Of a DNA stretch of 64,000 nt, positions 1 through 64,000 are shown piece after piece. The DNA comes from Clostridia bacterium (lineage in GTDB: Bacteria; Bacillota; Clostridia; Christensenellales; CAG-1252). A program made the position numbers and the translations under genes. The stretch spans positions 1 through 64,000 of the forward strand of contig JAFPXC010000033.1 in the NCBI GenBank assembly GCA_017394805.1, read 5' to 3'. The notes beneath the pieces are model-generated. The model was not told where the DNA came from, made no database searches, and saw only the letters and a list, made by a program, of their open reading frames with translations. Numbering within the stretch: the stretch's first letter is position 1; each line of letters starts with the position of its first letter.

Positions 1-11
1 CGTCTCCCGCT
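1..11 (+). tRNA. 3' end of an upstream tRNA-Gly, cut by the window edge
   Basis: The first bases read CGT, then CTCCCGC and T, which is the end of the T-stem, the 3' acceptor strand and the discriminator of the same tRNA-Gly seen at 38 and 167. The next bases are CGA rather than CCA, so this copy does not encode the CCA tail, like the copy at 38. The bulk of the gene lies outside the window. Confidence 0.5.
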
Positions 12-37
12 CGAGTACAAAACAGAAAACACTCCAT

Positions 38-140
38 GCGGGAGTGGCTCAGTGGTAGAGCGTTGCCTTGCCAAGGCAAATGTCGCGGGTTCGTTGCGGA
101 AGCACGCCGAGCCAAAGCGATGGCCATCCCGTCTCCCGCT
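38..140 (+). pseudogene. tRNA-Gly(GCC) interrupted by 31 extra nt in the T-loop
   Basis: Acceptor strands GCGGGAG (38-44) and CTCCCGC (133-139), the D-arm, and an anticodon arm with GCC are all present. The T-stem strands GCGGG (85-89) and CCCGT (128-132) also pair. The T-loop, however, is 38 nt (90-127) instead of 7: it starts TTCG, then runs into a GC-rich insert with no resemblance to a T-loop end. No CCA is encoded; the sequence after the discriminator is CGA. It is probably non-functional, a recombination or assembly product, or much less likely an unusual processed tRNA. Bacterial tRNA introns of known type sit in the anticodon loop, not here. Confidence 0.65.
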
Positions 141-166
141 CGAGTACAAAACAGAAAACACTCCAT

Positions 167-241
167 GCGGGAGTGGCTCAGTGGTAGAGCGTTGCCTTGC
201 CAAGGCAAATGTCGCGGGTCCGAATCCCGTCTCCCGCTCCA
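167..241 (+). tRNA. tRNA-Gly(GCC)
   Basis: A complete cloverleaf can be drawn: acceptor GCGGGAG/CTCCCGC, D-arm, anticodon arm with GCC, T-stem GCGGG/CCCGT, discriminator T and an encoded CCA (239-241). The T-loop (219-225) reads TCCGAAT instead of the canonical TTCGAAT, so position 55, nearly always U (pseudouridine), is C. Confidence 0.9.
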
Positions 242-246
242 AATAT

Positions 247-322
247 GCACCATTAGCTCAGCTGGTAGAGCAACTGACTCTTAATCAGTGGGTCCCGGGT
301 TCGAATCCCTGATGGTGCACCA
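247..322 (+). tRNA. tRNA-Lys(CTT)
   Basis: Acceptor GCACCAT (247-253) pairs with ATGGTGC (312-318). The anticodon stem ACTGA/TCAGT closes the loop CTCTTAA, giving anticodon CTT. The T-loop TTCGAAT is canonical and CCA is encoded at 320-322. It lies 5 bp after tRNA-Gly, so the two are probably one transcript. Confidence 0.97.
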
Positions 323-327
323 AATCG

Positions 328-352
328 GGCAAGCATTGTGCTTGCCTTTTTT
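328..352 (+). terminator. terminator of the tRNA-Gly/tRNA-Lys transcript
   Basis: GGCAAGC (328-334) and GCTTGCC (340-346) form a 7-bp stem with a 5-nt loop, followed by six T residues. Confidence 0.9.
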
Positions 353-511
353 GTTGCCCCACAGGGATTCTCGCCCTCCGCCGGACGGTATCCCGCCACT
401 TCCTACCCTCAATCGCCGTCTATCATTCCCGCAAACCGCACTCTACGCACCGATCCGCATTCATTTCTCCCCCTATTCTCCCGCCAAACGTTCGAATATT
501 CGTTTGGTATG

Positions 512-536
512 TGCTATAATATATACGAATAAGGAG
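512..536 (+). promoter_or_regulatory. extended -10 promoter and RBS of the P-loop kinase gene
   Basis: TATAAT (515-520) is preceded by TG one base upstream, an extended -10. No good -35 is visible at the right distance. AAGGAG (531-536) lies 7 nt before the ATG at 544. I see no gene in the rest of 353-543. Confidence 0.7.
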
Positions 537-543
537 AAACTGA

Positions 544-1092
544 ATGAAACTCGTATTTATTTTCGGCAGCGGTGCGGTCGGCAAAATGACCGTAGGCCAA
601 GAATTGACCAAAATCACGGATTTGCGCCTCTTTCACAATCACATGACCATAGAGCCGGTTCTCGAAATCTTCGGCTATTACGACGGGCAAGCCGTAGACG
701 AGTTGCGCGAGGTTATATTCAAAAACTTTGCGGCCTCTCAAAACTACGGAATGATTTTTACCTATATGTGGGCGTTTGATCATTCGTCCGATTGGGATTA
801 TATCGAACACGTAAAGGACATCTTCAACCCATACGGTACGCAGTTCTACTATGTAGAGCTGATTGCCACAAAAGAGGTGCGTATGTTACGAAACGTAACC
901 GAAAATCGGATCAAAAACAAACCGTCAAAGGCCGATATAGAGCGCTCTATGGAGCGCTTGCAGCACGAGGAAAACTATCGCCTCATCAGCAAAGATGGAG
1001 AGATCCCCTTTGACAATTATATGCGTATCGACAACACAGACCTCTCGGCAAGCGACGTTGCCTTGATGATAAAACAAAGATTTGACTTATAG
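544..1092 (+). CDS. P-loop NTPase / small-molecule kinase-like protein
   Basis: A 182-residue protein whose N-terminus carries a Walker A loop, GSGAVGKMT, followed by LFHNHMTIEPV. This pattern belongs to a family of short AAA/kinase-like P-loop proteins common in Firmicutes and usually annotated only as AAA family ATPase. Length and single-domain layout suggest phosphoryl transfer to a small substrate, which is an inference; the substrate is unknown. It is monocistronic, with its own extended -10 promoter and a well-placed AAGGAG that fixes the start. The downstream neighbour rny is convergent. Confidence 0.8.
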   Translation: MKLVFIFGSGAVGKMTVGQELTKITDLRLFHNHMTIEPVLEIFGYYDGQAVDELREVIFKNFAASQNYGMIFTYMWAFDHSSDWDYIEHVKDIFNPYGTQFYYVELIATKEVRMLRNVTENRIKNKPSKADIERSMERLQHEENYRLISKDGEIPFDNYMRIDNTDLSASDVALMIKQRFDL

Positions 1093-1205
1093 ATAAGACC
1101 GCCGACGAATGCAAGTGAAGCACGGTTCGTATAGAACCCCTCGCCGCCATTTCGGCCTACCCCCTACGTCAATCGTCGCAAACCGTCGAACCTGATTTTC
1201 ACATA

Positions 1206-1243
1206 AAAAAAAAGAGACTGCCTCTTGGCAATCTCTTTTTTTG
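1206..1243 (-). terminator. rny terminator, possibly bidirectional
   Basis: An AGAGA-C-TGCC / GGCA-A-TCTCT stem (1213-1236) with a 4-nt loop is flanked by A and T runs on both sides, so it can end rny on the minus strand and the kinase gene on the plus strand. Confidence 0.85.
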
Positions 1244-1254
1244 ATTTGATGGTG

Positions 1255-2856
1255 TTATTTGGCGTACTCGACGCTGCGCAACTCTCGAATGACGCAAACC
1301 TTGATTTGGCCGGGATATTCCAATTCGATTTCCAATTTCTTGGCGATTTCCTTAGCCATAAAGTAGGTTTTTTCATCGTTGACTTGCTCGGGCTTGACCA
1401 TAACGCGGATCTCTCTGCCGGCTTGAATCGCATAACTCTGCTCTACACCGTCAAAGGAATTGGCGATATGCTCGATGCTTTCCAGTCTCTTGACGTAACT
1501 CTCCAACGACGCACGTCTCGCACCCGGACGGGCGCTCGAAATGGCGTCGGCGATTTGCACAATCATGGCCTCCAACGTCTTGGGTTCCACGTCGCCGTGG
1601 TGCGCTTCAATAGCGTGTACGACGGCGGGGCTTTCCTTGAACTTCTTGGTCAATTCCACGCCAAGCGCGACGTGCGTACCCTCGACCTCGTGGTCGATGG
1701 CCTTACCTATATCATGCAACAAACCCGCACGTTTGGCGATCTTGATATCCGCGCCCAATTCCGCGGCCAACACGCCCGAAAGGTAGCAGACTTCCAACGA
1801 GTGCTGCAACACGTTTTGACCGTAACTGGTACGGAACTTCAGCCGTCCCAGCAGTTTGATCAACTCGGGGTGCAAATTATATACGCCCGAATCGTAAGTA
1901 GCCTGTTCGCCCGCTTCTTTCATTTGATTTTCGATCTCATTACGGGATTTGTCCACCACTTCCTCTATACGGGCGGGGTGTATTCTGCCGTCTGCGACCA
2001 GTTTTTCCAAACTGACGCGGGCAATCTCACGTCTCACGGGATCGAATCCGGACAACGTCACTACGTCGGGGGTGTCGTCGATGATGATATCCACACCGGT
2101 CGCATTCTCCAATGCACGGATATTACGACCTACTCTACCGATGATACGGCCTTTCATCTCTTCGTTGGGCAGGGCCACGACCGACACGGCCATTTCGCTC
2201 GCGTGATCGGTGGCGCAACGCTGTATCGCCAACGTGATGATTTCTTTGGCCTTCTTTTCGGCTTCTTCTTTGGCCTGTGCTTCGATGGCCTTGCACTCGT
2301 TCAGCGCGTCGCGTTTGGCTTCTTCCACCATACCGGCGACCAACTCCGCTTTGGCTTCGTCTTTGGTCATACCGGCCACGCGTTCCAATTCGCTTTCGAT
2401 TTGACCTTCACGCACGTCCAACTGCTCCCGTTTGGTCTCCAAGTTACGCTCGGTTTCGGCGAGCTTGGCGCGCGTATTGTCCAATTCCTGCGCTTTTTTG
2501 TCCAACACTTCCTCTTTTTTGTTGAGTTGGTCGTCTCTGGCGGCCAATCTCTGTTCGGTGCGTTGGTTCTCTTGGCGAGCGGCGCGGCTTTCCTTTTCGA
2601 TTTCCGCGCGGAGCCTGTGTTGCTCTTCTTTTGCCTCGAGTAGCGCTTCTTTACGAAGCGTTTTTGCTTCAACTTTGCCTTCTTCGACTATTCGTTCGGC
2701 TTCCGCTTTGGCGCTTTTGAATTTCTTACCTACAAACATTTTGTATCCGAAAAATCCGCCTACCACACCCACTGCCGCCGTTGCGATGGCAATAAGCGCG
2801 ATACCCCAACCGGGGACGGAAGACAACAGCATAGTCGCAACCATACTGATAATCAT
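1255..2856 (-). CDS. rny: ribonuclease Y
   Basis: RNase Y is the membrane-anchored endoribonuclease that starts decay of many mRNAs in Firmicutes. The 533-residue protein shows the family order: an N-terminal transmembrane segment ([19 protein letters not shown]), a long Lys/Glu/Arg-rich coiled coil, a KH RNA-binding domain ([15 protein letters not shown]), and an HD phosphohydrolase domain with the metal-binding HDIGK. I start at the ATG at 2856 because AGGAGG sits 6 nt upstream; an in-frame ATG 21 bp further upstream lacks that. Length is close to the usual 520 residues. It has its own strong promoter and a terminator and is monocistronic. Confidence 0.97.
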
Positions 2857-2925
2857 GTTCAACCTCCTAATATTCAAATTTCAAGTAACAATATACTGCG
2901 AAAGCAGAAATTATAAACTGTTTCG

Positions 2926-2955
2926 ATTATACTCTACTTCAACTATTATTGTCAA
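2926..2955 (-). promoter_or_regulatory. rny promoter
   Basis: On the minus strand, TTGACA (2955-2950) and TATAAT (2931-2926) are separated by 18 bp, near-perfect vegetative sigma-A elements. Transcription would start about 60 nt before the rny ATG. The rest of 2956-3061 shows no gene. Confidence 0.85.
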
Positions 2956-3061
2956 TATTATTTAGTTAAAACGCGGAATATTTTGTCATAAGTTAATCAA
3001 TCCGCTCCTCGAAGCCATCGAAAAACGCCTTTGACAAAACCCCTCGGCGCGACCGTTGCCG

Positions 3062-3685
3062 CTACACGCGTGAGAAGAAGGACACAACTTTGCCCAATAT
3101 GCGCGCGTTCTCCAACTCGTCGTCCACGTACACCAACGGGGCGTGCGCGGGGTTTTCGGGCATCAACACCAACTTGTTCTGCTTGTCATAATAGTACACG
3201 CGTTTGATGGTGGCGGCTTCGCCGATGGCCACCACGGCTATCTCGCCGTTATTGACCATCTCCTGCTTGTGCACGAACACCAAATCCCCGTCGAAAATGC
3301 GGGCGTTGATCATGCTGTCGCCTTCCGCCACCACGCAAAAGTCGGCGTTAGTCTCCATGCTTTGCAGGATATAATTCTCGTAACTGTCCTCGGCGTAGAT
3401 GGGTGCGCCGCACGCCACGGACGCCAACACGGGCAGACGTTTATAGGGCAACCCGTCCTGAATGATGGCTTGCACGCCCGTATCCCTGTCGCTTTCTTTC
3501 CCGAGCAAATAGTCCACGGTCACGTCGTACAAGGCGGCGAGTGCCAAAAGGTCTTGCGCTTTCGGCTCGGTGGTATTGTTTTCCCACTTGGCGACGGCCT
3601 GTTGGGACACGCCCAATTTCTCGCCGACTTCGGCTTGCGTCAAGCGATTTTTCTTGCGTTCTCTTTTCAAAATGCTTCCGTTCAT
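3062..3685 (-). CDS. XRE-family repressor with S24 (LexA/CI/UmuD-type) self-cleavage domain
   Basis: A 207-residue two-domain regulator. Residues 5-60 are an XRE helix-turn-helix (RLTQAEVGEKLGVSQQAVAKW). Residues 83-207 are an S24 peptidase domain with a candidate autocleavage bond Cys92-Gly93 (the same dipeptide as in UmuD), nucleophile Ser124 in EGDSM and general base Lys161 in ATIKRV. In the family, RecA filaments trigger cleavage and inactivate the repressor. The DNA-binding domain is XRE and not the winged helix of LexA, so it is a phage-CI-like or stress repressor rather than LexA itself. I chose the ATG at 3685 because GAGGTG lies just upstream. Two matching dyad sites (3705-3723 and 3758-3776) upstream suggest autoregulation. 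Confidence 0.92.
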   Translation of the reverse strand: MNGSILKRERKKNRLTQAEVGEKLGVSQQAVAKWENNTTEPKAQDLLALAALYDVTVDYLLGKESDRDTGVQAIIQDGLPYKRLPVLASVACGAPIYAEDSYENYILQSMETNADFCVVAEGDSMINARIFDGDLVFVHKQEMVNNGEIAVVAIGEAATIKRVYYYDKQNKLVLMPENPAHAPLVYVDDELENARILGKVVSFFSRV

Positions 3686-3698
3686 AACACACCTCGCT

Positions 3699-3730
3699 AT
3701 TATAATACAATAAATATTTGTATTTTGCAA
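3699..3730 (-). promoter_or_regulatory. repressor gene promoter with built-in operator
   Basis: A minus-strand TATAAT lies at 3704-3699 and a TTGCAA -35-like hexamer at 3730-3725, with a long 20-bp spacer. The spacer contains a perfect dyad, ATACAA-N7-TTGTAT (3705-3723). Binding there would block RNA polymerase, as expected for negative autoregulation. Confidence 0.6.
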
Positions 3731-3757
3731 GAGGTTTTATCATATTTTTTCTCTAAT

Positions 3758-3776
3758 TTACAACTTTTTATTGTAT
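3758..3776. promoter_or_regulatory. second copy of the putative repressor operator
   Basis: TTACAA-N7-TTGTAT has the same half-sites and the same 7-bp spacer as the site at 3705-3723. The centres are 53 bp apart, about five helical turns, which would allow co-operative binding by two dimers on one DNA face. Confidence 0.55.
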
Positions 3777-3841
3777 TTTTAGACAAAAACAGAGAGATGG
3801 ACGCTTTTCCCCCGACGAAACGCCGCCCGACGGAAGCCGAC

Positions 3842-3873
3842 AAAAAAGCGGGTCGCTCTTTCGAGCGCCCCGC
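3842..3873 (-). terminator. spoIVA terminator
   Basis: GCGGG-T-CGCTC (3848-3858) pairs with GAGCG-C-CCCGC (3863-3873) around a 4-nt loop, with a six-T run on the minus strand. It starts 13 bp after the spoIVA stop codon. Confidence 0.9.
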
Positions 3874-3886
3874 CGTCTATTTGCGC

Positions 3887-5359
3887 TTACAGCAATATGC
3901 AAATCATTCCGCCTTTGCCTTCGTTGACGATACGCCCCAACGTCTTGCGCATCTTGTTGGGCGCGTCCTTGGGCATGGCGTTCAACTTGTTGTTCAACCC
4001 CTCGTTGACCAGGCTCGACAGGGATTTCCCAAACATATTCGTTTGCCAAATACCCTTGGGATTCGTCTCGAATTCGCTCAGGAGATACTTCACCAACTCC
4101 TCGCTCTGCTGCTCGCTGCCCACCACGGGATTGACCTCGGTCTCCACGTCCACCTTCATAATATGCAGGCTGGGAGCCGACGCTTTCAGGCGCACGCCGA
4201 AGCGCCCTGCCTGTTTCATGATCTCGGGCTCGGCCAATTCCATCTCGTCCTCGGTGGGTTCGACCAACCCGTAGCCGCATTCCTCCACCTGTTCGAGCGC
4301 CTTTTTGAGACGCGCCACCTGTTTGGCGTCGCGCGAGAGGGCGTTGACATAGGACAGCAAATCGAATTCGCCCGATATCTCTCGGCTGCAGCAATCGCCC
4401 AGCGTGTGGTAAAACAGTTGCGGTTGCATCTTGTATTCCAGCCGTACCGTACCCGTGCCGAGGTCGCAACCGATCGTGCAATCCTCCACTTCCTCCCCCA
4501 CGATGAGGGGCGCTATCCGCATGGCGTCGCGCATTTTGACCACTTCCGCGGTCGCCTCGGCCAAGCGAATGAACTGTGCCGAGACCAGCGGGTGATCGGC
4601 GTCCAACGCCGCCATCCAATCGGGCAACAAGGCGTCCACGCGCTTGACGGGGAACTCCATAAGCACCGCGGACATGATTTCGTCCACGTTTTTTTCGCTC
4701 ATATTGAGCACGTCCACGGCCAATACGGGCACGCCGTATCGTTCGGCCAGCGCGTCGCGCAATTTCAAGGTATCCGCCGCATTGGGCGTCTTGGTGTTCA
4801 GCACCACGGCGAAAGGCTTGCCTTCCTTTTGCAACTCGTCCACCACTCTGCCCTCGGCGCCGAGGTAGGCGGGGCGAGGCAAATCAGTGATATCCCCGTC
4901 CGAGGTCACGACCAACCCGATGGTGCTATGGTCGCGTATCACCTTGCGCGTACCCAACTCGGCCGCTTCGGAGAAGGTCATCTCCTCGGCCTGCCACGGC
5001 GTTTTGACCATACGCGCCTTCCCGTCCTCGGTAGCGCCCATCGCGCCGTCGATCATATACCCCACGCAGTCTATCAAGCGCACCTTGGCCGTCAGCACTT
5101 CGCCGAACGCCACGTCCACGCCTTTCGCGGGCACGAATTTGGGTTGCGTCGTCATAACGGTTTTGCCGTCCGCCGACTGAGGCAATTCGTCAAGGGCGCG
5201 TTTGCGCTCGTTTTCGTCCTCGATACGAGGCATAACCGCCAATTCCATAAAGTTTTTGATAAACGTGGACTTACCCGTCCGCACCGGGCCGACCACGCCG
5301 ATGTAAATTTCACCGTTCGTACGCATGGCAATATCGTTATACAAATTATTCGTGTCCAT
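3887..5359 (-). CDS. spoIVA: stage IV sporulation protein A, spore-coat morphogenetic ATPase
   Basis: SpoIVA polymerises with ATP hydrolysis on the forespore surface and forms the basement layer of the spore coat; SpoVM recruits it to the membrane. The 490-residue protein matches the usual length (492 in B. subtilis). It has the Walker A GPVRTGKST (24-32, Lys30 at the same number as in B. subtilis), a long middle domain, and the family's conserved C-terminus ending GGMICILL. AGGGAGG precedes the ATG. It is followed by its own terminator and is monocistronic. Its presence with spoVM at 39960 indicates an endospore former. Confidence 0.98.
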   Translation of the reverse strand: MDTNNLYNDIAMRTNGEIYIGVVGPVRTGKSTFIKNFMELAVMPRIEDENERKRALDELPQSADGKTVMTTQPKFVPAKGVDVAFGEVLTAKVRLIDCVGYMIDGAMGATEDGKARMVKTPWQAEEMTFSEAAELGTRKVIRDHSTIGLVVTSDGDITDLPRPAYLGAEGRVVDELQKEGKPFAVVLNTKTPNAADTLKLRDALAERYGVPVLAVDVLNMSEKNVDEIMSAVLMEFPVKRVDALLPDWMAALDADHPLVSAQFIRLAEATAEVVKMRDAMRIAPLIVGEEVEDCTIGCDLGTGTVRLEYKMQPQLFYHTLGDCCSREISGEFDLLSYVNALSRDAKQVARLKKALEQVEECGYGLVEPTEDEMELAEPEIMKQAGRFGVRLKASAPSLHIMKVDVETEVNPVVGSEQQSEELVKYLLSEFETNPKGIWQTNMFGKSLSSLVNEGLNNKLNAMPKDAPNKMRKTLGRIVNEGKGGMICILL

Positions 5360-5382
5360 TTTGTCCTCCCTAACTTTGCTAC

Positions 5383-5390
5383 AATGTATG
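5383..5390 (-). promoter_or_regulatory. possible sigma-E -10 element of spoIVA
   Basis: CATACATT on the minus strand, 24-31 bp before the spoIVA start, resembles the mother-cell sigma-E -10 consensus (CATACA-T). The -35 region is not a clear match. spoIVA is sigma-E dependent in B. subtilis; its use here is inferred. Confidence 0.35.
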
Positions 5391-5424
5391 ACGAAACGCC
5401 TTGCGTTAGAACGCCCCGCGGCAC

Positions 5425-5454
5425 AAAAAAAAAGCGTCGGAAATTACCCGACGC
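5425..5454 (-). terminator. terminator of the pdxK operon
   Basis: GCGTCGG (5434-5440) pairs with CCGACGC (5448-5454), with a 7-nt loop and a run of nine T residues on the minus strand. Confidence 0.92.
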
Positions 5455-5481
5455 CTTTTACGCGCGCATATGCGCACGAAC

Positions 5482-6300
5482 TTATAGAATACCCTTTCGC
5501 AAAGCCAACAGCCGCTCGCCCCCGATATACATACCGTATTCGGGTTTTTCGGGCAATTCTTTCATCAAGTCGGCGATCCATTCTCCCGCATAGCGCACGG
5601 CCTCGGCAAGTCCTTTGCCGTACAGCACGCGCGTCAGCACGATATTGGAAAACATATCGCCCGTACCGCACACGCCCTGATGGTGGAAAGGATGCGTAAA
5701 CACGTCGATTTGTCCGTCGTCGTACACGAAGTTGGCCACCTCGTCGCCGTTGCGGATACCCGTCACCACCACGCGCTTGACGCCCAACGCCATTGCGTGA
5801 CCTTGCAAAAACGCGATTTTCTCCGCATACTCCACGCCGTCCAACTTGGCGTAATCCGCGCCCGTCAACGCGCAAAACTCGGTGAAATTGGGGCAGGTCA
5901 AGTCGGCCAAGCGCACCAACCGCAAGGACGCTTCGACGTGTTCGGCCGAAGCGAACAATCGGCCGTCGTCCCCCATCACGGGATCCACCATGACAAAAGC
6001 GCCCGCCTTTTTCAAACGCTCCACCGCGGGCAAAACGGCTTCGACGCCCTTATCGTCGGCGAAACAGCCCGTCAGCACGGCGTCGGGCGCAAAGTCCAAA
6101 GTCGCCCAATGCGCCGCCACTTTGGGCAAAAACTCGCTAAGTGACGCAAATTGAACGCCCGCTACGCGGGTAGAAGAAGAAAACACCGCGGTCGGGACAG
6201 GATACGCTTTGCAATCGCACACCGAAAGGATGGGCATAGCCACTCCCAAGGTGCACGCGGCAATACCTGCGATATCGTTAAACACTACGACCTGTTTCAT
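5482..6300 (-). CDS. pdxK: pyridoxal/pyridoxamine kinase (PfkB/ribokinase-like superfamily)
   Basis: Phosphorylates the B6 vitamers at the 5'-hydroxyl, part of the salvage route to pyridoxal phosphate. The 272-residue protein has the DPVMGDDGRLF motif characteristic of pyridoxal kinases and a C-terminal GVCGTGDMFS carrying the catalytic Asp and anion-hole glycines. A ThiD-type hydroxymethylpyrimidine kinase is the closest alternative, but the DPVMGD block favours pdxK/pdxY. GGAGG stands 8 nt before the ATG. It lies 12 bp behind a PLP-dependent aminotransferase in the same operon, so one gene helps supply the cofactor the other needs. Confidence 0.85.
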   Translation of the reverse strand: MKQVVVFNDIAGIAACTLGVAMPILSVCDCKAYPVPTAVFSSSTRVAGVQFASLSEFLPKVAAHWATLDFAPDAVLTGCFADDKGVEAVLPAVERLKKAGAFVMVDPVMGDDGRLFASAEHVEASLRLVRLADLTCPNFTEFCALTGADYAKLDGVEYAEKIAFLQGHAMALGVKRVVVTGIRNGDEVANFVYDDGQIDVFTHPFHHQGVCGTGDMFSNIVLTRVLYGKGLAEAVRYAGEWIADLMKELPEKPEYGMYIGGERLLALRKGIL

Positions 6301-6312
6301 ACCGAACTCCTC

Positions 6313-7578
6313 CTATTTTTTGCACAACTCCTCCAGAGTCGCGTATTCCAAACTTGTCACCAACACCTTAGCGCAAAGGTCCAGTTCTTCCATCGGCGCG
6401 TAACTCGGCGCCACGCGGATAGTGCTGTCCATATCGTCGCGGTGCAACGGATGCGCACAACCCGCCTCGGTCAATTTCAAGCCCGCCTTGCGGCACAATT
6501 CGATGACGCGGTGCGCCACTTTGGGCAAGGTGGTGATGGTGATAAAATAGCCGCCCTTCGGCTCCGTCCACTTGACGGCTTTGCAGCCGTCAAACGTCTC
6601 TCGCAACGCCGCGATGATCACCTCGAACTTGGGGCGCAGGATAGCGGCGTGCTTTTCCATATGTACGCGCAGATTCTCGGCGGATTGCAAGAACTGTGCG
6701 TGCGCGTACTGGTTGATTTTGTCATAATTGATGGTCTGCGCAGACAGCATCTTGTGCATAGACACGAAGTTTTTGTCCGAACACACCAACGCGCTGATGC
6801 CACCCGAAGCGAAGGTGATTTTGGACGTGGAAACGAACATATAGAACCTATCTATGTTGGGATTCTCCTCGCAAAACACGTTTTTGAGTTTGGGCGCGTC
6901 GGGATACAGGTCGTGCGCGAAATAGGCGTTGTCCCAAAAGATGCGGAAGTCGGTGGCGGCGGTGCGCATATTCATCAAGCGCGTCACCACCTCGTCCGAG
7001 TAGACGATACCCGTGGGATTGCTGAACCGAGGCACGCAGAACATACCCTTGATATTCTGGTCGCCCGCGACCAACTCCTCCACGAGGTCCATATCCGGCC
7101 CGTTCTCGTCCAACGGCACCGAAATCATCTGTATACCGAATTGTTCCAGCAAGGTGAAGTGGCGGTCGTAGCCGGGCACGGGGCAAATGAACTTGACCTC
7201 GGACAGCTTGCACCAAGGCGTCGAGCCGCACACGCCGAAGCAATAAGCGCGCGACAGCACGTCGTACATCAGGTTGAGGCTGTTGCTACCGCCGACCATC
7301 ACGTTTTCCTTGTTGACCGACAGGATATCGGCCAGCACTTCGCGCAACTCGGGCACGCCGTCCAAATAGCCGTAGTTGCGGTAATCCGCGCCCTTGGGCG
7401 ATTTGAAAGTGGAATTGCAAATATTGAGAAGGGGCATAGACAGGTCCAACTGCTCGGGAGAGGGTTTTCCTCTCGACAAATCGAGATTCAATTTCTCTTT
7501 TACCAACAGATTATGCCTTTTCCTAGCGTTTGCCAAACTGCTTTGCAATGCCTCGCGGCTCATCGTCGAATAGTCCAT
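6313..7578 (-). CDS. PLP-dependent aminotransferase, aspartate aminotransferase type
   Basis: A fold-type I aminotransferase of 421 residues. Visible features are the N-terminal LSRGKPSPEQLDLS, a central RFSNPTGIVYSDE, the cofactor-lysine motif STSKITFASGG (Schiff-base Lys), and a C-terminal substrate-binding IRVAPSYA. This set fits the subgroup of aspartate aminotransferases described from actinobacteria and clostridia rather than the AspC type. The likely reaction is aspartate + 2-oxoglutarate to oxaloacetate + glutamate; specificity is inferred. GGAGG precedes the ATG and it is first gene of the operon with pdxK. Confidence 0.88.
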   Translation of the reverse strand: MDYSTMSREALQSSLANARKRHNLLVKEKLNLDLSRGKPSPEQLDLSMPLLNICNSTFKSPKGADYRNYGYLDGVPELREVLADILSVNKENVMVGGSNSLNLMYDVLSRAYCFGVCGSTPWCKLSEVKFICPVPGYDRHFTLLEQFGIQMISVPLDENGPDMDLVEELVAGDQNIKGMFCVPRFSNPTGIVYSDEVVTRLMNMRTAATDFRIFWDNAYFAHDLYPDAPKLKNVFCEENPNIDRFYMFVSTSKITFASGGISALVCSDKNFVSMHKMLSAQTINYDKINQYAHAQFLQSAENLRVHMEKHAAILRPKFEVIIAALRETFDGCKAVKWTEPKGGYFITITTLPKVAHRVIELCRKAGLKLTEAGCAHPLHRDDMDSTIRVAPSYAPMEELDLCAKVLVTSLEYATLEELCKK

Positions 7579-7602
7579 TATATTCCTCCGTTGTATATAG
7601 TC

Positions 7603-7632
7603 ATTGTATAACTTTCACGCGACGAGTGTCAA
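7603..7632 (-). promoter_or_regulatory. promoter of the aminotransferase-pdxK operon
   Basis: Minus-strand TTGACA (7632-7627), an 18-bp spacer and TACAAT (7608-7603). Confidence 0.8.
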
Positions 7633-7666
7633 ACGAATGACCGACTTCGCGCATATTTCGCACAAT

Positions 7667-8986
7667 TTACAGTTGTTCCTCTTGCTTGTTGCGTAGCACC
7701 AACTTGATGGGCGTGCCCGAAAAGTCGAACGCTTTACGCAAGCCGTTCTCCAGATACCGCTTGTAACTGAAATGCATCAAGGTCTCGTCGTTGACGAACA
7801 TGACGAACGTCGGCTGACAGATATCCGTCTGCGTGGTGTAGTATATTTTCAGTCTTCTGCCGTTCTTTGTGGGCGGTTCGTTGACGGCGATGAGGTCGGC
7901 GATAACGTCGTTCAAGGTCCCCGTCGACACCCGTCTGCAGGCGTTTTGGTAGGCGATCTCGGCTTCGCCGAGGATCTTCTCCACCCGCTGTCCCGTCAAA
8001 GCGGACACGAACACCGCGCGGTAGTAATCCATAAACTTGAGGCTGTTGGACAAAATCTTCTTGTAGCGGTTGACCGTATCGTTGTCTTTTTCGATGACGT
8101 CCCACTTGTTGATCACCAGCACGCTCGGCTTGCCTTGGGCGTGGATATAGCCCGCTATCTTCACGTCCTGCTCGGTGATCTCGGTTTGCGCGTCGATGAC
8201 CAACAGCACCACGTCCGCGCGGCGCACGCTAGCCAAAGCCCGCATCACCGAGTAATATTCCACGTCCTCGCCGACGGCTTTTTGCTTGCGCATACCCGCC
8301 GTATCTATGAGGGTGTAGGTCTTATCCCCCCGTTTCAGCGTGCTGTCGATGGAATCTCGGGTAGTGCCCGCTATATCCGTCACGATGTTGCGGTCTACGC
8401 CCAGCAATTTGTTGACCAGACTGCTCTTGCCCGCGTTGGGCTTGCCGACCACGGCGATTTTGAGTCCTTCTTCCTTGTCTTCGGGCGTTGCCGTCGTACC
8501 CAGCGCCTCCACCACGGCGTCCAGCACGTCGCCGATGCCCTTGGCGTGTTCGGCGCTCACGCCGTACGGATCGCCCAGCCCGAGGGCGTAGAAATCGTAG
8601 GGCGTTTCGCCCGGATTGTCCAACTTGTTCACCACCAGCACGACGGGTTTTTGCGTATGGCGCAGATAGGTGGCGATGCGATAATCGTCCCACACGATGC
8701 CCTGCTTGCCGTCCACCATGAATACGATGCAGTCCGCGATATCCACGGCCAACTCCGCCTGCCGTTTGATGTGTTGCCACATAACGTCATCGCTCTTCAC
8801 GTCGATGCCGCCCGTGTCGATCATAGTGAAAGAATGCCCGCACCACTCCACGTCGGCGTAGATACGGTCGCGCGTCACGCCGGGCATATCCAGCGTAATG
8901 GAAATACGCTTGCCCGCCACCTGATTGAAAAAGGTCGATTTGCCCACGTTGGGGCGGCCGACCACGGCTACCAATTTGTTACTCAT
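7667..8986 (-). CDS. der: ribosome biogenesis GTPase Der (EngA)
   Basis: An essential double GTPase for 50S subunit maturation. The 439-residue protein has two tandem G domains: the first with GRPNVGKST near residue 10 and DTGG, the second with GKPNAGKSS and DTAGMRKQ, each followed by an NKxD motif, then a C-terminal KH-like domain. Length is normal (436 in B. subtilis). It overlaps the upstream DUF512 gene by 8 bp, an arrangement common in Clostridia. AGGAAGG precedes the ATG. It is the last gene of the rnj operon. Confidence 0.98.
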   Translation of the reverse strand: MSNKLVAVVGRPNVGKSTFFNQVAGKRISITLDMPGVTRDRIYADVEWCGHSFTMIDTGGIDVKSDDVMWQHIKRQAELAVDIADCIVFMVDGKQGIVWDDYRIATYLRHTQKPVVLVVNKLDNPGETPYDFYALGLGDPYGVSAEHAKGIGDVLDAVVEALGTTATPEDKEEGLKIAVVGKPNAGKSSLVNKLLGVDRNIVTDIAGTTRDSIDSTLKRGDKTYTLIDTAGMRKQKAVGEDVEYYSVMRALASVRRADVVLLVIDAQTEITEQDVKIAGYIHAQGKPSVLVINKWDVIEKDNDTVNRYKKILSNSLKFMDYYRAVFVSALTGQRVEKILGEAEIAYQNACRRVSTGTLNDVIADLIAVNEPPTKNGRRLKIYYTTQTDICQPTFVMFVNDETLMHFSYKRYLENGLRKAFDFSGTPIKLVLRNKQEEQL

Positions 8987-10283
8987 TTCTTTCCTTCCTA
9001 TGGGCGAGGATCCCGATGAGGTCTCCGCCGCCCTCGCATATATGTATCCTGCAATCCAATTCGCGCTCGAGATCGACCACGCTCATGCCGTCCAACAGCA
9101 CGGATTCGAACTCTTTCAAGGTTGTATCGGGCAATATCACGTCTTTGTGATAGCCCCGCGCCTTCAACTGTTTTACGATATCGCCGCCCGTCAGCAGTCC
9201 CGCCACCGTCACGGTTTTGCCGAACCAATCGTTTTTGACGACGGCTACGTCCAATTCGACGGGTTGCCCCCCGTCGGCGATGCGTTTGACGACGCCTTCG
9301 AGTATTCCCGCAAAGGCCACGCCCGTCACCAGCGTATATTTGCCCGACAATCGGGGATTGGCGGCCAACGCTTCGTCCGCTTCCCGCAAAAACGTGCTCA
9401 CCATACCCACGCCGTTCTCGATCTGCACGAAGTCCTCGTAGGTCTCGTACTTGGGCATAGGCAGGTCGGCCAATATATACATCTCGTCCGAGCACCACAC
9501 CCAATGCGTGCCGAGGGCCTCCACGCACATCGCCTGCATCTCTTCGACCATACGCACGGTCTCCGCCGCGCACCGTTTGCCGACGGGGTGCAAGGGGTAC
9601 AACCCTTCGCGGTGTTCGGTCAATCCCACAGGCACCACGGCCACCGAGCGCACGTGCGGCGTCAACTCGTACAATTTCACCAGGGTTTCGCGTAGCACCT
9701 CGCCGTCGTTTATCCCCTCCACCATCACGATTTGCGTATGCATATCTATCCCGCGTTCGGCAAACCGCCGCATATACTCGAACACTTTGGTGCTTTGGGG
9801 ATTGGCGCACAGCAATTTCTTGACGTCGGGGTCGTAGGCGTGCACGGACACGTAGAGGGGCGACAGCCCCAGGCGCAATATGCGCTCTACGTCTTCCTCT
9901 TTGAGGTTGCTCAAGGTCACGTACGAGCCGCACGCGAACGAGGTGCGGTAGTCGTCGTCCTTGACGTACAGCGAAGGCCGCATTCCTTTGGGACATTGTT
10001 CCACGAAGCAGAATATACAGCGGTTGGTGCACGGCTTGATGGGCATATCCACCGATTCGTATTCGATACCCATCGGCTGATAATCCTCTTTGCGAAGGTG
10101 TGCTTTGTGCTCCTTACCTTCCCTAAGGAAGGTAACGTCGAACTCACTTTGCCCGTCGTAATAGGCAAAGTCCAATGCGTCTTGGTAGGGATAGCCGTCG
10201 AACGCCGCAATGACGTCGCCTTTGCGTAGTCCCGCGCGGAACGCCGCCGACATAAAGTGCACTTTCGTAACGGATAACGGCAT
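8979..10283 (-). CDS. DUF512 protein: PDZ-like domain plus radical SAM domain
   Basis: A 434-residue protein: an N-terminal PDZ-like segment (AFRAGLRKGDVIAAFDG), then a radical SAM region with the CxxxCxxC cluster motif CTNRCIFC, followed by a C-terminal DUF512-type domain. The family is annotated as a putative Fe-S oxidoreductase and sits next to der in many Clostridia; its substrate is unknown. Its ATG shares one base with the ppiB stop codon, and its end overlaps der, so translation is probably coupled with both. The link to der suggests, but does not prove, a role in RNA or ribosome biology. Confidence 0.93.
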   Translation of the reverse strand: MPLSVTKVHFMSAAFRAGLRKGDVIAAFDGYPYQDALDFAYYDGQSEFDVTFLREGKEHKAHLRKEDYQPMGIEYESVDMPIKPCTNRCIFCFVEQCPKGMRPSLYVKDDDYRTSFACGSYVTLSNLKEEDVERILRLGLSPLYVSVHAYDPDVKKLLCANPQSTKVFEYMRRFAERGIDMHTQIVMVEGINDGEVLRETLVKLYELTPHVRSVAVVPVGLTEHREGLYPLHPVGKRCAAETVRMVEEMQAMCVEALGTHWVWCSDEMYILADLPMPKYETYEDFVQIENGVGMVSTFLREADEALAANPRLSGKYTLVTGVAFAGILEGVVKRIADGGQPVELDVAVVKNDWFGKTVTVAGLLTGGDIVKQLKARGYHKDVILPDTTLKEFESVLLDGMSVVDLERELDCRIHICEGGGDLIGILAHRKERNE

Positions 10284-10819
10284 TATTCTTCAAAGGTCTG
10301 TATATACACCCTCTTGATGACGATATCCCTCACGGGCACGTCGTCGTAGCGAGCGGGATATCCCAACTTGGTCTGTATCACCTTGCTCGTCGTAGCCACC
10401 TTGCTGATGGCGATGGCCACTTTCATACTTTCGTCGTCCACCACTCGACCGAACGCCGCGTATTCGCCGTCCAAAAAGTCGCATTTGTTGACGCAGATGA
10501 AGAATTGCGACGACGCGCTGTCGGGCACGTTGGTACGCGCCATAGACAAAGTGCCGAGGGTATGCTTCACGGGGTTTTTGACGCCGTTTGAGCGGAATTC
10601 ACCCTTGATAGAGGGCGTGTATTTGGCCTCCAACGCGGGCGTCATACCGCCGCCTTGTATCATAAATCTGTCGATCACGCGGTGAAAGATCAAGCCGTTG
10701 TAGAAGTTCTCGTTGGCGAGCTTGACGAAGTTTTCACAGGTGATGGGGGCGTATTCGGGGAATAATTCACAGCGAATTTTGCGCCCGTCTTCCAATTCGA
10801 TAGTGGCAAACGTTCTCAT
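10283..10819 (-). CDS. ppiB: peptidyl-prolyl cis-trans isomerase, cyclophilin type
   Basis: A 178-residue cytoplasmic cyclophilin catalysing proline isomerisation. Core motifs are visible: FHRVIDRFMIQGG (catalytic Arg and Phe), SMARTNVPDSASSQFFI, and YAAFGRVV. There is no signal peptide. A small C-terminal extension follows the cyclophilin core. AAGGAG lies 6 nt before the ATG, and it abuts DUF512 with a one-base overlap. Confidence 0.95.
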   Translation of the reverse strand: MRTFATIELEDGRKIRCELFPEYAPITCENFVKLANENFYNGLIFHRVIDRFMIQGGGMTPALEAKYTPSIKGEFRSNGVKNPVKHTLGTLSMARTNVPDSASSQFFICVNKCDFLDGEYAAFGRVVDDESMKVAIAISKVATTSKVIQTKLGYPARYDDVPVRDIVIKRVYIQTFEE

Positions 10820-10828
10820 AATATCTCC

Positions 10829-12010
10829 TTATTGCGGCGGTGTGCCGCCGCCTTCTATTCTCAAATTCATTTCGTGCCGCAGTTGGGGCGCGATATTCAC
10901 GATATCCGACAGGCTCATACTCGCGTAGGTCACCCCGCGCGAATGGAATTCCTGCCGCCGCTCCACGTCCACCAGGAGTTCGTCCACGGCGAACAAGGTC
11001 TCCATCGGCGTGCGGCTGGGAATGACCAGCGCCCGCTTCACCAGATAGCGACGGACTTCGTGCTCGTGTTGCGTCACCGCCGTAGTCACCACCACGCTCA
11101 CACCGCGCATAAAGGCGGCGAATACGGGCTTGCTTTGGGGTACGGTCACCAATATATCGGCGACGTCCAGGATATTGTCGTCCAACTTGTCGTTGATGAG
11201 CACGCCCGCCTTGAACTCGGGCAACTCCATATAATGGCGGCGCAAGGTCTTGTTGGCGGTGATGATGATGAGGTTGTAGTTCTCTTTTTTGCGCATCAGC
11301 AATTCGACGTCCTCGCGCATGGTATCCGTGGCGTATTCTCCCCCGTTCACCACCACCACGGGCAGGTCGTCCCCGATGCCCAAGAGGTGCTTTTTATCCG
11401 CCAAGGTCATGCCGTTGTCGATTTTGAGCGAAGGCATACCTATGACGGAGATCCTGTCCATATCCACGCCGAACTTTACGAGGTTTTGTTTTATCTCGGG
11501 GTTTTCCACGAAATACCCGTCCGCGTCCAATCGGACGAAGGTGGGATCGAGGGCGAAATCGGTCACCGCGCCCACCACGCCCACGGGCTTGCCGTACAGA
11601 TTTTTGGCTCTTAGCGCCAAATTCAACGCGTAAGGCGTCGTGCATATCACCATCACGGGGTCGAAGCGTTTAAATACGTTCAGCACTCTACCCACCTCGA
11701 TATCCCTGTTTTCTTTGTCGTTCGTTTTGGCGTATTTGTTTTTGTTTTGCTCTTTGATATTCTGCAAAGCCTTGGCTTCTCGGTTCTCCGAATAGAGGTG
11801 CAAAAGACGTCTTGCGTGGCGCACGACGAACCATTTGGCGGCGTCCTGCGCGCGGCGAATGACCGTATTGGTATAGGCGGCGTGATCCACCAAAATAACG
11901 TCGCAGGGGCGAAACTCCTGTTGTATGTAGAACTTCAGGGCGTCCGCTACCGGCTCGTCCGTGTCCTTATCGTACAATATCACGACGTGTTTGTTCCACC
12001 TTACTTCCAT
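10829..12010 (-). CDS. glycosyltransferase-like protein (MGDG synthase/UgtP-type fold)
   Basis: A 393-residue protein with two apparent Rossmann-like halves. The N-terminal half resembles the MGDG-synthase N-domain (DVILVDHAAYTN; later VGAVTDFALDPTFVRLDADGYFV and ENPEIKQNLVKFGV). The second half has a VVVNGGEYATD nucleotide-sugar-type loop and a late MRGVSVVVTTAVTQHE segment. Family members transfer sugars from UDP-sugars to diacylglycerol or lipid carriers. No signal peptide or transmembrane helix is seen. Substrate assignment is inference. GGGGAG precedes the ATG. It lies between rnj and ppiB in the operon. Confidence 0.6.
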   Translation of the reverse strand: MEVRWNKHVVILYDKDTDEPVADALKFYIQQEFRPCDVILVDHAAYTNTVIRRAQDAAKWFVVRHARRLLHLYSENREAKALQNIKEQNKNKYAKTNDKENRDIEVGRVLNVFKRFDPVMVICTTPYALNLALRAKNLYGKPVGVVGAVTDFALDPTFVRLDADGYFVENPEIKQNLVKFGVDMDRISVIGMPSLKIDNGMTLADKKHLLGIGDDLPVVVVNGGEYATDTMREDVELLMRKKENYNLIIITANKTLRRHYMELPEFKAGVLINDKLDDNILDVADILVTVPQSKPVFAAFMRGVSVVVTTAVTQHEHEVRRYLVKRALVIPSRTPMETLFAVDELLVDVERRQEFHSRGVTYASMSLSDIVNIAPQLRHEMNLRIEGGGTPPQ

Positions 12011-12022
12011 CGTACACTCCCC

Positions 12023-12041
12023 ATTCGTGTTTTACACGAAT
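12023..12041. other. perfect 8-bp stem-loop between rnj and the glycosyltransferase gene
   Basis: ATTCGTGT/ACACGAAT with a 3-nt loop lies in the 47-bp gap of the operon. There is no T-run, so it is not a classical terminator; it may stabilise or mark a processing end of the rnj mRNA (inference). Confidence 0.55.
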
Positions 12042-12057
12042 TTCCTTTTGCGTGTCG

Positions 12058-13716
12058 TTACACTTCCACCACGACGGGCACCACCATGGGCACCGAATGG
12101 ATGGACTGCCTTGCGCGGTTGCGCACGGCGCGGGCAATCTTGGCTTTCAAGGCGCTGCGCTTGTCCGCGTCCTTGTAGCGTTCCTTGGCCATCAACTGCT
12201 GTATATCCGTCTTCACGGCGCCCGCGAAATCTTCCGCCGCCGCGACGCCGCGCAGCATCACTTCGGGCGCGCCCACCAAAGTACCGTCCGTCAAGCGAAT
12301 GCTCACGAACACCAGCACCATACCTTCGCTGGCCAACTTGCGACGGTCGCGGATGATGGACTCCATACTGTCCTCGCCCGATTCGGCGCCGTCTATATAG
12401 GTATTACCCGCCGCGATAGTGCCTACTTGCTTGACGCTGCGGGCGTTGGCGCGCACCAACATACCTATCTCGGGTATCAATATATTCTTCCGCGACACGC
12501 CCATGGTCTCGGCGAGGTCGGCGTGCATGGTCAGGTGACGGTATTCGCCGTGGACGGGAATAAACATCTTGGGGCGTATCAAAGACAGCATCAACTTCAA
12601 CTCTTCCCTATGCGCGTGCCCCGATACGTGGATATCTTTCAGGGTGTGATACACCACCTGACAGCCCAAGCGGCACAGGTTGTTGATCACCGAGTACACC
12701 GAGCGCTCGTTGCCGGGAATGGGGCTTGCCGAAATGATGACGGTATCGTTACCGCCCAACTTTATCTTATTGTATTCGCCCATCGCCATACGCGACAAGG
12801 CGCTCATCTGCTCTCCTTGGCTGCCCGTGCTCACCACGACCAACTCCCCGTCGGGGATCCGTTTGATTTTGTCGATATCCACGATATTCTCGTTGGCGAC
12901 GTGCAACAGCCCGAGTTGTCGGCCTATTTCGGCTATCTTCACCATACTTCTGCCGCCAAAGGCCACTTTGCGCTTGTATTTGACGGCGGTATCTATGATT
13001 TGTTGCAAACGGTTGACGTTGCTGGCGAAGGTGGCCACGATGATACGTCTGCCGATATTGTCGTCGAAAAGCACGTCGAAGTTCTCCCCCACCATACGCT
13101 CGCTGACCGTGCTACCCTCGCGCTCCACGTTGGTACTCTCGCCCAGCATCAACAATACGCCCTTGTCGCCGATACGCGACAAACGCGGAATGTCGGTCAA
13201 CCCGCCCTCGGGGGGCGTGTAGTCGAACTTGTAGTCGCCCGTAAAGAAGACCACGCCCGCAGGCGTCGCCACGGACAACGCGAACGCACCCGCTATCGAG
13301 TGGCAGACGTGTACGTATTCCACGCGGAAGGGATTGCATACGGTCACGTCGCCCGCCTTCACCACGTGCAGTTTGCGGCTCTTCACACCGCGCTCTTCCA
13401 ACTTGCTCTGCACCAAGGCGATGGTCAGGTCGCTGCCGTACACGGCGAGGTCGAATTCTTCCAAAAGGTAAGGCACGGCGCCGATATGGTCCTCGTGCCC
13501 GTGCGTAAGAAAAAGACCTACGATATTCGCGTAGTTCTCCCGAATGAACGTCGAATCGGGTATCACGTAATCGATACCCGGCGTGTCCTCCGTGGGGAAG
13601 GACTGCCCCGCGTCCACGATAATGTATTTATTGCCGAAACCCAAGACCGTCATGTTCTTGCCGATTTCGCCTACACCGCCCAAAAAGCCGACGGTAACGC
13701 TTTTCAATTTAGCCAA
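12058..13716 (-). CDS. rnj: ribonuclease J
   Basis: A metallo-beta-lactamase/beta-CASP exo- and endoribonuclease. The 552-residue protein contains the metal-binding HGHEDHIG, the later zinc ligands and beta-CASP block (VSGHAHREEL, FIPVHGEYRHL), and a C-terminal domain, matching RNase J1/J2 length (about 555). The start is a TTG at 13716 with GGAG 7 nt upstream; no ATG is available there. It heads the operon rnj - glycosyltransferase - ppiB - DUF512 - der. RNase Y at 1255 is its usual partner in mRNA turnover. Confidence 0.98.
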   Translation of the reverse strand: MAKLKSVTVGFLGGVGEIGKNMTVLGFGNKYIIVDAGQSFPTEDTPGIDYVIPDSTFIRENYANIVGLFLTHGHEDHIGAVPYLLEEFDLAVYGSDLTIALVQSKLEERGVKSRKLHVVKAGDVTVCNPFRVEYVHVCHSIAGAFALSVATPAGVVFFTGDYKFDYTPPEGGLTDIPRLSRIGDKGVLLMLGESTNVEREGSTVSERMVGENFDVLFDDNIGRRIIVATFASNVNRLQQIIDTAVKYKRKVAFGGRSMVKIAEIGRQLGLLHVANENIVDIDKIKRIPDGELVVVSTGSQGEQMSALSRMAMGEYNKIKLGGNDTVIISASPIPGNERSVYSVINNLCRLGCQVVYHTLKDIHVSGHAHREELKLMLSLIRPKMFIPVHGEYRHLTMHADLAETMGVSRKNILIPEIGMLVRANARSVKQVGTIAAGNTYIDGAESGEDSMESIIRDRRKLASEGMVLVFVSIRLTDGTLVGAPEVMLRGVAAAEDFAGAVKTDIQQLMAKERYKDADKRSALKAKIARAVRNRARQSIHSVPMVVPVVVEV

Positions 13717-13748
13717 TGCTTCACTCCATAATTGTAATAAACTAAATT

Positions 13749-13777
13749 ATTATACAATTATTCGGCGGTCTTGGCAA
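13749..13777 (-). promoter_or_regulatory. promoter of the rnj-der operon
   Basis: Minus-strand TTGCCA (13777-13772), a 17-bp spacer, TATAAT (13754-13749). Confidence 0.8.
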
Positions 13778-13801
13778 GTCATTTCACCTCTTTTTGCGTG
13801 C

Positions 13802-13842
13802 AAAAAGGACGGAATCCCCGATTATTTTGTCGAATCCCGCCC
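13802..13842 (-). terminator. terminator of the nucleotidyltransferase gene
   Basis: GGGCGGGAT and ATTCCGTCC pair over 9 bp (two G-U pairs) with a loop of about 18 nt and a five-T run on the minus strand. Confidence 0.65.
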
Positions 13843-13876
13843 TTTCGCTACGTTTTTCGCCTGCGTTTGGCGTCGC

Positions 13877-14587
13877 TTACAACGCGTCCGCGGCGACTTG
13901 TCGTTGCGTCACCACGTGCAGATTGGTCTCGTAATAGGTGGGCAAAGTGCCGATATCCGACCAAAATCCCGCGCACTCTTTCGCGTACAGATTCCCCAAT
14001 AGCGCGGGGAAAACGTCCTTGGCGAAATCCACGAATCCGTCGGGCACGAAGTGTAGCAAACGGCGGTCGCAAACGTAGATACCCGTATTCACCAGGCGCG
14101 ACGTCGGGTGTAGCGGTTTTTCCTCGAACGAGCGCACCAACCCGTTTTGGTCGGCGACGATCACGCCGAAGCGCGAGGGATTTTCCACCCGATAGGAAGC
14201 GATGGTTACCAATCCGCCCTTTTCGTAATGGAAGTCCGCCAACGCCCCGAGGTCAAAGTCGGTATAGGCGTCGCCCGACACCACCAAAAAGTCTTCGTCG
14301 AGAAAGGACGCCGCGTTTTTCACGCCGCCCGCCGTTCCCAAGGGCTTCTCCTCTCGAAAGTAGTGCAAGCGCACGCCCATTTCCGCGCCGTCGCCGAATG
14401 CCTCCACTATTTTATCCCCCATATACCCCAGCGTCACCGCTATATCCGTCACGCCCGCAAGGCGAAGCCGCCTCACGATATACCACATCACCGGCTTGTC
14501 CAAAATGGGCACCAAGGGCTTGGGCAAATGATTGGTCAAAGGCATCAATCGACTGCCTCTTCCGCCTGCCATTATCACACCTTTCAT
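13877..14587 (-). CDS. sugar nucleotidyltransferase (NTP_transferase family)
   Basis: Makes an NDP-sugar from a sugar-1-phosphate. The 236-residue protein is the catalytic domain alone: MKGVIMAGGRGSRLMPLT with the signature GGxGxR loop at the N-terminus, then PKPLVPILDKPVMWY, GTAGGVKNA and GDAYTDFDL. It lacks the C-terminal beta-helix of GlmU or GlgC and most resembles the short mannose- or glucose-1-phosphate transferases; the sugar is not readable. I start at 14587 because AGGAGG is 5 nt upstream; the longer frame upstream has no RBS. It is probably monocistronic. Confidence 0.88.
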   Translation of the reverse strand: MKGVIMAGGRGSRLMPLTNHLPKPLVPILDKPVMWYIVRRLRLAGVTDIAVTLGYMGDKIVEAFGDGAEMGVRLHYFREEKPLGTAGGVKNAASFLDEDFLVVSGDAYTDFDLGALADFHYEKGGLVTIASYRVENPSRFGVIVADQNGLVRSFEEKPLHPTSRLVNTGIYVCDRRLLHFVPDGFVDFAKDVFPALLGNLYAKECAGFWSDIGTLPTYYETNLHVVTQRQVAADAL

Positions 14588-14644
14588 ACATACCTCCTTG
14601 CTTATGTATCCGTCGGCAAATATCGCGTTTCCCCGTGCATTCAC

Positions 14645-14701
14645 GCACTTTTGCGCGTTTTCAAAGTGCGGACGGCGACCTCGGCGCGGCCGCCCGCCGT
14701 C
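14645..14701 (-). terminator. paired segments behind the TauE/SafE genes
   Basis: Two possible stems follow the TauE/SafE stop: GACGGCG/CGCCGTC (14671-14701) and GCACTTT/AAAGTGC (14645-14669). Neither has a good T-run, so this is a weak terminator call. No gene is seen in 14588-14705. Confidence 0.35.
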
Positions 14702-14705
14702 TTGC

Positions 14706-15110
14706 TCACAGGTCTTTCGGCTCGTGCGGTTTGTCGTTCAGACGCTTCTTCACGAGCCCCGCCACGGTCACGCCGAGGCCCGCAAGCCCCATCGCCACCA
14801 GGAAGAACGCAAAGATCACCCCCAATACGGCGGCGGACAATTTGACCGCCAACAGCGAAAACCCCACGGCGGACGCCAAAGACGGCGCCAATAGCGTCCG
14901 AAAGCCTTTCTTATCCAGCAATTTATGCTTGGCGTGCACGGCCAAAGACGCCGACGCCATGGGCACGAACGCCACCAGATTGAGCCATTGCGCAAGGTGT
15001 TGCGGCACGCTAAGCCCCTGCGTCAGGATGGGGATATACACCGTGCCGCCGCCCATACCCATACCGCCCAAAACGCCCGCGACCAGCCCCGCTACGATCA
15101 GCCAAACCAT
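14706..15110 (-). CDS. TauE/SafE-type transporter half, C-terminal-like partner
   Basis: A 134-residue membrane protein beginning MVWLIVAGLVAGVLGGMGMGGG, with about four transmembrane helices and a basic C-terminal tail. The Gly-rich GGMGMGGGTVYIP is the TauE/SafE signature. The family exports sulfite or other small organic anions, and single-chain members have 7-8 helices; here two half-size genes stand together. The ATG at 15110 lies inside the end of the upstream half (13-bp overlap), pointing to translational coupling. The longer frame upstream of that ATG only mirrors the partner gene. Confidence 0.82.
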   Translation of the reverse strand: MVWLIVAGLVAGVLGGMGMGGGTVYIPILTQGLSVPQHLAQWLNLVAFVPMASASLAVHAKHKLLDKKGFRTLLAPSLASAVGFSLLAVKLSAAVLGVIFAFFLVAMGLAGLGVTVAGLVKKRLNDKPHEPKDL

Positions 15111-15484
15111 TTGACGATACCCAAAACGCCCGCCAAGGTCATCAAGGCGTAAAAGAGCAAGGCGACCACGCCGTTTTTCAAGCGGGCAAGCAACAACGCG
15201 CCCATCGCGCCCCCTACCGTCACGGTCAGGGCGGAAACGCCGCCCAACGCCCACCGATGCACGCCCGACAACGTATAGGTCACCGCGCTCAGCACGCACA
15301 AAGGCAACATTACGCCGATGGCCGTCGCGTGCGCTTTCTTGGTGGGCAAACCGCCAAGATAGTGCAAAGCGGGCACGGTCACCATACCGCCGCCCCCGCC
15401 CAAAAGCCCGTTCAACGCCCCTATCAGCACGCCCGACAGCACCAGGGCCGCTCGTTTCAAGTTGCTCTTTTTCTCCGCGTTCAT
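15098..15484 (-). CDS. TauE/SafE-type transporter half, N-terminal-like partner
   Basis: A 128-residue membrane protein with about four helices and the family motif GLLGGGGGMVTVPAL. It pairs with the overlapping gene downstream, so the working transporter is probably a heterodimer or a tetramer of the halves (inference). The start is uncertain: the ATG at 15484 has no Shine-Dalgarno; a TTG at 15565 would give 155 residues, but the added part (SLFFDNFTQKLVIFGIYF) is not family-like. Confidence 0.8.
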   Translation of the reverse strand: MNAEKKSNLKRAALVLSGVLIGALNGLLGGGGGMVTVPALHYLGGLPTKKAHATAIGVMLPLCVLSAVTYTLSGVHRWALGGVSALTVTVGGAMGALLLARLKNGVVALLFYALMTLAGVLGIVKWFG

Positions 15485-15570
15485 CAAGGCTATTGTGTCT
15501 CGAACGGTGAAATATATGCCAAAAATTACTAATTTTTGTGTGAAATTATCAAAAAAGAGGCTCAATTAAT

Positions 15571-15599
15571 TTGATTTATTTGGACGTTTATATTAAAAT
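15571..15599 (+). promoter_or_regulatory. promoter of the surface lipoprotein gene
   Basis: TTGATT (15571-15576), 17 bp, TAAAAT (15594-15599). A short palindrome GCGTG-TG-CACGC (15616-15627) lies in the leader; its role is unknown. GGTGG (15656-15660) is the RBS for the ATG at 15670. Confidence 0.6.
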
Positions 15600-15669
15600 G
15601 TATTGGTCTATGCTTGCGTGTGCACGCGTGACAAAATAGTAAACAATCACAAAAAGGTGGTCAAACGAC

Positions 15670-18600
15670 ATGAAATTCAAACATTTATTGACAGTATTGC
15701 TTGTCCTCACCATTTGCTTCAGCCTTTGTTTAGTGGCTGTCGCTTGCGGCGAGAACAAAACCGAAGAGCCTTCCGGTACGACCGAAGAGACCAAAGCGGA
15801 AGAGACCAAAGAAACCGAGTCTCTCCTCGTCGGCAACGGCAGGTTCGAACAATTCGGCGAAGGCTCCGCCCCCAACACGGCGACTTCTTGGTCGGGCTCC
15901 ACGTCCGACTCTACCGTCGACACCGTTGCGGGCGTCGTTCCCATGAAGCAAGCCGACTACAACGCGGCTATGAGCAAGTGGAACAATCTGGCCTACCCCG
16001 GCAACGTGCCCGAAGCGGAGGAGAACAACCACGTAATGTTAATCTACAACAGCGGGGCTACCGTATACACGTACAAGCCCACCGCGCAACTTACCACGAC
16101 CATCGGCGCCTACTACAAGTATTCGGTGCAGTTGTTGGTCAAGAGCGGCGAAGTCGGCGTTTCCGCAGGTAGCGGTGCCTACGTCACCTTCACGGGTTCG
16201 GTCTATCATCAATTCGGACCTTTCGCCGAGACCGACGGCTGGCAAACGATTACTTTGTACGTCGCCGCCTCGCAAGCGTCCGAGCAAAAGGTCAACGTAG
16301 CCTTGTCCTTGGGCATCGACGGCAACCCCTCCGCGGGTTACGTCTTCTTCGACAACGTCGTTGCCGAGAAGATCACGGCCGCCCAATACGCCGAGGCCGA
16401 TCTCACCGACGCGGCCAAGACCGCGGCGTACAGTATGCTCGTACCCGACGGCAACTTCATCAACAGCACAGACACTTCCGCCGTCAAGACGCCCGCCACT
16501 TGGTCGGGCAATAGCGGCAAAGGCAACGGTAGCAACGCCAACAGCACCTACGTCCGTTCGGGCATCGTCACCACGGACGCCGACGGTTGGGCCGCCTGGA
16601 ACGACGCCGCATCTCTCACCGCCGACAACGTCAAGACCCCCTATGACGTAGAGGAAGTCAAGGACGGCTTGTCCTCGGACGGGAAGATCCTCGCCATCAG
16701 CAACGACTTCGCGTTGTCCCCCGCCGGTGCCAAACTCTTGGAGGAGTGTTACACTTCCTACGGTTTCACCAACACGATGAAGATGCACATCGCGCCCAAC
16801 ACCGCCTACGCTTTGAGCGTGTGGGTGTACACCGACCTCAACACCGCGGCCGAGGTCACCGAAGCCATGACCGCCCGCGAGGCCACCGACCTCGATAGCG
16901 ACAAAGACCACACCACCTTTGGTGCCAACGTCATTTTCAGCGGTTTCGGCGATTTCGCCTTCAACAATATCGACACCCAAAAGACTTGGAAGAAATACAC
17001 CTTCTACGTCATCGGTTCCGCCACGCGCTACAAAGACGTCAACGTCGAGTTGTGGCTTGGTAAAGGCGGTATGGACGACGCGACCCGCGCCAGCGGCACC
17101 GTCTATTTCGACAACCTCACCCTCACCCCGTTGGACTACGCCACGAGAGAGGCCGCCATTGCCGCTTGCCAAGAGTTCGTCGCCACCGCCGACGGTCGCG
17201 CTTTGGTGGTCAATATGGCCGACAACGCCGAGGAACTTATCGCCAACGGCAACTTCCAAGACGGCACCAACGGTTGGACGCTCGAGGCCGTCAACGGCGT
17301 GCGTGACACCGCCGCCGACGTCAAGACCGCCGTCATCGACACCGTCGCCAACGCGGACAAAGACGCCGCTTGGTGGAAAGAAACTTACGCTTTGGACGCC
17401 AACCCCTTGGCGCCCCACACCTTCAACCCCGTGTTGATGATCAACAACGTCAACCCCAGCGCCTATCGCGTGCGCACCGAGGGCACCGTCCAAATCAAGG
17501 CCAACCTCTTCTATCGCGTGGCCGTTTGGGTGAAGACCGCCGACATTGACAGCGAGAAAGGCATCACCGTGGCTTTGATGAACGCGGACGGCGATACCGC
17601 TTTGTCCAGTTTCAGCACCGTCAATACCGCTTCCTACGAGAACGAGATCGAGGGCGTCAACGGCTACGAGCAGTTGGAGTTCTACGTCAAAGGTAGCAAC
17701 CTCGTCACCGAAAACACCGCCACGGGCGACAACAAAGAGGTCTATATCCTCATCACCTTCGGCACGGGCAACAACTTCGACACCGACGAGTTCTTGGCCG
17801 GTAAGGTCTTCATCGCCAACGTCAATATGCAACAAATCGACGAGAGCGAGTATTCCGACCACTCCTCCAATTCGACCTACAGCAAGTCCTATTCGTTCGC
17901 CGCGTCCAGCGGTTCCACGAGCGGTGCTTTCGCCGACAGCAAATTCGACGTAGTCACCTACGACGCCGACAAGGTCAATGCGGACGGCACGCAAAAAGGT
18001 CTCTACAAGCCCTCTTCTTGGACGGTCACTTCGGCCGCCAACGTCAACGCCGGCATCCTCAACGTCACCCAAACCGCTTTCGTGGACGAATTGAGAACGC
18101 TCACCCAATACGACTTCGGCGAGGTGTACAACGCTTGGGCGGATTCGGTTGCCGAGGACGTCAAACGCGACTACAACGTGGACTTCGGCGCGCCCAACGT
18201 CTTCATGGCCTACACCACCAAAGACGAGGCCGTCAAAGCCGTCAAGGTGCTCAACAACAGCTCCATAAGCCTCAGCACCAACAAATACTATATCATTCGT
18301 TGCTACGTTCGTGCCATAGGCACGAGGGGCCAAATCGAGTTCTCCACGACGGGCAACAAAGAAAGCGTCGTCGTTGACTTCGGCGTCAAGACCGCCGAAG
18401 ACGGCACCGTTACCACCACTCCCGTCGCAGAGAGCGCTTGGGAAGAGATCTGCTTCGCCGTCCGCACGGGCAGCTTCGGCTCGGTCTCCGCCACCATCAA
18501 CGTCTACCTCGGCAACTACTCCGAGGACAAGAACGCCGCCGACGCGGACAAGCCCACCTATCAGGGCGTCATCTTCGCCGACTCCTTCACCTGCTACGCC

Positions 18601-19782
18601 ATTGACGAGGACGTCTACGCGGCATTCGTGGACAACGGCGCGGACAGTGCCAACTTCACCACCGAGACCTTCGAGAAGGCCACCACTTCCACCGAGCCCG
18701 TTGAGCCCACTTCCTGGACGGGTAGCGGCTCCTCCGACAACGCCAGGGTCAAAGGCATCTACAACCGCAACTACACCACGACCAAGTTGGAGTACAAAGA
18801 CAAAGTGAAGACCGTGGATGAGGAAGGCAACGAGAAGACCGAAACCCAGTCCATCGAGGAGAAGGAACTCACCGCCGCCAACGTGTTCGACGCCACCGGC
18901 CTCACCGCGGGTGCCGACTTGGGCAACGGCGTCTTGGTCATCAACAACCAGGAGGCGGGCTACTACAACTACAAGAGCGCTTCCCTCACCTTGGCTTCCA
19001 AGACCGCTTACGCGCTCACCTTGGACGCGCGCACCTTCAATATCGCCGAGGGTGAATTTGCCCGCGTGCGCGTTTCCGTCGGTGACGACAACTTCGACCT
19101 CGCCTTCAACAGCGAGCACGTCTACAAAGTAGACGAGGCCGGCAACTACGTCTTGGCGGACGGCGCAAACGTCTACGAAGCGAAAGGTAGCGCTTGGACG
19201 CGTCTCTCCTTCTACTTGCAGAACGCCAAGTCCACTTCCGTCACGGCGTACGTTCAGTTGATGCTCGGTATGTCCGCCCTCGAGGCCGGTGTGGACGGTT
19301 CGCAAGCCGTCAGAGGTACCGCCTTGTTCGACAACGTCACCTTCGAGCAAATCACCGCCGAGGCCTTCAACACCGAGTACGCCAAGGTGTACGTTCTCAA
19401 CGCCGAGAACGAAGTCACCAAGGACGAAGCGGGCAACGACGTCAAAGCCGCCGGTGCCGACCGCTATCAACTCTCCGCCAAGGCCGTGCGCATCTCGGAC
19501 GACTACTCCAGCGATCCCGAGGACGAAAAGAAAGATGAAGAGAATGAGAAAGAGCCCGAAAAGACCGACTCTTCTCTCCTGTGGCTCTACATCACTTCCA
19601 TCGTCATCGCCGGCATCCTCATTATCGTTATCGTCGTATGGCTTATCCGTCGCTTTATGCCCAAGAAGGTGTTGAAGCGCACCAAGAAAGACGTCGACTA
19701 CGACCGCAACAACGGCGACGAGAATGCGAACGCCAAGTCCACCAAGGACGAGAAGAAGACGGACGACGAGTTCAAAGACTAA
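15670..19782 (+). CDS. giant surface lipoprotein with five jelly-roll-like repeats and a C-terminal membrane anchor
   Basis: A 1,370-residue protein. Residues 1-26 are a lipoprotein signal ending in AVAC (Cys26), followed by a Thr/Glu-rich acidic linker. Five repeats follow, each opening with a degenerate NGNF-like block and closing with a (V/T)-(Y/F/L)-F-(D/A)-(N/D) strand: about 54-229, 258-482, 524-717, 755-971 and 995-1222. Inside each are a W-rich strand and YVxA/FYV strands. This pattern is like carbohydrate-binding beta-sandwich modules. An acidic spacer leads to a transmembrane helix (about 1303-1327) and a charged cytoplasmic tail. Having both a lipid anchor and a C-terminal helix is unusual. 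No catalytic motif is seen. Glycan binding or a cell-surface scaffold role is inference. Monocistronic, with its own promoter and terminator. Confidence 0.9.
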   Translation: MKFKHLLTVLLVLTICFSLCLVAVACGENKTEEPSGTTEETKAEETKETESLLVGNGRFEQFGEGSAPNTATSWSGSTSDSTVDTVAGVVPMKQADYNAAMSKWNNLAYPGNVPEAEENNHVMLIYNSGATVYTYKPTAQLTTTIGAYYKYSVQLLVKSGEVGVSAGSGAYVTFTGSVYHQFGPFAETDGWQTITLYVAASQASEQKVNVALSLGIDGNPSAGYVFFDNVVAEKITAAQYAEADLTDAAKTAAYSMLVPDGNFINSTDTSAVKTPATWSGNSGKGNGSNANSTYVRSGIVTTDADGWAAWNDAASLTADNVKTPYDVEEVKDGLSSDGKILAISNDFALSPAGAKLLEECYTSYGFTNTMKMHIAPNTAYALSVWVYTDLNTAAEVTEAMTAREATDLDSDKDHTTFGANVIFSGFGDFAFNNIDTQKTWKKYTFYVIGSATRYKDVNVELWLGKGGMDDATRASGTVYFDNLTLTPLDYATREAAIAACQEFVATADGRALVVNMADNAEELIANGNFQDGTNGWTLEAVNGVRDTAADVKTAVIDTVANADKDAAWWKETYALDANPLAPHTFNPVLMINNVNPSAYRVRTEGTVQIKANLFYRVAVWVKTADIDSEKGITVALMNADGDTALSSFSTVNTASYENEIEGVNGYEQLEFYVKGSNLVTENTATGDNKEVYILITFGTGNNFDTDEFLAGKVFIANVNMQQIDESEYSDHSSNSTYSKSYSFAASSGSTSGAFADSKFDVVTYDADKVNADGTQKGLYKPSSWTVTSAANVNAGILNVTQTAFVDELRTLTQYDFGEVYNAWADSVAEDVKRDYNVDFGAPNVFMAYTTKDEAVKAVKVLNNSSISLSTNKYYIIRCYVRAIGTRGQIEFSTTGNKESVVVDFGVKTAEDGTVTTTPVAESAWEEICFAVRTGSFGSVSATINVYLGNYSEDKNAADADKPTYQGVIFADSFTCYAIDEDVYAAFVDNGADSANFTTETFEKATTSTEPVEPTSWTGSGSSDNARVKGIYNRNYTTTKLEYKDKVKTVDEEGNEKTETQSIEEKELTAANVFDATGLTAGADLGNGVLVINNQEAGYYNYKSASLTLASKTAYALTLDARTFNIAEGEFARVRVSVGDDNFDLAFNSEHVYKVDEAGNYVLADGANVYEAKGSAWTRLSFYLQNAKSTSVTAYVQLMLGMSALEAGVDGSQAVRGTALFDNVTFEQITAEAFNTEYAKVYVLNAENEVTKDEAGNDVKAAGADRYQLSAKAVRISDDYSSDPEDEKKDEENEKEPEKTDSSLLWLYITSIVIAGILIIVIVVWLIRRFMPKKVLKRTKKDVDYDRNNGDENANAKSTKDEKKTDDEFKD

Positions 19783-19800
19783 TCCCCGTTTTCAAACCAA

Positions 19801-19832
19801 AGCACCCTGCTTCACCGCAGGGTGCTTTTTTT
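19801..19832 (+). terminator. terminator of the lipoprotein gene
   Basis: AGCACCCTGC pairs with GCAGGGTGCT around a short loop, followed by a run of T residues. Confidence 0.95.
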
Positions 19833-19861
19833 GTGCCGCGAGCAATTCCTTTGCGCGCGTT

Positions 19862-20134
19862 CTATCGTATGCGTATCCGCACGCGCTCGCCTACTCTTGG
19901 CGGCGCGCCCCCCTCCCCCACGTCTTCCTTGCGCACCGCGTAGCGTGCGCTCACGTTTTCCACGGTGTCGTACGGCGCCCAGGTATGCATAAGGTACCCT
20001 TCCACCCATAGCCGCTGCCCCGCATACAACGCCGCGTCTTCCAACGCGTTCAGTTCGGCTATGCGGTCGACCGTCGTATGGTATCGTGCGGCAAGCGACG
20101 CAATGTTCTCTCCTTTTTTGACCGAAATTATCAT
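19862..20134 (-). CDS. small LysM-domain protein
   Basis: A 90-residue protein made of one clear LysM (ISVKKGENIASLAARYHTTV to AGQRLWVEG) and a second, degenerate one (APYDTVENVSARYAVRKEDV to VGERVRIR). LysM binds peptidoglycan or spore-cortex glycans. There is no signal peptide, so it may be a mother-cell spore protein of the SafA/YaaH kind or a cytoplasmic protein; this is undecided. GAGGTG precedes the ATG. It is divergent from the spoVB-like flippase, and its likely promoter (TTGGCA-16 bp-TATACT, 20203-20176 on the minus strand) lies over the start of that gene. Confidence 0.88.
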   Translation of the reverse strand: MIISVKKGENIASLAARYHTTVDRIAELNALEDAALYAGQRLWVEGYLMHTWAPYDTVENVSARYAVRKEDVGEGGAPPRVGERVRIRIR

Positions 20135-20183
20135 TTTTTCACCTCATCATACTATATGCCGCACCGCCGACATACAGTATATC

Positions 20184-21707
20184 GTGAAAAAGACCGTTGC
20201 CAACACCACCATCATCGTCATGTGCTTTTCCTTAGTCACCCGCCTTATCGCCTTTCTCTTCAAGGTATTCCTTTCGCGCACATTGGGGGCGGAGGCTTTG
20301 GGGCTGTTCGGCATGGGTACGGCCGTTTTCGGCCTTCTCACCATGATACCCTCGTCGGGCATTCCGCTCACCGTATCGCGCCGTGTTGCCGAAACGACGG
20401 ACGACCGCCGAGCCTTCTCCACCGTATCGACGGGGCTACTGCTCGCCCTCGCCGTCAACGCCCTTACGGTGGGGCTCTTTATTCTTCTCCGCCACCCCAT
20501 TTTGGGCTTATTCGCCGACCAACGCGCCGAAAAGGTGGTGCTCATCATGTTGCCCGCCACGTTCAGCACGTGCGTCTACAACGTACTGCGCGCCTTTATG
20601 ATGGGGCGCAAGCACTACGTCGCCTATTCCGTCACCGAAACCTTCGAGGAAATCGTCAACGTCGTAGTCGTTTTGCTCGTTATGTACGGCGGATACGTGG
20701 CGCTGTCGGGCGGCGAAACGCTGGCCGCGGCCTTCCTCGTGGGCGACGTCGCCACGCTTATCCTATTGGTCGTGCTCTATCTCGTCTTCCGCGGTCGTCT
20801 TGCGCGCCCCGCGCCCCTTGCGCCTATCGTCAAGAGCAGTACCCCCATCACCTTGATGCGCCTTTTCACCGCGCTTGCCGCCACCTTTACGGCCGTCGTA
20901 TTGCCCAACCGTATGGTCGCGGCGGGTATGACCGTCGCGGGTGCCACCGCCGCTTACGGCGAAGCCGTAGGCATGGCCTACCCCCTCCTCTTCGCCCCTC
21001 TTGCCGTCACATCCTCGCTGTCCGTCGTGCTATTGCCCGAACTCGCCCGTCTCAACGTGGGCGGTCGCCCCGGCGACGTCGCCAAAAAGATTGATACGGG
21101 GATGCACTACGTCCTACTCATCTCATCCTTTTTCTTCATCGTCTACGCCGCGTTGGGCACGCAGTTGGGCACTCTCATCTACGGCAACCAAGCGGCGGGC
21201 GAATTCGTCACGTTCGCGGCGGGGCTTGTCTTTCCGCTCACCTTGGCCCAACTCACCAACACGGCCCTCAACTCCCTCAGATTGGAACTCAAATGCTTCT
21301 TCAACAGCCTTTTGGGACTTGCCGCTATGGGACTTTGCCTGTGGTTTTTACCCGCCGTATTGGGCGTTTTTGCCCTCGCCGTCGCGCAAACGGCGTTCTT
21401 CCTCGTCTCCTTCACCGCCAACTTCTTGGTGCTTGCCCGCAAAGGCTACACGGCGATGGCATTTGCCAAACCCTTCCTCAAAATAGCGGCGGGGAGCGTG
21501 CTCATCACCGCGCTCACCACACTCATGCGGCTATGGCTCTCGAACGCCAACCTCTTGGCGTCCACGATCATCTGCGGCGCTACGGCAGGCGTACTGTACG
21601 TCGCGTTGGTACTTCTCACCAAGTCGTTCAACGTGCAGGTCGTCTTCGACTTTCTGCGTTTGCATGATCGCCGCAAGAAGAGCAAGCGCCATTCCGCGCA
21701 AGGATAG
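20184..21707 (+). CDS. SpoVB-like polysaccharide/lipid flippase (MOP superfamily)
   Basis: A 507-residue polytopic membrane protein with about 14 helices. The N-terminus (SLVTRLIAFLFKVFLSRTLGAEALGLFGM) is the hallmark of SpoVB/MurJ-type MATE-like flippases that move lipid-linked glycans across the membrane. In B. subtilis, SpoVB is needed for spore cortex synthesis. The GTG at 20184 is chosen because it places the family N-terminus correctly; no strong Shine-Dalgarno is visible, and the longer upstream frame is the antisense of the LysM gene. Clostridia often carry several paralogues, so the spoVB role is likely but not certain. Confidence 0.85.
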   Translation: MKKTVANTTIIVMCFSLVTRLIAFLFKVFLSRTLGAEALGLFGMGTAVFGLLTMIPSSGIPLTVSRRVAETTDDRRAFSTVSTGLLLALAVNALTVGLFILLRHPILGLFADQRAEKVVLIMLPATFSTCVYNVLRAFMMGRKHYVAYSVTETFEEIVNVVVVLLVMYGGYVALSGGETLAAAFLVGDVATLILLVVLYLVFRGRLARPAPLAPIVKSSTPITLMRLFTALAATFTAVVLPNRMVAAGMTVAGATAAYGEAVGMAYPLLFAPLAVTSSLSVVLLPELARLNVGGRPGDVAKKIDTGMHYVLLISSFFFIVYAALGTQLGTLIYGNQAAGEFVTFAAGLVFPLTLAQLTNTALNSLRLELKCFFNSLLGLAAMGLCLWFLPAVLGVFALAVAQTAFFLVSFTANFLVLARKGYTAMAFAKPFLKIAAGSVLITALTTLMRLWLSNANLLASTIICGATAGVLYVALVLLTKSFNVQVVFDFLRLHDRRKKSKRHSAQG

Positions 21708-21753
21708 AAAGCGGCGTATATTCCCGATAAATCGCTTATCCACCGCTTTTTCC

Positions 21754-21783
21754 TTGCATTATGTCATAGCATAGTGCTATACT
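21754..21783 (+). promoter_or_regulatory. folT promoter
   Basis: TTGCAT (21754-21759), 18 bp, TATACT (21778-21783), placing the transcript start at the 5' edge of the riboswitch. Confidence 0.75.
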
Positions 21784-21787
21784 GATA

Positions 21788-21884
21788 GTGCAAAGTAGAC
21801 GCCGCGCGTTTGAGTGTTGCAAGATGGGATGTTGCTTGCAAACGAAATGGTACGCCCTGCGGTGCGGCGTCGCGTCCGTTGCAC
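21788..21884 (+). promoter_or_regulatory. tetrahydrofolate (THF) riboswitch
   Basis: The leader of folT matches the class I THF riboswitch by memory of its consensus. P1 is GTGCAA (21788-21793) with TTGCAC (21879-21884). Conserved blocks AGTAGACG, CGCGTT-GAGTG, GATGGGATGT, AACGAAA, GCGGTG-CGGCGTC and GCGTCCG occur in the right order. Downstream, CCTTCC (21894-21899) can pair with GGAGGG (21907-21912), the folT Shine-Dalgarno, with a 7-nt loop, so translation control is the likely output: bound folate would favour sequestration. Confidence 0.9.
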
Positions 21885-21916
21885 GTCAATGGACCTTCCT
21901 TTGCTTGGAGGGTTAT

Positions 21917-22639
21917 ATGAAAAAACGCACTTTACTCACCACGCGCGACGTGGCTTTCTCGGCCGTTTTGGTCGCATTGGGCATCGTCACCAACTCTTTC
22001 GCCTTGGATACGGGCACGCACTCCGTCACGTTTACTTATACCGTGTGTTTCATCGCGGGGCACTTTTTCGGCCCGCTGGTAGGCGCGCTCGTAGGCGGCA
22101 TAGGCGACATCGTGGGCTGTTTCGTCAAGGGTTATTCGCCCAACCCCCTCATTTTGGTGGGTTCGGTGCTCGTCGGTCTTCTCCCCGGGCTTATCCAACT
22201 CCTTTCGCGCCGCGCCAAGGTCAAAAAGGATCTCTATCCGCCTCTTTGGACGGTCGTATCCTTCGTGGTCACCTACGTGGTCGTCACCGTGTTCTGGAAC
22301 ACCTTTGCCCTGTGGTTCAGTTACGCCCGCGCGTCCAAGACCTATTGGGTATATATGCTCGCGCGCCTGCCCTTGCAGACCATCGTTTGGGCTATCAATC
22401 TCGGGCTTTCGCTCGTCCTCTACCCCGTCCTGTCCCGCGTGTTGCGCGTTTCGCCCACCTCGGTCATTCAAAAGATCAAGGAGCGCAAGGACGAGGACGT
22501 GCCCCCCGCGCCGCGCCCTCGGCGCACGGTCAAGCAAGTGCTATGCCAAGATTATCTCAACCCCTTCCTCGCGGCCACCATCGTCACGGGCGTCATCTTG
22601 GTCGCCGTCCTTATCGGCGTGCTGTATTGCAGAGTATAA
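21917..22639 (+). CDS. folT: folate ECF transporter substrate-binding (S) component
   Basis: A 240-residue membrane protein of the ECF S-component family with about six helices. It starts MKKRTLLTTRDVAFSAVLVALGIVTNSF and carries the GHFFGPLVGALVGGIGDI segment typical of S-components. These bind a vitamin and dock onto the shared EcfAAT energy module, which is not in this window. Folate specificity is supported by the THF riboswitch directly upstream. The ATG at 21917 follows GGAGGG; the longer upstream frame runs through the riboswitch and is not real. The C-terminus has a long basic linker and one extra helix. Confidence 0.9.
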   Translation: MKKRTLLTTRDVAFSAVLVALGIVTNSFALDTGTHSVTFTYTVCFIAGHFFGPLVGALVGGIGDIVGCFVKGYSPNPLILVGSVLVGLLPGLIQLLSRRAKVKKDLYPPLWTVVSFVVTYVVVTVFWNTFALWFSYARASKTYWVYMLARLPLQTIVWAINLGLSLVLYPVLSRVLRVSPTSVIQKIKERKDEDVPPAPRPRRTVKQVLCQDYLNPFLAATIVTGVILVAVLIGVLYCRV

Positions 22640-22651
22640 CCCCAACGAAGC

Positions 22652-22690
22652 AAAAACCGCGTGCTTCCTTGCGAAATGCACGCGGTTTTT
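22652..22690 (+). terminator. folT terminator
   Basis: ACCGCGTGC pairs with GCACGCGGT around a 13-nt loop, followed by five T residues; an A-run on the other side may make it bidirectional. Confidence 0.92.
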
Positions 22691-22724
22691 CTATATTTTC
22701 TCGTTTTTACTATGCTATCTTGCG

Positions 22725-22904
22725 CTAATCCTCGTCGTCGTCCGTACCGAAGGTAGCGATGGGATGCACGGCCCCCGTATCGACGTCTATCGCCACGCCG
22801 TCGCACACCTCCACGAGGACGTTACCCGCGTCGTTCACGTAGGTATGCCCGCCGACCGATATACCGCAATTATCCGTTTTTATATCAAAAAAGGTTTTGC
22901 TTAT
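22725..22904 (-). CDS. small acidic ORF of about 59 codons without a canonical start
   Basis: On the minus strand an open frame encodes roughly 59 residues, with the segment CGISVGGHTYVNDAGNVLVE and an acidic end TDDDED. A perfect AGGAGG (22918-22913) and a promoter lie upstream. But the ATG 1 nt behind the Shine-Dalgarno (22911) is in another frame and stops after 8 codons, while the long frame begins after a TGA and its first plausible initiator at normal spacing (8 nt) is ATA at 22904. Either one base was gained near the start (a frameshift or sequencing error) or an AUA start is used. Function unknown. Confidence 0.45.
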   Translation of the reverse strand: MSKTFFDIKTDNCGISVGGHTYVNDAGNVLVEVCDGVAIDVDTGAVHPIATFGTDDDED

Positions 22905-22930
22905 AGTTCATACCTCCTATTCTGCTAATA

Positions 22931-22958
22931 CTAATAGCACGATTTTCCCATTTGTCAA
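22931..22958 (-). promoter_or_regulatory. promoter of the small acidic ORF
   Basis: Minus-strand TTGACA (22958-22953), a 16-bp spacer, TATTAG (22936-22931). A second TATTAG lies at 22930-22925. Confidence 0.65.
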
Positions 22959-22971
22959 TAGCGCGATTCGC

Positions 22972-23075
22972 GCGGAAGACGGGCGCCCCGGGGGCCGAAG
23001 CTTTGCGAGGCGCGAACCCTTGGGTTCGATTACCGTCAAGGCTTCAAAAAAGCACGCTTCTTGCGTGCCTTTTTT
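22972..23075 (-). repeat. left copy: tRNA-Gly 3'-end fragment plus 86-bp repeat with hairpin
   Basis: The 12-bp tRNA-Gly(CCC) end GCGGAAGACGGG (22972-22983, plus-strand reading) is followed by an 86-bp block (22990-23075) nearly identical to 24283-24370. The block contains GAACCC-TTGGGTTC, a GAAGC/GCTTC pair, and GCACGC-TTCTT-GCGTGC with A and T runs (a terminator). Just outside, the 12-mer CCTAAAAGATAC occurs twice (23087-23098, 23117-23128). No gene is seen in 23076-23159. Confidence 0.8.
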
Positions 23076-23159
23076 GTCTAAGAGCGCCTAAAAGATACAT
23101 TTCCAAGCTAAAACCACCTAAAAGATACGCGCCTACTGCCTCTACAATCCGGAATTATT

Positions 23160-23903
23160 CTATAGCTTTACAGCTTTTATAATAAGAAAATCCGGCTTAT
23201 GATAAAGATCATAGTATTCAGGATACTTCCTTAAAATCTCCTCTGTCGGATAAGGTTCTTCCATCTTAAGTATCATAAAGCCGTTGTCAGATAGTGTATT
23301 CACAATTGTGGAGAACATCCTGTGATATTTTTGAACACCTTCAACAAACCATTTGGATTCTTTTTTTCCTTCCACACAATAATTAGATATATTTACATGA
23401 AGTTTTTTGCCGTTTTCATTACGCGTCCATCTGTCGCCCGTACCAGAATAGCAGGTAACAAGCGGGTGCTCCTGGGAGAAAATGAAGCTACCGCTCTTTT
23501 TTATTAATCTGGAAACGTTTCTTACTACCCCCTGAAAATCCTCGACATAATGGAAGGCCAACGAACTGATCACCACATCAAAAGTTTCGTTTATTGCATC
23601 AATATCTTCCATAGGCATTTTAAGATAAGTAATATGAGGATCACTATTTTCGCTTTGAGCTACAGACAACATTTTCTCTGAAATATCAACACCGGTAACT
23701 TTGACCGCCCCACGCTTTATATAATCAACGCAGCGCTCGCCTGATCCACAGCCAAGATCAAGAATTATTTTCCCTTCTAGCTTAGGAAGCAACGAGATCA
23801 GTGTCGGTATTTCAAACAGGTTGTTTGCATTATTTTCACGCTCCCGAAGTTTTCTGTATTCGCTAAAAAAAATCTCATTATCATAAATATTCTGCTTTGC
23901 CAT
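23160..23903 (-). CDS. class I SAM-dependent methyltransferase, probably horizontally acquired
   Basis: A 247-residue Rossmann-fold methyltransferase: motif I ILDLGCGSGERCVDYIKRG, acidic loop VTGVDISEKML, then FDVVISSLAFHYVEDF and the post-motif SRLIKKSGSFIFSQEHP. These are general methyltransferase features; the acceptor is unknown. It is clearly more AT-rich than the genes around it (codons such as ATA, TTA and AAA are frequent), while neighbours are GC-rich. It is flanked by direct repeats, a hairpin array and tRNA-Gly fragments. GGAAGG lies upstream of the ATG, which is chosen over a longer frame at 23983 that would overlap the promoter. Confidence 0.9.
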   Translation of the reverse strand: MAKQNIYDNEIFFSEYRKLRERENNANNLFEIPTLISLLPKLEGKIILDLGCGSGERCVDYIKRGAVKVTGVDISEKMLSVAQSENSDPHITYLKMPMEDIDAINETFDVVISSLAFHYVEDFQGVVRNVSRLIKKSGSFIFSQEHPLVTCYSGTGDRWTRNENGKKLHVNISNYCVEGKKESKWFVEGVQKYHRMFSTIVNTLSDNGFMILKMEEPYPTEEILRKYPEYYDLYHKPDFLIIKAVKL

Positions 23904-23954
23904 AACAGTAACATCCTTCCCAAATCCCGATTTGTTGAGTTCTTTTCACGGTTC

Positions 23955-23983
23955 ATTATAACATAAAAATGTGAAATTATCAA
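23955..23983 (-). promoter_or_regulatory. methyltransferase promoter
   Basis: Minus-strand TTGATA (23983-23978), 17 bp, TATAAT (23960-23955). The -35 directly touches the edge of the hairpin array. Confidence 0.8.
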
Positions 23984-24155
23984 GTGATATTGCGCCTGCG
24001 GCGCAGTGATATTGTCCCTTCGGGACAGTTATATTTCTCGCTGACGCGAGAAGTTATATTATATTCGCCTCCAAACTGCGCGAAGCCCAATATCACTCGC
24101 GAAGCGAATATAACTGGGCGAAGCCCAATATCACTCGCCACAGGCGAATATAACT
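23984..24155. repeat. modular hairpin array with 8-bp spacer words
   Basis: Eight short words alternate with small hairpins. The left half reads GTGATATT, hairpin GCGCC/GGCGC, GTGATATT, hairpin GTCCC/GGGAC, GTTATATT, hairpin TCTCGC/GCGAGA, GTTATATT. The right half carries the same words inverted: AATATCAC, hairpin TCGC/GCGA, ATATAAC, hairpin GGGC/GCCC, AATATCAC, hairpin TCGCC/GGCGA, ATATAAC. Words are conserved while hairpin stems differ, and the whole is an imperfect large palindrome. It does not encode a protein. Confidence 0.85.
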
Positions 24156-24194
24156 GAAAGAAACCCGATTTGGTAGACAAATCGGGTTTCTTTC
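24156..24194. terminator. perfect 16-bp stem-loop at the end of the hairpin array
   Basis: GAAAGAAACCCGATTT pairs perfectly with AAATCGGGTTTCTTTC around a 7-nt loop. It looks like a factor-independent terminator for either strand, though the T-run is broken. Confidence 0.65.
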
Positions 24195-24197
24195 ATG

Positions 24198-24282
24198 GAG
24201 CGGAAGACGGGCGCGTGGCGTTAAGCCGACACCACGGTGCGGTGTCGGTAGCCTAAGCGGAGCGCAATCGATTTGCGCCCTG
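24198..24282 (-). repeat. second tRNA-Gly 3'-end fragment followed by two stem-loops
   Basis: GGAGCGGAAGACGGG (24198-24212) repeats the 3' end of the tRNA-Gly at 24371-24385, including the CC of CCA. Then come CCGACACC/GGTGTCGG (24226-24248) and GCGCAA/TTGCGC (24262-24278) stem-loops. No coding potential is seen. Confidence 0.75.
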
Positions 24283-24370
24283 GGGGGCCGAAGCTTTGCG
24301 AGGCGCGAACCCTTGGGTTCGATTACCGTCAAGGCTTCAAAAAAAAGCACGCTTCTTGCGTGCCTTTTTT
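24283..24370 (-). repeat. right copy of the 86-88-bp repeat with terminator hairpin
   Basis: Same block as 22990-23075, with two extra A residues. It sits directly behind the tRNA-Gly 3' end, so in the minus-strand direction its GCACGC/GCGTGC hairpin with a T-run serves as the tRNA terminator. Confidence 0.85.
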
Positions 24371-24444
24371 GGAGCGGAAGACGGGAATCGAACCCGCGGG
24401 AACTGGCTTGGGAAGCCAGCGCTCTACCATTGAGCGACTTCCGC
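24370..24444 (-). tRNA. tRNA-Gly(CCC)
   Basis: On the minus strand, acceptor GCGGAAG pairs with CTTCCGC. The anticodon stem CTGGC/GCCAG closes loop TTCCCAA, giving anticodon CCC. The T-loop TTCGATT is normal. Discriminator T and CCA are encoded. Its 3' end is duplicated twice to the left, so it is the likely target of past insertions. Confidence 0.96.
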
Positions 24445-24535
24445 ATATTGCCTTTCTATTATACCCTAAACCGTTTCGTTTGTCAATGGAGAAAGCGTCG
24501 ATTTCCCAAACATTTTGCCGCAGAGCGCTAACCTC

Positions 24536-24564
24536 TTGCAAATTTCCGCGCGGTCATATATAAT
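24536..24564 (+). promoter_or_regulatory. promoter of the HD-TfoX-SGNH operon
   Basis: TTGCAA (24536-24541), 17 bp, TATAAT (24559-24564); AGGAAGG RBS before the ATG at 24599. Confidence 0.85.
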
Positions 24565-24598
24565 ATAGGCGGTGAACCGACGCCAAGGAAGGTATTAT

Positions 24599-25105
24599 AT
24601 GGACTTCTACGAAGAATTATTCAAACTCAAGACCCTACTGCGCACGGGCTGGCTTTATCGCCACGTGAATGGGCGCGTAGAGAGCGATGCCGAGCACGTT
24701 TTCTCCATGCTTTTGGTCGCGCTCCGCATTATGGCGCGCAAGGATATGCCCCTCGACCAACTCAAAGTAGTCAAGATGATCGCCTACCACGAACTCGGCG
24801 AAATAGACGTTGGCGACATCACGCCCTGCGACAACGTTTCGCGCGAAGAAAAATACGAGATGGAACTGTCCGCCATTCGGCGCATCGCCGCCGCCTACGA
24901 TATGCCCGAGATACTCTCTCTTTGGTTGGAATTCGAAGAGGGCGTCTCCCCCGAGGCGCAATTCGTCAAGGCCCTCGACAAGGCGGACGCCGTCGAGCAA
25001 GCCCGCGTCTACGAAACGCACGGGCTCGCCTGTGGCGGGTTATACGACGAGTTTTACACGCGATCCCAAGCGCAAACGGATTATATCCGCCAACTGAACG
25101 AATAA
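24599..25105 (+). CDS. HD-domain hydrolase, YfbR/HDDC2-like
   Basis: A 168-residue HD phosphohydrolase. The metal-binding residues are visible as H in ESDAEHVFSML, then HELGE and a later Asp in ALDKADAVEQ. The set and length fit the YfbR/HDDC2 group of 5'-deoxynucleotidases, which dephosphorylate dNMPs; exact substrate is inference. The ATG at 24599 is supported by AGGAAGG; an in-frame ATG nine codons upstream overlaps the promoter leader. The next gene starts 11 bp after its stop, behind an AAGGAG. Confidence 0.88.
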   Translation: MDFYEELFKLKTLLRTGWLYRHVNGRVESDAEHVFSMLLVALRIMARKDMPLDQLKVVKMIAYHELGEIDVGDITPCDNVSREEKYEMELSAIRRIAAAYDMPEILSLWLEFEEGVSPEAQFVKALDKADAVEQARVYETHGLACGGLYDEFYTRSQAQTDYIRQLNE

Positions 25106-25116
25106 GGAGTCACGCC

Positions 25117-25407
25117 ATGCCCGCCACACAAGATTATTTGCAATACTGTCTGGATCAGCTATCCCCCCTTTCGGTCACCCATCGCAAGATGATGGGCGAG
25201 TATCTTCTCTACACCGACGGCACCTTATGGGGCGGCGTCTACGACGACCGACTTCTCCTCAAAATCACGCCGTCCAACGCGGCGAAGAATCTCCCCTCGT
25301 CCATTCCCTACGACGGGGCCAAGCCGATGTACCTGATGGATGCCGACGATAGGGATTTTCTCGTGCAATGCGTCACTTGTGCCATCGAAGACCTTCGAAA
25401 GAAATGA
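25117..25407 (+). CDS. TfoX N-terminal domain protein
   Basis: A 96-residue protein consisting of a TfoX-N domain only: LSVTHRKMMGEYLLYTDGTLWGGVYDDRLLLK matches the family's core beta-hairpins. TfoX/Sxy proteins are linked to competence regulation in gamma-proteobacteria, but stand-alone TfoX-N proteins are common in Firmicutes with unknown role. The start is fixed by AAGGAG at 25104. Its stop overlaps the next ATG (ATGA), so the two are translationally coupled. Confidence 0.85.
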   Translation: MPATQDYLQYCLDQLSPLSVTHRKMMGEYLLYTDGTLWGGVYDDRLLLKITPSNAAKNLPSSIPYDGAKPMYLMDADDRDFLVQCVTCAIEDLRKK

Positions 25408-26120
25408 AAAAGAAACCTCTATTTATTCTCCTTATATGCCTATGCGTCCTCGTCCTTGCGGGCACCGCGGTCCTTATATGGTATTTCGCGTCCTACCGTC
25501 CCAAGCAAGAGCGCACGGAGCAATACCGCAAGATATTCAACGACTACTACAACGCCAAAGTCGAGTCTTTCGCCACCCAAAACGCCGAGAACGCGGGGCG
25601 GCAAATTGACGTCGTCTTTTTGGGCGACAGTCTCACCGACGGCTACGACCTCGCGCGCTACTACCCCCAATACGTCACTCTCAACCGCGGCATCAACGGC
25701 GACACAACCGTGGGGCTCGAGAATCGGCTGGACGTCTCCGTCTATCAAGTCAAACCCAAGGTGGCCGTCATGCTCATAGGCGTCAACAATCTCGCCACGA
25801 TGCTGGACAATTACGAGTCTATTCTGCAAGGGTTCAAAACCAATATCCCCGACACGAAGATCGTCCTTCTTTCGCTCACATCTATGGCGGACTATTGGGC
25901 GTACAACAATCAACTTGCGGCCTACACCAACGCCTATATCAAGCGGTACGCCCAACTGTACGGCTATACGTTCGTAGACCTCTACACCCCTCTCTTTGAC
26001 GTCACCACGGGCGAAATGAAACGCGAATACACCGTGGACGGCGGGCACTTCACGCACGAGGGCTATACCGTCCTCACCGACGCCATTACCCCCGTACTCG
26101 CTTCCCTACTCGGCTATTGA
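25404..26120 (+). CDS. membrane-anchored SGNH/GDSL hydrolase
   Basis: A 238-residue protein with an N-terminal membrane anchor or signal (LFILLICLCVLVLAGTAVLIWYF) and an extracellular SGNH esterase domain. Block I is VVFLGDSLTDGYD (nucleophile Ser), the Gly block is LNRGINGDTT, block III is LIGVNNLA, and block V DGGHFTHEGY carries the Asp/His pair. Family members deacetylate or deacylate glycans or lipids. There is no lipobox Cys. It is the last gene of the HD-TfoX-SGNH operon. A weak hairpin and a T-run follow around 26150-26170. Confidence 0.92.
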   Translation: MKKKPLFILLICLCVLVLAGTAVLIWYFASYRPKQERTEQYRKIFNDYYNAKVESFATQNAENAGRQIDVVFLGDSLTDGYDLARYYPQYVTLNRGINGDTTVGLENRLDVSVYQVKPKVAVMLIGVNNLATMLDNYESILQGFKTNIPDTKIVLLSLTSMADYWAYNNQLAAYTNAYIKRYAQLYGYTFVDLYTPLFDVTTGEMKREYTVDGGHFTHEGYTVLTDAITPVLASLLGY

Positions 26121-26253
26121 TTCACGGTATATCCCGTCGGCTCATAGGCACGCTTATAGCGGGCTTTTTTGCGCCTTGCCGTTTACGATGGTAATTCGGC
26201 GTAAAATCATCGCAAAAACTCACGATTTCACGCAAAAAATTCGCCAAACGGTC

Positions 26254-26282
26254 TTGAAACCTCACCCGAAATAGTTTATAAT
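26254..26282 (+). promoter_or_regulatory. promoter of the GH36-type gene
   Basis: TTGAAA (26254-26259), 17 bp, TATAAT (26277-26282). AGGAGG lies before the ATG at 26318. Confidence 0.88.
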
Positions 26283-26317
26283 GGGTATATATTTCTATAT
26301 TTTATTAGGAGGATAAT

Positions 26318-27994
26318 ATGGAAGAATACCGTTTTACCGTCAAATATCGCGTGGACGGCGTGCTGTTCCAAACGCACAAAGAGCGCTGCGTACACTACAC
26401 GATTGACAAAATCGTCACCGAAGACAGCATCAAATTGATCGTCAATCCCCGTGTGGATATGCAAATGCTGGAGATCAGTCTCGACTGCCCGCACGCGTCG
26501 GACGAGGACGAAGTCTTCTTCGCCAACGGTTTCCAGGCCTGGACGACCTCGCGCGAGTACAAGAAGACGGACGTTTCTCAAGTATATTGCACGCCTTTGC
26601 GCCACCTCGGCAAGATGGCGGACGACTTCGTCACCTGCTCGGGCGACTATCGCTTCTTCGCCCCCGACAAAGGCGCCGGCCACTTCCACAGTTGGACGTA
26701 CACCTACTACAAAAAGGACGGCAAGTTGGATTTCTACGGCTCCACCTCCGAGCGCACGGGCTACACCATCTTCGTCGCCGACATGATAGAAGGCAATTTC
26801 GCCATCAGGAAGGACATCGAGGGCAAGACGCTTGCGGCGGGCGAACCCTACGAAGCGATGAACATTCTGCACTTTACGGGCGGCTACGACGAGGTGTTCG
26901 ACGCCTACTTCGCGGCGTTGGGCGTCCAAAAGCCCCGCATCACCCGCATGAGCGGCTATACCAGCTGGTACAACTATTTCAAGAATATCACCGAGGATAT
27001 CATCGTCCGCGACATCGAGGGGCTTACCCGCGCGGGTGACTCGGCCAACATTTTCCAGATCGACGACGGCTTTATGACCAAGGTCGGCGACTGGACCACC
27101 CTCAAGGAGAGTTTCCCCCACGGTATGCGCTACCTCACGGACAAGATCCACGAGAAAGGCTACAACGCCGGCTTGTGGCTCGCCCCCTTCAACTGCACCA
27201 TGGGCTCCAAGGTGTACAAGGAGCACAAGGATTGGCTCATTATGCACGAGGACAAACCCGTCCGCGGTCTGTTCGCCCGCTTCAACGCCTTGGCGTTCGA
27301 TATGTACAACGAGGAGTTCCGCGCCCATATCAAAGAGGTGTTCCGCACGGTGTTCGAGGATTGGGGCTTCGATATGGTCAAGTTGGACTTCCTCTACTCG
27401 CAAGCCATGTTCCCCCGCAACGGCAAAACGCGCGGCGAGATCATGTGCGAAGCCGTCGACTTCCTGAGGGAATGCTGCGGCGACAAGTTGTTCTTGGGTT
27501 GCGGCGTACCTTTGGGCGCGGGCTTCGGCGTATTCGACGCCTGCCGCATCGGTTGCGACGTAGCGCCGCAATATGCGGGCACCTACGTCAATCGTCTCAA
27601 ATTGGCCGCCGAGGTTCCCTCTGCGCAAAACTCCATCGTCAACGCCATCTTCCGCCGTCACCTCAACGGCAGAGCCTTCGTCAACGATCCCGACGTCTTC
27701 TTCCTGCGTGATTTCAACCTCAAGTTCACGATGGACCAGAAGTTGTTGCTGGGCTTCGTCAACCACCTCTGCGGCGGCGTGTTGTTCGTTTCGGACGACG
27801 TGGGCAAGTACGACGACGAGGCGCTCAAATACGTCAAGTACTTCTTCGGCGAATCCAACGCCAAAATCGTCTCGGCCGACTACGTGGGCGTGGACGATAT
27901 CGCGCTCGTCTTCGAGCGAGACGGCAAGCAAGAGACGCTTCGCTTCAACCTCAAAACGGGCGAAAGCAACGTGCGCGACCTCATCAAAGCCTAG
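26318..27994 (+). CDS. GH36-type glycoside hydrolase (alpha-galactosidase-like)
   Basis: A 558-residue cytoplasmic protein with a clan GH-D TIM barrel. FQIDDGFMTKVGDW and GLWLAPF are typical GH36 strands. DMVKLDFLYSQA carries the expected nucleophile Asp, and RIGCDVAPQY the expected acid/base Asp. The N-terminal beta-sandwich (about 220 residues) is divergent, and the whole is shorter than classical bacterial GH36 alpha-galactosidases (about 700). No signal peptide is present, so the substrate must be imported. Alpha-galactosidase activity is the best guess; raffinose-oligosaccharide or other alpha-linked substrates are possible. No sugar transporter is adjacent. Monocistronic with its own promoter and terminator. 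Confidence 0.82.
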   Translation: MEEYRFTVKYRVDGVLFQTHKERCVHYTIDKIVTEDSIKLIVNPRVDMQMLEISLDCPHASDEDEVFFANGFQAWTTSREYKKTDVSQVYCTPLRHLGKMADDFVTCSGDYRFFAPDKGAGHFHSWTYTYYKKDGKLDFYGSTSERTGYTIFVADMIEGNFAIRKDIEGKTLAAGEPYEAMNILHFTGGYDEVFDAYFAALGVQKPRITRMSGYTSWYNYFKNITEDIIVRDIEGLTRAGDSANIFQIDDGFMTKVGDWTTLKESFPHGMRYLTDKIHEKGYNAGLWLAPFNCTMGSKVYKEHKDWLIMHEDKPVRGLFARFNALAFDMYNEEFRAHIKEVFRTVFEDWGFDMVKLDFLYSQAMFPRNGKTRGEIMCEAVDFLRECCGDKLFLGCGVPLGAGFGVFDACRIGCDVAPQYAGTYVNRLKLAAEVPSAQNSIVNAIFRRHLNGRAFVNDPDVFFLRDFNLKFTMDQKLLLGFVNHLCGGVLFVSDDVGKYDDEALKYVKYFFGESNAKIVSADYVGVDDIALVFERDGKQETLRFNLKTGESNVRDLIKA

Positions 27995-28015
27995 GACACC
28001 CCTATACGAAAAACG

Positions 28016-28042
28016 TCCGACACCTATGGTGTCGGATTTTTT
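28016..28042 (+). terminator. terminator of the GH36-type gene
   Basis: TCCGACACC pairs with GGTGTCGGA around TAT, followed by six T residues. Confidence 0.95.
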
Positions 28043-28102
28043 CATTCCGCTTTCGTCGTTTACGCGGTCAATATCGAAGACTTGCCCACAACGGCGCTAC
28101 GC

Positions 28103-29251
28103 TTATTGTCTTTTCCCGATTCTATCCTCTATCACGGTCAAAAGGGGCATCACGTTGGCGTGACGATCGTCGGGCACGAAGCGGTACTCTTCCCCGCCGA
28201 CGGTCAGCAATAGGTTGTTGCAATCGTGTAGCACCACGCCCTCGATCTCGTCGTATGCGGCCGCCCGGCCGCCTATGCCCACGCCTGTCTCGGTCGCCGC
28301 GAGCAGCCCGACGCCAACGACGTTTTTTTCGCCGACGTGCAAGAGTTTCCCCTCCACGGCAAACGTCTCGACCGCTTCTTCCTTGCGCACGCGTGCCAAC
28401 TGCCAGCGATTCCAATCCTCGGTATTGTCGAAAGGCGCGTTTCCGATAAACCCGTATTCGTCCACGTGATACATGTGCCCGCAATGCGCACAGCGAAAAT
28501 CGTCCTTTTCTATTTGGAAATCCCCTTTCTCTCCGCATTCGGGGCAATAATACAGCAGTCGTTCGATACCGGCGGCAAGCCGTTTCGCGGGGAAAGCCAC
28601 GGGCGCCGCCTTTTGCGCCGCCACCACGTCGTAGTCTATTCCCCGTCGTATGCGCTCGTACAATTCGTCGACCGAAAGCGCCGCCACTTCGTCTACTTCG
28701 ATGACGTCCGTCACGCTACCCCATACGCGCCCTTTGCGCTTGCATTCCGCCCATTTGGGTTTCTTGAGATAGCCGCGCTCGATGCGGTACAACACCACTT
28801 TCAGCCGCAGTTGTTTGGCCAACTTGGCCACCGCGCGGTCAAAGGGCAACGGACTGCCGTCTATGGTGATATTCCCTTCGGGGAAAAGCCCTATGCTGTG
28901 CCCCGCACGGGCCTCCGACAACATACGCTTGATGCCCTTCACGTCCATACCCGCCTTGTCCACGGGGATGGGGTCGGCCAAAAACCGCACCACGCGCCCC
29001 CAGCCGCTCGAAGCCAAGGTAGCCGAAGCCGCCACGATATGCAATGGCTCGCGGAAGGCCGCGCCCATCAGCATCGCGTCCGCTATATAGGTATGGTTGC
29101 CGATGACGAGATACGGCCCTTCGATATGGCGATACACCTTGGTCGACGCGCCGAAAAACACCCGCGCCACCAATCGCACGGCGGGGCGTATGAGGGCGAA
29201 CAGGCCTTTTCGCCATTCTCTCTTCTTCTTGCCCTTCGTCACTTCGTTCAT
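28103..29251 (-). CDS. PlsC-type acyltransferase fused to a zinc ribbon and C-terminal domain
   Basis: A 382-residue protein. The first 230 residues are a 1-acylglycerol-3-phosphate acyltransferase-like domain with the catalytic NHTYIAD (HX4D) and the later FPEGNITIDG block, which binds the phosphate of the acceptor. A zinc ribbon follows, CPECG...CAHCG, and then a roughly 120-residue C-terminal domain rich in beta strands. The enzyme family makes phosphatidic acid; the zinc-ribbon tail is not part of standard PlsC (about 200-250 residues) and may change substrate or partner. The ATG at 29251 has no Shine-Dalgarno; a promoter -10 ends 7 nt before it, so the mRNA is probably leaderless. Confidence 0.87.
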   Translation of the reverse strand: MNEVTKGKKKREWRKGLFALIRPAVRLVARVFFGASTKVYRHIEGPYLVIGNHTYIADAMLMGAAFREPLHIVAASATLASSGWGRVVRFLADPIPVDKAGMDVKGIKRMLSEARAGHSIGLFPEGNITIDGSPLPFDRAVAKLAKQLRLKVVLYRIERGYLKKPKWAECKRKGRVWGSVTDVIEVDEVAALSVDELYERIRRGIDYDVVAAQKAAPVAFPAKRLAAGIERLLYYCPECGEKGDFQIEKDDFRCAHCGHMYHVDEYGFIGNAPFDNTEDWNRWQLARVRKEEAVETFAVEGKLLHVGEKNVVGVGLLAATETGVGIGGRAAAYDEIEGVVLHDCNNLLLTVGGEEYRFVPDDRHANVMPLLTVIEDRIGKRQ

Positions 29252-29258
29252 TATAGGT

Positions 29259-29287
29259 ATTCTACCACAAATTCAAGCAAAATACAA
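29259..29287 (-). promoter_or_regulatory. promoter of the PlsC-type gene, abutting its start codon
   Basis: Minus-strand TTGTAT (29287-29282), 17 bp, TAGAAT (29264-29259); 7 nt later comes the ATG. Predicted transcription start coincides with the start codon. Confidence 0.6.
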
Positions 29288-29297
29288 TCCCAACGCA

Positions 29298-29326
29298 TAG
29301 ACGAACGCCCGCGAATGTGATATAAT
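29298..29326 (+). promoter_or_regulatory. promoter of the rlmL-like gene, abutting its start codon
   Basis: TAGACG (29298-29303), 17 bp, then an extended -10 TGA-TATAAT (29318-29326); the ATG at 29333 is 6 nt downstream. Confidence 0.65.
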
Positions 29327-29332
29327 ATGCGT

Positions 29333-30478
29333 ATGCAACGATATACGATAGGCGTCACGACGGATTTCGGATTGGAAGCGGTCACACAGCGAGAGCTGCG
29401 CGACGTTTTGGGCATAGCCAAAGCGCCCGCCGATAACGGTATGCTCACCTTCGAGGGCACGGCGGAAGATATCGTCCGATGCAATATGTACCTACGGACG
29501 GCCGAGCGCGTGTTCGTTGTGGTCGGCGCCAAGGAAAACGTCACCACCTTCGACGACCTTTTCGACTTCGTGGAGAGCCTACCGTGGGCTGCGTATCTAC
29601 CCGAGGACGCCCGCGTACACGTCCACGGCAAGAGCGCCCAAAGCGTGCTCTACGGCGTGCCCGCGTGCCAGTCCATCACCAAGAAAGCCATCGTCGTGGC
29701 ACTCAAAAAGGCCTATCATACCCCCGTTATCGAGGAAAGCGGGGTGGAATACGACGTCACCGTGCGCCTCACCAAAGACAAGGCCCTTCTCCTCATCGAC
29801 ACGTCGGGCGTGGGCTTGCACAAGCGCGGCTACCGCAATTTGGTCGGCGAGGCGGCCATCAAAGAGACGATGGCGGCGGGGCTACTGCTTTTGTCCGTCT
29901 GGAACCCCCAAAAGCCCCTCGTCGATCCCTTCTGCGGCTCGGGCACCATTCCCATCGAAGCGGCCTTGATGGCGCGCAACGTAGCCCCCGGGCTAAGGCG
30001 TACGCACGCCTGTGACTGTTGGACGGGCTTTGACTCGATATCGCGCACGGTGCGCGAGGAAGCGCAAGCGCGTATTCGCCAAGGCGGCGACCTACGCATA
30101 GCGGGCTTCGACGTCGATCCCGCCGCCGTCAAGTTGTCCAGGACGCACGCCGCCAACGCGGGCGTGGCGGACGACGTGCACTTCCAATGTATGGATATGC
30201 GCGAGGTCAGGTCTTCCCACCCCTACGGCGTCATCGTCACCAACCCGCCCTACGGCGAGCGGCTTCTGGACGACAGGCAGGTCGATACGCTCATGCGCGA
30301 CTTTTGGCAGGTCTACGTCGCTTTGCCCGATTGGAGTCTCTATCTCATATCGGCCTATCCGTTTTTGGAGCAGGCGTTCGGGCGCAAAGCGGACAAGAAT
30401 CGCAAAATGTACAACGGCAAGATACAATGCCGCCTATATCAATATATGGGCAAAAAACCGCCCAAATCCAACGTCTGA
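29333..30478 (+). CDS. THUMP-domain rRNA (guanine-N2)-methyltransferase, RlmL/YpsC-like
   Basis: A 381-residue RNA methyltransferase. The N-terminal region is a THUMP RNA-binding module (to about residue 160). The C-terminal Rossmann domain has motif I DPFCGSGTIPIEAALMARN and the catalytic VTNPPYGERL. The family methylates a 23S rRNA guanine at N2 (YpsC group in Firmicutes). An ATG at 29327 is also in frame, but it lies directly behind the -10 hexamer and is unlikely to be transcribed; the ATG at 29333 is at the expected transcript start, and no Shine-Dalgarno is present, so a leaderless mRNA is likely. ung follows after 9 bp. Confidence 0.92.
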   Translation: MQRYTIGVTTDFGLEAVTQRELRDVLGIAKAPADNGMLTFEGTAEDIVRCNMYLRTAERVFVVVGAKENVTTFDDLFDFVESLPWAAYLPEDARVHVHGKSAQSVLYGVPACQSITKKAIVVALKKAYHTPVIEESGVEYDVTVRLTKDKALLLIDTSGVGLHKRGYRNLVGEAAIKETMAAGLLLLSVWNPQKPLVDPFCGSGTIPIEAALMARNVAPGLRRTHACDCWTGFDSISRTVREEAQARIRQGGDLRIAGFDVDPAAVKLSRTHAANAGVADDVHFQCMDMREVRSSHPYGVIVTNPPYGERLLDDRQVDTLMRDFWQVYVALPDWSLYLISAYPFLEQAFGRKADKNRKMYNGKIQCRLYQYMGKKPPKSNV

Positions 30479-30487
30479 GAGGTCAAT

Positions 30488-31162
30488 ATGGTTCATTTCG
30501 GCAACGAGTGGGACGCCGTTCTCGCGGGCGAATTCGACAAGCCCTACTATTTGGAACTCCGCGAATTTCTCAAACGCGAATACGCGACGAGGACGATCTA
30601 CCCCAATATGTACGACATTTTCAACGCGTTCAAATACACCCCCTACGACCAAGTGAAAGTGGTCGTCTTGGGGCAAGACCCCTACCACGAGCCGAAGCAA
30701 GCGCACGGCATGGCCTTTTCGGTGCAGAAAGGCGTGGACGTTCCCCCTTCTCTTCAAAATATCTACAAGGAATTGCACGCCGAGACGGGCTTCGTCATTC
30801 CCAACCACGGCTATTTGGTCGAATGGGCCGAGCAAGGCGTATTCCTTCTCAACACCGTGCTGACCGTCCGCGAGCACGCCGCCAACTCGCACAAGGGCAA
30901 GGGGTGGGAGACTTTCACCGACGAGGTCATTCGCCGCCTGTCCGACCGCAAGGAGCCCATCGTCTTCCTCTTGTGGGGAGCCAATGCCCGCAGCAAAGCG
31001 GCGCTTATCGACCAATCCCGCCACCTCGTATTGCAATCCGTGCACCCCTCCCCCCTCTCCGCCTACAACGGCTTCTTCGGGTGCAATCATTTCATTCGCG
31101 CCAACGAGTTTTTAGCAAAGCACGGCCAAACCCCCATTCGCTGGCAGTTATCCTTGGACTAA
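30488..31162 (+). CDS. ung: uracil-DNA glycosylase, family 1
   Basis: Removes uracil from DNA as the first step of base-excision repair. The 224-residue protein has the catalytic [13 protein letters not shown] (Asp in the water-activating loop), [11 protein letters not shown], and the [14 protein letters not shown] leucine-loop motif with the catalytic His. Length is standard. GAGAGG lies upstream of the ATG. It is cotranscribed with the rlmL-like gene. Confidence 0.98.
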
Positions 31163-31212
31163 GGCGTATCGTTCGGCTTCGCCGCCCACGGCGCACCTCG
31201 TCAGGGCAAACG

Positions 31213-31243
31213 AAAAGGCATACAAAAAGGCATACAAAAAGGC
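31213..31243 (+). repeat. short tandem repeat of a 12-bp unit
   Basis: AAAAGGCATACA occurs twice in tandem, with a partial third copy that merges into the left arm of the terminator hairpin. No gene is seen in 31163-31289. Confidence 0.85.
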
Positions 31244-31276
31244 TGTTGGGTTTAATTCTCAACAGCCTTTCTTTTT
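31238..31276. terminator. bidirectional terminator between ung and rpmA
   Basis: AAAGGCTGTTG (31238-31248) pairs with CAACAGCCTTT (31260-31270). T-runs follow on both strands, so it ends ung and the convergent rplU-prp-rpmA operon. Confidence 0.93.
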
Positions 31277-31289
31277 TGCCTTGCGGCAA

Positions 31290-31568
31290 TTACTTTGCGT
31301 AAACGCTGACTTGTTTCTTATCTCTGCCCAGACGCTCGAACTTGACCACGCCGTCAATCAAAGCGTACAAGGTATCGTCGTTGCCACGACCGACGTTGTT
31401 GCCGGGGTGGATCTTGGTGCCGCGTTGACGAACCAAGATATTGCCGGCCAACACGAATTGACCGTCCGCTCTCTTGGCGCCCAATCTCTTGGATTGGCTA
31501 TCACGACCGTTACGCGAACTACCGACACCTTTCTTATGAGCAAATAACTGAATGTTAATAAACGTCAT
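31290..31568 (-). CDS. rpmA: 50S ribosomal protein L27
   Basis: A 92-residue L27, which reaches the peptidyl-transferase centre. The N-terminus MTFINIQLF precedes AHKKG; in Firmicutes this 9-residue extension is cut after Phe9 by Prp, and the protease gene lies directly upstream. Hallmarks [17 protein letters not shown] and [10 protein letters not shown] are present. A GGAGG 9-13 nt upstream supports the ATG, which overlaps the prp stop by 4 bp. It is the last gene of rplU-prp-rpmA. Confidence 0.98.
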
Positions 31569-31900
31569 AATTCTTTTACCTCCACTTTAACAAATTGCGA
31601 ATAGCCCTTGGCAATGTCCTCTACGGCCGCGAGTGCCGTCCTCAATATAACTTCCGCGTCGTGCGCCGCCGTTTCCTTTTGCCCTTCGGCCAAGGCCAAC
31701 GACAATGCGCCCTTGCGGTCGTCCGTCCGATAGGTCGCTTCGGCTTTGGCTACTTTCAGTACCCCGAGCGCCGCGCCCTGCACCACCGAACTCACGGCCG
31801 CGCACACGATGTCCTCGCCTGCCGCCGCATAGCCGGTATGCCCGTTGACCGCCACTTGAACTATTCTACCGTCTTTTACAGTAAATACTGCCTTCGTCAT
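31565..31900 (-). CDS. prp: ribosomal-processing cysteine protease Prp
   Basis: A 111-residue cysteine protease that removes the N-terminal extension of L27. The catalytic His21 is in [11 protein letters not shown] and Cys33 in DIVCAAVS, with spacing as in the Staphylococcus aureus enzyme. It sits between rplU and rpmA as in other Firmicutes, shares one base with the rplU stop codon, and overlaps rpmA. The presence of a cleavable L27 next door makes the assignment firm. Confidence 0.95.
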
Positions 31901-32205
31901 TACTTGACAATGTTCGTGATCTTGAGCGCCGTGAACGGTTGTCTGTGACCTTGCTTACGACGGATATTCTTCTTGGCTTTGTATTTGTAAACGACGATCT
32001 TTTCACCTTTGCCGTTCCCCAACACTTCTGCCTCAGCGTAAGCGTTTGCCACGTCATTACCGACCAACACAGTGCCTTCGTCATTGATATACAACACGTC
32101 CAACTTGATGGTGTTGCCGGCTTCTTCTTCGAGTTTTTCCACGCGAATGACGTCGCCCGCTTGCACGTTGTATTGCTTGCCACCGGTCTTGATAATAGCG
32201 TACAT
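31900..32205 (-). CDS. rplU: 50S ribosomal protein L21
   Basis: A 101-residue L21 with the typical MYAIIKTGGKQYNVQAGDVI start and the KKNIRRKQGHRQPFT motif near the C-terminus. GGAGG 7 nt upstream fixes the ATG. First gene of the rplU-prp-rpmA operon. Confidence 0.98.
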   Translation of the reverse strand: MYAIIKTGGKQYNVQAGDVIRVEKLEEEAGNTIKLDVLYINDEGTVLVGNDVANAYAEAEVLGNGKGEKIVVYKYKAKKNIRRKQGHRQPFTALKITNIVK

Positions 32206-32277
32206 AGTTCTACCTCCTCTTCTCCAGTCTCGCTGTACGGGTGGGCCGCAGCCACTTAAACCCTTTCCACGCGGCTA
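32206..32277 (-). promoter_or_regulatory. rplU 5' leader, candidate L21 autoregulatory leader
   Basis: About 72 nt lie between the predicted transcript start and the rplU ATG. They contain GCCGC...GCGGC pairing and the segment GGCTGCGGCCCACC, which I recall as typical of the Firmicutes L21 leader. Assignment is from memory and context, not a covariance search. Confidence 0.5.
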
Positions 32278-32283
32278 TTTTCG

Positions 32284-32312
32284 ATTGTACCATATCCACT
32301 CCCCGCTGTCAA
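32284..32312 (-). promoter_or_regulatory. promoter of the rplU-prp-rpmA operon
   Basis: Minus-strand consensus TTGACA (32312-32307), 17 bp, TACAAT (32289-32284). Confidence 0.9.
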
Positions 32313-32372
32313 ATACTTTTTTCAATTTAGTATATATTATTATTGCCCCACGAGGTCGAAACCTCTTCCCGC

Positions 32373-32399
32373 AAAAAAAGCACCGCGTCGTGCGGTGCT
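32373..32399 (-). terminator. terminator of the zinc-ribbon membrane protein gene
   Basis: AGCACCGC pairs with GCGGTGCT around GTCGT, with seven T residues on the minus strand. Confidence 0.93.
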
Positions 32400-32417
32400 T
32401 TTCGATTGTCTTTTCGA

Positions 32418-33305
32418 TTATTTGCCGGCGAAGCGTACCGTGCCGTCGGTCACGGAGATGGAGCCAACCGTATTGACGAAGGTATCCATATCGAATGCCT
32501 CGAGTTCTCCGCCGAAGGCGGCGTTGTACCACTCCACGAATTGTTGCGCCATATTTTCCACGGGCAACGGGGTGGCCTTGCAACTGCCGTCCGCCACGTT
32601 CTTGCACGCCAACACGACGATGCCTTTCTTGGTATTGCGCACGTTCATTTCCCCGCCGCAAGTGCCGCAGGTGATGCCGATGGCTTCCACTTTCTCTTTC
32701 CACTCGGCGTACTCGATGCCGCAATTCTGCACTTTTTCAGCCTCTTGCGAAGCGGCCTCTTTGGGGGCTTCCGTCTCCTCGGCGGCGGGCGCTTCGGCCG
32801 CCGCTTGCTCTTGCACGGGGGCTTGTTGCGCGGGGGCTTGCTGCGCTTGTTGCGCCTGTTGCGCTTGGAAGTCGGCGATAGCCTGCGCTTGCGCCGCGGC
32901 GATGGCCTGTGCCTGTGCCTGACCCAAGGCTTGCGCTTGCTCCTCGAAGGCTTTGTTGCGCTCTTTCTCTATGAGTTCCGCCTCTTTCTTGGCGGTCTTG
33001 GCGTCCTTTCTCGCGAGGTCTGCCAAACTGATACCTTCTTTCTTGCACAGCATTTCCACGTGGCGCATCGTATCGTAACTGTTGTCGGCGGTGATACGCA
33101 CGTTGGTGGCGATATTGCAACCGATGAGCATCAACACGCCCAAGCCGATGGCGGCCAAACCGATATACAAGTTGACCGAAACGTCGTAGGTTCTGCCGGG
33201 GATAGTCATATTGATACCGAACATCACGCAAAAGGCGACGCCGATCACGACGAACAGCACCGCGACGATCATCAAAACAAAGTTAATGCCGGATTTTCCT
33301 TCCAT
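32418..33305 (-). CDS. two-helix membrane protein with Gln/Ala-rich linker and zinc ribbon
   Basis: A 295-residue protein of unknown function. Two transmembrane helices near the N-terminus (FVLMIVAVLFVVIGVAFCVM and LYIGLAAIGLGVLMLIG) are followed by a charged coiled-coil region, then a low-complexity Gln/Ala/Pro/Glu stretch (about 120-190). A small C-terminal domain has a putative zinc site: TCGTCGG, then a LACKN/SCK pair. The ATG at 33305 has GGAGG 6 nt upstream. A full-consensus promoter drives it alone. I recognise no family; the zinc ribbon suggests nucleic-acid or protein contact on the cytoplasmic side. Confidence 0.85.
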   Translation of the reverse strand: MEGKSGINFVLMIVAVLFVVIGVAFCVMFGINMTIPGRTYDVSVNLYIGLAAIGLGVLMLIGCNIATNVRITADNSYDTMRHVEMLCKKEGISLADLARKDAKTAKKEAELIEKERNKAFEEQAQALGQAQAQAIAAAQAQAIADFQAQQAQQAQQAPAQQAPVQEQAAAEAPAAEETEAPKEAASQEAEKVQNCGIEYAEWKEKVEAIGITCGTCGGEMNVRNTKKGIVVLACKNVADGSCKATPLPVENMAQQFVEWYNAAFGGELEAFDMDTFVNTVGSISVTDGTVRFAGK

Positions 33306-33334
33306 AAGTAGCCTCCAAGAGTTTACATACATCT

Positions 33335-33363
33335 ATTATACATATAATAGACGCCTTTGTCAA
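33335..33363 (-). promoter_or_regulatory. perfect consensus promoter with palindromic -10 region
   Basis: Minus-strand TTGACA (33363-33358), 17 bp, TATAAT (33340-33335). The -10 lies in a perfect palindrome CTATTATA-CA-TATAATAG (33334-33351), so an operator or a second divergent -10 is possible. Confidence 0.88.
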
Positions 33364-33371
33364 TATACATT

Positions 33372-34259
33372 TTAACAATCCTTGCGGAATGCGTTTTTAA
33401 CGGCGCGCATCATCAATACGGTCGCCTCGGACTGCACGGCCAAAAGATTGCAATCCACCTCGCCCGAACTCATCACGAACACGGCGTCTCCATCCAACAC
33501 GGTATGCACGGGACGAATGCACCGCGCGTAGGCGTCGTGCACCGATTTGGCCACCACGTTACACTGGGATTTGGTCAATTTGGCGTTGGTCACCACACAG
33601 CCGATGGTGGTATTCATCCCCGCTATGCCCTCCACGCCGTAGCGCAGACTGCTCTCGATATTCACCTCTTTACCGTCCTTTGTGACGCCCGCGATCATCG
33701 TCTTGGTATCGGGGTCGTACACGTTGCCGAACGCGTTGACGGCCACCACGGCCGCCATCTCCACCGCGCCGATTTTGATGACTGCTACGCCCAATCCGCC
33801 CTTAGCGGCGTGCGCCATACCCATCAACTTACCCACGGTTGCGCCGCACCCCGCGCCGAAACTACCGCCGATATCCACGAAGTCGCCCGCGGTTTCGCAC
33901 GCATACAAGCCCATATCCGCGTCGGGATAGCCGAAGGTCTTGTATTCGAGGTCGTACAACGAAGCGCCGCACACGATGGGCACTTTGTACGCGCCCGTAT
34001 CGTAGCCGTAGCCGCGCTTTTTGAGGTATTGCATCACGCCCGAGCAGGCGTCCAGTCCAAACGCGCTGCCGCCCGACAGCACCACGGCGTTTATCTTCTC
34101 CACCGTGCATTCGCTGCGCAGTAGGTCGGTCTCTCTCGTCGCGGGGGCGTTGCCCTGCACCGACACCGAAGCGGTCGCGCCGAACGGCGCCAATACGACG
34201 GTCACGCCCGTCCCCAACGATACGTCCTCGAAATGTCCCAATCGAAATGCGTTTAACAT
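33372..34259 (-). CDS. P1 family (DmpA/NylC-type) N-terminal-nucleophile peptidase or hydrolase
   Basis: A 295-residue member of the DmpA/NylC fold. Such proenzymes cut themselves before a Ser/Thr that becomes the nucleophile; here the likely site is in GMNTTIGCVVTNAKLTK. Other family marks are LSGGSAFGLDA and the GGSFGAGCGATVGKL loop. Members are aminopeptidases or amide hydrolases; the substrate is unknown. I start at 34259 because AGGAGG is 4 nt upstream; the longer frame runs through birA. It overlaps birA by 7 bp as the last gene of the tyrS operon. Confidence 0.9.
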   Translation of the reverse strand: MLNAFRLGHFEDVSLGTGVTVVLAPFGATASVSVQGNAPATRETDLLRSECTVEKINAVVLSGGSAFGLDACSGVMQYLKKRGYGYDTGAYKVPIVCGASLYDLEYKTFGYPDADMGLYACETAGDFVDIGGSFGAGCGATVGKLMGMAHAAKGGLGVAVIKIGAVEMAAVVAVNAFGNVYDPDTKTMIAGVTKDGKEVNIESSLRYGVEGIAGMNTTIGCVVTNAKLTKSQCNVVAKSVHDAYARCIRPVHTVLDGDAVFVMSSGEVDCNLLAVQSEATVLMMRAVKNAFRKDC

Positions 34260-34966
34260 ATTTCCTCCTTCAGCGACACGTCTCCCGCCGCTACCATTCG
34301 CCGTTTGTCGCCCACCAGGACGACCAACCTGCCGTCGTCCGCCAGATCCACGGCGACGCCCTCCGTGCCGTCGCCGAACACGACGGCTCTGCCGATATTG
34401 ATCAATTTCTCTTTGACCGCCTCTATCAATTCCGCAGGCGTTTGGGCCAACCGCTCGTCCAATCGACAAGCGATGCGCTTTGCCACTTCGCGGGGGGACG
34501 CGTCCGCGCCCTCCAGCCTCATCGAGGTCGCCCGCACGGGCACGCCGCCGAGGTCGTTACGCACGTTGACGCCTATGCCCACCACGGCGCGCTTTACGCG
34601 GTCGTTTTCCCACACCGTTTCCACCAATATCCCCGCGATCTTGGCGTCGCCCACTCTCACGTCGTTGGGCCATTTGATACGCGCGTCCAGCCCCCATTCG
34701 GCCAAAGCGTCCGCCACGGCCAAAGGTGCCGCCAAATAGTATTTGGCGCTTTCGCGTACGGGCAGGTCGTCCATGCGCACCACGCTCATATATACGCCGC
34801 CCTCTTCGGACGCAAACGAGCGGCCGTCCCGCCCTTTACCCGCCGTCTGCCGGTCGGCCATCACCACGGTATTATGCACCGCTTGTAGCCCTTTGGCGTA
34901 CTCGTTGGTGCTGTCCGTTTCTGCGAGGCGGATCCACCTAATCTTCGTCGCGCGTCGCATACTCAC
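34253..34966 (-). CDS. birA: biotin-[acetyl-CoA-carboxylase] ligase, without DNA-binding domain
   Basis: Joins biotin to the carboxyl-carrier lysine of biotin-dependent enzymes through biotinyl-AMP. The 237-residue protein has the biotin/ATP loop TAGKGRDGRSF, the KWPND motif and VGIGVNV, then the small C-terminal domain. The N-terminal helix-turn-helix of bifunctional BirA repressors is missing, so this is a group I enzyme that cannot act as a repressor. The start is GTG at 34966 or ATG at 34960; both lie inside the end of recX, and neither has a strong Shine-Dalgarno, so coupling to recX is likely. Confidence 0.93.
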   Translation of the reverse strand: MSMRRATKIRWIRLAETDSTNEYAKGLQAVHNTVVMADRQTAGKGRDGRSFASEEGGVYMSVVRMDDLPVRESAKYYLAAPLAVADALAEWGLDARIKWPNDVRVGDAKIAGILVETVWENDRVKRAVVGIGVNVRNDLGGVPVRATSMRLEGADASPREVAKRIACRLDERLAQTPAELIEAVKEKLINIGRAVVFGDGTEGVAVDLADDGRLVVLVGDKRRMVAAGDVSLKEEIC

Positions 34967-35546
34967 CGAGACAGGTTTTCACCACGTCGTATTCGTAGCC
35001 TTGACCGAGCAAATATTTGGTCAATTTGAGCACAAACTCTTCCGTCCACTCTTTTCCGCGCGCTTTGCGCGTCAAGGACAGCATACATGCGTCGTGCTCG
35101 TCGTTGTCTTTGAGATACTTCTCGGCCACGGCGTCCTTAATCCCTTTTTCCCACAGGTCCTGCTTAATGCGGCGGTTGGAGCGGGTATTATGACACTCCG
35201 CGATATAATCTTTGCAGTATTCTTCGTCGTTGATATAGCCGTAATACGCCATTCTCTCCAAGGCGTAAGCGATGGCCTCGGGCGAAAACCCGCGGTCTTT
35301 CAACTTATCTCTCGCCCCTTTTTCGGTGTAGGCGCGCGCGCTCAACGCCGCCAAAACGTAGTGCACCGCGTCCTGCTTCTCGGCGTCTTTCACCAGTTCG
35401 GCAAACGCCGCGCCGTCCACCTCGTCACCTACTTTCAAACGGTTTTCCAGAATGGCTTGATCGGACAACGTGGCGAAATATTCGCCGTCCAAAAAGATAT
35501 CGTAACGCGCCTGTCTTTTGCGCTTATTGATAGCGGTAATGGTCAT
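34938..35546 (-). CDS. recX: regulatory protein RecX
   Basis: Modulator of RecA filaments. The 202-residue protein consists of tandem three-helix repeats; the family signature is visible as ALSARAYTEKGARDKLKDRGF, then LERMAYYGYINDEEYCKDYI and RRIKQDLWEKGI. recA is not in the window. Its ATG overlaps the yigZ stop (ATGA). Confidence 0.93.
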   Translation of the reverse strand: MTITAINKRKRQARYDIFLDGEYFATLSDQAILENRLKVGDEVDGAAFAELVKDAEKQDAVHYVLAALSARAYTEKGARDKLKDRGFSPEAIAYALERMAYYGYINDEEYCKDYIAECHNTRSNRRIKQDLWEKGIKDAVAEKYLKDNDEHDACMLSLTRKARGKEWTEEFVLKLTKYLLGQGYEYDVVKTCLGEYATRDED

Positions 35547-36169
35547 ACGTACCCCCGGTATTCGTGTCCTTCTATTGCAAATTCGACCGTTCCTTTGGAG
35601 TATTCCACGAGGTCGAGTCGAAACCCTTCCGCCGCTTCGTCGGGCAATACCACCGTCGCCGTCACGCCGTCCACGTACTCGGTGGCTTCCACTCTGCCGC
35701 CCGCTTTTTGCGCGAGGGCGTTGATGCGCCCGCCGAGCGCGTAGTCCAACTTGACCTTACACACGGCGCTCATCACCATACGCACTTTGGTCGCCTCATC
35801 CAGAGCGGCGGCCGTCGCGCCGGCGTATGCGCTCACCAAGCCGTTGGCGCCCAACTTTATCCCGCCGAAGTATCGGGTCACCACCACCAAAACGTGCGTG
35901 ACGCCCTTTCTTTTTATCACTTCGAGAATGGGCACGCCCGCAGTACCCGACGGCTCGCCGTCGTCCGAATACTTGCATTGCATGCCCATTTCGTCCGCCA
36001 CCAACGCGTACGTATTGTGCGTCGCGTCGGGATATTGTTTTTTGATCTGCGCCACCTTCTCCAAAGCGTCGTCATAGTCCGCCACGGGCACCGCAGTCGC
36101 TATGAACTTGCTGTGCTTGATGGTGACGACCGAAACGACTTGCTCTTTGATGGTGGTGTATTCGCTCAT
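35543..36169 (-). CDS. yigZ: YigZ/IMPACT family protein
   Basis: A 208-residue protein with the UPF0029 (IMPACT-like) N-terminal domain, recognisable by [17 protein letters not shown] and [20 protein letters not shown], and a short ferredoxin-like C-terminal domain. Bacterial YigZ is linked loosely to translation or stress; the biochemical role is unsettled. It overlaps tyrS upstream and recX downstream by 4 bp each, so it is tightly coupled in the operon. Confidence 0.95.
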
Positions 36170-37374
36170 TCTACGGTCACTTTGATATGCGTCTTCTTAC
36201 CTTTATGCAGCACGAATCCGTTGGCCCGTTGACTATCCGTCAACGCCTCGTCGATTTTGGCGATCTTGTTGCCGTCCACCGACACGCCGCCGCCCAATAT
36301 CAAGCGTTTCGCTTCGCCCTTGCTGGGCGCGAGCCCCGTGGCCACCAGCACGTCCACCACGCTCACGACGTCCTTGCCGATGGTGGCGGTGGGCATATTG
36401 TCCCCGTCCCCCGCAAAGGCCGCTCTCGCCTGCTGTTGCGCTTTGGCGGCGTCTTCTTCGCCGTGCACGATTTTGGTGATCTCATAGGCCAACCGCTCTT
36501 TGGCGGCGTTCATACGCTCGTCGCGGTATTTCACCAACTCGGCGATCTCGTCCAAAGGCAGGAAGGTCAACAGTTTCAGGCACTTCTCCACGTCCACGTC
36601 GTCCACGTTGCGCCAATATTGATAAAAATCGTAGGGCGAAGTCTTCTCGCGGTCGAGCCAAACGGCGCCCGACTGCGTTTTGCCCATTTTCTTGCCTTCC
36701 GACGTGGTGAGCAGTTGGAAGGTCATGGCGTACGCGTCCTTGCGCTCCTTGCGGCGAATGAGGTCGGCGCCCGCAAGAATGTTGGACCATTGATCGTCGC
36801 CGCCGCACTCCAGGCAGCAGCCGTATTTTTGGAAGAGCACCAAGAAGTCATAACTTTGCATCAACATATAGTTGAACTCGAGGAAACTCAAGCCCTTCTC
36901 CATACGCGTTTTGAAGCACTCGGCGGTGAGCATACGGTTGACCGAGAACAAACTGCCGATATCGCGGATAAAGTCGATATAGTTGAGTCCCAACAGCCAA
37001 TCGGCGTTATTGACCATAATGGCGGCGTTATCACCCTCGAACGAGAAGAAGCGGCTCATCTGCTTGCGGAAGCAATCGCAGTTGTGCGCAATGACCTCTT
37101 TGGTCATCATTTGGCGCATATCCGTGCGTCCCGAGGGGTCGCCCACCATAGCCGTGCCGCCGCCGATGAGGACGATGGGGCGATGCCCCGCTCTCTGCAT
37201 ATGCGCCATGGCCATCATCGCCAAATAGTGTCCCACGTGCAAACTGTCCGCCGTGGGGTCGAAGCCGATATAAAAACTCACCTTTTCGGTGTCCAAAAGC
37301 TTGTACAAGTCCTCTTCGAACACGACTTGCTTGATAAATCCTCTTTCGCGTAACGTATCCATCACGTTGCTCAT
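36166..37374 (-). CDS. tyrS: tyrosine-tRNA ligase
   Basis: Class I synthetase for tRNA-Tyr, 402 residues. The HIGH signature is HVGH ([13 protein letters not shown]), the KMSKS-type loop is KMGKTQSG, and the C-terminal S4 RNA-binding domain starts near [13 protein letters not shown]. The length fits the TyrS group. AGGAGG lies upstream of the ATG. The leader is only about 37 nt, so no T-box fits there. First gene of tyrS-yigZ-recX-birA-P1 peptidase. Confidence 0.97.
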
Positions 37375-37417
37375 CTACGTACCTCCTAATGCGCTCGCGC
37401 AAATATAATCTTATACT

Positions 37418-37446
37418 ATCATACCATAATCGTTCGTTTCTTGCAA
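37418..37446 (-). promoter_or_regulatory. promoter of the tyrS operon
   Basis: Minus-strand TTGCAA (37446-37441), 17 bp, TATGAT (37423-37418). Confidence 0.7.
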
Positions 37447-37486
37447 GCGTTTATCCCCCGAATACGCCAAGTCGCGCAATTTACAC

Positions 37487-37516
37487 TTTACAATGGGCGC
37501 TCGTATGGTATATAAT
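37487..37516 (+). promoter_or_regulatory. promoter of maf, abutting its start codon
   Basis: TTTACA (37487-37492), 18 bp, TATAAT (37511-37516); the ATG at 37523 is 6 nt downstream, the same geometry as at 29321-29333. Confidence 0.65.
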
Positions 37517-37522
37517 AGGTCT

Positions 37523-38077
37523 ATGAGCAAAATCGTATTGGGTAGCGCCTCCCCGAGACGCAAACAACTGCTTGGACGCGTCGTATCCGACTTCGAGGTA
37601 CGCCGTTCCTCTGCGGACGAGCGCTGTCTACTGACTTCTCCCGCCCAATACGTGATGTACACGGCCGCCAAAAAGGCAAGGGGCGTGCGCCTCGCCGAGG
37701 GCGAATGGCTCGTCACCGCGGACACCATCGTGTGCCACAAGGGCGCGTTCCTCGGCAAGCCCACTTCGGACGAGGACGCCAAGCGTATGCTCACCTCGCT
37801 CAATCACTCGGTCAACACGGTCTACACGGGCGTTTGTCTTACGGACGGCACGCGGTACGACCTGTTCTTCGAGGCCAGCGAGGTACGCATAGACATGACG
37901 GACGCAGCCATCGACGCCTACGTGTCGGCAGGCTACGCCCGCGACAAAGCGGGTGCCTACGGCATACAGGACCCCACGCTCACGGCCACCACGCTGTCGG
38001 GCAGTTTGGACAACGTCGTCGGTCTCCCCGTCGAGGCCCTTCGTCGACACCTCGCCGCGTTCGGTTATAAGGAGTAA
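37523..38077 (+). CDS. maf: Maf family nucleotide pyrophosphatase
   Basis: A 184-residue house-cleaning pyrophosphatase that hydrolyses non-canonical or excess dTTP/UTP-type nucleotides; in Firmicutes it is linked to septum formation. Motifs: SASPRRKQLL at the N-terminus, ADTIV, LGKPTS, and the C-terminal KAGAYGIQDP plus DNVVGLPVEAL. The ATG at 37523 has only AGG nearby; an upstream in-frame ATG would place the -10 inside the gene. The mRNA is probably leaderless. Start of maf-mreB-coaX. Confidence 0.95.
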   Translation: MSKIVLGSASPRRKQLLGRVVSDFEVRRSSADERCLLTSPAQYVMYTAAKKARGVRLAEGEWLVTADTIVCHKGAFLGKPTSDEDAKRMLTSLNHSVNTVYTGVCLTDGTRYDLFFEASEVRIDMTDAAIDAYVSAGYARDKAGAYGIQDPTLTATTLSGSLDNVVGLPVEALRRHLAAFGYKE

Positions 38078-38080
38078 AGT

Positions 38081-39085
38081 ATGTGTAAATTGAGTTTAAT
38101 CGTGGATATGGGTACGTCCAACACGGTCATCGTGGAGCGCAAGCAAGGCCGCGTCGTCGAGGAGCCGACGCTCATCGCCGTCAAAAAAGTGGGCGGCAAA
38201 ATGCGCACGGTCGCCGTGGGCAAAGAGGCGTACAAGATGAAGATTTCCAAGCACAAGCCCCAGGACGTGTACTACGTCTACCCCGTCAAGGACGGCAACG
38301 TGGTCAATTCCGAGGCGGCGTGTCTTATGCTCAAAGCCTTCATCGAGCGCATCACCAAGCCCATGATCGTCCGTCCGCAAATCGACGTGATATGCGTCGT
38401 CAGTTGCGGTCTGCACACCACCGAACGGCTGGAGTTCGAAAACGTGTTCTATCACCTCGGCATCAAGACGGTCACCTTGCTCGAAGCGCCCATCGCGGCG
38501 GCTTCGTCGGTGGTGACGGGGTGCAGTTTCGTCGTCGTCATGGGCGGCGGCGTCACGGACATCGCCATCGTCAAGGAGAACGGCATCGCCACGGGTTGCA
38601 GCGTCAGCATTTCGGGCGCGAAGATGCAAGAGGCCATCTACGAGTACGTCTACCGTCACTACAACGTCACCATCAGCCAAGCCCGTGCCGAGCAACTTCT
38701 CAACGAGCGTAGCACGCTCTTTGAGCGTGAGAACGGCGTCACCCTCATTTCGGGCAAGGACGTAGCCACGGGCGACTACAAAAAGATAGAGATTTCTTCG
38801 CAGGACGTGCGCAACGCCATTCTGCCCATCGTCAACGCGTTGGTGGACAGCATCATCGCCATGTCCAAATTGTGCCCCGAAAACTTGGCGGATTCGCTGA
38901 AGCACGGCGGGTTGCAACTGTACGGCGGTCTTTCGGGCATACGCTATCTGGACACCTATCTGACGAATCAACTCAACCTTGCCGTCGAGGTTCACCCCGA
39001 CGTTTCGTCTGTGGCGCGCGGCGCGGCCGTATTCTTTGACGACCGTGCGAAACTATACCGTATGATCGGTCTTCGCGGGGAATAA
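38081..39085 (+). CDS. MreB-like cell-shape actin homologue
   Basis: A 334-residue actin-fold ATPase. The N-terminal phosphate loop IVDMGTSNTVIVERKQG, the ALxC-type acidic strand VVVMGGGVTDIAIV and the C-terminal LYGGLSGIRYLDTYL adenosine motif show it is of the MreB/Mbl/MreBH group. MreB filaments guide lateral wall synthesis. It departs from canonical MreB in several core motifs, so it may be a specialised paralogue. No mreC or mreD follows; instead coaX does. AAGGAG precedes the ATG by 6 nt. Confidence 0.9.
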   Translation: MCKLSLIVDMGTSNTVIVERKQGRVVEEPTLIAVKKVGGKMRTVAVGKEAYKMKISKHKPQDVYYVYPVKDGNVVNSEAACLMLKAFIERITKPMIVRPQIDVICVVSCGLHTTERLEFENVFYHLGIKTVTLLEAPIAAASSVVTGCSFVVVMGGGVTDIAIVKENGIATGCSVSISGAKMQEAIYEYVYRHYNVTISQARAEQLLNERSTLFERENGVTLISGKDVATGDYKKIEISSQDVRNAILPIVNALVDSIIAMSKLCPENLADSLKHGGLQLYGGLSGIRYLDTYLTNQLNLAVEVHPDVSSVARGAAVFFDDRAKLYRMIGLRGE

Positions 39086-39087
39086 TT

Positions 39088-39852
39088 ATGATTCTTGTCA
39101 TCGACGTAGGCAATACCAATATCAAGCTGGCCCTCTGCTCGCGTGAAGCCATCGTAATGAGCTGGCGCGTCAGCAACCGCACGGGGCGCACCGCGGACGA
39201 GTTCGGGGTGGAGATCGGCAATCTGTTCGCCACGCGCGGCTATTCGTTCGCCGACGTGGAGGGCGTCATCATGAGTTCGGTCGTCCCCTCTCTCAACTAC
39301 ACCTTGACGCACGCCTGCAAGTTCTATATGAAGCGCACGCCCATCATGGTGGACTGCACGCTCCGCACGGGGCTTACGTTCGGCTATGCCGATCCACACT
39401 CTTTGGGCGCGGACCGCATCGCCAACGCCGTGGGCGCGGTGTCCCACTACGGCGCGCCCGCCATTGTCGTGGACTTGGGCACGGCCTCCACGTTCGGCGT
39501 CATCGACCGCAACAAGTGCTTCTTGGGCGGCTGCATCGCCCCGGGCATCAAGACGGGCGTGGACGCGTTGTCCAAGCAGGCCTCCCAACTGCCTTTGGTC
39601 GAACTCACCAAGCCCGCCTCCATCATAGCCGACAGCACCATCACCAACATTCAGGCGGGCGCCATCTACGGCTTCAGCGGGTTGGTCAAAAGCGTCGTAC
39701 AGCAAATCAAAGCGGAACTCGGGGACGATACGGTCAAAGTCATCGCCACGGGCGGACTGACCGAACTGTTGAACGACAGCACCTTCATCGACGTCTACGA
39801 CCGCGCGCTTACGCTCAAAGGCCTATTGCAACTCTATCTACTGAACGCCTGA
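39088..39852 (+). CDS. coaX: type III pantothenate kinase
   Basis: First enzyme of coenzyme A synthesis (pantothenate to 4'-phosphopantothenate). The 254-residue protein has the ASKHA-fold VIDVGNTNIKLALC, the catalytic LGADRIANAVGA, VDLGTASTFGVID and a Gly-rich GGCIAPGIKTGVDAL. Starts 2 bp after the mreB-like gene. coaBC, a later step in the same pathway, is at 47507. Confidence 0.97.
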   Translation: MILVIDVGNTNIKLALCSREAIVMSWRVSNRTGRTADEFGVEIGNLFATRGYSFADVEGVIMSSVVPSLNYTLTHACKFYMKRTPIMVDCTLRTGLTFGYADPHSLGADRIANAVGAVSHYGAPAIVVDLGTASTFGVIDRNKCFLGGCIAPGIKTGVDALSKQASQLPLVELTKPASIIADSTITNIQAGAIYGFSGLVKSVVQQIKAELGDDTVKVIATGGLTELLNDSTFIDVYDRALTLKGLLQLYLLNA

Positions 39853-39869
39853 CCGCGTTTCGCAAGGCA

Positions 39870-39904
39870 AAAATACGGCACTCCTTTGTGGAATGCCGTA
39901 TTTT
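39870..39904. terminator. bidirectional terminator between coaX and spoVM
   Basis: AAAATACGGCA pairs with TGCCGTATTTT around a 13-nt loop; T-runs on both strands. Confidence 0.93.
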
Positions 39905-39959
39905 CGTATGTACGTTACCCCCTTTTTCGCGCCGCCACGGCGCGACGGGATACGCACGA

Positions 39960-40034
39960 TCACTTTTCTTTCCTTTTGAACAGGCGCAAAAACGCCTTGA
40001 CGCACTCGGGCGGATTGATACAAATAAACTTCAT
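39960..40034 (-). CDS. spoVM: stage V sporulation protein M, 24 residues
   Basis: A 24-codon gene, MKFICINPPECVKAFLRLFK plus RKEK. It aligns without gaps to B. subtilis SpoVM (26 residues) with identity at Met1, Lys2, Phe3, Ile6, Pro9 and Arg17, and keeps an amphipathic C-terminal helix. SpoVM is the peptide that senses the curvature of the forespore membrane and anchors SpoIVA, which is encoded at 3887. GAGGAGG lies just upstream of the ATG. Synteny is decisive: it lies behind rsgA-rpe as in B. subtilis. A CATATACT sequence upstream resembles a sigma-E -10. Confidence 0.85.
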   Translation of the reverse strand: MKFICINPPECVKAFLRLFKRKEK

Positions 40035-40116
40035 AAAGCCTCCTCGTTTGTAGCAGTATATGCAAAGAGGTTTCGAAGCGTACCAAACGAAATATATCCG
40101 TCGAGCAACGCCACCC

Positions 40117-40764
40117 TTATTCGCCGCGCAGAATGCGAATGGTCTTCGCGGGATCCGCGCTACGGAACACGCTGCTGCCGCCCACCACGACGTCCACGCC
40201 GCGGTCGGTCATGGACTTGGCGTTTTCTTCGGTCACGCCGCCGTCCAACTCGAGCCGTATATCCCTCCTTGACTCTACGATCATGCGGTGGGCCTCGCTG
40301 ATTTTACCCAGCACTTCGGGGATGAACTTCTGCCCGCCGAACCCCGCGTACACGCCCATCAAAACGAGCATATCTATCCTATCCATATAGGGTGCCACCA
40401 ACTCCAACCCCTTGTCGGGATTGAGCACGAGGCCGCACGCCTTGCCGTTCTTCTTGATGACGTTCAACGCGCCCGCCACGTCTTGGGACGCGTCGGGGTG
40501 AAAGGTCACGATATCCGCGCCCGCGTCGCAAAAGGCCTGCACATACTTCTCGGGCAAGGTGATCATCAAGTGCGCGTCGATGGGCAAAGTCGTATGCTTG
40601 CGAATGGCCTTGCACATGGGCATACCGAAGGTGATATTGGGCACGAACACGCCGTCCATCACGTCGAAATGGATATAATCCGCGCCCCAGGCGGTCGCGT
40701 CTTCCACGCTCTTGCCCATATTGGCGAAATCGCCGCTCAAAATACTCGGTGCAATCTTAATCAT
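40117..40764 (-). CDS. rpe: ribulose-phosphate 3-epimerase
   Basis: Interconverts ribulose-5-P and xylulose-5-P in the pentose phosphate pathway. The 215-residue TIM barrel has IAPSILSGDFANM, the metal and catalytic HFDVMDGVFVPNITFG and HLMI, and DGGVTEENA with VVGGSSVF for phosphate binding. One oddity: the loop that usually reads MxVNPGFGGQ is MGVYAGFGGQ here. The ATG at 40764 has AAGGAG upstream and overlaps rsgA by 8 bp. Confidence 0.95.
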   Translation of the reverse strand: MIKIAPSILSGDFANMGKSVEDATAWGADYIHFDVMDGVFVPNITFGMPMCKAIRKHTTLPIDAHLMITLPEKYVQAFCDAGADIVTFHPDASQDVAGALNVIKKNGKACGLVLNPDKGLELVAPYMDRIDMLVLMGVYAGFGGQKFIPEVLGKISEAHRMIVESRRDIRLELDGGVTEENAKSMTDRGVDVVVGGSSVFRSADPAKTIRILRGE

Positions 40765-41623
40765 AACTGTTTTTTCTCCTTTCCGCAAGTTCGTTATAAA
40801 TCGCCACGTAGCGTTCGTATCTGCCTCTGTCCAACGCGCCCTTTTCAACGGCCTCTTTCACCACGCACTCGGGCTCGGCCGTATGCGTACAGCCGTGAAA
40901 CTTACACCGCCCCAGCCGCACGAAATCGGGATAATAAAGCGCCAACTCGCCCTCTTTGACGTCCTCGGGCTCGAGGAGCGAAAAACCGCACGTATCCATA
41001 ATGCGCAGGTCCTCGCGTATCCCGAACAACTCGATATGTCTGGTGGTGTTGCGCCCCCTTTGTATCTTGCTCAATCCGCCCGTTTCCTGGCCTATGTCGG
41101 CCAACGCGTTCATCAGGCTGCTTTTGCCCACGGCGGATTGCCCCGCCAGACACACGACGCCCGACAGATTCTTCGCCAATTCGCCCACGCCCTTGCCCGT
41201 TTCCGCGCTCACCGAATACACGTCCGCGAGGTCGGCATACACCTTTTTCGCATAGGTATAATTGGCGTCGTCCAGGTCGGCTTTGTTACAAATAAGCACC
41301 ACACGTATACCGTGTACTTCGCCCGCCAACAGCATTTTATCCACCATCACCCAGTCGCAAAAGGGCACGGGTGCGATGACGACGGCCAAACAATCCACGT
41401 TGCTGACGTAGGGGCGTATCAACAGGTTTTTGCGGGGCAAAAGGTCGTAGACGTAGTAGGTGCCGCGCTCCTCGCGCAACACCACTCTGTCGCCCACGTA
41501 CAACTTATCGTCGCGCTTCAAAATACCGCGCGCCGTGCACTTGTACGTTTTGGTGGCCGTCTGCACCTTAAAAATGCCGCCCACGCTCTTGACGATGATA
41601 CCCTCTATACTCTTAACTGCCAA
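40757..41623 (-). CDS. rsgA: ribosome small-subunit-dependent GTPase RsgA
   Basis: A 30S maturation GTPase of 288 residues. An N-terminal OB-fold is followed by a circularly permuted G domain (NKAD before GQSAVGKSS, then DTCGF) and a zinc site CKFHGCTHTAEPEC. The start is TTG at 41623 with GAGGAG upstream. It overlaps rlmN by 11 bp. In B. subtilis, prpC and prkC stand between rlmN and rsgA; they are missing here. Confidence 0.97.
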   Translation of the reverse strand: MAVKSIEGIIVKSVGGIFKVQTATKTYKCTARGILKRDDKLYVGDRVVLREERGTYYVYDLLPRKNLLIRPYVSNVDCLAVVIAPVPFCDWVMVDKMLLAGEVHGIRVVLICNKADLDDANYTYAKKVYADLADVYSVSAETGKGVGELAKNLSGVVCLAGQSAVGKSSLMNALADIGQETGGLSKIQRGRNTTRHIELFGIREDLRIMDTCGFSLLEPEDVKEGELALYYPDFVRLGRCKFHGCTHTAEPECVVKEAVEKGALDRGRYERYVAIYNELAERRKNSYD

Positions 41624-42650
41624 CGTGTTTTCTCCTCAGTTGTCCGCACGCGCCGTCGATATCCGCGCCCATCGTCCTGCGGATGGTCGCCGACACGCCC
41701 TCTTTTTCCAACTCTTGCAAAAACGCTTTCGCTTCCTCTCTTCCCGTCCCTTTCAATCCTTTCTCTTTGACGTAATTCAGCACGATCAGGTTGACGTGGG
41801 TGGGGAAACCGCGCACGAGTTTCGCCAGCGCCCGCGCGCATTCTTTGCTGTCGTTCGTACCCTTTATCAAGGTGTACTCGAAGACGACGCGCCTGCCGCT
41901 CGCCTCGAAGTAGCGACGGGCGGCGGCCATCACTTCGCCTATACAGTAGGCCTTGTTGACGGGCATAATACTGCTACGCGTCTCGTCAAAGGGCGCGTGT
42001 AGCGAAAAGGTCAATGTCACCCACAGTTTGTCCTCGATGAGCCTATCCACCCCGGGCACCACGCCGCACGTAGACAGCGACACGTTGCGCAGGCTGATAT
42101 TCAGCCCGTTTTCGTCGGACAACAGGCGCAAAAACGCGGCCACGTTGTCGTAGTTGTCCATCGGCTCGCCCGAGCCCATCAACACCACGTTGGTGATGGC
42201 GCGTTTGGTGAGGTCTCCGCCGAAATCGCGGTTGGCCACGACCACCTCGCCCAGCATCTCGCCCGCCGAGAGGTTGCGCACCAAGCCGTCTATTCCCGAC
42301 GCGCAAAAGGCGCAATTCATGCGGCACCCCACCTGCGTACTGATGCAAATGGTGTTGCCGTAACGGTATTGCATCACCACGCCCTCCACGATATTGCCGT
42401 CTCTCAGGCCGAACAAATACTTGGTCGTGCCGTCCTTGGCCACCAACTTCTCCACGATGCGCACGCCTTGCACGTCGTAGGTCTCGGCCATACGCGCCCG
42501 CAACGACTTGGAAAAGGTCGTCAACTCGTCCCAGTCTTTGCCTTGGCAAATCCCCTCGAACAGTTGTTTGGCGCGATAGGGCTTTTCGCCGTATGCTTCC
42601 GCCACGGCCCGAAGCGCCTCTATATTCATATCGGACAGCAACGCTTTCAT
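41613..42650 (-). CDS. rlmN: 23S rRNA/tRNA adenine-C2 methyltransferase RlmN
   Basis: A 345-residue radical SAM methyltransferase. The cluster motif CRMNCAFCASG is present, with the GSGEPMDNYDNV SAM block and a late catalytic Cys in the C-terminal region (DIDGACGQLR). It methylates A2503 of 23S rRNA and A37 of some tRNAs. Its ATG overlaps the rsmB stop (ATGA). Confidence 0.97.
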   Translation of the reverse strand: MKALLSDMNIEALRAVAEAYGEKPYRAKQLFEGICQGKDWDELTTFSKSLRARMAETYDVQGVRIVEKLVAKDGTTKYLFGLRDGNIVEGVVMQYRYGNTICISTQVGCRMNCAFCASGIDGLVRNLSAGEMLGEVVVANRDFGGDLTKRAITNVVLMGSGEPMDNYDNVAAFLRLLSDENGLNISLRNVSLSTCGVVPGVDRLIEDKLWVTLTFSLHAPFDETRSSIMPVNKAYCIGEVMAAARRYFEASGRRVVFEYTLIKGTNDSKECARALAKLVRGFPTHVNLIVLNYVKEKGLKGTGREEAKAFLQELEKEGVSATIRRTMGADIDGACGQLRRKHVGS

Positions 42651-43912
42651 ACTTTTCTACGCATACGCGCCACGAAGAAGCCGTCGTTTCCCTTTTCGTC
42701 GGGCATAAATTGCTTCATACCCTCGTTTTCGGGCAACGCGCTCATACCTTCCAAGGCGAAGTCGGGATTATCCAACAAAAACGCGGTCACCACGTCGGTA
42801 TTCTCTTCGCGCAGATTGGTGCAGGTGCTATACACCAGCACGCCGAATTGCTTGACGTAGCGCGAGGCGATGGTCAGCAATTTCTTTTGCAATTTGGCAA
42901 GGGACGCTATGTCCTCTTCCGTGCGGTTCAATATCATATCGGGGTTTTCGCCCAGCGTACCCAATCCCGAACAGGGCGCATCCACCAACACGGCGTCGAA
43001 TCGCCGCGCCCATTCCTCGACGTACTCGGTGCCGTCGTGGCATATCGCCTTGACGTTTTCCACCTCCATACGCTTCGCGTATGCCTCTATCAAACCCACG
43101 CGGTGCGGGTGCACGTCGCACGCGGTCACTTCCACCGGGTTATGTTCGGCCAAATACACGCTCTTACCGCCCGGCGCCGCGCACAGGTCGAGCACTTCGC
43201 CCGTTATGCCGTCTTCCATCACGGCGCGGCAGATATACACGCTGTCCAAGGCCTGCGCGGTCACCTTGCCCTCGGCGATGAGCGCCGCGAAAGGCTCGGT
43301 CGCCCCCACCAGATAGCCGTACGGCGTATCCACGGCGGGCAACCCTTTGCCCAGGATGAAATTGCGCAATTCGTAGCGCGAATATTTCTTTTCGTTCCAC
43401 CGTATATGCGTGTGGTTATACTTTGCCGTGACCAAACGCGTTCCCTCGTCTATGCCGTATTGGTCGAAATACCTATTGACGAGCCATGCGGGCATATTGG
43501 CCTTGATACACAGGCTTTCCAACCCCGTCTCGGGCAGGTCGTCTTTCACTTCGATATAGTGTTTCAACGTGGCGTTGACCAGCCCCGCCAAGTCCTTTTT
43601 GACGGCCTTGGCCAACTCCACCGTTTCGTTGACGGCGGCGTAATCGGGCATCGAATTGGTGTATTTTATCAAATACATACCCAATTTGAGTATCACGCGC
43701 ACCACGGCTTTGGGCGACTTGGCGCACAAGCGGCCGATTTGGTAGGCGAACTCCATCTCGTGTTCCACCACCCCCATCGTGAGGCGTTTCACCTGCTTGC
43801 GATCCTGCTCCCCGAGCGCGGGTAGCACGTCCCCCAACGCCACCGAAAGATAGGCGCCCCGTCTATACACGTCGGCCAACACGTTGTAGGCGAAAAGGAT
43901 ACAATTATTCAT
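42647..43912 (-). CDS. rsmB: 16S rRNA (cytosine-967-C5)-methyltransferase RsmB
   Basis: A 421-residue NOL1/NOP2/Sun enzyme. An N-terminal NusB-like RNA-binding domain is followed by the SAM domain: LCAAPGGKSVYLAE, then the two family cysteines in DAPCSGLGTLG and STCTNLREEN. The ATG at 43912 overlaps the fmt stop by 4 bp; the longer frame upstream is inside fmt. Confidence 0.96.
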   Translation of the reverse strand: MNNCILFAYNVLADVYRRGAYLSVALGDVLPALGEQDRKQVKRLTMGVVEHEMEFAYQIGRLCAKSPKAVVRVILKLGMYLIKYTNSMPDYAAVNETVELAKAVKKDLAGLVNATLKHYIEVKDDLPETGLESLCIKANMPAWLVNRYFDQYGIDEGTRLVTAKYNHTHIRWNEKKYSRYELRNFILGKGLPAVDTPYGYLVGATEPFAALIAEGKVTAQALDSVYICRAVMEDGITGEVLDLCAAPGGKSVYLAEHNPVEVTACDVHPHRVGLIEAYAKRMEVENVKAICHDGTEYVEEWARRFDAVLVDAPCSGLGTLGENPDMILNRTEEDIASLAKLQKKLLTIASRYVKQFGVLVYSTCTNLREENTDVVTAFLLDNPDFALEGMSALPENEGMKQFMPDEKGNDGFFVARMRRKV

Positions 43913-44838
43913 GCTATCACCTCGCCCACCGGTAGGCTGTGCCCCACCATATACTCCTTGCCGCTCATGCGTCGTCCCCCTTCGGGTTGCACTTCGACGA
44001 GCGCCGCGCGGCCGTCTCGGACCTGCACGACGATGCCCTCTTTGGCGTTGGCGATCGCTATGGTACCCACGGGTGCGACCACTTCGTCGTCGTACTTCGC
44101 CACTTTCCACACTTTGAACAGTTTGCCGCCCACTGTGCAAAACGCCGAGGGCCACGGGTTCATACCCCGCACGTGGCAGGATAATTCCCAAAGTGTCTTA
44201 TTCCAATCGATCGCGCCGTCCTCTTTTTTGAGCATCTTGCAAAAGGTGGCTTTACTGTGGTCTTGCGGCGTATAGACGGCCGTACCGTCCAAGACGGCGG
44301 GCAACGCTTCCAATAGGGCCATCGCGCCCAAAACGGCCATACGGTCGAACAAGGTGCCCGCCGTGTCGTCCTCGGTGATGCGCAATTCCTTTTGCAACAC
44401 GATATCCCCGCTGTCCACGGCCAAAGCCGTGCGCATGATGGTGATACCCGTTTTGTCCATGCCGTCCAACACGGCCTGCTGTATGGGACTTGCGCCGCGC
44501 AAAAGTGGTAGCAAACTGCCGTGCACGTTGATCACGCCACAGCGCGGTATATCGATGATCTCCTGCGAAATGATTTGGCCGTACGCCGCCGTCACGATGA
44601 CGTCGGGACGAAGCGCCCGTATGGCTTCCACGCCGTCGCGGCGCACCTTTTCGAATTGCAATACGGGTATGCCCAACCGCTCGGCCATCACTTTGGTCGG
44701 CGGCGGTAAGAGTTTATTCTTGGCGCCCACGCGGTCGGGTTGCGTCAAAACGCCCACCACGTCGTAGCCGTTTTCGACCAACGCCTCTAAGGAAGGCAAC
44801 GCAAAGTCGGGCGTTCCCGCAAATAATATCCTACTCAT
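43909..44838 (-). CDS. fmt: methionyl-tRNA formyltransferase
   Basis: Formylates Met-tRNA(fMet) with 10-formyl-THF. The 309-residue protein has the N-terminal FAGTPDFALPSLEAL, the folate/catalytic block NVHGSLLPLLRGASPIQQAV and the C-terminal OB-like domain. def lies immediately upstream and overlaps by 8 bp. Folate import by folT (21917) would feed its cofactor. Confidence 0.97.
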   Translation of the reverse strand: MSRILFAGTPDFALPSLEALVENGYDVVGVLTQPDRVGAKNKLLPPPTKVMAERLGIPVLQFEKVRRDGVEAIRALRPDVIVTAAYGQIISQEIIDIPRCGVINVHGSLLPLLRGASPIQQAVLDGMDKTGITIMRTALAVDSGDIVLQKELRITEDDTAGTLFDRMAVLGAMALLEALPAVLDGTAVYTPQDHSKATFCKMLKKEDGAIDWNKTLWELSCHVRGMNPWPSAFCTVGGKLFKVWKVAKYDDEVVAPVGTIAIANAKEGIVVQVRDGRAALVEVQPEGGRRMSGKEYMVGHSLPVGEVIA

Positions 44839-45280
44839 CTTTGACCGCCTTGTCGTAGAAGAGAATGCCGTCCAAGTGATCCATCTCGTGCTGACACACT
44901 CTGGCGTCGAAGCCCTCGAAGCGGCGTTCTATCCACTCGCCCTGTCTGTTTTGGTAGCGAATGAGTACCTTGGCGGCCCGCTTGACTGGCAGATATTTGT
45001 TGGGGCAGGACAAGCACCCTTCTTTCATGATCTCCTCGCCCGACGCTTCCAAAATGGTGGGGTTGATCAATTCGACCACCTCTTTGGACGACATCAGGCA
45101 CACGGCGTACCGCCTTGCGATTCCCACTTGAGGGGCGGCCAAGCCCACGCCGTCCGCCGCGACCATAGTCTCGAGCATATCGTCCAATATGCGTCCCAAC
45201 TTCTCGTCGAACGTGGTCACTTCGCGGCAAGTGCGGCGCAAAGTGCTGTCTCCGTCTTTTACAATGTCTCTCAATGCCAT
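44831..45280 (-). CDS. def: peptide deformylase
   Basis: Removes the N-formyl group from nascent proteins; an iron/zinc enzyme of 149 residues. All three motifs are present: GVGLAAPQVG, EGCLSCP and QHEMDHLDG. The ATG at 45280 has AAGGAG upstream; an in-frame start nine bases earlier is less likely. Type I by length. Confidence 0.97.
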   Translation of the reverse strand: MALRDIVKDGDSTLRRTCREVTTFDEKLGRILDDMLETMVAADGVGLAAPQVGIARRYAVCLMSSKEVVELINPTILEASGEEIMKEGCLSCPNKYLPVKRAAKVLIRYQNRQGEWIERRFEGFDARVCQHEMDHLDGILFYDKAVKDE

Positions 45281-45308
45281 ATATAACACTCCTTGGGGGT
45301 AGCCCCTC

Positions 45309-47510
45309 TTACGTAATGTTTTGCGGGTTTTGCTCGAAGAACATACGCACGTTGCATCCCTCGAGCGAAGCCGTCGCCACCTCGAACATCTTGGTGGTTA
45401 TCTCGTCCACCTTGTCGCCTTTGAGGCGCATGATCAGTTGGAAGCGGTACTTGTTTTCCATTCGCCCGATGGGTGCGCGCATACCTTGCAAGCGCAACAC
45501 CTGGTTGGGGTATTCGGTGGCGACGATCCTTGCGCTGCTCAACGCTTTCTTGACGTAGCGGAAGGCCTCGTCCTCGGTATCCGACACCACCAATATCCGC
45601 ACGATTTTGGTGAAAGGCGGAAACTCCGTCACCTCACGCACGTTGATTTCTTTCTTATAAAACCCTTCGTAGTCGTACAGCGACGCGAAGTAGAACACGT
45701 AGTGCTTGGGGCTGTAACTCTGCAACACCACGCGACCGGGCAACTTATCACGGCCTGCGCGCCCCGCCACCTGCGTCACCAACTGAAAAGTGCGCTCCAC
45801 GCTGTGATAATCCCCGATATACAGGCTCATATCCGCGTCCAATATGCCCACGAAGGTCACGTTGGAAAAGTCGTGTCCCTTGGCGATCATCTGCGTGCCC
45901 ACCAATATATCCGCCTCTCCGTTGCCGAACGCGGTCAGTATGGACAAATGCCCCGTCTTGCCGCGCGTGGTGTCGTTGTCCATTCTGAGGAGTCGCGCCT
46001 CGGGGAAATGCGCTTGCAGATCGGCCACCACCTTTTCGGTGCCGTCTCTGCCGTATCGAATAGAGGGCGAGCCGCACGAGGGGCACTTCGTCGGCACGGT
46101 GTATTGATTGCGGCAATAGTGACATTTCAAGAGGTTTTCCTCTCTATGCCAGGTCAGGCTGACGTCGCACGCCGCGCACTTGATGACCTTGCCGCACTCT
46201 CGGCAAATCATAAAACTCGAATACCCGCGACGGTTCAAAAACACCATTGCCTGCTGTTTCTTGGCCAAGGTCTCGGCCAAGCCAGTGAGCAACGCGTCCG
46301 ACAATATGCTCTTATTGCCTTTTTTGAGTTCCTCGCACATATCCACTATCTGCATGGTGGGCATCACGCGGTCGCCCACGCGGTGCGACATTTTCACGAG
46401 CGTATATTCGCCCGTCATAGCCTTGCGATAACTCTCCAACGAGGGCGTCGCCGAGCCAAGCACCAACGCGGCCTTGTTGTATTTTGCGCGGAAGGTGGCG
46501 ATATCTATGGTCTCGTAGCGGGGGTTGGACTCGCTGACGTAACTGCCGTCGTGTTCCTCGTCGATGATCACCATACCCACGTCGCGTATGGGCGCGAACA
46601 CGGCGCTACGGGCGCCCACCACGATACGCGCTTCGCCCCGCAATATACGCAGCCATTCGTCGTAGCGTTCCCCCGCCGACAACCCGCTGTGCAACAGGGC
46701 CACGTTGTCGCCGAACCGCCCGCGGAAGCGCTGCATGGTCTGGGGCGTCAGGGATATTTCGGGCACCAGCATAATGGCCCCCTTCCCCTCTTTGACGCAC
46801 CGCTCTATGCAGGTCATATACACTTCGGTCTTGCCGCTACCCGTCACGCCGTGCAGCAAAAACGTGCCCGTGGGGTTGTCGCTTATGGCGGCCACGGCGG
46901 CCTGCTGTTCGGCGGTCAAAGGCACTTTGGGGGCCTTCCCCACCAACGCGGTATAGGGTTTACGCCCCACCTTTTTCGGCTCTACGACGATAAACCCCTT
47001 CTCTTCCAACGCCTTGACGGCGGACGTGCCGAACTGCTCGGCCAGCGAGGCGCACCACTCCCACGCGCACCCCGCGAGGTGCATAAGCAGTCCTCTTTGC
47101 GCGACGGCCGTTTGGCGCAGTTTGGCGAGCATTTCGTCCAACGGTATCTCTTTGTTGACGGTAGCGGCCAACCGCTCCAACTCGCGCACCTTGCCCCCGC
47201 GCATCTGTGCGGGCACGAAAAGGCGCAACGCGTCGGCTTTGCGCAAAAACCATCGCTTGGCGAGATAATCCATCAACGCCACCATTTCGGGAATGACGGC
47301 CGTGAAGTCGTCCGCCTTTTTCTCGATGTGGCGCAGTTTTTCCACCGTGCTGGTCTCTTTCAGCCCGACCACGATACCCTCGATGCGTTGCCTGCCGAAA
47401 CCGACAAAAACGCGGTCGCCCACCGAGATAACCATATCTTCGGGCACCGCGTAATCGAATACTCTATCTATCTCCGCCGTGGATATGTCGACGATGACTT
47501 CGGCGATCAC
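45309..47510 (-). CDS. priA: primosomal protein N' (PriA helicase)
   Basis: Restarts stalled replication forks. The protein is about 733 residues: an N-terminal DNA-binding domain, helicase motifs HGVTGSGKTEVYM (Walker A) and DEEHD (Walker B), and the zinc cluster CRECGKVIKCAAC...CHYC...CPSCG. I prefer the GTG at 47510, which overlaps the coaBC stop as GTGA and has AAGGTG upstream; an ATG 21 bp earlier lies within coaBC. Confidence 0.97.
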   Translation of the reverse strand: MIAEVIVDISTAEIDRVFDYAVPEDMVISVGDRVFVGFGRQRIEGIVVGLKETSTVEKLRHIEKKADDFTAVIPEMVALMDYLAKRWFLRKADALRLFVPAQMRGGKVRELERLAATVNKEIPLDEMLAKLRQTAVAQRGLLMHLAGCAWEWCASLAEQFGTSAVKALEEKGFIVVEPKKVGRKPYTALVGKAPKVPLTAEQQAAVAAISDNPTGTFLLHGVTGSGKTEVYMTCIERCVKEGKGAIMLVPEISLTPQTMQRFRGRFGDNVALLHSGLSAGERYDEWLRILRGEARIVVGARSAVFAPIRDVGMVIIDEEHDGSYVSESNPRYETIDIATFRAKYNKAALVLGSATPSLESYRKAMTGEYTLVKMSHRVGDRVMPTMQIVDMCEELKKGNKSILSDALLTGLAETLAKKQQAMVFLNRRGYSSFMICRECGKVIKCAACDVSLTWHREENLLKCHYCRNQYTVPTKCPSCGSPSIRYGRDGTEKVVADLQAHFPEARLLRMDNDTTRGKTGHLSILTAFGNGEADILVGTQMIAKGHDFSNVTFVGILDADMSLYIGDYHSVERTFQLVTQVAGRAGRDKLPGRVVLQSYSPKHYVFYFASLYDYEGFYKKEINVREVTEFPPFTKIVRILVVSDTEDEAFRYVKKALSSARIVATEYPNQVLRLQGMRAPIGRMENKYRFQLIMRLKGDKVDEITTKMFEVATASLEGCNVRMFFEQNPQNIT

Positions 47511-48679
47511 AGCGTCAGCACCTTGTCCCAAATGACGTGCGCCAACTTCTCCTTGGTCATCAAAGGTTGCGGCTCCACCGCGTTTTCGGTGATAAACGTC
47601 ACGATATTGGTATCCACCGCGAAGCCCGCGCCCTCTTGCGTCAGGTCGTTGGCGACCATCAAGTCGGCGTTTTTCTTCTTCAACTTCTCTTGCGCGTTTT
47701 CGATAAGTCGCTCGGTCTCGGCGGCGAAAGTCACCAACTTGCAGTTGCCCTTCACCTTGCCGACGGCGGCGGCTATATCGGGCGTTTTCACCAACCGCAG
47801 GTTGAGCGTATCGCCCTTATACTTGTTGTCGAAGGCCTTTTCCACGGTGTAGTCGGCGGGGGCGGCGGCCTTGACCACCACGTCCATATCGCCCACTCTG
47901 CCGAGGACCGCCTCGTACATATCGGCGGTCGAGGTCACGCGCACGATCTCCATTCCGTCGGGCAAGGGCACGGACACGTTGCCGGCCACCAAAGTCACCG
48001 CGGCGCCTCTATCGCGTGCGGCCTCGGCGATGGCGATGCCCATCTTCCCCGATGAATGGTTGGACAGATAGCGCACGCCGTCGATATTCTCTTGGGTTGC
48101 GCCCGCCGTCACCAGCACGTTCCACCCCGCGAGGTCGGGCTTGACGGACAAGAGGTCCAGCACCCTATCCACTATGTAGTCGGGTTCGGCCAATCTGCCT
48201 TTGCCTACGTCGCCGCAGGCCAACAAACCGTCCTCGGGCTCTATCATCACTACGCCGCGCTCTTCGAGCATACGCATATTGCGTTGGTTGGCCTCGCTCA
48301 TATACATAGCCGTATTCATAGCGGGGCACATCACCTTGATACCCTTGCACGCCATATAGGTGGTGGACAGCATATCGTCCGCCAATCCGCCCGCCGCCTT
48401 GCCGATAAAGTCGGCCGTCGCGGGGGCTACCAGCACCAAATCGCTGCTTTTCGCCAGCGAAATATGCTCCACCTCATAGGGAAAATCGCGCGAAAACATA
48501 TCGGTTATCACGCGGTTTTTGGACAAAGTCTCCATCGTGAGGGGCGTAATAAACTGCGTGGCGGCGTCTGTCATCACCACCACGACGTCCAGGTTGAACT
48601 TGGTCAACCGCGAAGCGATATACGCCGCCTTATACGCGGCGATACCGCCCGTTACGCCCAACAGTACCCGTTTTCTCAT
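47507..48679 (-). CDS. coaBC: bifunctional phosphopantothenoylcysteine decarboxylase / synthetase
   Basis: Coenzyme A synthesis: joins cysteine to phosphopantothenate (CoaB) and decarboxylates the product (CoaC). 390 residues. The flavin-binding CoaC domain starts LLGVTGGIAAYKAAYIAS and has the catalytic CPAMNTAMY; the CoaB domain has NVLVTAGATQENIDGVRYL. It shares one base with the rpoZ stop codon. Confidence 0.97.
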   Translation of the reverse strand: MRKRVLLGVTGGIAAYKAAYIASRLTKFNLDVVVVMTDAATQFITPLTMETLSKNRVITDMFSRDFPYEVEHISLAKSSDLVLVAPATADFIGKAAGGLADDMLSTTYMACKGIKVMCPAMNTAMYMSEANQRNMRMLEERGVVMIEPEDGLLACGDVGKGRLAEPDYIVDRVLDLLSVKPDLAGWNVLVTAGATQENIDGVRYLSNHSSGKMGIAIAEAARDRGAAVTLVAGNVSVPLPDGMEIVRVTSTADMYEAVLGRVGDMDVVVKAAAPADYTVEKAFDNKYKGDTLNLRLVKTPDIAAAVGKVKGNCKLVTFAAETERLIENAQEKLKKKNADLMVANDLTQEGAGFAVDTNIVTFITENAVEPQPLMTKEKLAHVIWDKVLTL

Positions 48680-48873
48680 CAGTCGCGCTTGATGGTAACC
48701 GTACCTTCGTACACTTCCTTAGCGGCCACCGAGAGGGGTTTCAACTTGTCGTTTTGAAACATTTCGGGCGATTGTTGCATCAACTGTCTGGCGCGTTTTG
48801 CCACGCCCACCGCCAACATATAGCGGCACTCGGTCTTTTCCAACAACTTATCAATGGGGGGGTCTGCTAACAT
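48679..48873 (-). CDS. rpoZ: RNA polymerase omega subunit
   Basis: A 64-residue omega subunit, which helps fold and assemble beta-prime. YMLAVGVAKRARQLMQ is the family core. AAGGAGG lies upstream of the ATG, which overlaps gmk by 7 bp. Context gmk-rpoZ-coaBC is the standard Firmicutes arrangement. Confidence 0.95.
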   Translation of the reverse strand: MLADPPIDKLLEKTECRYMLAVGVAKRARQLMQQSPEMFQNDKLKPLSVAAKEVYEGTVTIKRD

Positions 48874-49484
48874 ATTCTGTATCCTCCTTTCAGGCTTTCT
48901 ATCAAATCCAGATTATCTTTGGAGCGCTGTTGCTCCGCGGACACGATTTCGTTGATTTTCGCCACGCACGCGTCCACGCGGTCGTTGACGAGCACGTAGT
49001 CGTATTGCTTGGCGTATTCCAATTCGGCGACGGCTTTGCCGTAGCGCACGGCGAGGGTTTCGGGCGTTTCGCTGCCCCGCTTTTCGATGCGCGCTTTCAA
49101 CTCGGCCAAGGACGGGGGCAACAGGTAGATGAGCACGGCGTCGGGAAAGGCCTTCTTGATGTTCAGCCCGCCCTCGAACTCAATGTCCAATAGGACGTGC
49201 TTGCCGCTCTTGGTGATGCGCTCGAGTTCGCTCTTCAAGGTGCCGTAACTGTTGTTGTAAATGCGGATATATTCGGCGAACAGTCCTTCCTCTATCATAC
49301 GGTCGAACTCTTCTTGCGTGCGGTAGAAGTAATGCACGCCCTCTTGTTCTCCCTCGCGCGGGGCCCTCGTCGTCACGGACACCGAGAAGCCGTAGTCTTC
49401 GCACTTCTCTCGCAACGCCGCGTGCACGGTGCCTTTTCCCACGCCGGACGGGCCGGACAATACCACGATTTTCGCATTTTTCAT
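48867..49484 (-). CDS. gmk: guanylate kinase
   Basis: Phosphorylates GMP to GDP. 205 residues with the P-loop VLSGPSGVGKGTVHAAL, the GMP-binding SVSVTTRAPREGEQEGVHY and the DIEFEGGLNIKKAFP block. GGAGTAGG lies before the ATG. It follows yicC with a 3-bp gap; remA, found between the two in B. subtilis, is absent. Confidence 0.98.
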   Translation of the reverse strand: MKNAKIVVLSGPSGVGKGTVHAALREKCEDYGFSVSVTTRAPREGEQEGVHYFYRTQEEFDRMIEEGLFAEYIRIYNNSYGTLKSELERITKSGKHVLLDIEFEGGLNIKKAFPDAVLIYLLPPSLAELKARIEKRGSETPETLAVRYGKAVAELEYAKQYDYVLVNDRVDACVAKINEIVSAEQQRSKDNLDLIESLKGGYRIC

Positions 49485-49487
49485 AGC

Positions 49488-50363
49488 CTACTCCAGGTTT
49501 TGTATTTGCTCGCGCATTTTTTCCAATTCGTTCTTGATGGCCACCACCAAGGTCAGCAATTCGGCGTTGTTGGCCTTACTGCCCATCGTGTTGGCTTCCC
49601 TATTCATCTCCTGCATCAAAAAGTCGGCCTTGCGCCCCACGGGAGTTTCTTGCGCCAGCAAGTGCTCGAATTGGTCGATATGCGACCGCATACGCGTTAT
49701 CTCCTCGTCGATATTCACGCGGTCGGAATACACGCACACTTCGTTGATGAGCCGCACCTCGTCCAAGGGCACCTCGCCCAAGGCTTCGGTCACGCGCTCG
49801 CGCAATTTCACGCGGTAGTCCTCCACCACCGAGGGCGCTTTTTGGGCGACCTCGTCGACCAAAGCGGCCACCACGTCCAAGCGCGTCTGCAAGTCCATAA
49901 GGAGCGCGTTGCCCTCTTTCTCGCGCATGGCGCACAGGTTGTCCAACGCACCCGACAGGGCCACGGACAGCAATAGGGACAACTGCCCCTCGTCCGCTTC
50001 GGCTACCTCTTCCACCACCGCGTCTTTGAGGCGCAGCACGCGGTCGGCGGTCAGGTCGTTGACGAGACCGAATTCGCTCTCCAACGTCTTGGCCATATCC
50101 AGATAATTCTGCACCACGGCCTTGTCGAGGGTAAGCCCCACTCGGTCCGTGCTGTGGTCCTCGTAGGTGACGAACACGTCCACGTGTCCTCTCGCCAGCC
50201 GCTCGGAAAGAGACTTGCGCAAAAAGTCCTCGGCGAAGTTAAAGACGCGGGGCATTTTGATATTCAAATCCAAAAAGCGGTTGTTGACCGATTTGAGTTC
50301 GATCACCACTTTCTTCCCCTCGATGGAGCATTCGCCTTTGCCGTATCCGGTCATACTGTTCAT
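49488..50363 (-). CDS. yicC: YicC/YloC family endoribonuclease
   Basis: A 291-residue member of the YicC family, recently characterised as an endoribonuclease. It starts MNSMTGYGKGE, has the central NRFLDLNIKMPR and ends with the C-terminal DUF1732-like EMNREANTMGSKANNAEL. The ATG at 50363 has GAGGTG upstream. First gene of the long run yicC-gmk-rpoZ-coaBC-priA-def-fmt-rsmB-rlmN-rsgA-rpe-spoVM. Confidence 0.95.
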   Translation of the reverse strand: MNSMTGYGKGECSIEGKKVVIELKSVNNRFLDLNIKMPRVFNFAEDFLRKSLSERLARGHVDVFVTYEDHSTDRVGLTLDKAVVQNYLDMAKTLESEFGLVNDLTADRVLRLKDAVVEEVAEADEGQLSLLLSVALSGALDNLCAMREKEGNALLMDLQTRLDVVAALVDEVAQKAPSVVEDYRVKLRERVTEALGEVPLDEVRLINEVCVYSDRVNIDEEITRMRSHIDQFEHLLAQETPVGRKADFLMQEMNREANTMGSKANNAELLTLVVAIKNELEKMREQIQNLE

Positions 50364-50419
50364 ACACACCTCTTTGCGCCCGTCGTGGGCGTAGACGGGC
50401 ATACGCCCGCGTAATTAAG

Positions 50420-50425
50420 ATTATA
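50420..50425 (-). promoter_or_regulatory. -10 of the yicC operon promoter
   Basis: Minus-strand TATAAT at 50425-50420, about 57 nt before the yicC start. No good -35 at 16-18 bp; TTGCAT stands 20 bp upstream. Confidence 0.5.
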
Positions 50426-50437
50426 GTAGCACTAAAA

Positions 50438-50482
50438 CAAAAAATATGCAAGGACTTTGCTCAATTTCGCCAAAATCCTTGC
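50438..50482 (-). terminator. terminator of the comM-ligA gene run
   Basis: GCAAGGA (50448-50454) pairs with TCCTTGC (50476-50482) over a long internal loop, followed on the minus strand by an AT step and six T residues. Confidence 0.7.
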
Positions 50483-50526
50483 GCATTTTCTTTTCAATCG
50501 GTCGTGCAAAGCACGAAAATAGCCTT

Positions 50527-52467
50527 TTACGCTTTCAACATATCCAAAAAGACGCTCTCGTCGATGATCTTTATGCCCAGCTTCTCGGCCTTGGCCAACT
50601 TGCTGCCCGCGTCCGCGCCCGCCACCACCAAGGTCACCTTGGCGGATACCGAATCGGCCACCTGCCCGCCCCGCTCTTTGATGAGGGCTGCGGCTTGACT
50701 TCTTTTGTAGCTTTCCAACGCGCCGGTCAGCACCACGGTCTCCCCCGCGAACACGCCGTCCGTCGTCTTTTGTTCCTCTATCCGCACGCCTTTTCCCAGT
50801 AGCGCCGCAACAAAGTTGCGGTTTTCCTCATCCGCAAAGTAATTGACCACGCTGTCGGCCATCACCTGACCGAAGTCGTCCAAGGCGATGAGTTCCATCA
50901 CGGTGGCGTTTTCAATAGCCTCCAGACTGCCGAACGCCGCGGTCATTTGCTCTGCCGTGCGCTTGCCGATATTGGGTATGGCCAGGGCGGTGAGGAAGCG
51001 CGGCAACGTAGTGGTTTTGCTCTTTTCGATGGACTTCAGCAAGTTGCTCGCCTTCTTCTCTTTGAACCCGTCCAGCGTCAGCAGTTTTTCCATCGTCAGG
51101 TCGTACAATTCGTCCGCGCGCCGTAGGTTCAATTCGTTGTACATCAATTCAATGGTCTTCGCGCTCAAGCCGTCTATGTCCATCGCGTCCTTCCCCGCGA
51201 AATGCTCGATGGTCGCGATCACTCTCGGGGCGCAATGTTCGGGATTGGTGCAATACACGAACACGCCGCGTTGCTCGGTTTTGGCGCCGCAGGCGGGGCA
51301 AACGGCGGGCACTTCCACCTCTTTGCTATCCTCGTTATGTCGTGCAATCCCGAGGATTTCGGGTATCACGTCCCCGCTTCTTCGCACGAAAACGTCCGAG
51401 CCTATGCGGATATCCTTGCGCCGTATTTCGCTGATATTCGACAATGTGGCGCGGCTTACCGACACGCCGCCTATATCCACCGTATCCAATACGGCCAGGG
51501 GATTCAGTTTCCCCGTGCGGGACACTTGCCACACCACGTCCAGCACGCGGCTGGTCACTTCTTCGGCGTGGAACTTGTAGGCCATGGCCCACCGCGGGAA
51601 CTTGGCCGTCACGCCCAACTCTTCGCGCAAAGCGAGGTCGTCCACCTTGAATACCATACCGTCGATGAGGTAGTCGAGGTCGGGGCGCGCCACCTCTACT
51701 TCGTCCAGCCATTTTTTCCAATCGTCGCCCTTTTCGACCACTTTGAAGTATTGATTTTGACAGAAGCCGTTACGCTCCAAAAAAGCGTGCATATCGCGTT
51801 GCGTGGTAAAGGATTCCCCCTCCACGTACCCCACGTTATAGGCCATAAAGGACAATTTTCGTTTGGCGGCTTCCTTGACGTCCGTGTTGCGTATGCCGCC
51901 CGCCGCGGCGTTTCTCGCGTTTTTGAGAGGCACCTCTGCGACGTCGTTGTACGCCTTCAATACCGACAGGCGCATAATACATTCGCCCTGTATATCCACG
52001 CTTCCCTCGAAGGGAATGTTGCGCGGTATATCCTTGATGGTCAGGGCCTGTTGCGTCACGTCCTCGCCCGTCACGCCGTCGCCACGGGTGACCGCGCGCA
52101 CGAAGTGACCTTTTTCGTACGAAAGATTGAGCGTCAAGCCGTCGTACTTGTATTCGAGCGTCAAAGGCGCCCATTCCCCGTTTTCTTCCACCACCTTGTC
52201 TATCCAGTCGGCGATGCCATCCTTGGTCTTGCTCTTGTCGAGGCTGTACAGTCTTTCGCGGTGCGTATAGGTCTGGAAGCCCTTTTGCACGGCGCCGCCC
52301 ACCCGTCTCGTCGGCGAATCGGGCAACACGTAGTATTGCTTTTCGAGTTCCAGCAATTCGTCGTACAAAGCGTCGTATTCGGCGTCGGATACGGTAGGAT
52401 TGTCTTCTTCGTAATACTCCTTGGCGTAGCGGTTAAGCAGTGCCACCAATTCTATCATTCTCTCCAT
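50527..52467 (-). CDS. ligA: NAD-dependent DNA ligase
   Basis: Seals nicks using NAD+. 646 residues. The adenylation Lys is in EYKYDGL (usually KxDG with a preceding Pro; here Tyr precedes the Lys). Further marks are the N-terminal Ia domain (YYEEDNPTVSDAEYDALYDEL), an OB-fold, a four-Cys zinc finger (CPACG...CTNPEHC), HhH repeats and a C-terminal BRCT (FAGETVVLTGALESYKR). The ATG at 52467 has AGGAGG upstream; the longer open frame beyond it runs through pcrA. Confidence 0.97.
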   Translation of the reverse strand: MERMIELVALLNRYAKEYYEEDNPTVSDAEYDALYDELLELEKQYYVLPDSPTRRVGGAVQKGFQTYTHRERLYSLDKSKTKDGIADWIDKVVEENGEWAPLTLEYKYDGLTLNLSYEKGHFVRAVTRGDGVTGEDVTQQALTIKDIPRNIPFEGSVDIQGECIMRLSVLKAYNDVAEVPLKNARNAAAGGIRNTDVKEAAKRKLSFMAYNVGYVEGESFTTQRDMHAFLERNGFCQNQYFKVVEKGDDWKKWLDEVEVARPDLDYLIDGMVFKVDDLALREELGVTAKFPRWAMAYKFHAEEVTSRVLDVVWQVSRTGKLNPLAVLDTVDIGGVSVSRATLSNISEIRRKDIRIGSDVFVRRSGDVIPEILGIARHNEDSKEVEVPAVCPACGAKTEQRGVFVYCTNPEHCAPRVIATIEHFAGKDAMDIDGLSAKTIELMYNELNLRRADELYDLTMEKLLTLDGFKEKKASNLLKSIEKSKTTTLPRFLTALAIPNIGKRTAEQMTAAFGSLEAIENATVMELIALDDFGQVMADSVVNYFADEENRNFVAALLGKGVRIEEQKTTDGVFAGETVVLTGALESYKRSQAAALIKERGGQVADSVSAKVTLVVAGADAGSKLAKAEKLGIKIIDESVFLDMLKA

Positions 52468-52475
52468 ACTTCCTC

Positions 52476-54689
52476 CTACAGCTTGCTCAAAGGCGCGATC
52501 TTCAGGCTCAATTTCTTCACGCCGACCGACTCGAAAGCGATGGTCGCCGTATCGCCGTCCACCCCGATGATCATACCCTTGCCGAACTTGGGGTGTGCCA
52601 CTCGGTCGCCCACGCGGAAAGCGCCTTGCGGGCGCGCGGTTGCGGCGGGCGTCGTGCCGCCTCGGTACACCTGATTGAGGTTGCCGTCCAAGGTGCCCGA
52701 CTGCGTAGAGGCCGCAGTGGCTCTTGCGCCCCACTCTCTTTGGCCTTGCGTGTTCCATTGTTTTTGTTTGGGACGCGGTTTTTCCCAACCCATCGCCTCT
52801 TTGATCTCGGTCAAAAAGCGGCTCTCGCGGTTGTATTCGTAGTGACCGAAGCGGAAGCGGCTGTCGCAATAGGTCATATACAACTTCTTTTGCGCTCTCG
52901 TCATCGCCACGTACATCACGCGGCGCTCCTCTTCTATCTCCACGTCCGTCTTGCTGTACGCGCCCGACGGAAAGATATTCTCTTCCAAGCCCACCACGAA
53001 CACGACGGGAAACTCCAATCCCTTGACCGCGTGCACGGTGGCCACGGTGACGTAATTGTCTTCCAATATCTCGTCCGAGTCCGAACTGAGCGTCACCGAT
53101 TGCAGGTATTCGCTGAGGCTGCCGCCCTCGTTCTCGCGCTCGTACTCTTCCGCGCTTTGTATCAACTCGTCGATATTCAGGCGCTTGTTGTAGTTTTCCT
53201 CGTCGTCGCCCGCGTAGGCCATGGCGAAGCCCGCCCGTTCCGCTATGTACCGCACGGTATCGCCCACGCCGTGCTCGAGATGGTAGTTGAAAATATCGGC
53301 GTACAGGTCGCGGAATACCATCAATTTCTTGCGCGTGGTTTGGCTCAACTCTTCGGCGAACTCCAACCCGTCAAAGAGCACTTCACCGGGCGCCATACTG
53401 CGTTCGGCGGCGTAGATCACGAGGTCTTGCACCACCTTGTCGCCGATGCCGCGTTTGGGCGTATTGATGGCGCGCAGTAGCGCTTCGCTGTCGCGCGGAT
53501 TGACGAGTAGGCGGCAATAGGCCAGCACGTCTTTTATTTCTTTGCGCTCGAAGAAGCGGAAGCCGCCGAACACCTTGTACGGTATGTTGTAACTGTTGAA
53601 CCGCTCCTCGAACTTGCTCGTCAATGCGTTCAACCGCACCAATACGGCAAAGTCCTTGGCCTCATACTCGCCCGACCGCAGCATACTGCCTATCTGCGAC
53701 ACCACGTATTCGGCCTCTTCGCCGTCCGTCGCGCGGTGTTCCACCACGACCGCGTCGCCTTTGCCCTTGTCCGACCACAGCGTCTTGCCGAAGCGGTTGC
53801 GGTTATTCTTGATGAGGGCGTTGGATGCGGCCAAAATATTCTCGGTCGAGCGATAATTCTGCTCCAACTTGATGACGGTCGCGTCCGCGAAATCCTTGCG
53901 GAAACTCAATATGTTGTTGATGTCCGCGCCGCGCCAGCCGTAGATACTCTGGTCTTCGTCGCCCACGGCGAAGATATTGCCGTGGAGTTCGGCCAGCATT
54001 TTCACCAACGCGTACTGTATCTTGTTGGTGTCTTGGTATTCGTCGATATGTATATACAAAAAACGCTCTTGGTACTGCCGCAACACGTCGGGGAACTGCA
54101 TAAAAAGTATGACCGTTTTGAGCAAGAGATCGTCGTAGTCCAAGGCGTTGTTGAGTTTCATCTCCTCCTCGTATCGCTCGTAAACTTCGCAAATGATATT
54201 GGCGTTGGGGTCTCCCACCGCCAGCACGTACTTATCGGGCGACAACCCCTTGTTCTTGGCGTTGGATATATGCCAAATGCACTTATTGAGGTACATTTTC
54301 TCGTCGAGTTGCTTGTTCTTGATGATTTTCTTTATCAAACGCATGGACTCCACGTCGTCGTAGATGGTGAAGTCCTTGGTGTACCCCAAAAGGTCTATGT
54401 GCCGCCTAAGAATGCGCGCGCACATTGCGTGGAACGTAGATATCCAGAGCCCCTGCGAATTTTCGCAAAGGCTCTCGATACGCTCTTTCATTTCTTTGGT
54501 CGCCTTGTTGGTAAAGGTAATGGCCAAAATGCGCGTGGGCGCGACGTGCATCACTTGCAATAGATACGCGATACGGTAGGTCAAAACGCGGGTTTTGCCG
54601 CTGCCGGCTCCCGCTATCACCAACACCGCGCCTTCGGTCTGGTACACGCCTTTCAGTTGCTGTTCATTCAGTAATTTTTCCCACTCCAT
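52476..54689 (-). CDS. pcrA: ATP-dependent DNA helicase PcrA (UvrD/Rep family)
   Basis: An SF1A 3'-5' helicase of 737 residues for repair and removal of RecA or transcription blocks. The Q-motif LNEQQL and Walker A IAGAGSGKTRVL come first, then DEYQDTNKIQYAL, GDEDQSIYGWRGAD, QNYRS and TVHAVKGLEFPVVF. The C-terminus ends in a Tudor-like RNA-polymerase-binding domain (VGDRVAHPKFGKGMIIGV). Standard order pcrA-ligA, 8 bp apart. Confidence 0.98.
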   Translation of the reverse strand: MEWEKLLNEQQLKGVYQTEGAVLVIAGAGSGKTRVLTYRIAYLLQVMHVAPTRILAITFTNKATKEMKERIESLCENSQGLWISTFHAMCARILRRHIDLLGYTKDFTIYDDVESMRLIKKIIKNKQLDEKMYLNKCIWHISNAKNKGLSPDKYVLAVGDPNANIICEVYERYEEEMKLNNALDYDDLLLKTVILFMQFPDVLRQYQERFLYIHIDEYQDTNKIQYALVKMLAELHGNIFAVGDEDQSIYGWRGADINNILSFRKDFADATVIKLEQNYRSTENILAASNALIKNNRNRFGKTLWSDKGKGDAVVVEHRATDGEEAEYVVSQIGSMLRSGEYEAKDFAVLVRLNALTSKFEERFNSYNIPYKVFGGFRFFERKEIKDVLAYCRLLVNPRDSEALLRAINTPKRGIGDKVVQDLVIYAAERSMAPGEVLFDGLEFAEELSQTTRKKLMVFRDLYADIFNYHLEHGVGDTVRYIAERAGFAMAYAGDDEENYNKRLNIDELIQSAEEYERENEGGSLSEYLQSVTLSSDSDEILEDNYVTVATVHAVKGLEFPVVFVVGLEENIFPSGAYSKTDVEIEEERRVMYVAMTRAQKKLYMTYCDSRFRFGHYEYNRESRFLTEIKEAMGWEKPRPKQKQWNTQGQREWGARATAASTQSGTLDGNLNQVYRGGTTPAATARPQGAFRVGDRVAHPKFGKGMIIGVDGDTATIAFESVGVKKLSLKIAPLSKL

Positions 54690-54806
54690 TTAGATGTTCA
54701 ATGCGTTCTTTGCTTTCTTGATGAGTTGTTTGCTGTTTTTGTTGGCCACCACGGCGCTCATACCGAGCACCATACCGACAAACAAGCCAAGGCTGAATCG
54801 TCTCAT
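54690..54806 (-). CDS. small 38-residue membrane protein
   Basis: MRRFSLGLFVGMVLGMSAVV forms a single transmembrane helix, followed by a basic tail ANKNSKQLIKKAKNALNI. The ATG at 54806 has an AGGAGG 7 nt upstream; its TAA touches the pcrA ATG, so it is translationally coupled. Function is not known; it resembles the YtxH-like small membrane proteins in outline only. Confidence 0.8.
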   Translation of the reverse strand: MRRFSLGLFVGMVLGMSAVVANKNSKQLIKKAKNALNI

Positions 54807-54895
54807 AGGCACACCTCCTTTTCGGATAGTATGCGCCGCCGCCAAGGCAGCCCCGCTTTCCTTCGTTGCCAATTTATCCCACAATTAGGATAGGT

Positions 54896-56032
54896 CTATT
54901 TTCGCAACCTCGCCACCGCTTTCGCCAAAACGTCCGCCGTTTCGTCTATTTCGGCGGGCGTATTGTCCCGTCCGAAACTGAAGCGCACGCACTCCCGCGC
55001 CGCTTGCTCACTAAGGCCCATCGCCCGCAATACGCGGCTTACTTCCAACGTACCCGCCGTGCACGCGCTACCCGCCGAAGCGCAAATCCCCGCCAAATCG
55101 AGTTGGTTGAGTATCCGCTCGCCCGACGTTCCCGCAAAACGCAGATTGACGATAGAGGGCGCCGTTTGCCCGAGGTCGCCGTTCACCGTTACGCCCTCGA
55201 TACGCGCCAGCACTTTGCGGACGAAGTCGTCCCGAAGCCCCTTGACGTAGGCGCGATTCGCCTCCGCGTTCGCCACCGCTTTTTCCAAAGCGACCGAAAG
55301 GCCCACGATGGCGGGGGTGTTGTACGTTCCCGCCCGCAGACCTCGCTCTTGCGCGCCGCCCGCAAGTAGCGGCTCTATCTTCACGCCCTTGCGTATATAC
55401 GCCACTCCCACGCCTTTCGGCCCGTAGAACTTATGTGCCGACAGGCTCAAAAAGTCCGCGTTCAGCCGCCCCGCGTCGAGGTCCAAGACCCCCACCGCTT
55501 GCACGGCGTCGGTATGGAAAAGTACCCCACGTTCGCGGCAAATCGCGCCAATCTCGCCTACGGGCTCCACCGCGCCCACTTCGTTATTGACGTACATACA
55601 TGTCGCCAGCACGGTATCGCGGCGCAGGTACGAGGCGAAGACGTCGGGGCGCACCAGCCCCGCTTCGTCCACGGGTACGTAGTCCACCTCGTAGCCTTCT
55701 TTCGCCAACTGTTCGAGCGCCGACAGCACGGCGTGATGCTCTACGGCGGTCGCCACTATGTGCCTTCCTTTGTCGCGATTGGCGTAGGCTACGCCTTTCA
55801 ATATCCAGTTGTCGCTCTCGGTACCGCCCGACGTAAAGTAGACTTCGGCGGGCAATACGCCCAAAACCTTCGCCACTTTTTCGCGCGCTCTGTCCACGGC
55901 CGTTTCGGCCTCTCGTCCCAACGCGTGACGACTACTCGCATTGCCGTAGGCCGCGCCGAAATAGGGAAGCATCGCTTCCCATACGTCGCCGTCCATGGCC
56001 GTAGTCGCCGCGTGGTCGAGGTAGATCGCCAT
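54896..56032 (-). CDS. iscS: cysteine desulfurase (IscS/NifS family)
   Basis: A PLP enzyme of 378 residues that takes sulfur from cysteine for Fe-S clusters and thiolated tRNA. Visible are the N-terminal YLDHAATT, the PLP Lys in SAHKFYGPKG and the persulfide Cys in SAGSACTAG with the short loop of group I enzymes. The start is 1 bp after the hisS stop. No iscU or mnmA (trmU) neighbour lies in the window. Confidence 0.93.
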   Translation of the reverse strand: MAIYLDHAATTAMDGDVWEAMLPYFGAAYGNASSRHALGREAETAVDRAREKVAKVLGVLPAEVYFTSGGTESDNWILKGVAYANRDKGRHIVATAVEHHAVLSALEQLAKEGYEVDYVPVDEAGLVRPDVFASYLRRDTVLATCMYVNNEVGAVEPVGEIGAICRERGVLFHTDAVQAVGVLDLDAGRLNADFLSLSAHKFYGPKGVGVAYIRKGVKIEPLLAGGAQERGLRAGTYNTPAIVGLSVALEKAVANAEANRAYVKGLRDDFVRKVLARIEGVTVNGDLGQTAPSIVNLRFAGTSGERILNQLDLAGICASAGSACTAGTLEVSRVLRAMGLSEQAARECVRFSFGRDNTPAEIDETADVLAKAVARLRK

Positions 56033-56033
56033 A

Positions 56034-57278
56034 TTATTTACCGCCGAAATACTTGGTCAAGTCCGCGATAGCGCAGGTCTCCTCCGCGTTTTCACGCATA
56101 TTTTTCACTTTTACGACGCCGCTTTCCACTTCGCTCTCGCCCAGCACCACGCAGTACCGCACGCCCAACTTGTCGGCGTACTTCATCTGCGCTTTGAGGC
56201 TTCTGCCCATAATGTCCGTCGCGGCCGATACGCCCGCGCGGCGCAATTCTTCGGTCAAGCGGATACAAGCGTCCGCCTGGCCCATATTGGCGACGTATAC
56301 GGTGGGCAACTCCTCGTTGGGTATCTCTACGCCCTCGGCTTCCATCGTCAACAGCAGGCGCTCTTTGCCCATGCCGAAGCCGACGGCGGGACACGCCTTG
56401 CCGCCGATACTCTCGATGAGGTCGTTGTATCGACCGCCCCCGCACACCGTACTCTTGGCGCCGATATCCTCGGACACGAACTCAAACACGGTACGAGTAT
56501 AGTAGTCCAATCCGCGCACCACGGTGGGATTGACTTGGTAGGCGATACCCATCGCGTCGAGGTTGTGTTTCAACGCCTCGAAGTGGGCGTTGCAATCCTC
56601 GCACAAATAGTCCAAAATGCTGGGCGCGCCCTTGGCGATGGCGGCACAGCGGTCGTTTTTGCAGTCGAGTATGCGCAAGGGATTGGTCGTCAATCGCTCG
56701 CGGCAGGTCTCGCACAGCCCCTCTTTTTGGCTCTCGAAGTAGCCCACCAACGCCTTGTGATAGGTCTTGCGGCAGGTCTTACAGCCGATGGAATTGACGT
56801 ACAACGTGGGGTGCAGTCCGAGGTCGTCGAACAAATACTTGGCGATGGCAATCACTTCCGCGTCCGCGTCCGCGCCCTCCGCGCCGTACACTTCCACACC
56901 GAATTGATGGTGCTCGCGCAATCTCCCCGCCTGGGGACGCTCGTAGCGGAATACGGACGTTTGGTAGTAGCACCGTAGGGGTAGCACGCTCTCTCTGAGG
57001 TTGTTCTCGATGAAACTTCTGGCCACCGAGGCCGTGCCCTCGGGCTTCAACGTAATAGAACGCCCGCTACGGTCGTCGAAGGTGTACATCTCCTTATTGA
57101 CGATATCCGTCGTATCGCCCACGCCGCGCAAAAAGAGTTCGGTGTGTTCAAAAGTCGGCGTGCGTATCTCCTGCAAGGCGAACAACCCCGCGATGCGGCG
57201 GATCTTCTCCTCGATATAGTGCCATTTATAACTGTCTTGCGGCAGCAAATCCTTCGTGCCCTTGGGTATCGTAATCAT
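56034..57278 (-). CDS. hisS: histidine-tRNA ligase
   Basis: A class II synthetase of 414 residues. Motif 2 is visible in the YQTSVFRYERPQAGRLREHH region, with histidine-specific loops VRGLDYYTRTVFE and GGGRYNDLIE. An unusual insertion carries four CxxC-like cysteines (CKTC, CETC) and may bind zinc; this type occurs in some HisRS. The C-terminal anticodon-binding domain is present. GAGGA precedes the ATG. No T-box: hslU ends 11 bp upstream. Confidence 0.97.
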   Translation of the reverse strand: MITIPKGTKDLLPQDSYKWHYIEEKIRRIAGLFALQEIRTPTFEHTELFLRGVGDTTDIVNKEMYTFDDRSGRSITLKPEGTASVARSFIENNLRESVLPLRCYYQTSVFRYERPQAGRLREHHQFGVEVYGAEGADADAEVIAIAKYLFDDLGLHPTLYVNSIGCKTCRKTYHKALVGYFESQKEGLCETCRERLTTNPLRILDCKNDRCAAIAKGAPSILDYLCEDCNAHFEALKHNLDAMGIAYQVNPTVVRGLDYYTRTVFEFVSEDIGAKSTVCGGGRYNDLIESIGGKACPAVGFGMGKERLLLTMEAEGVEIPNEELPTVYVANMGQADACIRLTEELRRAGVSAATDIMGRSLKAQMKYADKLGVRYCVVLGESEVESGVVKVKNMRENAEETCAIADLTKYFGGK

Positions 57279-57288
57279 ATATTTTTCC

Positions 57289-58599
57289 TCAAATAATGTA
57301 TCTGCGCAAGTCCTCTTGCAAAGACTTGGCGTTCAGGTGTTCGTCCACGTACTTGGCGTCCACCGTCACTTTCATCTCGTTGCCGCACGCTTGGAAACTC
57401 ACTTCCTCGAGGAGTTTCTCTAATAGAGCGTGCAAGCGTCTCGCGCCTATATCCTCGTGGTTGGCATTGTCGTACACGGCGATCTCGGCGATGCGTTTGA
57501 TGCCGTCCTCGGTGTAGGTCAACTCCACGCCGTCCACTTTGAGCAATTCGGCGTACATCTTGGTGATGGCGTTACTCGGCTCGGTCAAAATGCGCACGAA
57601 GTCCTCTTCGGTGAGGGACAGCAAGTCCACCACCACGGGGAAACGCCCCTGCAACTCGGGGATGAGGTCTTTGACCTCGCTCACGTGGAACGCGCCCGCC
57701 GCGATGAACAGGATGAAATCCGTGCGGATGGGGCCGTATTTGGTGTTGACCGTACAGCCTTCCACGATGGGCAATATATCGCGTTGCACGCCCTCGCGAG
57801 ACACGTCCGGGCCCGAATGATTGGCGCCGCTTTGCGCTATCTTGTCTATCTCGTCGATGAAGATGATGCCGTGTTGCTCGGCTCTTCGTATGGCCTCGAC
57901 GTTCACGTTGTCCATATCCACCAGGTTCTCGCTCACTTCGGCCACGATCATCTGCATGGCGTCCTTGACGTAGGTCTCTTTCTCCTTGGTGCGCTTCTGC
58001 CCCGTCATCTGCCCGAAGATGGAGCCGAGGTTGATCTCGCCGCCCTCGTGGGCGTTGATATTGAGGGGTTTATCCTTCTCGACGAAGGTCATTTTCACCT
58101 TCACCTCGTCCAGTTTTCCCTCGCGTAGATCCTGCTCCAATTCGGCCAAAATCTGGCTTTCGGGCTCGTCGCGCGATATTTGTTTTTTCATGGGCAACAG
58201 CACCTTGGCGATGCGTTGCACGGCTTCGTCCACGGCTTTGGGCTTCACTTCGGCGAATTTCTCCTCTTTCACCACGCGGATGGCGGCCTCCACGAGGTCG
58301 CGTATCATGCTTTCCACGTCCCTGCCGACGTAGCCCACTTCGGTAAACTTGGTGGCTTCCACTTTGACAAAGGGAGCCTTCACCAGTTTGGCCAAACGGC
58401 GGGCGATCTCGGTCTTACCCACGCCCGTGGGGCCTTTCATAATGATATTCTTGGGCGTCACTTCGTCGCGTATCTCCTCTTTGAGTTTACTGCGGCGATA
58501 GCGGTTGCGCAAAGCCACCGCCACCATGCGTTTGGCCTCGGCCTGCCCGATGATATATCTATCCAGTTGGTCGATGATCTCTTGCGGCGTATATTCCAT
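57289..58599 (-). CDS. hslU: ATP-dependent protease ATPase subunit HslU (ClpY)
   Basis: An AAA+ unfoldase of 436 residues that feeds HslV. IIGQAEAKRMVAVALRNRYRR at the N-terminus, the Walker A GPTGVGKTEIARRLA, the pore-loop GYVGRDVESM, the I domain and IFIDEIDKIA are all present. GGAGG lies before the ATG. It starts 1 bp after the hslV stop. Confidence 0.98.
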   Translation of the reverse strand: MEYTPQEIIDQLDRYIIGQAEAKRMVAVALRNRYRRSKLKEEIRDEVTPKNIIMKGPTGVGKTEIARRLAKLVKAPFVKVEATKFTEVGYVGRDVESMIRDLVEAAIRVVKEEKFAEVKPKAVDEAVQRIAKVLLPMKKQISRDEPESQILAELEQDLREGKLDEVKVKMTFVEKDKPLNINAHEGGEINLGSIFGQMTGQKRTKEKETYVKDAMQMIVAEVSENLVDMDNVNVEAIRRAEQHGIIFIDEIDKIAQSGANHSGPDVSREGVQRDILPIVEGCTVNTKYGPIRTDFILFIAAGAFHVSEVKDLIPELQGRFPVVVDLLSLTEEDFVRILTEPSNAITKMYAELLKVDGVELTYTEDGIKRIAEIAVYDNANHEDIGARRLHALLEKLLEEVSFQACGNEMKVTVDAKYVDEHLNAKSLQEDLRRYII

Positions 58600-58600
58600 A

Positions 58601-59134
58601 TCACACCTCCTCTACGGTCAAATTGCCGTTGGTAAACACGCACAATTCGCCCGCTATCTTCATGGCCTTACGCACGATCTGCTCGGCGTCCATGCCCTCT
58701 ATGTCGTACAGCGCTCTCGCCGCGGCCAACGCGTAGTTACCGCCCGAGCCGATGGCGCACACGCCCGAATCGGGGTCGATCACTTCGCCCGTACCCGAGA
58801 TGATGAGCATGGTATCGTGGTCGGCGGCTATCATCATAGCCTCCAACTTGCGCGCTTGGTCGTTGCGCCACAATTCGGCCAATTCGACGGCCGAACGCAG
58901 CAGATTTCCGCTGAACTTTTGCAGCATTTTTTCAAATCGCTCGCTCATGGCAAAGGCGTCCGACACCGTACCGGCGAAGCCGATGATGACGTTGCCGCCG
59001 TAAATGCGCTTGACTTTGACGGCGTTGGCCTTGAAGACCACGCTGTTACCCATGGTCACCTGACCGTCGCCCGCGACTACCGTGCGCCCGTCCTTTCTGA
59101 CGGCGCAAATGGTCGTTCCGTGAAATTCCGTCAT
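58601..59134 (-). CDS. hslV: ATP-dependent protease peptidase subunit HslV (ClpQ)
   Basis: A proteasome-like N-terminal-nucleophile peptidase of 177 residues. MTEFHG precedes TTICAVRKDGR, so Thr7 is the likely mature nucleophile after removal of six residues. AGDGQVTMGN and GSGGNYALAAARAL are family motifs. The ATG at 59134 has AAGGAGG upstream; a longer frame overlaps trmFO. Paired with hslU, as in the B. subtilis trmFO-hslV-hslU order, but xerC is missing. Confidence 0.97.
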   Translation of the reverse strand: MTEFHGTTICAVRKDGRTVVAGDGQVTMGNSVVFKANAVKVKRIYGGNVIIGFAGTVSDAFAMSERFEKMLQKFSGNLLRSAVELAELWRNDQARKLEAMMIAADHDTMLIISGTGEVIDPDSGVCAIGSGGNYALAAARALYDIEGMDAEQIVRKAMKIAGELCVFTNGNLTVEEV

Positions 59135-59144
59135 AACATCCTCC

Positions 59145-60434
59145 TTACAACTGTTCAACAAACAGTTTCATATGTTCCAGGGCACGCGCCGCATACGCGC
59201 CTTTGCGCTGCTTCTTATCCCGCACGCCCTCAATGGTCGGCAACAAGCCGAAATTGCTGTTCATAGGTTCCAACCACTCGATGGTGGGGTTGGAAATATA
59301 GCGGCACAAAGCCCCTATCATCGTGTATTCGTCGGGTACTACGGCGGGTTTCCCCGCGAGGCGCCTTGCCATCGACAGGCCGGCCACCAACCCCGACATC
59401 GTACTCTCCATGTACCCCTCTACGCCCGACAACTGTCCCGCGACGTACACGTTTTTATGCTCTTTGAGCATAAAGGTCTCGTCCAGCACTCTGGGCGCGT
59501 TGATATAGGTATTGCGGTGCATCACGCCGTAGCGCAGATACTCGGCGTTTTCAAGCCCCGGTATCAACCCGAACACCCGCTTTTGCTCGCCGAATTTCAG
59601 GTTGGTCTGGAAGCCCACCAAGTTATACGTATCTCCCGCCGTGTTCTCCTTGCGCAGTTGCAACACCGCGTAGTATTTTTCTCCGTTTTTCCCGCGTATG
59701 CCCACGGGGCGCAGGGGACCGAACCGCATAGCGTCCTCCCCGCGTTTGGCCATCACCTCTATGGGCATACAATTCTCGTAAAAGGTGGCGTTCAGGAGTT
59801 TGTCCTCCACGCACTCGGCCTCTATGAGCGCCCGATAAAAGGCGAGGTATTCCTCTTTGTTCATGCCGCAGTTGAGGTAGTCGTCCGTGCCCTTGCCGTA
59901 TCGCGCCGCCGCGAACACTTTATCTCGGTCGAGGCTGTCCGCCGACACGATGGGGGCCACCGCGTCGCAAAAACTCATGCCGTCCCCCGCCACTTTGCGC
60001 AACTCCGCGGCCATGGCGTCCGAGGTCAACGGACCGGTGGCCACAATGGTAGGCACGTCGTACGCTATGGCGGTCGCTTCTTCGCGCACCACGGTCAACC
60101 CGTCGAAGGCAAAGAGCCTTTTTTCTATCTCGCGGCTAAAGACCACTCTATCCACGGCCAACGCCCCGCCCGCGGGCACTCTCGCCGCTTCCGCCGCGTC
60201 GAGGAGCATACAATCGAGCATACGCATCTCGGCTTTCAAAAGTCCGCTCGACGTGTCCTCGAGGTCGCTTTTGAGGCTGTTGGAGCACACCAATTCCCCC
60301 AGCATATCCGTACGATGCGCACCCGTCGTCTTATGGGGACGCATTTCGTACAAATCCACTTGGTAGCCGCGTTTCAGCAGTTGATACGCCGCTTCCGAGC
60401 CGGCCAGTCCGCCGCCGATCACCCGTACCTTCAC
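59145..60434 (-). CDS. trmFO: methylenetetrahydrofolate-tRNA-(uracil-5-)-methyltransferase
   Basis: Makes m5U54 in the tRNA T-loop from methylene-THF and FAD. 429 residues, with the N-terminal FAD motif VIGGGLAGSEAAYQL, then ELVCSNSLKSD with the conserved Cys and the C-terminal GQLSGVEGYMESTMSGL. The start is GTG at 60434 with AAGGAG upstream. Its substrate base is U54, adjacent to the odd C55 of tRNA-Gly(GCC) at 167. Confidence 0.97.
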   Translation of the reverse strand: MKVRVIGGGLAGSEAAYQLLKRGYQVDLYEMRPHKTTGAHRTDMLGELVCSNSLKSDLEDTSSGLLKAEMRMLDCMLLDAAEAARVPAGGALAVDRVVFSREIEKRLFAFDGLTVVREEATAIAYDVPTIVATGPLTSDAMAAELRKVAGDGMSFCDAVAPIVSADSLDRDKVFAAARYGKGTDDYLNCGMNKEEYLAFYRALIEAECVEDKLLNATFYENCMPIEVMAKRGEDAMRFGPLRPVGIRGKNGEKYYAVLQLRKENTAGDTYNLVGFQTNLKFGEQKRVFGLIPGLENAEYLRYGVMHRNTYINAPRVLDETFMLKEHKNVYVAGQLSGVEGYMESTMSGLVAGLSMARRLAGKPAVVPDEYTMIGALCRYISNPTIEWLEPMNSNFGLLPTIEGVRDKKQRKGAYAARALEHMKLFVEQL

Positions 60435-60437
60435 CGC

Positions 60438-62558
60438 CTACTCCTTCTTATCGTCTTTCTTGTCGCGGTTATCCGCGATCACTTCCACGTGCGCGCATTT
60501 GGTACACTTATATTTCAGCAATCCTCGATAATTGATCTGTTTCATCGTCGCGCCGCATTCGGGGCAGAAATAAGGCGCCGGCAGATCCCACGCCGCAAAG
60601 TCGCACTTGGGCGTGGCGTTGTAGCCCGTACAGCCGTAGAACTTCTTGCCCGATTTGGACATCTTCTCCACCACGTCCCTGCCACAGCGGGGGCACTTGC
60701 CCACGACGTTGGTATCGAGGCTCATCGTGCTCTTGCAGGCGGGATAGTTGGGGCAGGCGAGGAACTTGCCGTTCCTGCCCTCTTTTATCACCATAAACGC
60801 GCCGCACTTGGGACACTTCACGTCGGTCTCCTCGGCGGGCTTTTTGGTGCCCGTATCGTGCGCGGCCTCGATGACGTGTTGCAAAAACGCGGGATAAAAG
60901 TCGGCAATGAGGTTTTGCCATTCGCGCTTGCCGTCCGCTATGTCGTCCAAGGATTTCTCCATATTGGCGGTAAACTTCAGGTCGAGTATATCCGAGAAAT
61001 GCTTATTCATCTCGTCCACCACCCGTTCGCCCAATTCGGTCGCCGCCATATACTTGCCCTCGCGGGTGGTATACGCGCGCTTCGACAGCACGCTTATGAT
61101 GGTGGCGTAGGTGCTGGGACGACCTATACCGTTCTCCTCCATGGCCTTGATAAGGCTGCTTTCCGAGTAGCGTTGGGGGGGCTTGGTGAACTTTTGCTCG
61201 TATTTGAGTTCGTCCTCCGTCAGCACGTCGCCCTCTTGCATGGGAGAGGTAATATCGCCCGTTTCCTCGTCCGAGTCGGAGGTTTTCACTTCGCTGTACG
61301 CGGCGGTATATCCCGCGAATTTCAACGCTCTGCCTTTGGTATGGAAGCCGTAATTTTGATCGGCATCCGCCTGCACGCCCACGCGAATATCCAAGGTATT
61401 ATAGAGAGCGGGCATCATTTGCGACGCCACGAAGCGGTCGTAGATGAGTTTGTACACGAGGTAATTGTTGTGCGACAACTTCTTCTTCATGCTCTCGGGC
61501 GTGCGGTCGAGGCTGATGGGACGAATGGCCTCGTGCGCGTCCTGCGCTTGGTTGGAGGTCTTATAATTGACGGGCGACTTGGGCAAATAGTCCGCGCCGT
61601 ACTTCTTTTCGATATAGCGGCGGGCGTCGAAGATGGCGTCCGTAGACACGCGCACGCTGTCCGTACGGATATAGGTCACCAGAGCCACGTGCCCTTCGCC
61701 GTCTATCTCCACGCCCTCGTACAGTTGCTGTGCGATCTGCATGACGGTAGGCGCGCTCATGGCGAATTTGCTGGTGGCGTCCTGTTGCAGCGTCGACGTC
61801 GTAAAAGGCGGTTGCGGGAAGGACTTGCGCACGGCCTTCTTCACCGAATCCACCACGAAATCCTTGCCCTTCATCTTGGCGAGCATCTCGTCCAATTCGG
61901 CCTTGGACTCTATGCGGTGTTTCTTGCCGTTTATCTCCTCGAAGGTGGCCTTTATCTTGCTGTCGTCCTGGTGCAGCAAAGCCTGCAACGTCCAATACTC
62001 TTGGGGTACGAACCCGCGCACTTCGCGCTCGCGGTCCACCAGCATACGCAAGGCCGCCGACTGCACTCTGCCCGCCGACAACCCCGGCTTGATTTTGCGG
62101 CTGATTACGGGGCTGATTTTGTAGCCCACCAATCGGTCGAGGACGCGTCGCGCCTGCTGGGCGTTGACGAGGTTCATATCTATCTGACGGGGCGCGGCCA
62201 ACGCGTTGGTCACGGCCTTTTTGCTGATCTCGTGAAACTCGATGCGGTTGTTGGACGTAGGCGGCAATCCCAGGTTGGTCGCCAAGTGCCAACTGATGGC
62301 CTCTCCCTCGCGGTCGGGGTCGGTTGCGAGGTAGACTTCTTTGGCCTTGGCCACGTCCTGTTTGAGGGCTTCCAACGTCCTCACCTTATCGGGATTGATC
62401 TCATAGACCGGCTTGTAATTGTTGTCGATCTCGATGCCGAGATTGCGGGTAGGCAGGTCGCAAATATGCCCGCCGCTCGCTCTCACGCGGAAATCCGAAC
62501 CCAGATACTTCTCGATTGTCTTTGCCTTTTTGGGCGATTCTACGATGACTAACTTCAT
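60438..62558 (-). CDS. topA: DNA topoisomerase I
   Basis: A type IA enzyme that relaxes negative supercoils. 706 residues. A TOPRIM domain (VESPKKAKTIEKYLG and DPDREGEAISWHL), the active-site Tyr in VTYIRTDSVR, and three C-terminal zinc fingers (CPKCG...CPNYPAC; CPRCG...CTGYNATPKC; CPECG...CTKC). Length is typical. It lies 3 bp upstream of trmFO. Confidence 0.98.
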   Translation of the reverse strand: MKLVIVESPKKAKTIEKYLGSDFRVRASGGHICDLPTRNLGIEIDNNYKPVYEINPDKVRTLEALKQDVAKAKEVYLATDPDREGEAISWHLATNLGLPPTSNNRIEFHEISKKAVTNALAAPRQIDMNLVNAQQARRVLDRLVGYKISPVISRKIKPGLSAGRVQSAALRMLVDREREVRGFVPQEYWTLQALLHQDDSKIKATFEEINGKKHRIESKAELDEMLAKMKGKDFVVDSVKKAVRKSFPQPPFTTSTLQQDATSKFAMSAPTVMQIAQQLYEGVEIDGEGHVALVTYIRTDSVRVSTDAIFDARRYIEKKYGADYLPKSPVNYKTSNQAQDAHEAIRPISLDRTPESMKKKLSHNNYLVYKLIYDRFVASQMMPALYNTLDIRVGVQADADQNYGFHTKGRALKFAGYTAAYSEVKTSDSDEETGDITSPMQEGDVLTEDELKYEQKFTKPPQRYSESSLIKAMEENGIGRPSTYATIISVLSKRAYTTREGKYMAATELGERVVDEMNKHFSDILDLKFTANMEKSLDDIADGKREWQNLIADFYPAFLQHVIEAAHDTGTKKPAEETDVKCPKCGAFMVIKEGRNGKFLACPNYPACKSTMSLDTNVVGKCPRCGRDVVEKMSKSGKKFYGCTGYNATPKCDFAAWDLPAPYFCPECGATMKQINYRGLLKYKCTKCAHVEVIADNRDKKDDKKE

Positions 62559-62570
62559 GATGCCTCCGAT

Positions 62571-63653
62571 TTATTTTCCATAATAATTGCCGCCGAGTTT
62601 CTTCATCAACCCCATCAACTCCAATTTGGTGAGGATGGGCGTCAACTCGCTTACGGTCATTTGGGTCAGCGCCATCAATTCCTCGACGTGCCTATCTCCC
62701 TCTTCGACCGCGTCCACGATCTGCGCTTCCACCATATCCAACTGAATATCGCAGGGCGCGCCCCGATCGACGGCAACGTGGTAATATTCCAATATATCGT
62801 ATGCGGTGGTCACCAAAGCCCCCTGCATACTCTTCAACAGATTATTCGTACCCACCGACGCCTTGCTATAGATATTGCCGGGCACGGCGAACACGTCTTT
62901 GGCCTGCTCCAACGCGTGGTTGGCGGTGATCAACGCGCCGCTCTTGTCGCCCGCCTCTGTCACCAACACGCCCATAGCCAAAGCGCTGATGATACGATTG
63001 CGCTCCACGAAGGTGTATTGCTGTACCGTGGTACCCAACGGGTATTCACTCACCAATAGGCCCTTTTCGGCTATCTCGCGGAAGAGTTCCCTATTCTCGG
63101 CGGGGTACACTTTGTCCAGCCCGCACGGCAGCACGCCCACCGTCAACTTGTCGTAGGACAACGCGGTGCGATGCGCCACGGTATCCACGCCGCGCGCCAG
63201 CCCCGACACGATGCAAAACCCGTGCGTCACGAGGTCGGCCACCATGTTTTGGGTGACGTCCCGTCCGTAGCGGGTGATATTGCGCGTGCCCACCACGGCG
63301 ATATTGCGCCCCGCGAGCAAGGTCAGGTCGCCTTGGCAATACAAGGCCACGGGCGGTTGCGCCAAGTCGTGCAAGTCGTCGGGATACCGCTCGTCCACGG
63401 GGGTCAGAGCCACCGCGCCCATACGGTCGAGGGCCGCAATCTCCTTCTCCACCAAGCCCTTGTCGATGGTTTCCGCCAGTAGGTCGCACACTTCCTTGCC
63501 GAGGGGTTCTTCGAGTTCGCCCCGACGCACGGCGAAGGACTCCATCAACGCGCCGAGGTCATCGGTGTATTCGAGTATTCTACGCCGCCTGACGGGCGTC
63601 ATTTTGGGCGTCAAGGACAGCCATATATAGGCTTTTTGCTCGGTCGTGTACAT
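62571..63653 (-). CDS. dprA: DNA-processing protein DprA (Smf)
   Basis: Loads RecA on incoming single-stranded DNA in transformation. 360 residues with a SAM-like N-terminal domain, the Rossmann fold core (AVVGTRNITRYGRDV, SGLARGVDTVAH, VSEYPLGTTV, RNRIISAL) and a C-terminal winged-helix domain. GGAG precedes the ATG. No com operon is in the window, so competence is not shown. Confidence 0.96.
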   Translation of the reverse strand: MYTTEQKAYIWLSLTPKMTPVRRRRILEYTDDLGALMESFAVRRGELEEPLGKEVCDLLAETIDKGLVEKEIAALDRMGAVALTPVDERYPDDLHDLAQPPVALYCQGDLTLLAGRNIAVVGTRNITRYGRDVTQNMVADLVTHGFCIVSGLARGVDTVAHRTALSYDKLTVGVLPCGLDKVYPAENRELFREIAEKGLLVSEYPLGTTVQQYTFVERNRIISALAMGVLVTEAGDKSGALITANHALEQAKDVFAVPGNIYSKASVGTNNLLKSMQGALVTTAYDILEYYHVAVDRGAPCDIQLDMVEAQIVDAVEEGDRHVEELMALTQMTVSELTPILTKLELMGLMKKLGGNYYGK

Positions 63654-63654
63654 A

Positions 63655-64000
63655 CTAACTCCAATACTTCCTGTCCAGCGAGCGGTATTGAATAGCCTCG
63701 GACAAGTGGTTGACTTTGATATCCGCGCTACCCTCTATGTCCGCGATGGTACGCGCTACGCGCAGTATGCGGTACGAGGCGCGTGCGGACAGTCCGAGTT
63801 TGTGGAAAGCAAGTTCCAACAGGCCCTCGCATTCCTTGTCCAACGCGCAGTATTTCTTGATTTCGCGGTTACTCATCTCGCTGTTGGTCAGCATAGGCAG
63901 ATTTTTGTACCGCTCCCTCTGCAACTCGCGCACTCGGACGACTCTTTCGCGTATGGCGGCCGAATTCTCTGCGGGCCGGGCGGCAGAGAACTCCCCATAG
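63655..64000 (-). CDS. comM: YifB/ComM-type Mg-chelatase-like ATPase, C-terminal part (5' end outside window)
   Basis: About 115 C-terminal residues, open to the window edge. EFSAARPAENSAAIRERV and the following LDKECEGLLELAFHKLGLSARASYRILRVARTIADIEG are the typical end of the YifB/ComM family, an AAA+ branch-migration helicase used in transformation. The stop lies 1 bp before the dprA ATG. The true start is beyond 64000. Confidence 0.92.
   Translation of the reverse strand, partial: YGEFSAARPAENSAAIRERVVRVRELQRERYKNLPMLTNSEMSNREIKKYCALDKECEGLLELAFHKLGLSARASYRILRVARTIADIEGSADIKVNHLSEAIQYRSLDRKYWS

Follow-up and report, generated by a model that had tools for sequence, protein, structure and literature searches.

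What is the hairpin array that lies beside a methyltransferase gene in this DNA, and is it an RNA, a protein-binding site or part of a larger element? The sequence studied, here called the window, is the 64,000-nt stretch at positions 1-64,000 of contig JAFPXC010000033.1 (assembly GCA_017394805.1) from a Clostridia bacterium (CAG-1252). The array, at 23983-24156, consists of two inverted half-arrays, that is, four hairpins, a core and three hairpins:

24078-24156, minus strand: R half-array, with four words and four hairpins (the fourth imperfect), end AGTTTGG, Gut-1 score 58.7 bits
24052-24077, no strand: core AGTTATATTATATTCGCCTCCAAACT, the point at which word polarity switches
23983-24060, plus strand: L half-array, with four words and three hairpins, Gut-1 score 42.6 bits

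The left words are GTGATATT (twice) and GTTATATT (twice) and the right words are AATATCAC (twice) and AATATAAC (twice). The initial annotation had read these four left words and four inverse right words correctly, as well as the combination of constant words with variable, self-complementary stems; its list of stems was also accurate, omitting the imperfect fourth right-hand hairpin, GCGCGAAGCCC. Positions 24059-24070 of the core are complementary at every position to 24142-24153, where the R half starts. Folded as single-stranded DNA, the region 23960-24180 reached -49.6 kcal/mol, as compared to -23.9 ± 3.35 kcal/mol for shuffled sequences (z = -7.7, 0/200). Across the whole genome, the word-spacer-word pattern gave nine forward and eight reverse matches, while a reversed control pattern gave one and none, and all matches except one fell inside three arrays, namely the window array, C31:111-277 and C32:10291-10457. 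The array is neither unique to its contig nor a low-complexity assembly error; there are three in this genome.

On the minus strand, 24085-24156 of the R half matches the Rfam family Gut-1 (RF01706) over the full model at 58.7 bits, the gathering cut-off of the covariance model being 50, and the L half (42.6 bits) falls below this cut-off. A 2010 report listed Gut-1, of unknown function, among the certain RNAs and as non-cis-regulatory, having seen it in human gut DNA alone (PMC2864571); the papers searched contained no further literature on it. It has the same word-hairpin-word layout as the window array (RF01706, PMC2864571). However, it was described as a human-gut noncoding RNA, whereas the window array is a pair of inverted halves terminating a DNA cassette, and the present arrays come from rumen and hindgut Clostridia, where Gut-1 is only one of many word types that share this architecture. 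That half of the array belongs to a catalogued family had been overlooked in the initial annotation, as had the inverted pair, the fixed 4+3 layout and the core.

Also overlooked was that the array is one end of a bounded cassette. Its features and those of its target are as follows:

23075-24195, minus strand: whole cassette, ~1121 bp, read from 24195 to 23075, with junctions between CCA and TGAAAG (left) and between ..TAGACA and AAAAAGG (right)
24155-24195, minus strand: cassette-borne terminator hairpin with an 18-bp stem; a near-identical hairpin directly follows CCA at tRNA-Leu, -Met, -Trp and -Tyr
23955-23983, minus strand: cargo promoter, overlapping the end of the L half; a counterpart was seen by inspection in the tRNA-Leu and tRNA-Met copies
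23921-23937, minus strand: 5' cargo boundary repeat CAACAAATCGGGATTTG; the same motif lies ahead of a GNAT gene in locus L084
23160-23903, minus strand: cargo class I SAM methyltransferase, 247 aa (Pfam Methyltransf_11, 6e-22)
23142-23157, minus strand: 3' cargo boundary repeat TAATTCCGGATTGTAG, in inverse orientation to the 5' repeat and directly after the stop codon
23087-23127, minus strand: right-end direct repeats TATCTTTTAGG (23127-23117 and 23097-23087); similar repeats occur at the right ends of L017 and L120
24370-24444, minus strand: target tRNA-Gly(CCC), the tRNA gene upstream of the cassette
24196-24211, minus strand: 16-bp copy of the tRNA-Gly 3' end, abutting the cassette; a 12-bp copy lies at 22975-22986
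22990-23074, minus strand: second copy of the native downstream stretch (terminator and inverted T-arm); the first copy is at about 24285-24369

Read on the minus strand, the order within the cassette is terminator hairpin, R half, core, L half, promoter, methyltransferase and right-end direct repeats. Upstream of it lie tRNA-Gly and then a stretch that ends in the second copy of the tRNA 3' end; the cassette is situated between tRNA 3'-end copies, with its right end at CA. These bounds rest on the duplication of the native terminator and inverted T-arm on both sides, along with the tRNA 3'-end copies, and junctions of the same kind were present at L017, L119 and L120. The array does adjoin the methyltransferase promoter, as first proposed (TTGATA-17-TATAAT, 11/12, minus strand 23983-23955), and the -35 box overlaps the last L word. 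The 5' boundary repeat sits 34 nt before the methyltransferase start codon, and the GNAT cargo of L084 is bounded by the same inverted-repeat pair. A circle or excision junction, if formed, would join ..CACA to GAAAAAAGC. A search of the genus for an empty site at the window locus yielded none, with a single fragmentary ortholog of the flanking gene.

The duplicated inverted T-arm stretch beside the window cassette does not fit simple insertion. An inverted copy of the local tRNA T-arm was observed between tRNA and cassette in the window (24212-24369 and 22990-23074) and at L017, L026, L031, L046 and L060, followed by a structured region and then by the tRNA 3' tail in direct orientation; at every site the copies match the tRNA found there. 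An empty tRNA-Gln site in genome G011 has the inverted T-arm, without the tail copy.

The two further arrays in the same genome lie behind tRNA-Leu and tRNA-Met and are 97.4% identical over 348 nt. Both are at contig ends, inside a repeat, as often happens with repeats, and in both a gene for the protein IVP, described below, has begun and is cut off by the contig end. The layout was repeated in composites from relatives and from named MAGs, and most of the sequences come from MAGs; the same core was present in 20 named MAG contigs, many of them from the gut of goats, cattle, sheep and yaks, so that it is not confined to the human gut. A same-strand tRNA preceded 23 of 40 distinct composites, with 11 isotypes represented. 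The tRNA end was 110-136 nt from the core in 16 of these, which indicates that the cassette starts at CCA, and the other seven, including the window (303 nt), had an intervening stretch or cassette. The greater distance in the window is due to the second copy of the tRNA tail. Composites without such a tRNA (17/40) were in some cases behind protein genes with a terminator-like hairpin and in some cases at contig ends; composite L013 has a tRNA at the L side instead.

Loci with and without a cassette, and with different cargo, were also compared. A tRNA-Gln gene beside a ZIP transporter gene was empty in one species (genome G011) and filled in others, namely in G008 (with GNAT) and in G016 (with NUDIX). 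Cassettes L112 (tRNA-Trp) and L113 (tRNA-Tyr) had 646 nt in common, from CCA through IVP, and then continued with different genes. Tandem cassettes occurred in L120 and L125, where the right end, ..GCTCTTTCACA, abuts the next terminator. Genes at the L half include IVP, methyltransferase, GNAT, NUDIX and GDPD; L119 is a cassette without a gene. Arrays of four hairpins that contain the R half only are dispersed and gene-less, with up to tens of copies per genome. The connection of arrays to tRNA ends and accessory genes that had been raised at the outset is borne out. From these comparisons, tRNA 3' ends appear to be the sites of the cassette family, and we infer movement from the comparative states. 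The right-end motif was rejected as a family-wide tag: it was present in only 4 of 81 genomes, so right ends vary.

The recurrent gene at the L side encodes the 23S rRNA intervening-sequence protein (PF05635/TIGR02436; IVP), a four-helix bundle with a solved relative, 2rld, of five chains. The window cassette carries the methyltransferase and not PF05635, which is present in other cassettes with this class of words, for instance L112. Among 81 relatives, both Gut-1 and PF05635 were found in 21, a single one of the two in 6 and 3, and neither in 51. The corresponding counts for 297 genomes of the order were 47 with both, 17 with Gut-1 and no IVP, 24 with IVP and no Gut-1, and 209 with neither (odds ratio (OR) 24, p 9e-23, uncorrected for phylogenetic non-independence). 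IVP genes often followed a tRNA at a distance of ~270 nt and had this double array in versions made of other words, such as AATGATGT (tRNA-Pro), ATGAAGCG (tRNA-Gln) and GTGATGC (tRNA-Ala). Two IVP word classes are the MADS/GTTATATT lineage and the KGHYSLVNQ/GTGAAATC lineage.

That the words track this four-helix-bundle protein was a further point missed initially. For 41 IVP loci at which words occurred in both orientations, 62-68% of IVP pairs shared words at protein identities of at least 60%, and 0-3% did so below that level. The Mantel r was 0.44 for pairs of less than 75% identity, with 0 of 2000 permutations above 0.13. The word copies change together in each array and the stems vary freely; a common reader is thus the simplest account. 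Co-inheritance of a linked unit, rather than binding, could also produce a word-IVP correlation. Strong inverted repeats within the upstream stretch were detected at 60 of 109 IVP genes, mostly of the order, as compared to 84 of 610 control ORFs, and between the upstream and downstream flanks at 33/109 and 23/610, respectively. In a second sample of 35 IVP genes, mainly from the same phylum and including five plasmid or 'phage' records, the flank score was at least 15 in 12, as compared to 0 of 25 controls.

Our best explanation, which we consider probable on comparative grounds, is that a small mobile gene cassette inserts directly after tRNA genes and that the array serves as its recognition end. 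An IVP oligomer would read the repeated words, and the hairpins would extrude as single-stranded DNA, with stable loops opposite the words, and so present the words. The array, once read by IVP, would mark the cassette end for movement. The window cassette, which has the methyltransferase in place of IVP, could be served in trans by the IVP of the sister copies at tRNA-Leu and tRNA-Met. As far as sequence comparison reaches, the family has a fixed architecture, occurs at many tRNAs, shows insertion polymorphism at one of them, carries variable cargo, is associated with IVP and has words that change with the IVP sequence. On that basis, the catalogued repeat Gut-1 was misread: it forms one delimited end of cassettes that, as a family, are linked to tRNA 3' ends and to IVP. 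The array has the appearance of a DNA terminus belonging to a so far undescribed type of mobile element. Points that weigh against this explanation are the 17 composites with no same-strand tRNA ahead of them, a window cassette that carries no IVP, the genomes with just one of IVP and Gut-1, and the duplicated T-arm stretch.

The loops bear on the choice between DNA and RNA. Among 272 distinct hairpins with Gut-1-type words, the word strand had TNC in 77 of 141 triloops and TNNC in 73 of 108 tetraloops, with a closing 5' C in 222 of 249, so that the opposite strand of the same loops reads C-GNA-G and C-GNNA-G. Both are unusually stable DNA loops. The pattern recurred with other words (14/24 and 8/18). 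These loop types on the strand opposite the words favour folded single-stranded DNA over RNA; the loops suit that state better, without proving it. If instead the array were transcribed and its hairpins and unpaired words acted as a structured noncoding RNA, for example by binding IVP in trans, one would understand why Gut-1 was catalogued as a certain RNA (Weinberg 2010, PMC2864571) and why IVP relatives are tied to RNA, both in 23S rRNA intervening sequences (PMC4990558) and as Avd of retroelements (PMC10053308). We regard this as unlikely. UNCG loops were absent, GNNA loops showed no purine bias (GNRA in 34 of 73, GNYA in 39) and about half of the loops were triloops; in contrast, the tRNA terminators of these loci, which function as RNA, had GNRA in 9 of 10 GNNA tetraloops and few triloops. 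The array also has a strong hairpin terminator on one side and, on the other, a promoter directed away from it, and reverse transcriptase does not co-occur with it. Stem compensation fits any folded strand and not RNA in particular: RNAalifold on 15 composites gave a closing stem, formed by the R start with the core, with nine pairs changed on both sides, which is weak evidence because MAFFT misaligned hairpins of unequal length. DNA nearest-neighbour energies did not clearly separate the two strands.

Two other readings keep the array as DNA. The overlap of the promoter -35 box with the last L word, and the change of words with the neighbouring IVP, would also be expected of an operator, at which IVP or another protein binds the words and regulates the adjacent promoter while another agent moves the cassette. 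This would leave the R half, the core, the hairpins, the dispersed R-only arrays and gene-less cassettes such as L119 unaccounted for, and we consider it somewhat less likely even than the RNA. The arrays might, on the other hand, be passive palindromic repeats that have no dedicated reader and have spread near tRNAs through recombination or slipped replication. Insertion and recombination are common at tRNA 3' ends, and some arrays have no neighbouring IVP. Passive repeats would, however, hardly produce words that vary jointly in each array and in parallel with IVP, a fixed 4+3 layout with a core, precise CCA junctions across families and strict loop types, and this is the least probable of the readings. 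A cassette end read by IVP remains our preferred account. Of the three possibilities offered by the initial annotation, the loop types and the insertion behaviour favour a folded single strand and a protein-binding array, and disfavour an RNA scaffold.

Such cassettes can be compared with several known systems. The 23S rRNA intervening sequences have the PF05635/TIGR02436 protein in common with the cassette family and are likewise small, sporadic elements at a structured-RNA gene (PMC4990558); a role in mobility was proposed for their ORF in 1993 (cited in PMC4990558). They lie inside 23S rRNA, whereas the cassettes lie behind tRNA genes (tRNA-Gly in the window) and, unlike the intervening sequences, have hairpin arrays, their own terminator and promoter, and exchangeable cargo. 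Integron cassettes with attC are similar in being small and single-gene, in some cases tandem, with variable cargo and a candidate folded single-strand site. In contrast to integrons, the present cassettes target the tRNA 3' end and have several hairpins per site and constant words; no integrase was noticed beside arrays when nearby ORFs were clustered. REP/BIME elements with RAYT also have palindromic units, inverted pairs and dispersed copies, but they carry Y1 transposase, which was absent from 22 of 27 Gut-1 positive relatives. The early judgments that the array is unlike REP/BIME, with which it shares no Y1 co-occurrence, and unlike CRISPR, given spacers that are short self-complementary hairpins, both stand. 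Avd of diversity-generating retroelements (DGR) is a four-helix bundle homologous to IVP (PMC10053308).

Several candidate drivers were rejected. Y1/RAYT transposase gave an OR of 0.59 (p 0.42) over 81 genomes, and reverse transcriptase, the mark of a DGR or retron and considered for a DGR-like role of IVP, an OR of 1.0 that was not significant over the same number; this genome has neither. The 252 clustered ORFs neighbouring arrays contained no common transposase or integrase family. No cutting enzyme was found among the gene families near arrays or in the searches for Y1 and reverse transcriptase. Viral carriage was not supported, with 0 viral contigs having the core pattern.

A wider reading, which we put forward tentatively and at somewhat less than even weight, is that IVP lineages define widespread minimal mobile elements, each recognising its own short word, with the tRNA-end cassettes as one branch. 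The words would be arranged as inverted arrays around a gene or as hairpin-spaced double arrays, and the tRNA-end branch would use folded single-stranded DNA with a strand-transfer step that is host-supplied or unrecognised. If true, this would explain Gut-1 and the 23S intervening sequences, along with many short tandem repeats next to IVP genes. On our preferred account, a long-standing orphan 'RNA', Gut-1, becomes a testable DNA element, and IVP, a protein of unknown function, gains a candidate partner sequence and role. The words may represent a natural code of protein-specific sequences, open to binding assays, and the cassettes offer gut Clostridia a candidate path for acquiring single accessory genes downstream of tRNAs. 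IVP genes were noticed earlier in cas loci and in a screen for CRISPR association, without an array explanation (PMC3936711, PMC10910872). In the open-access literature searched, we found no papers that tie IVP proteins to such arrays or to tRNA insertion.

Other observations were made along the way. IVP genes of Monoglobus, Treponema, Bernardetia, Nostoc and many members of the phylum (L254, L255, L256, L257 and L258-L287) had short word repeats upstream, often with the inverted word downstream; the words include ATTCGTA (Nostoc), TTAGTGA (Bernardetia), CTAGTAA, CAGGAGT and GTTGGAAA. In G016, two cassettes (L099 and L104) pair one and the same type of array with related genes for GDPD phosphodiesterases behind it, which suggests cassette duplication. 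Genome G003 (L041, L042, L043 and L056) has a dispersed, gene-less unit of ~160 bp, with four to five hairpins and words ATGAAATC, which is embedded in other repeats and occurred in 18 copies in the stretches examined. Very long arrays, with up to 16 words per cluster and in some cases without a nearby tRNA, were seen in G028 (L044 and L045). A human faecal 'phage' record marked unverified, MT835815.1 (3136-6459; L253), has tRNA-Arg, terminator, composite and an IVP 78% identical to a rumen form, and it may be a bacterial contig. Elsewhere in the window, a THF riboswitch (21789-21883, 71.9 bits) precedes a membrane-protein gene that probably encodes a folate transporter.
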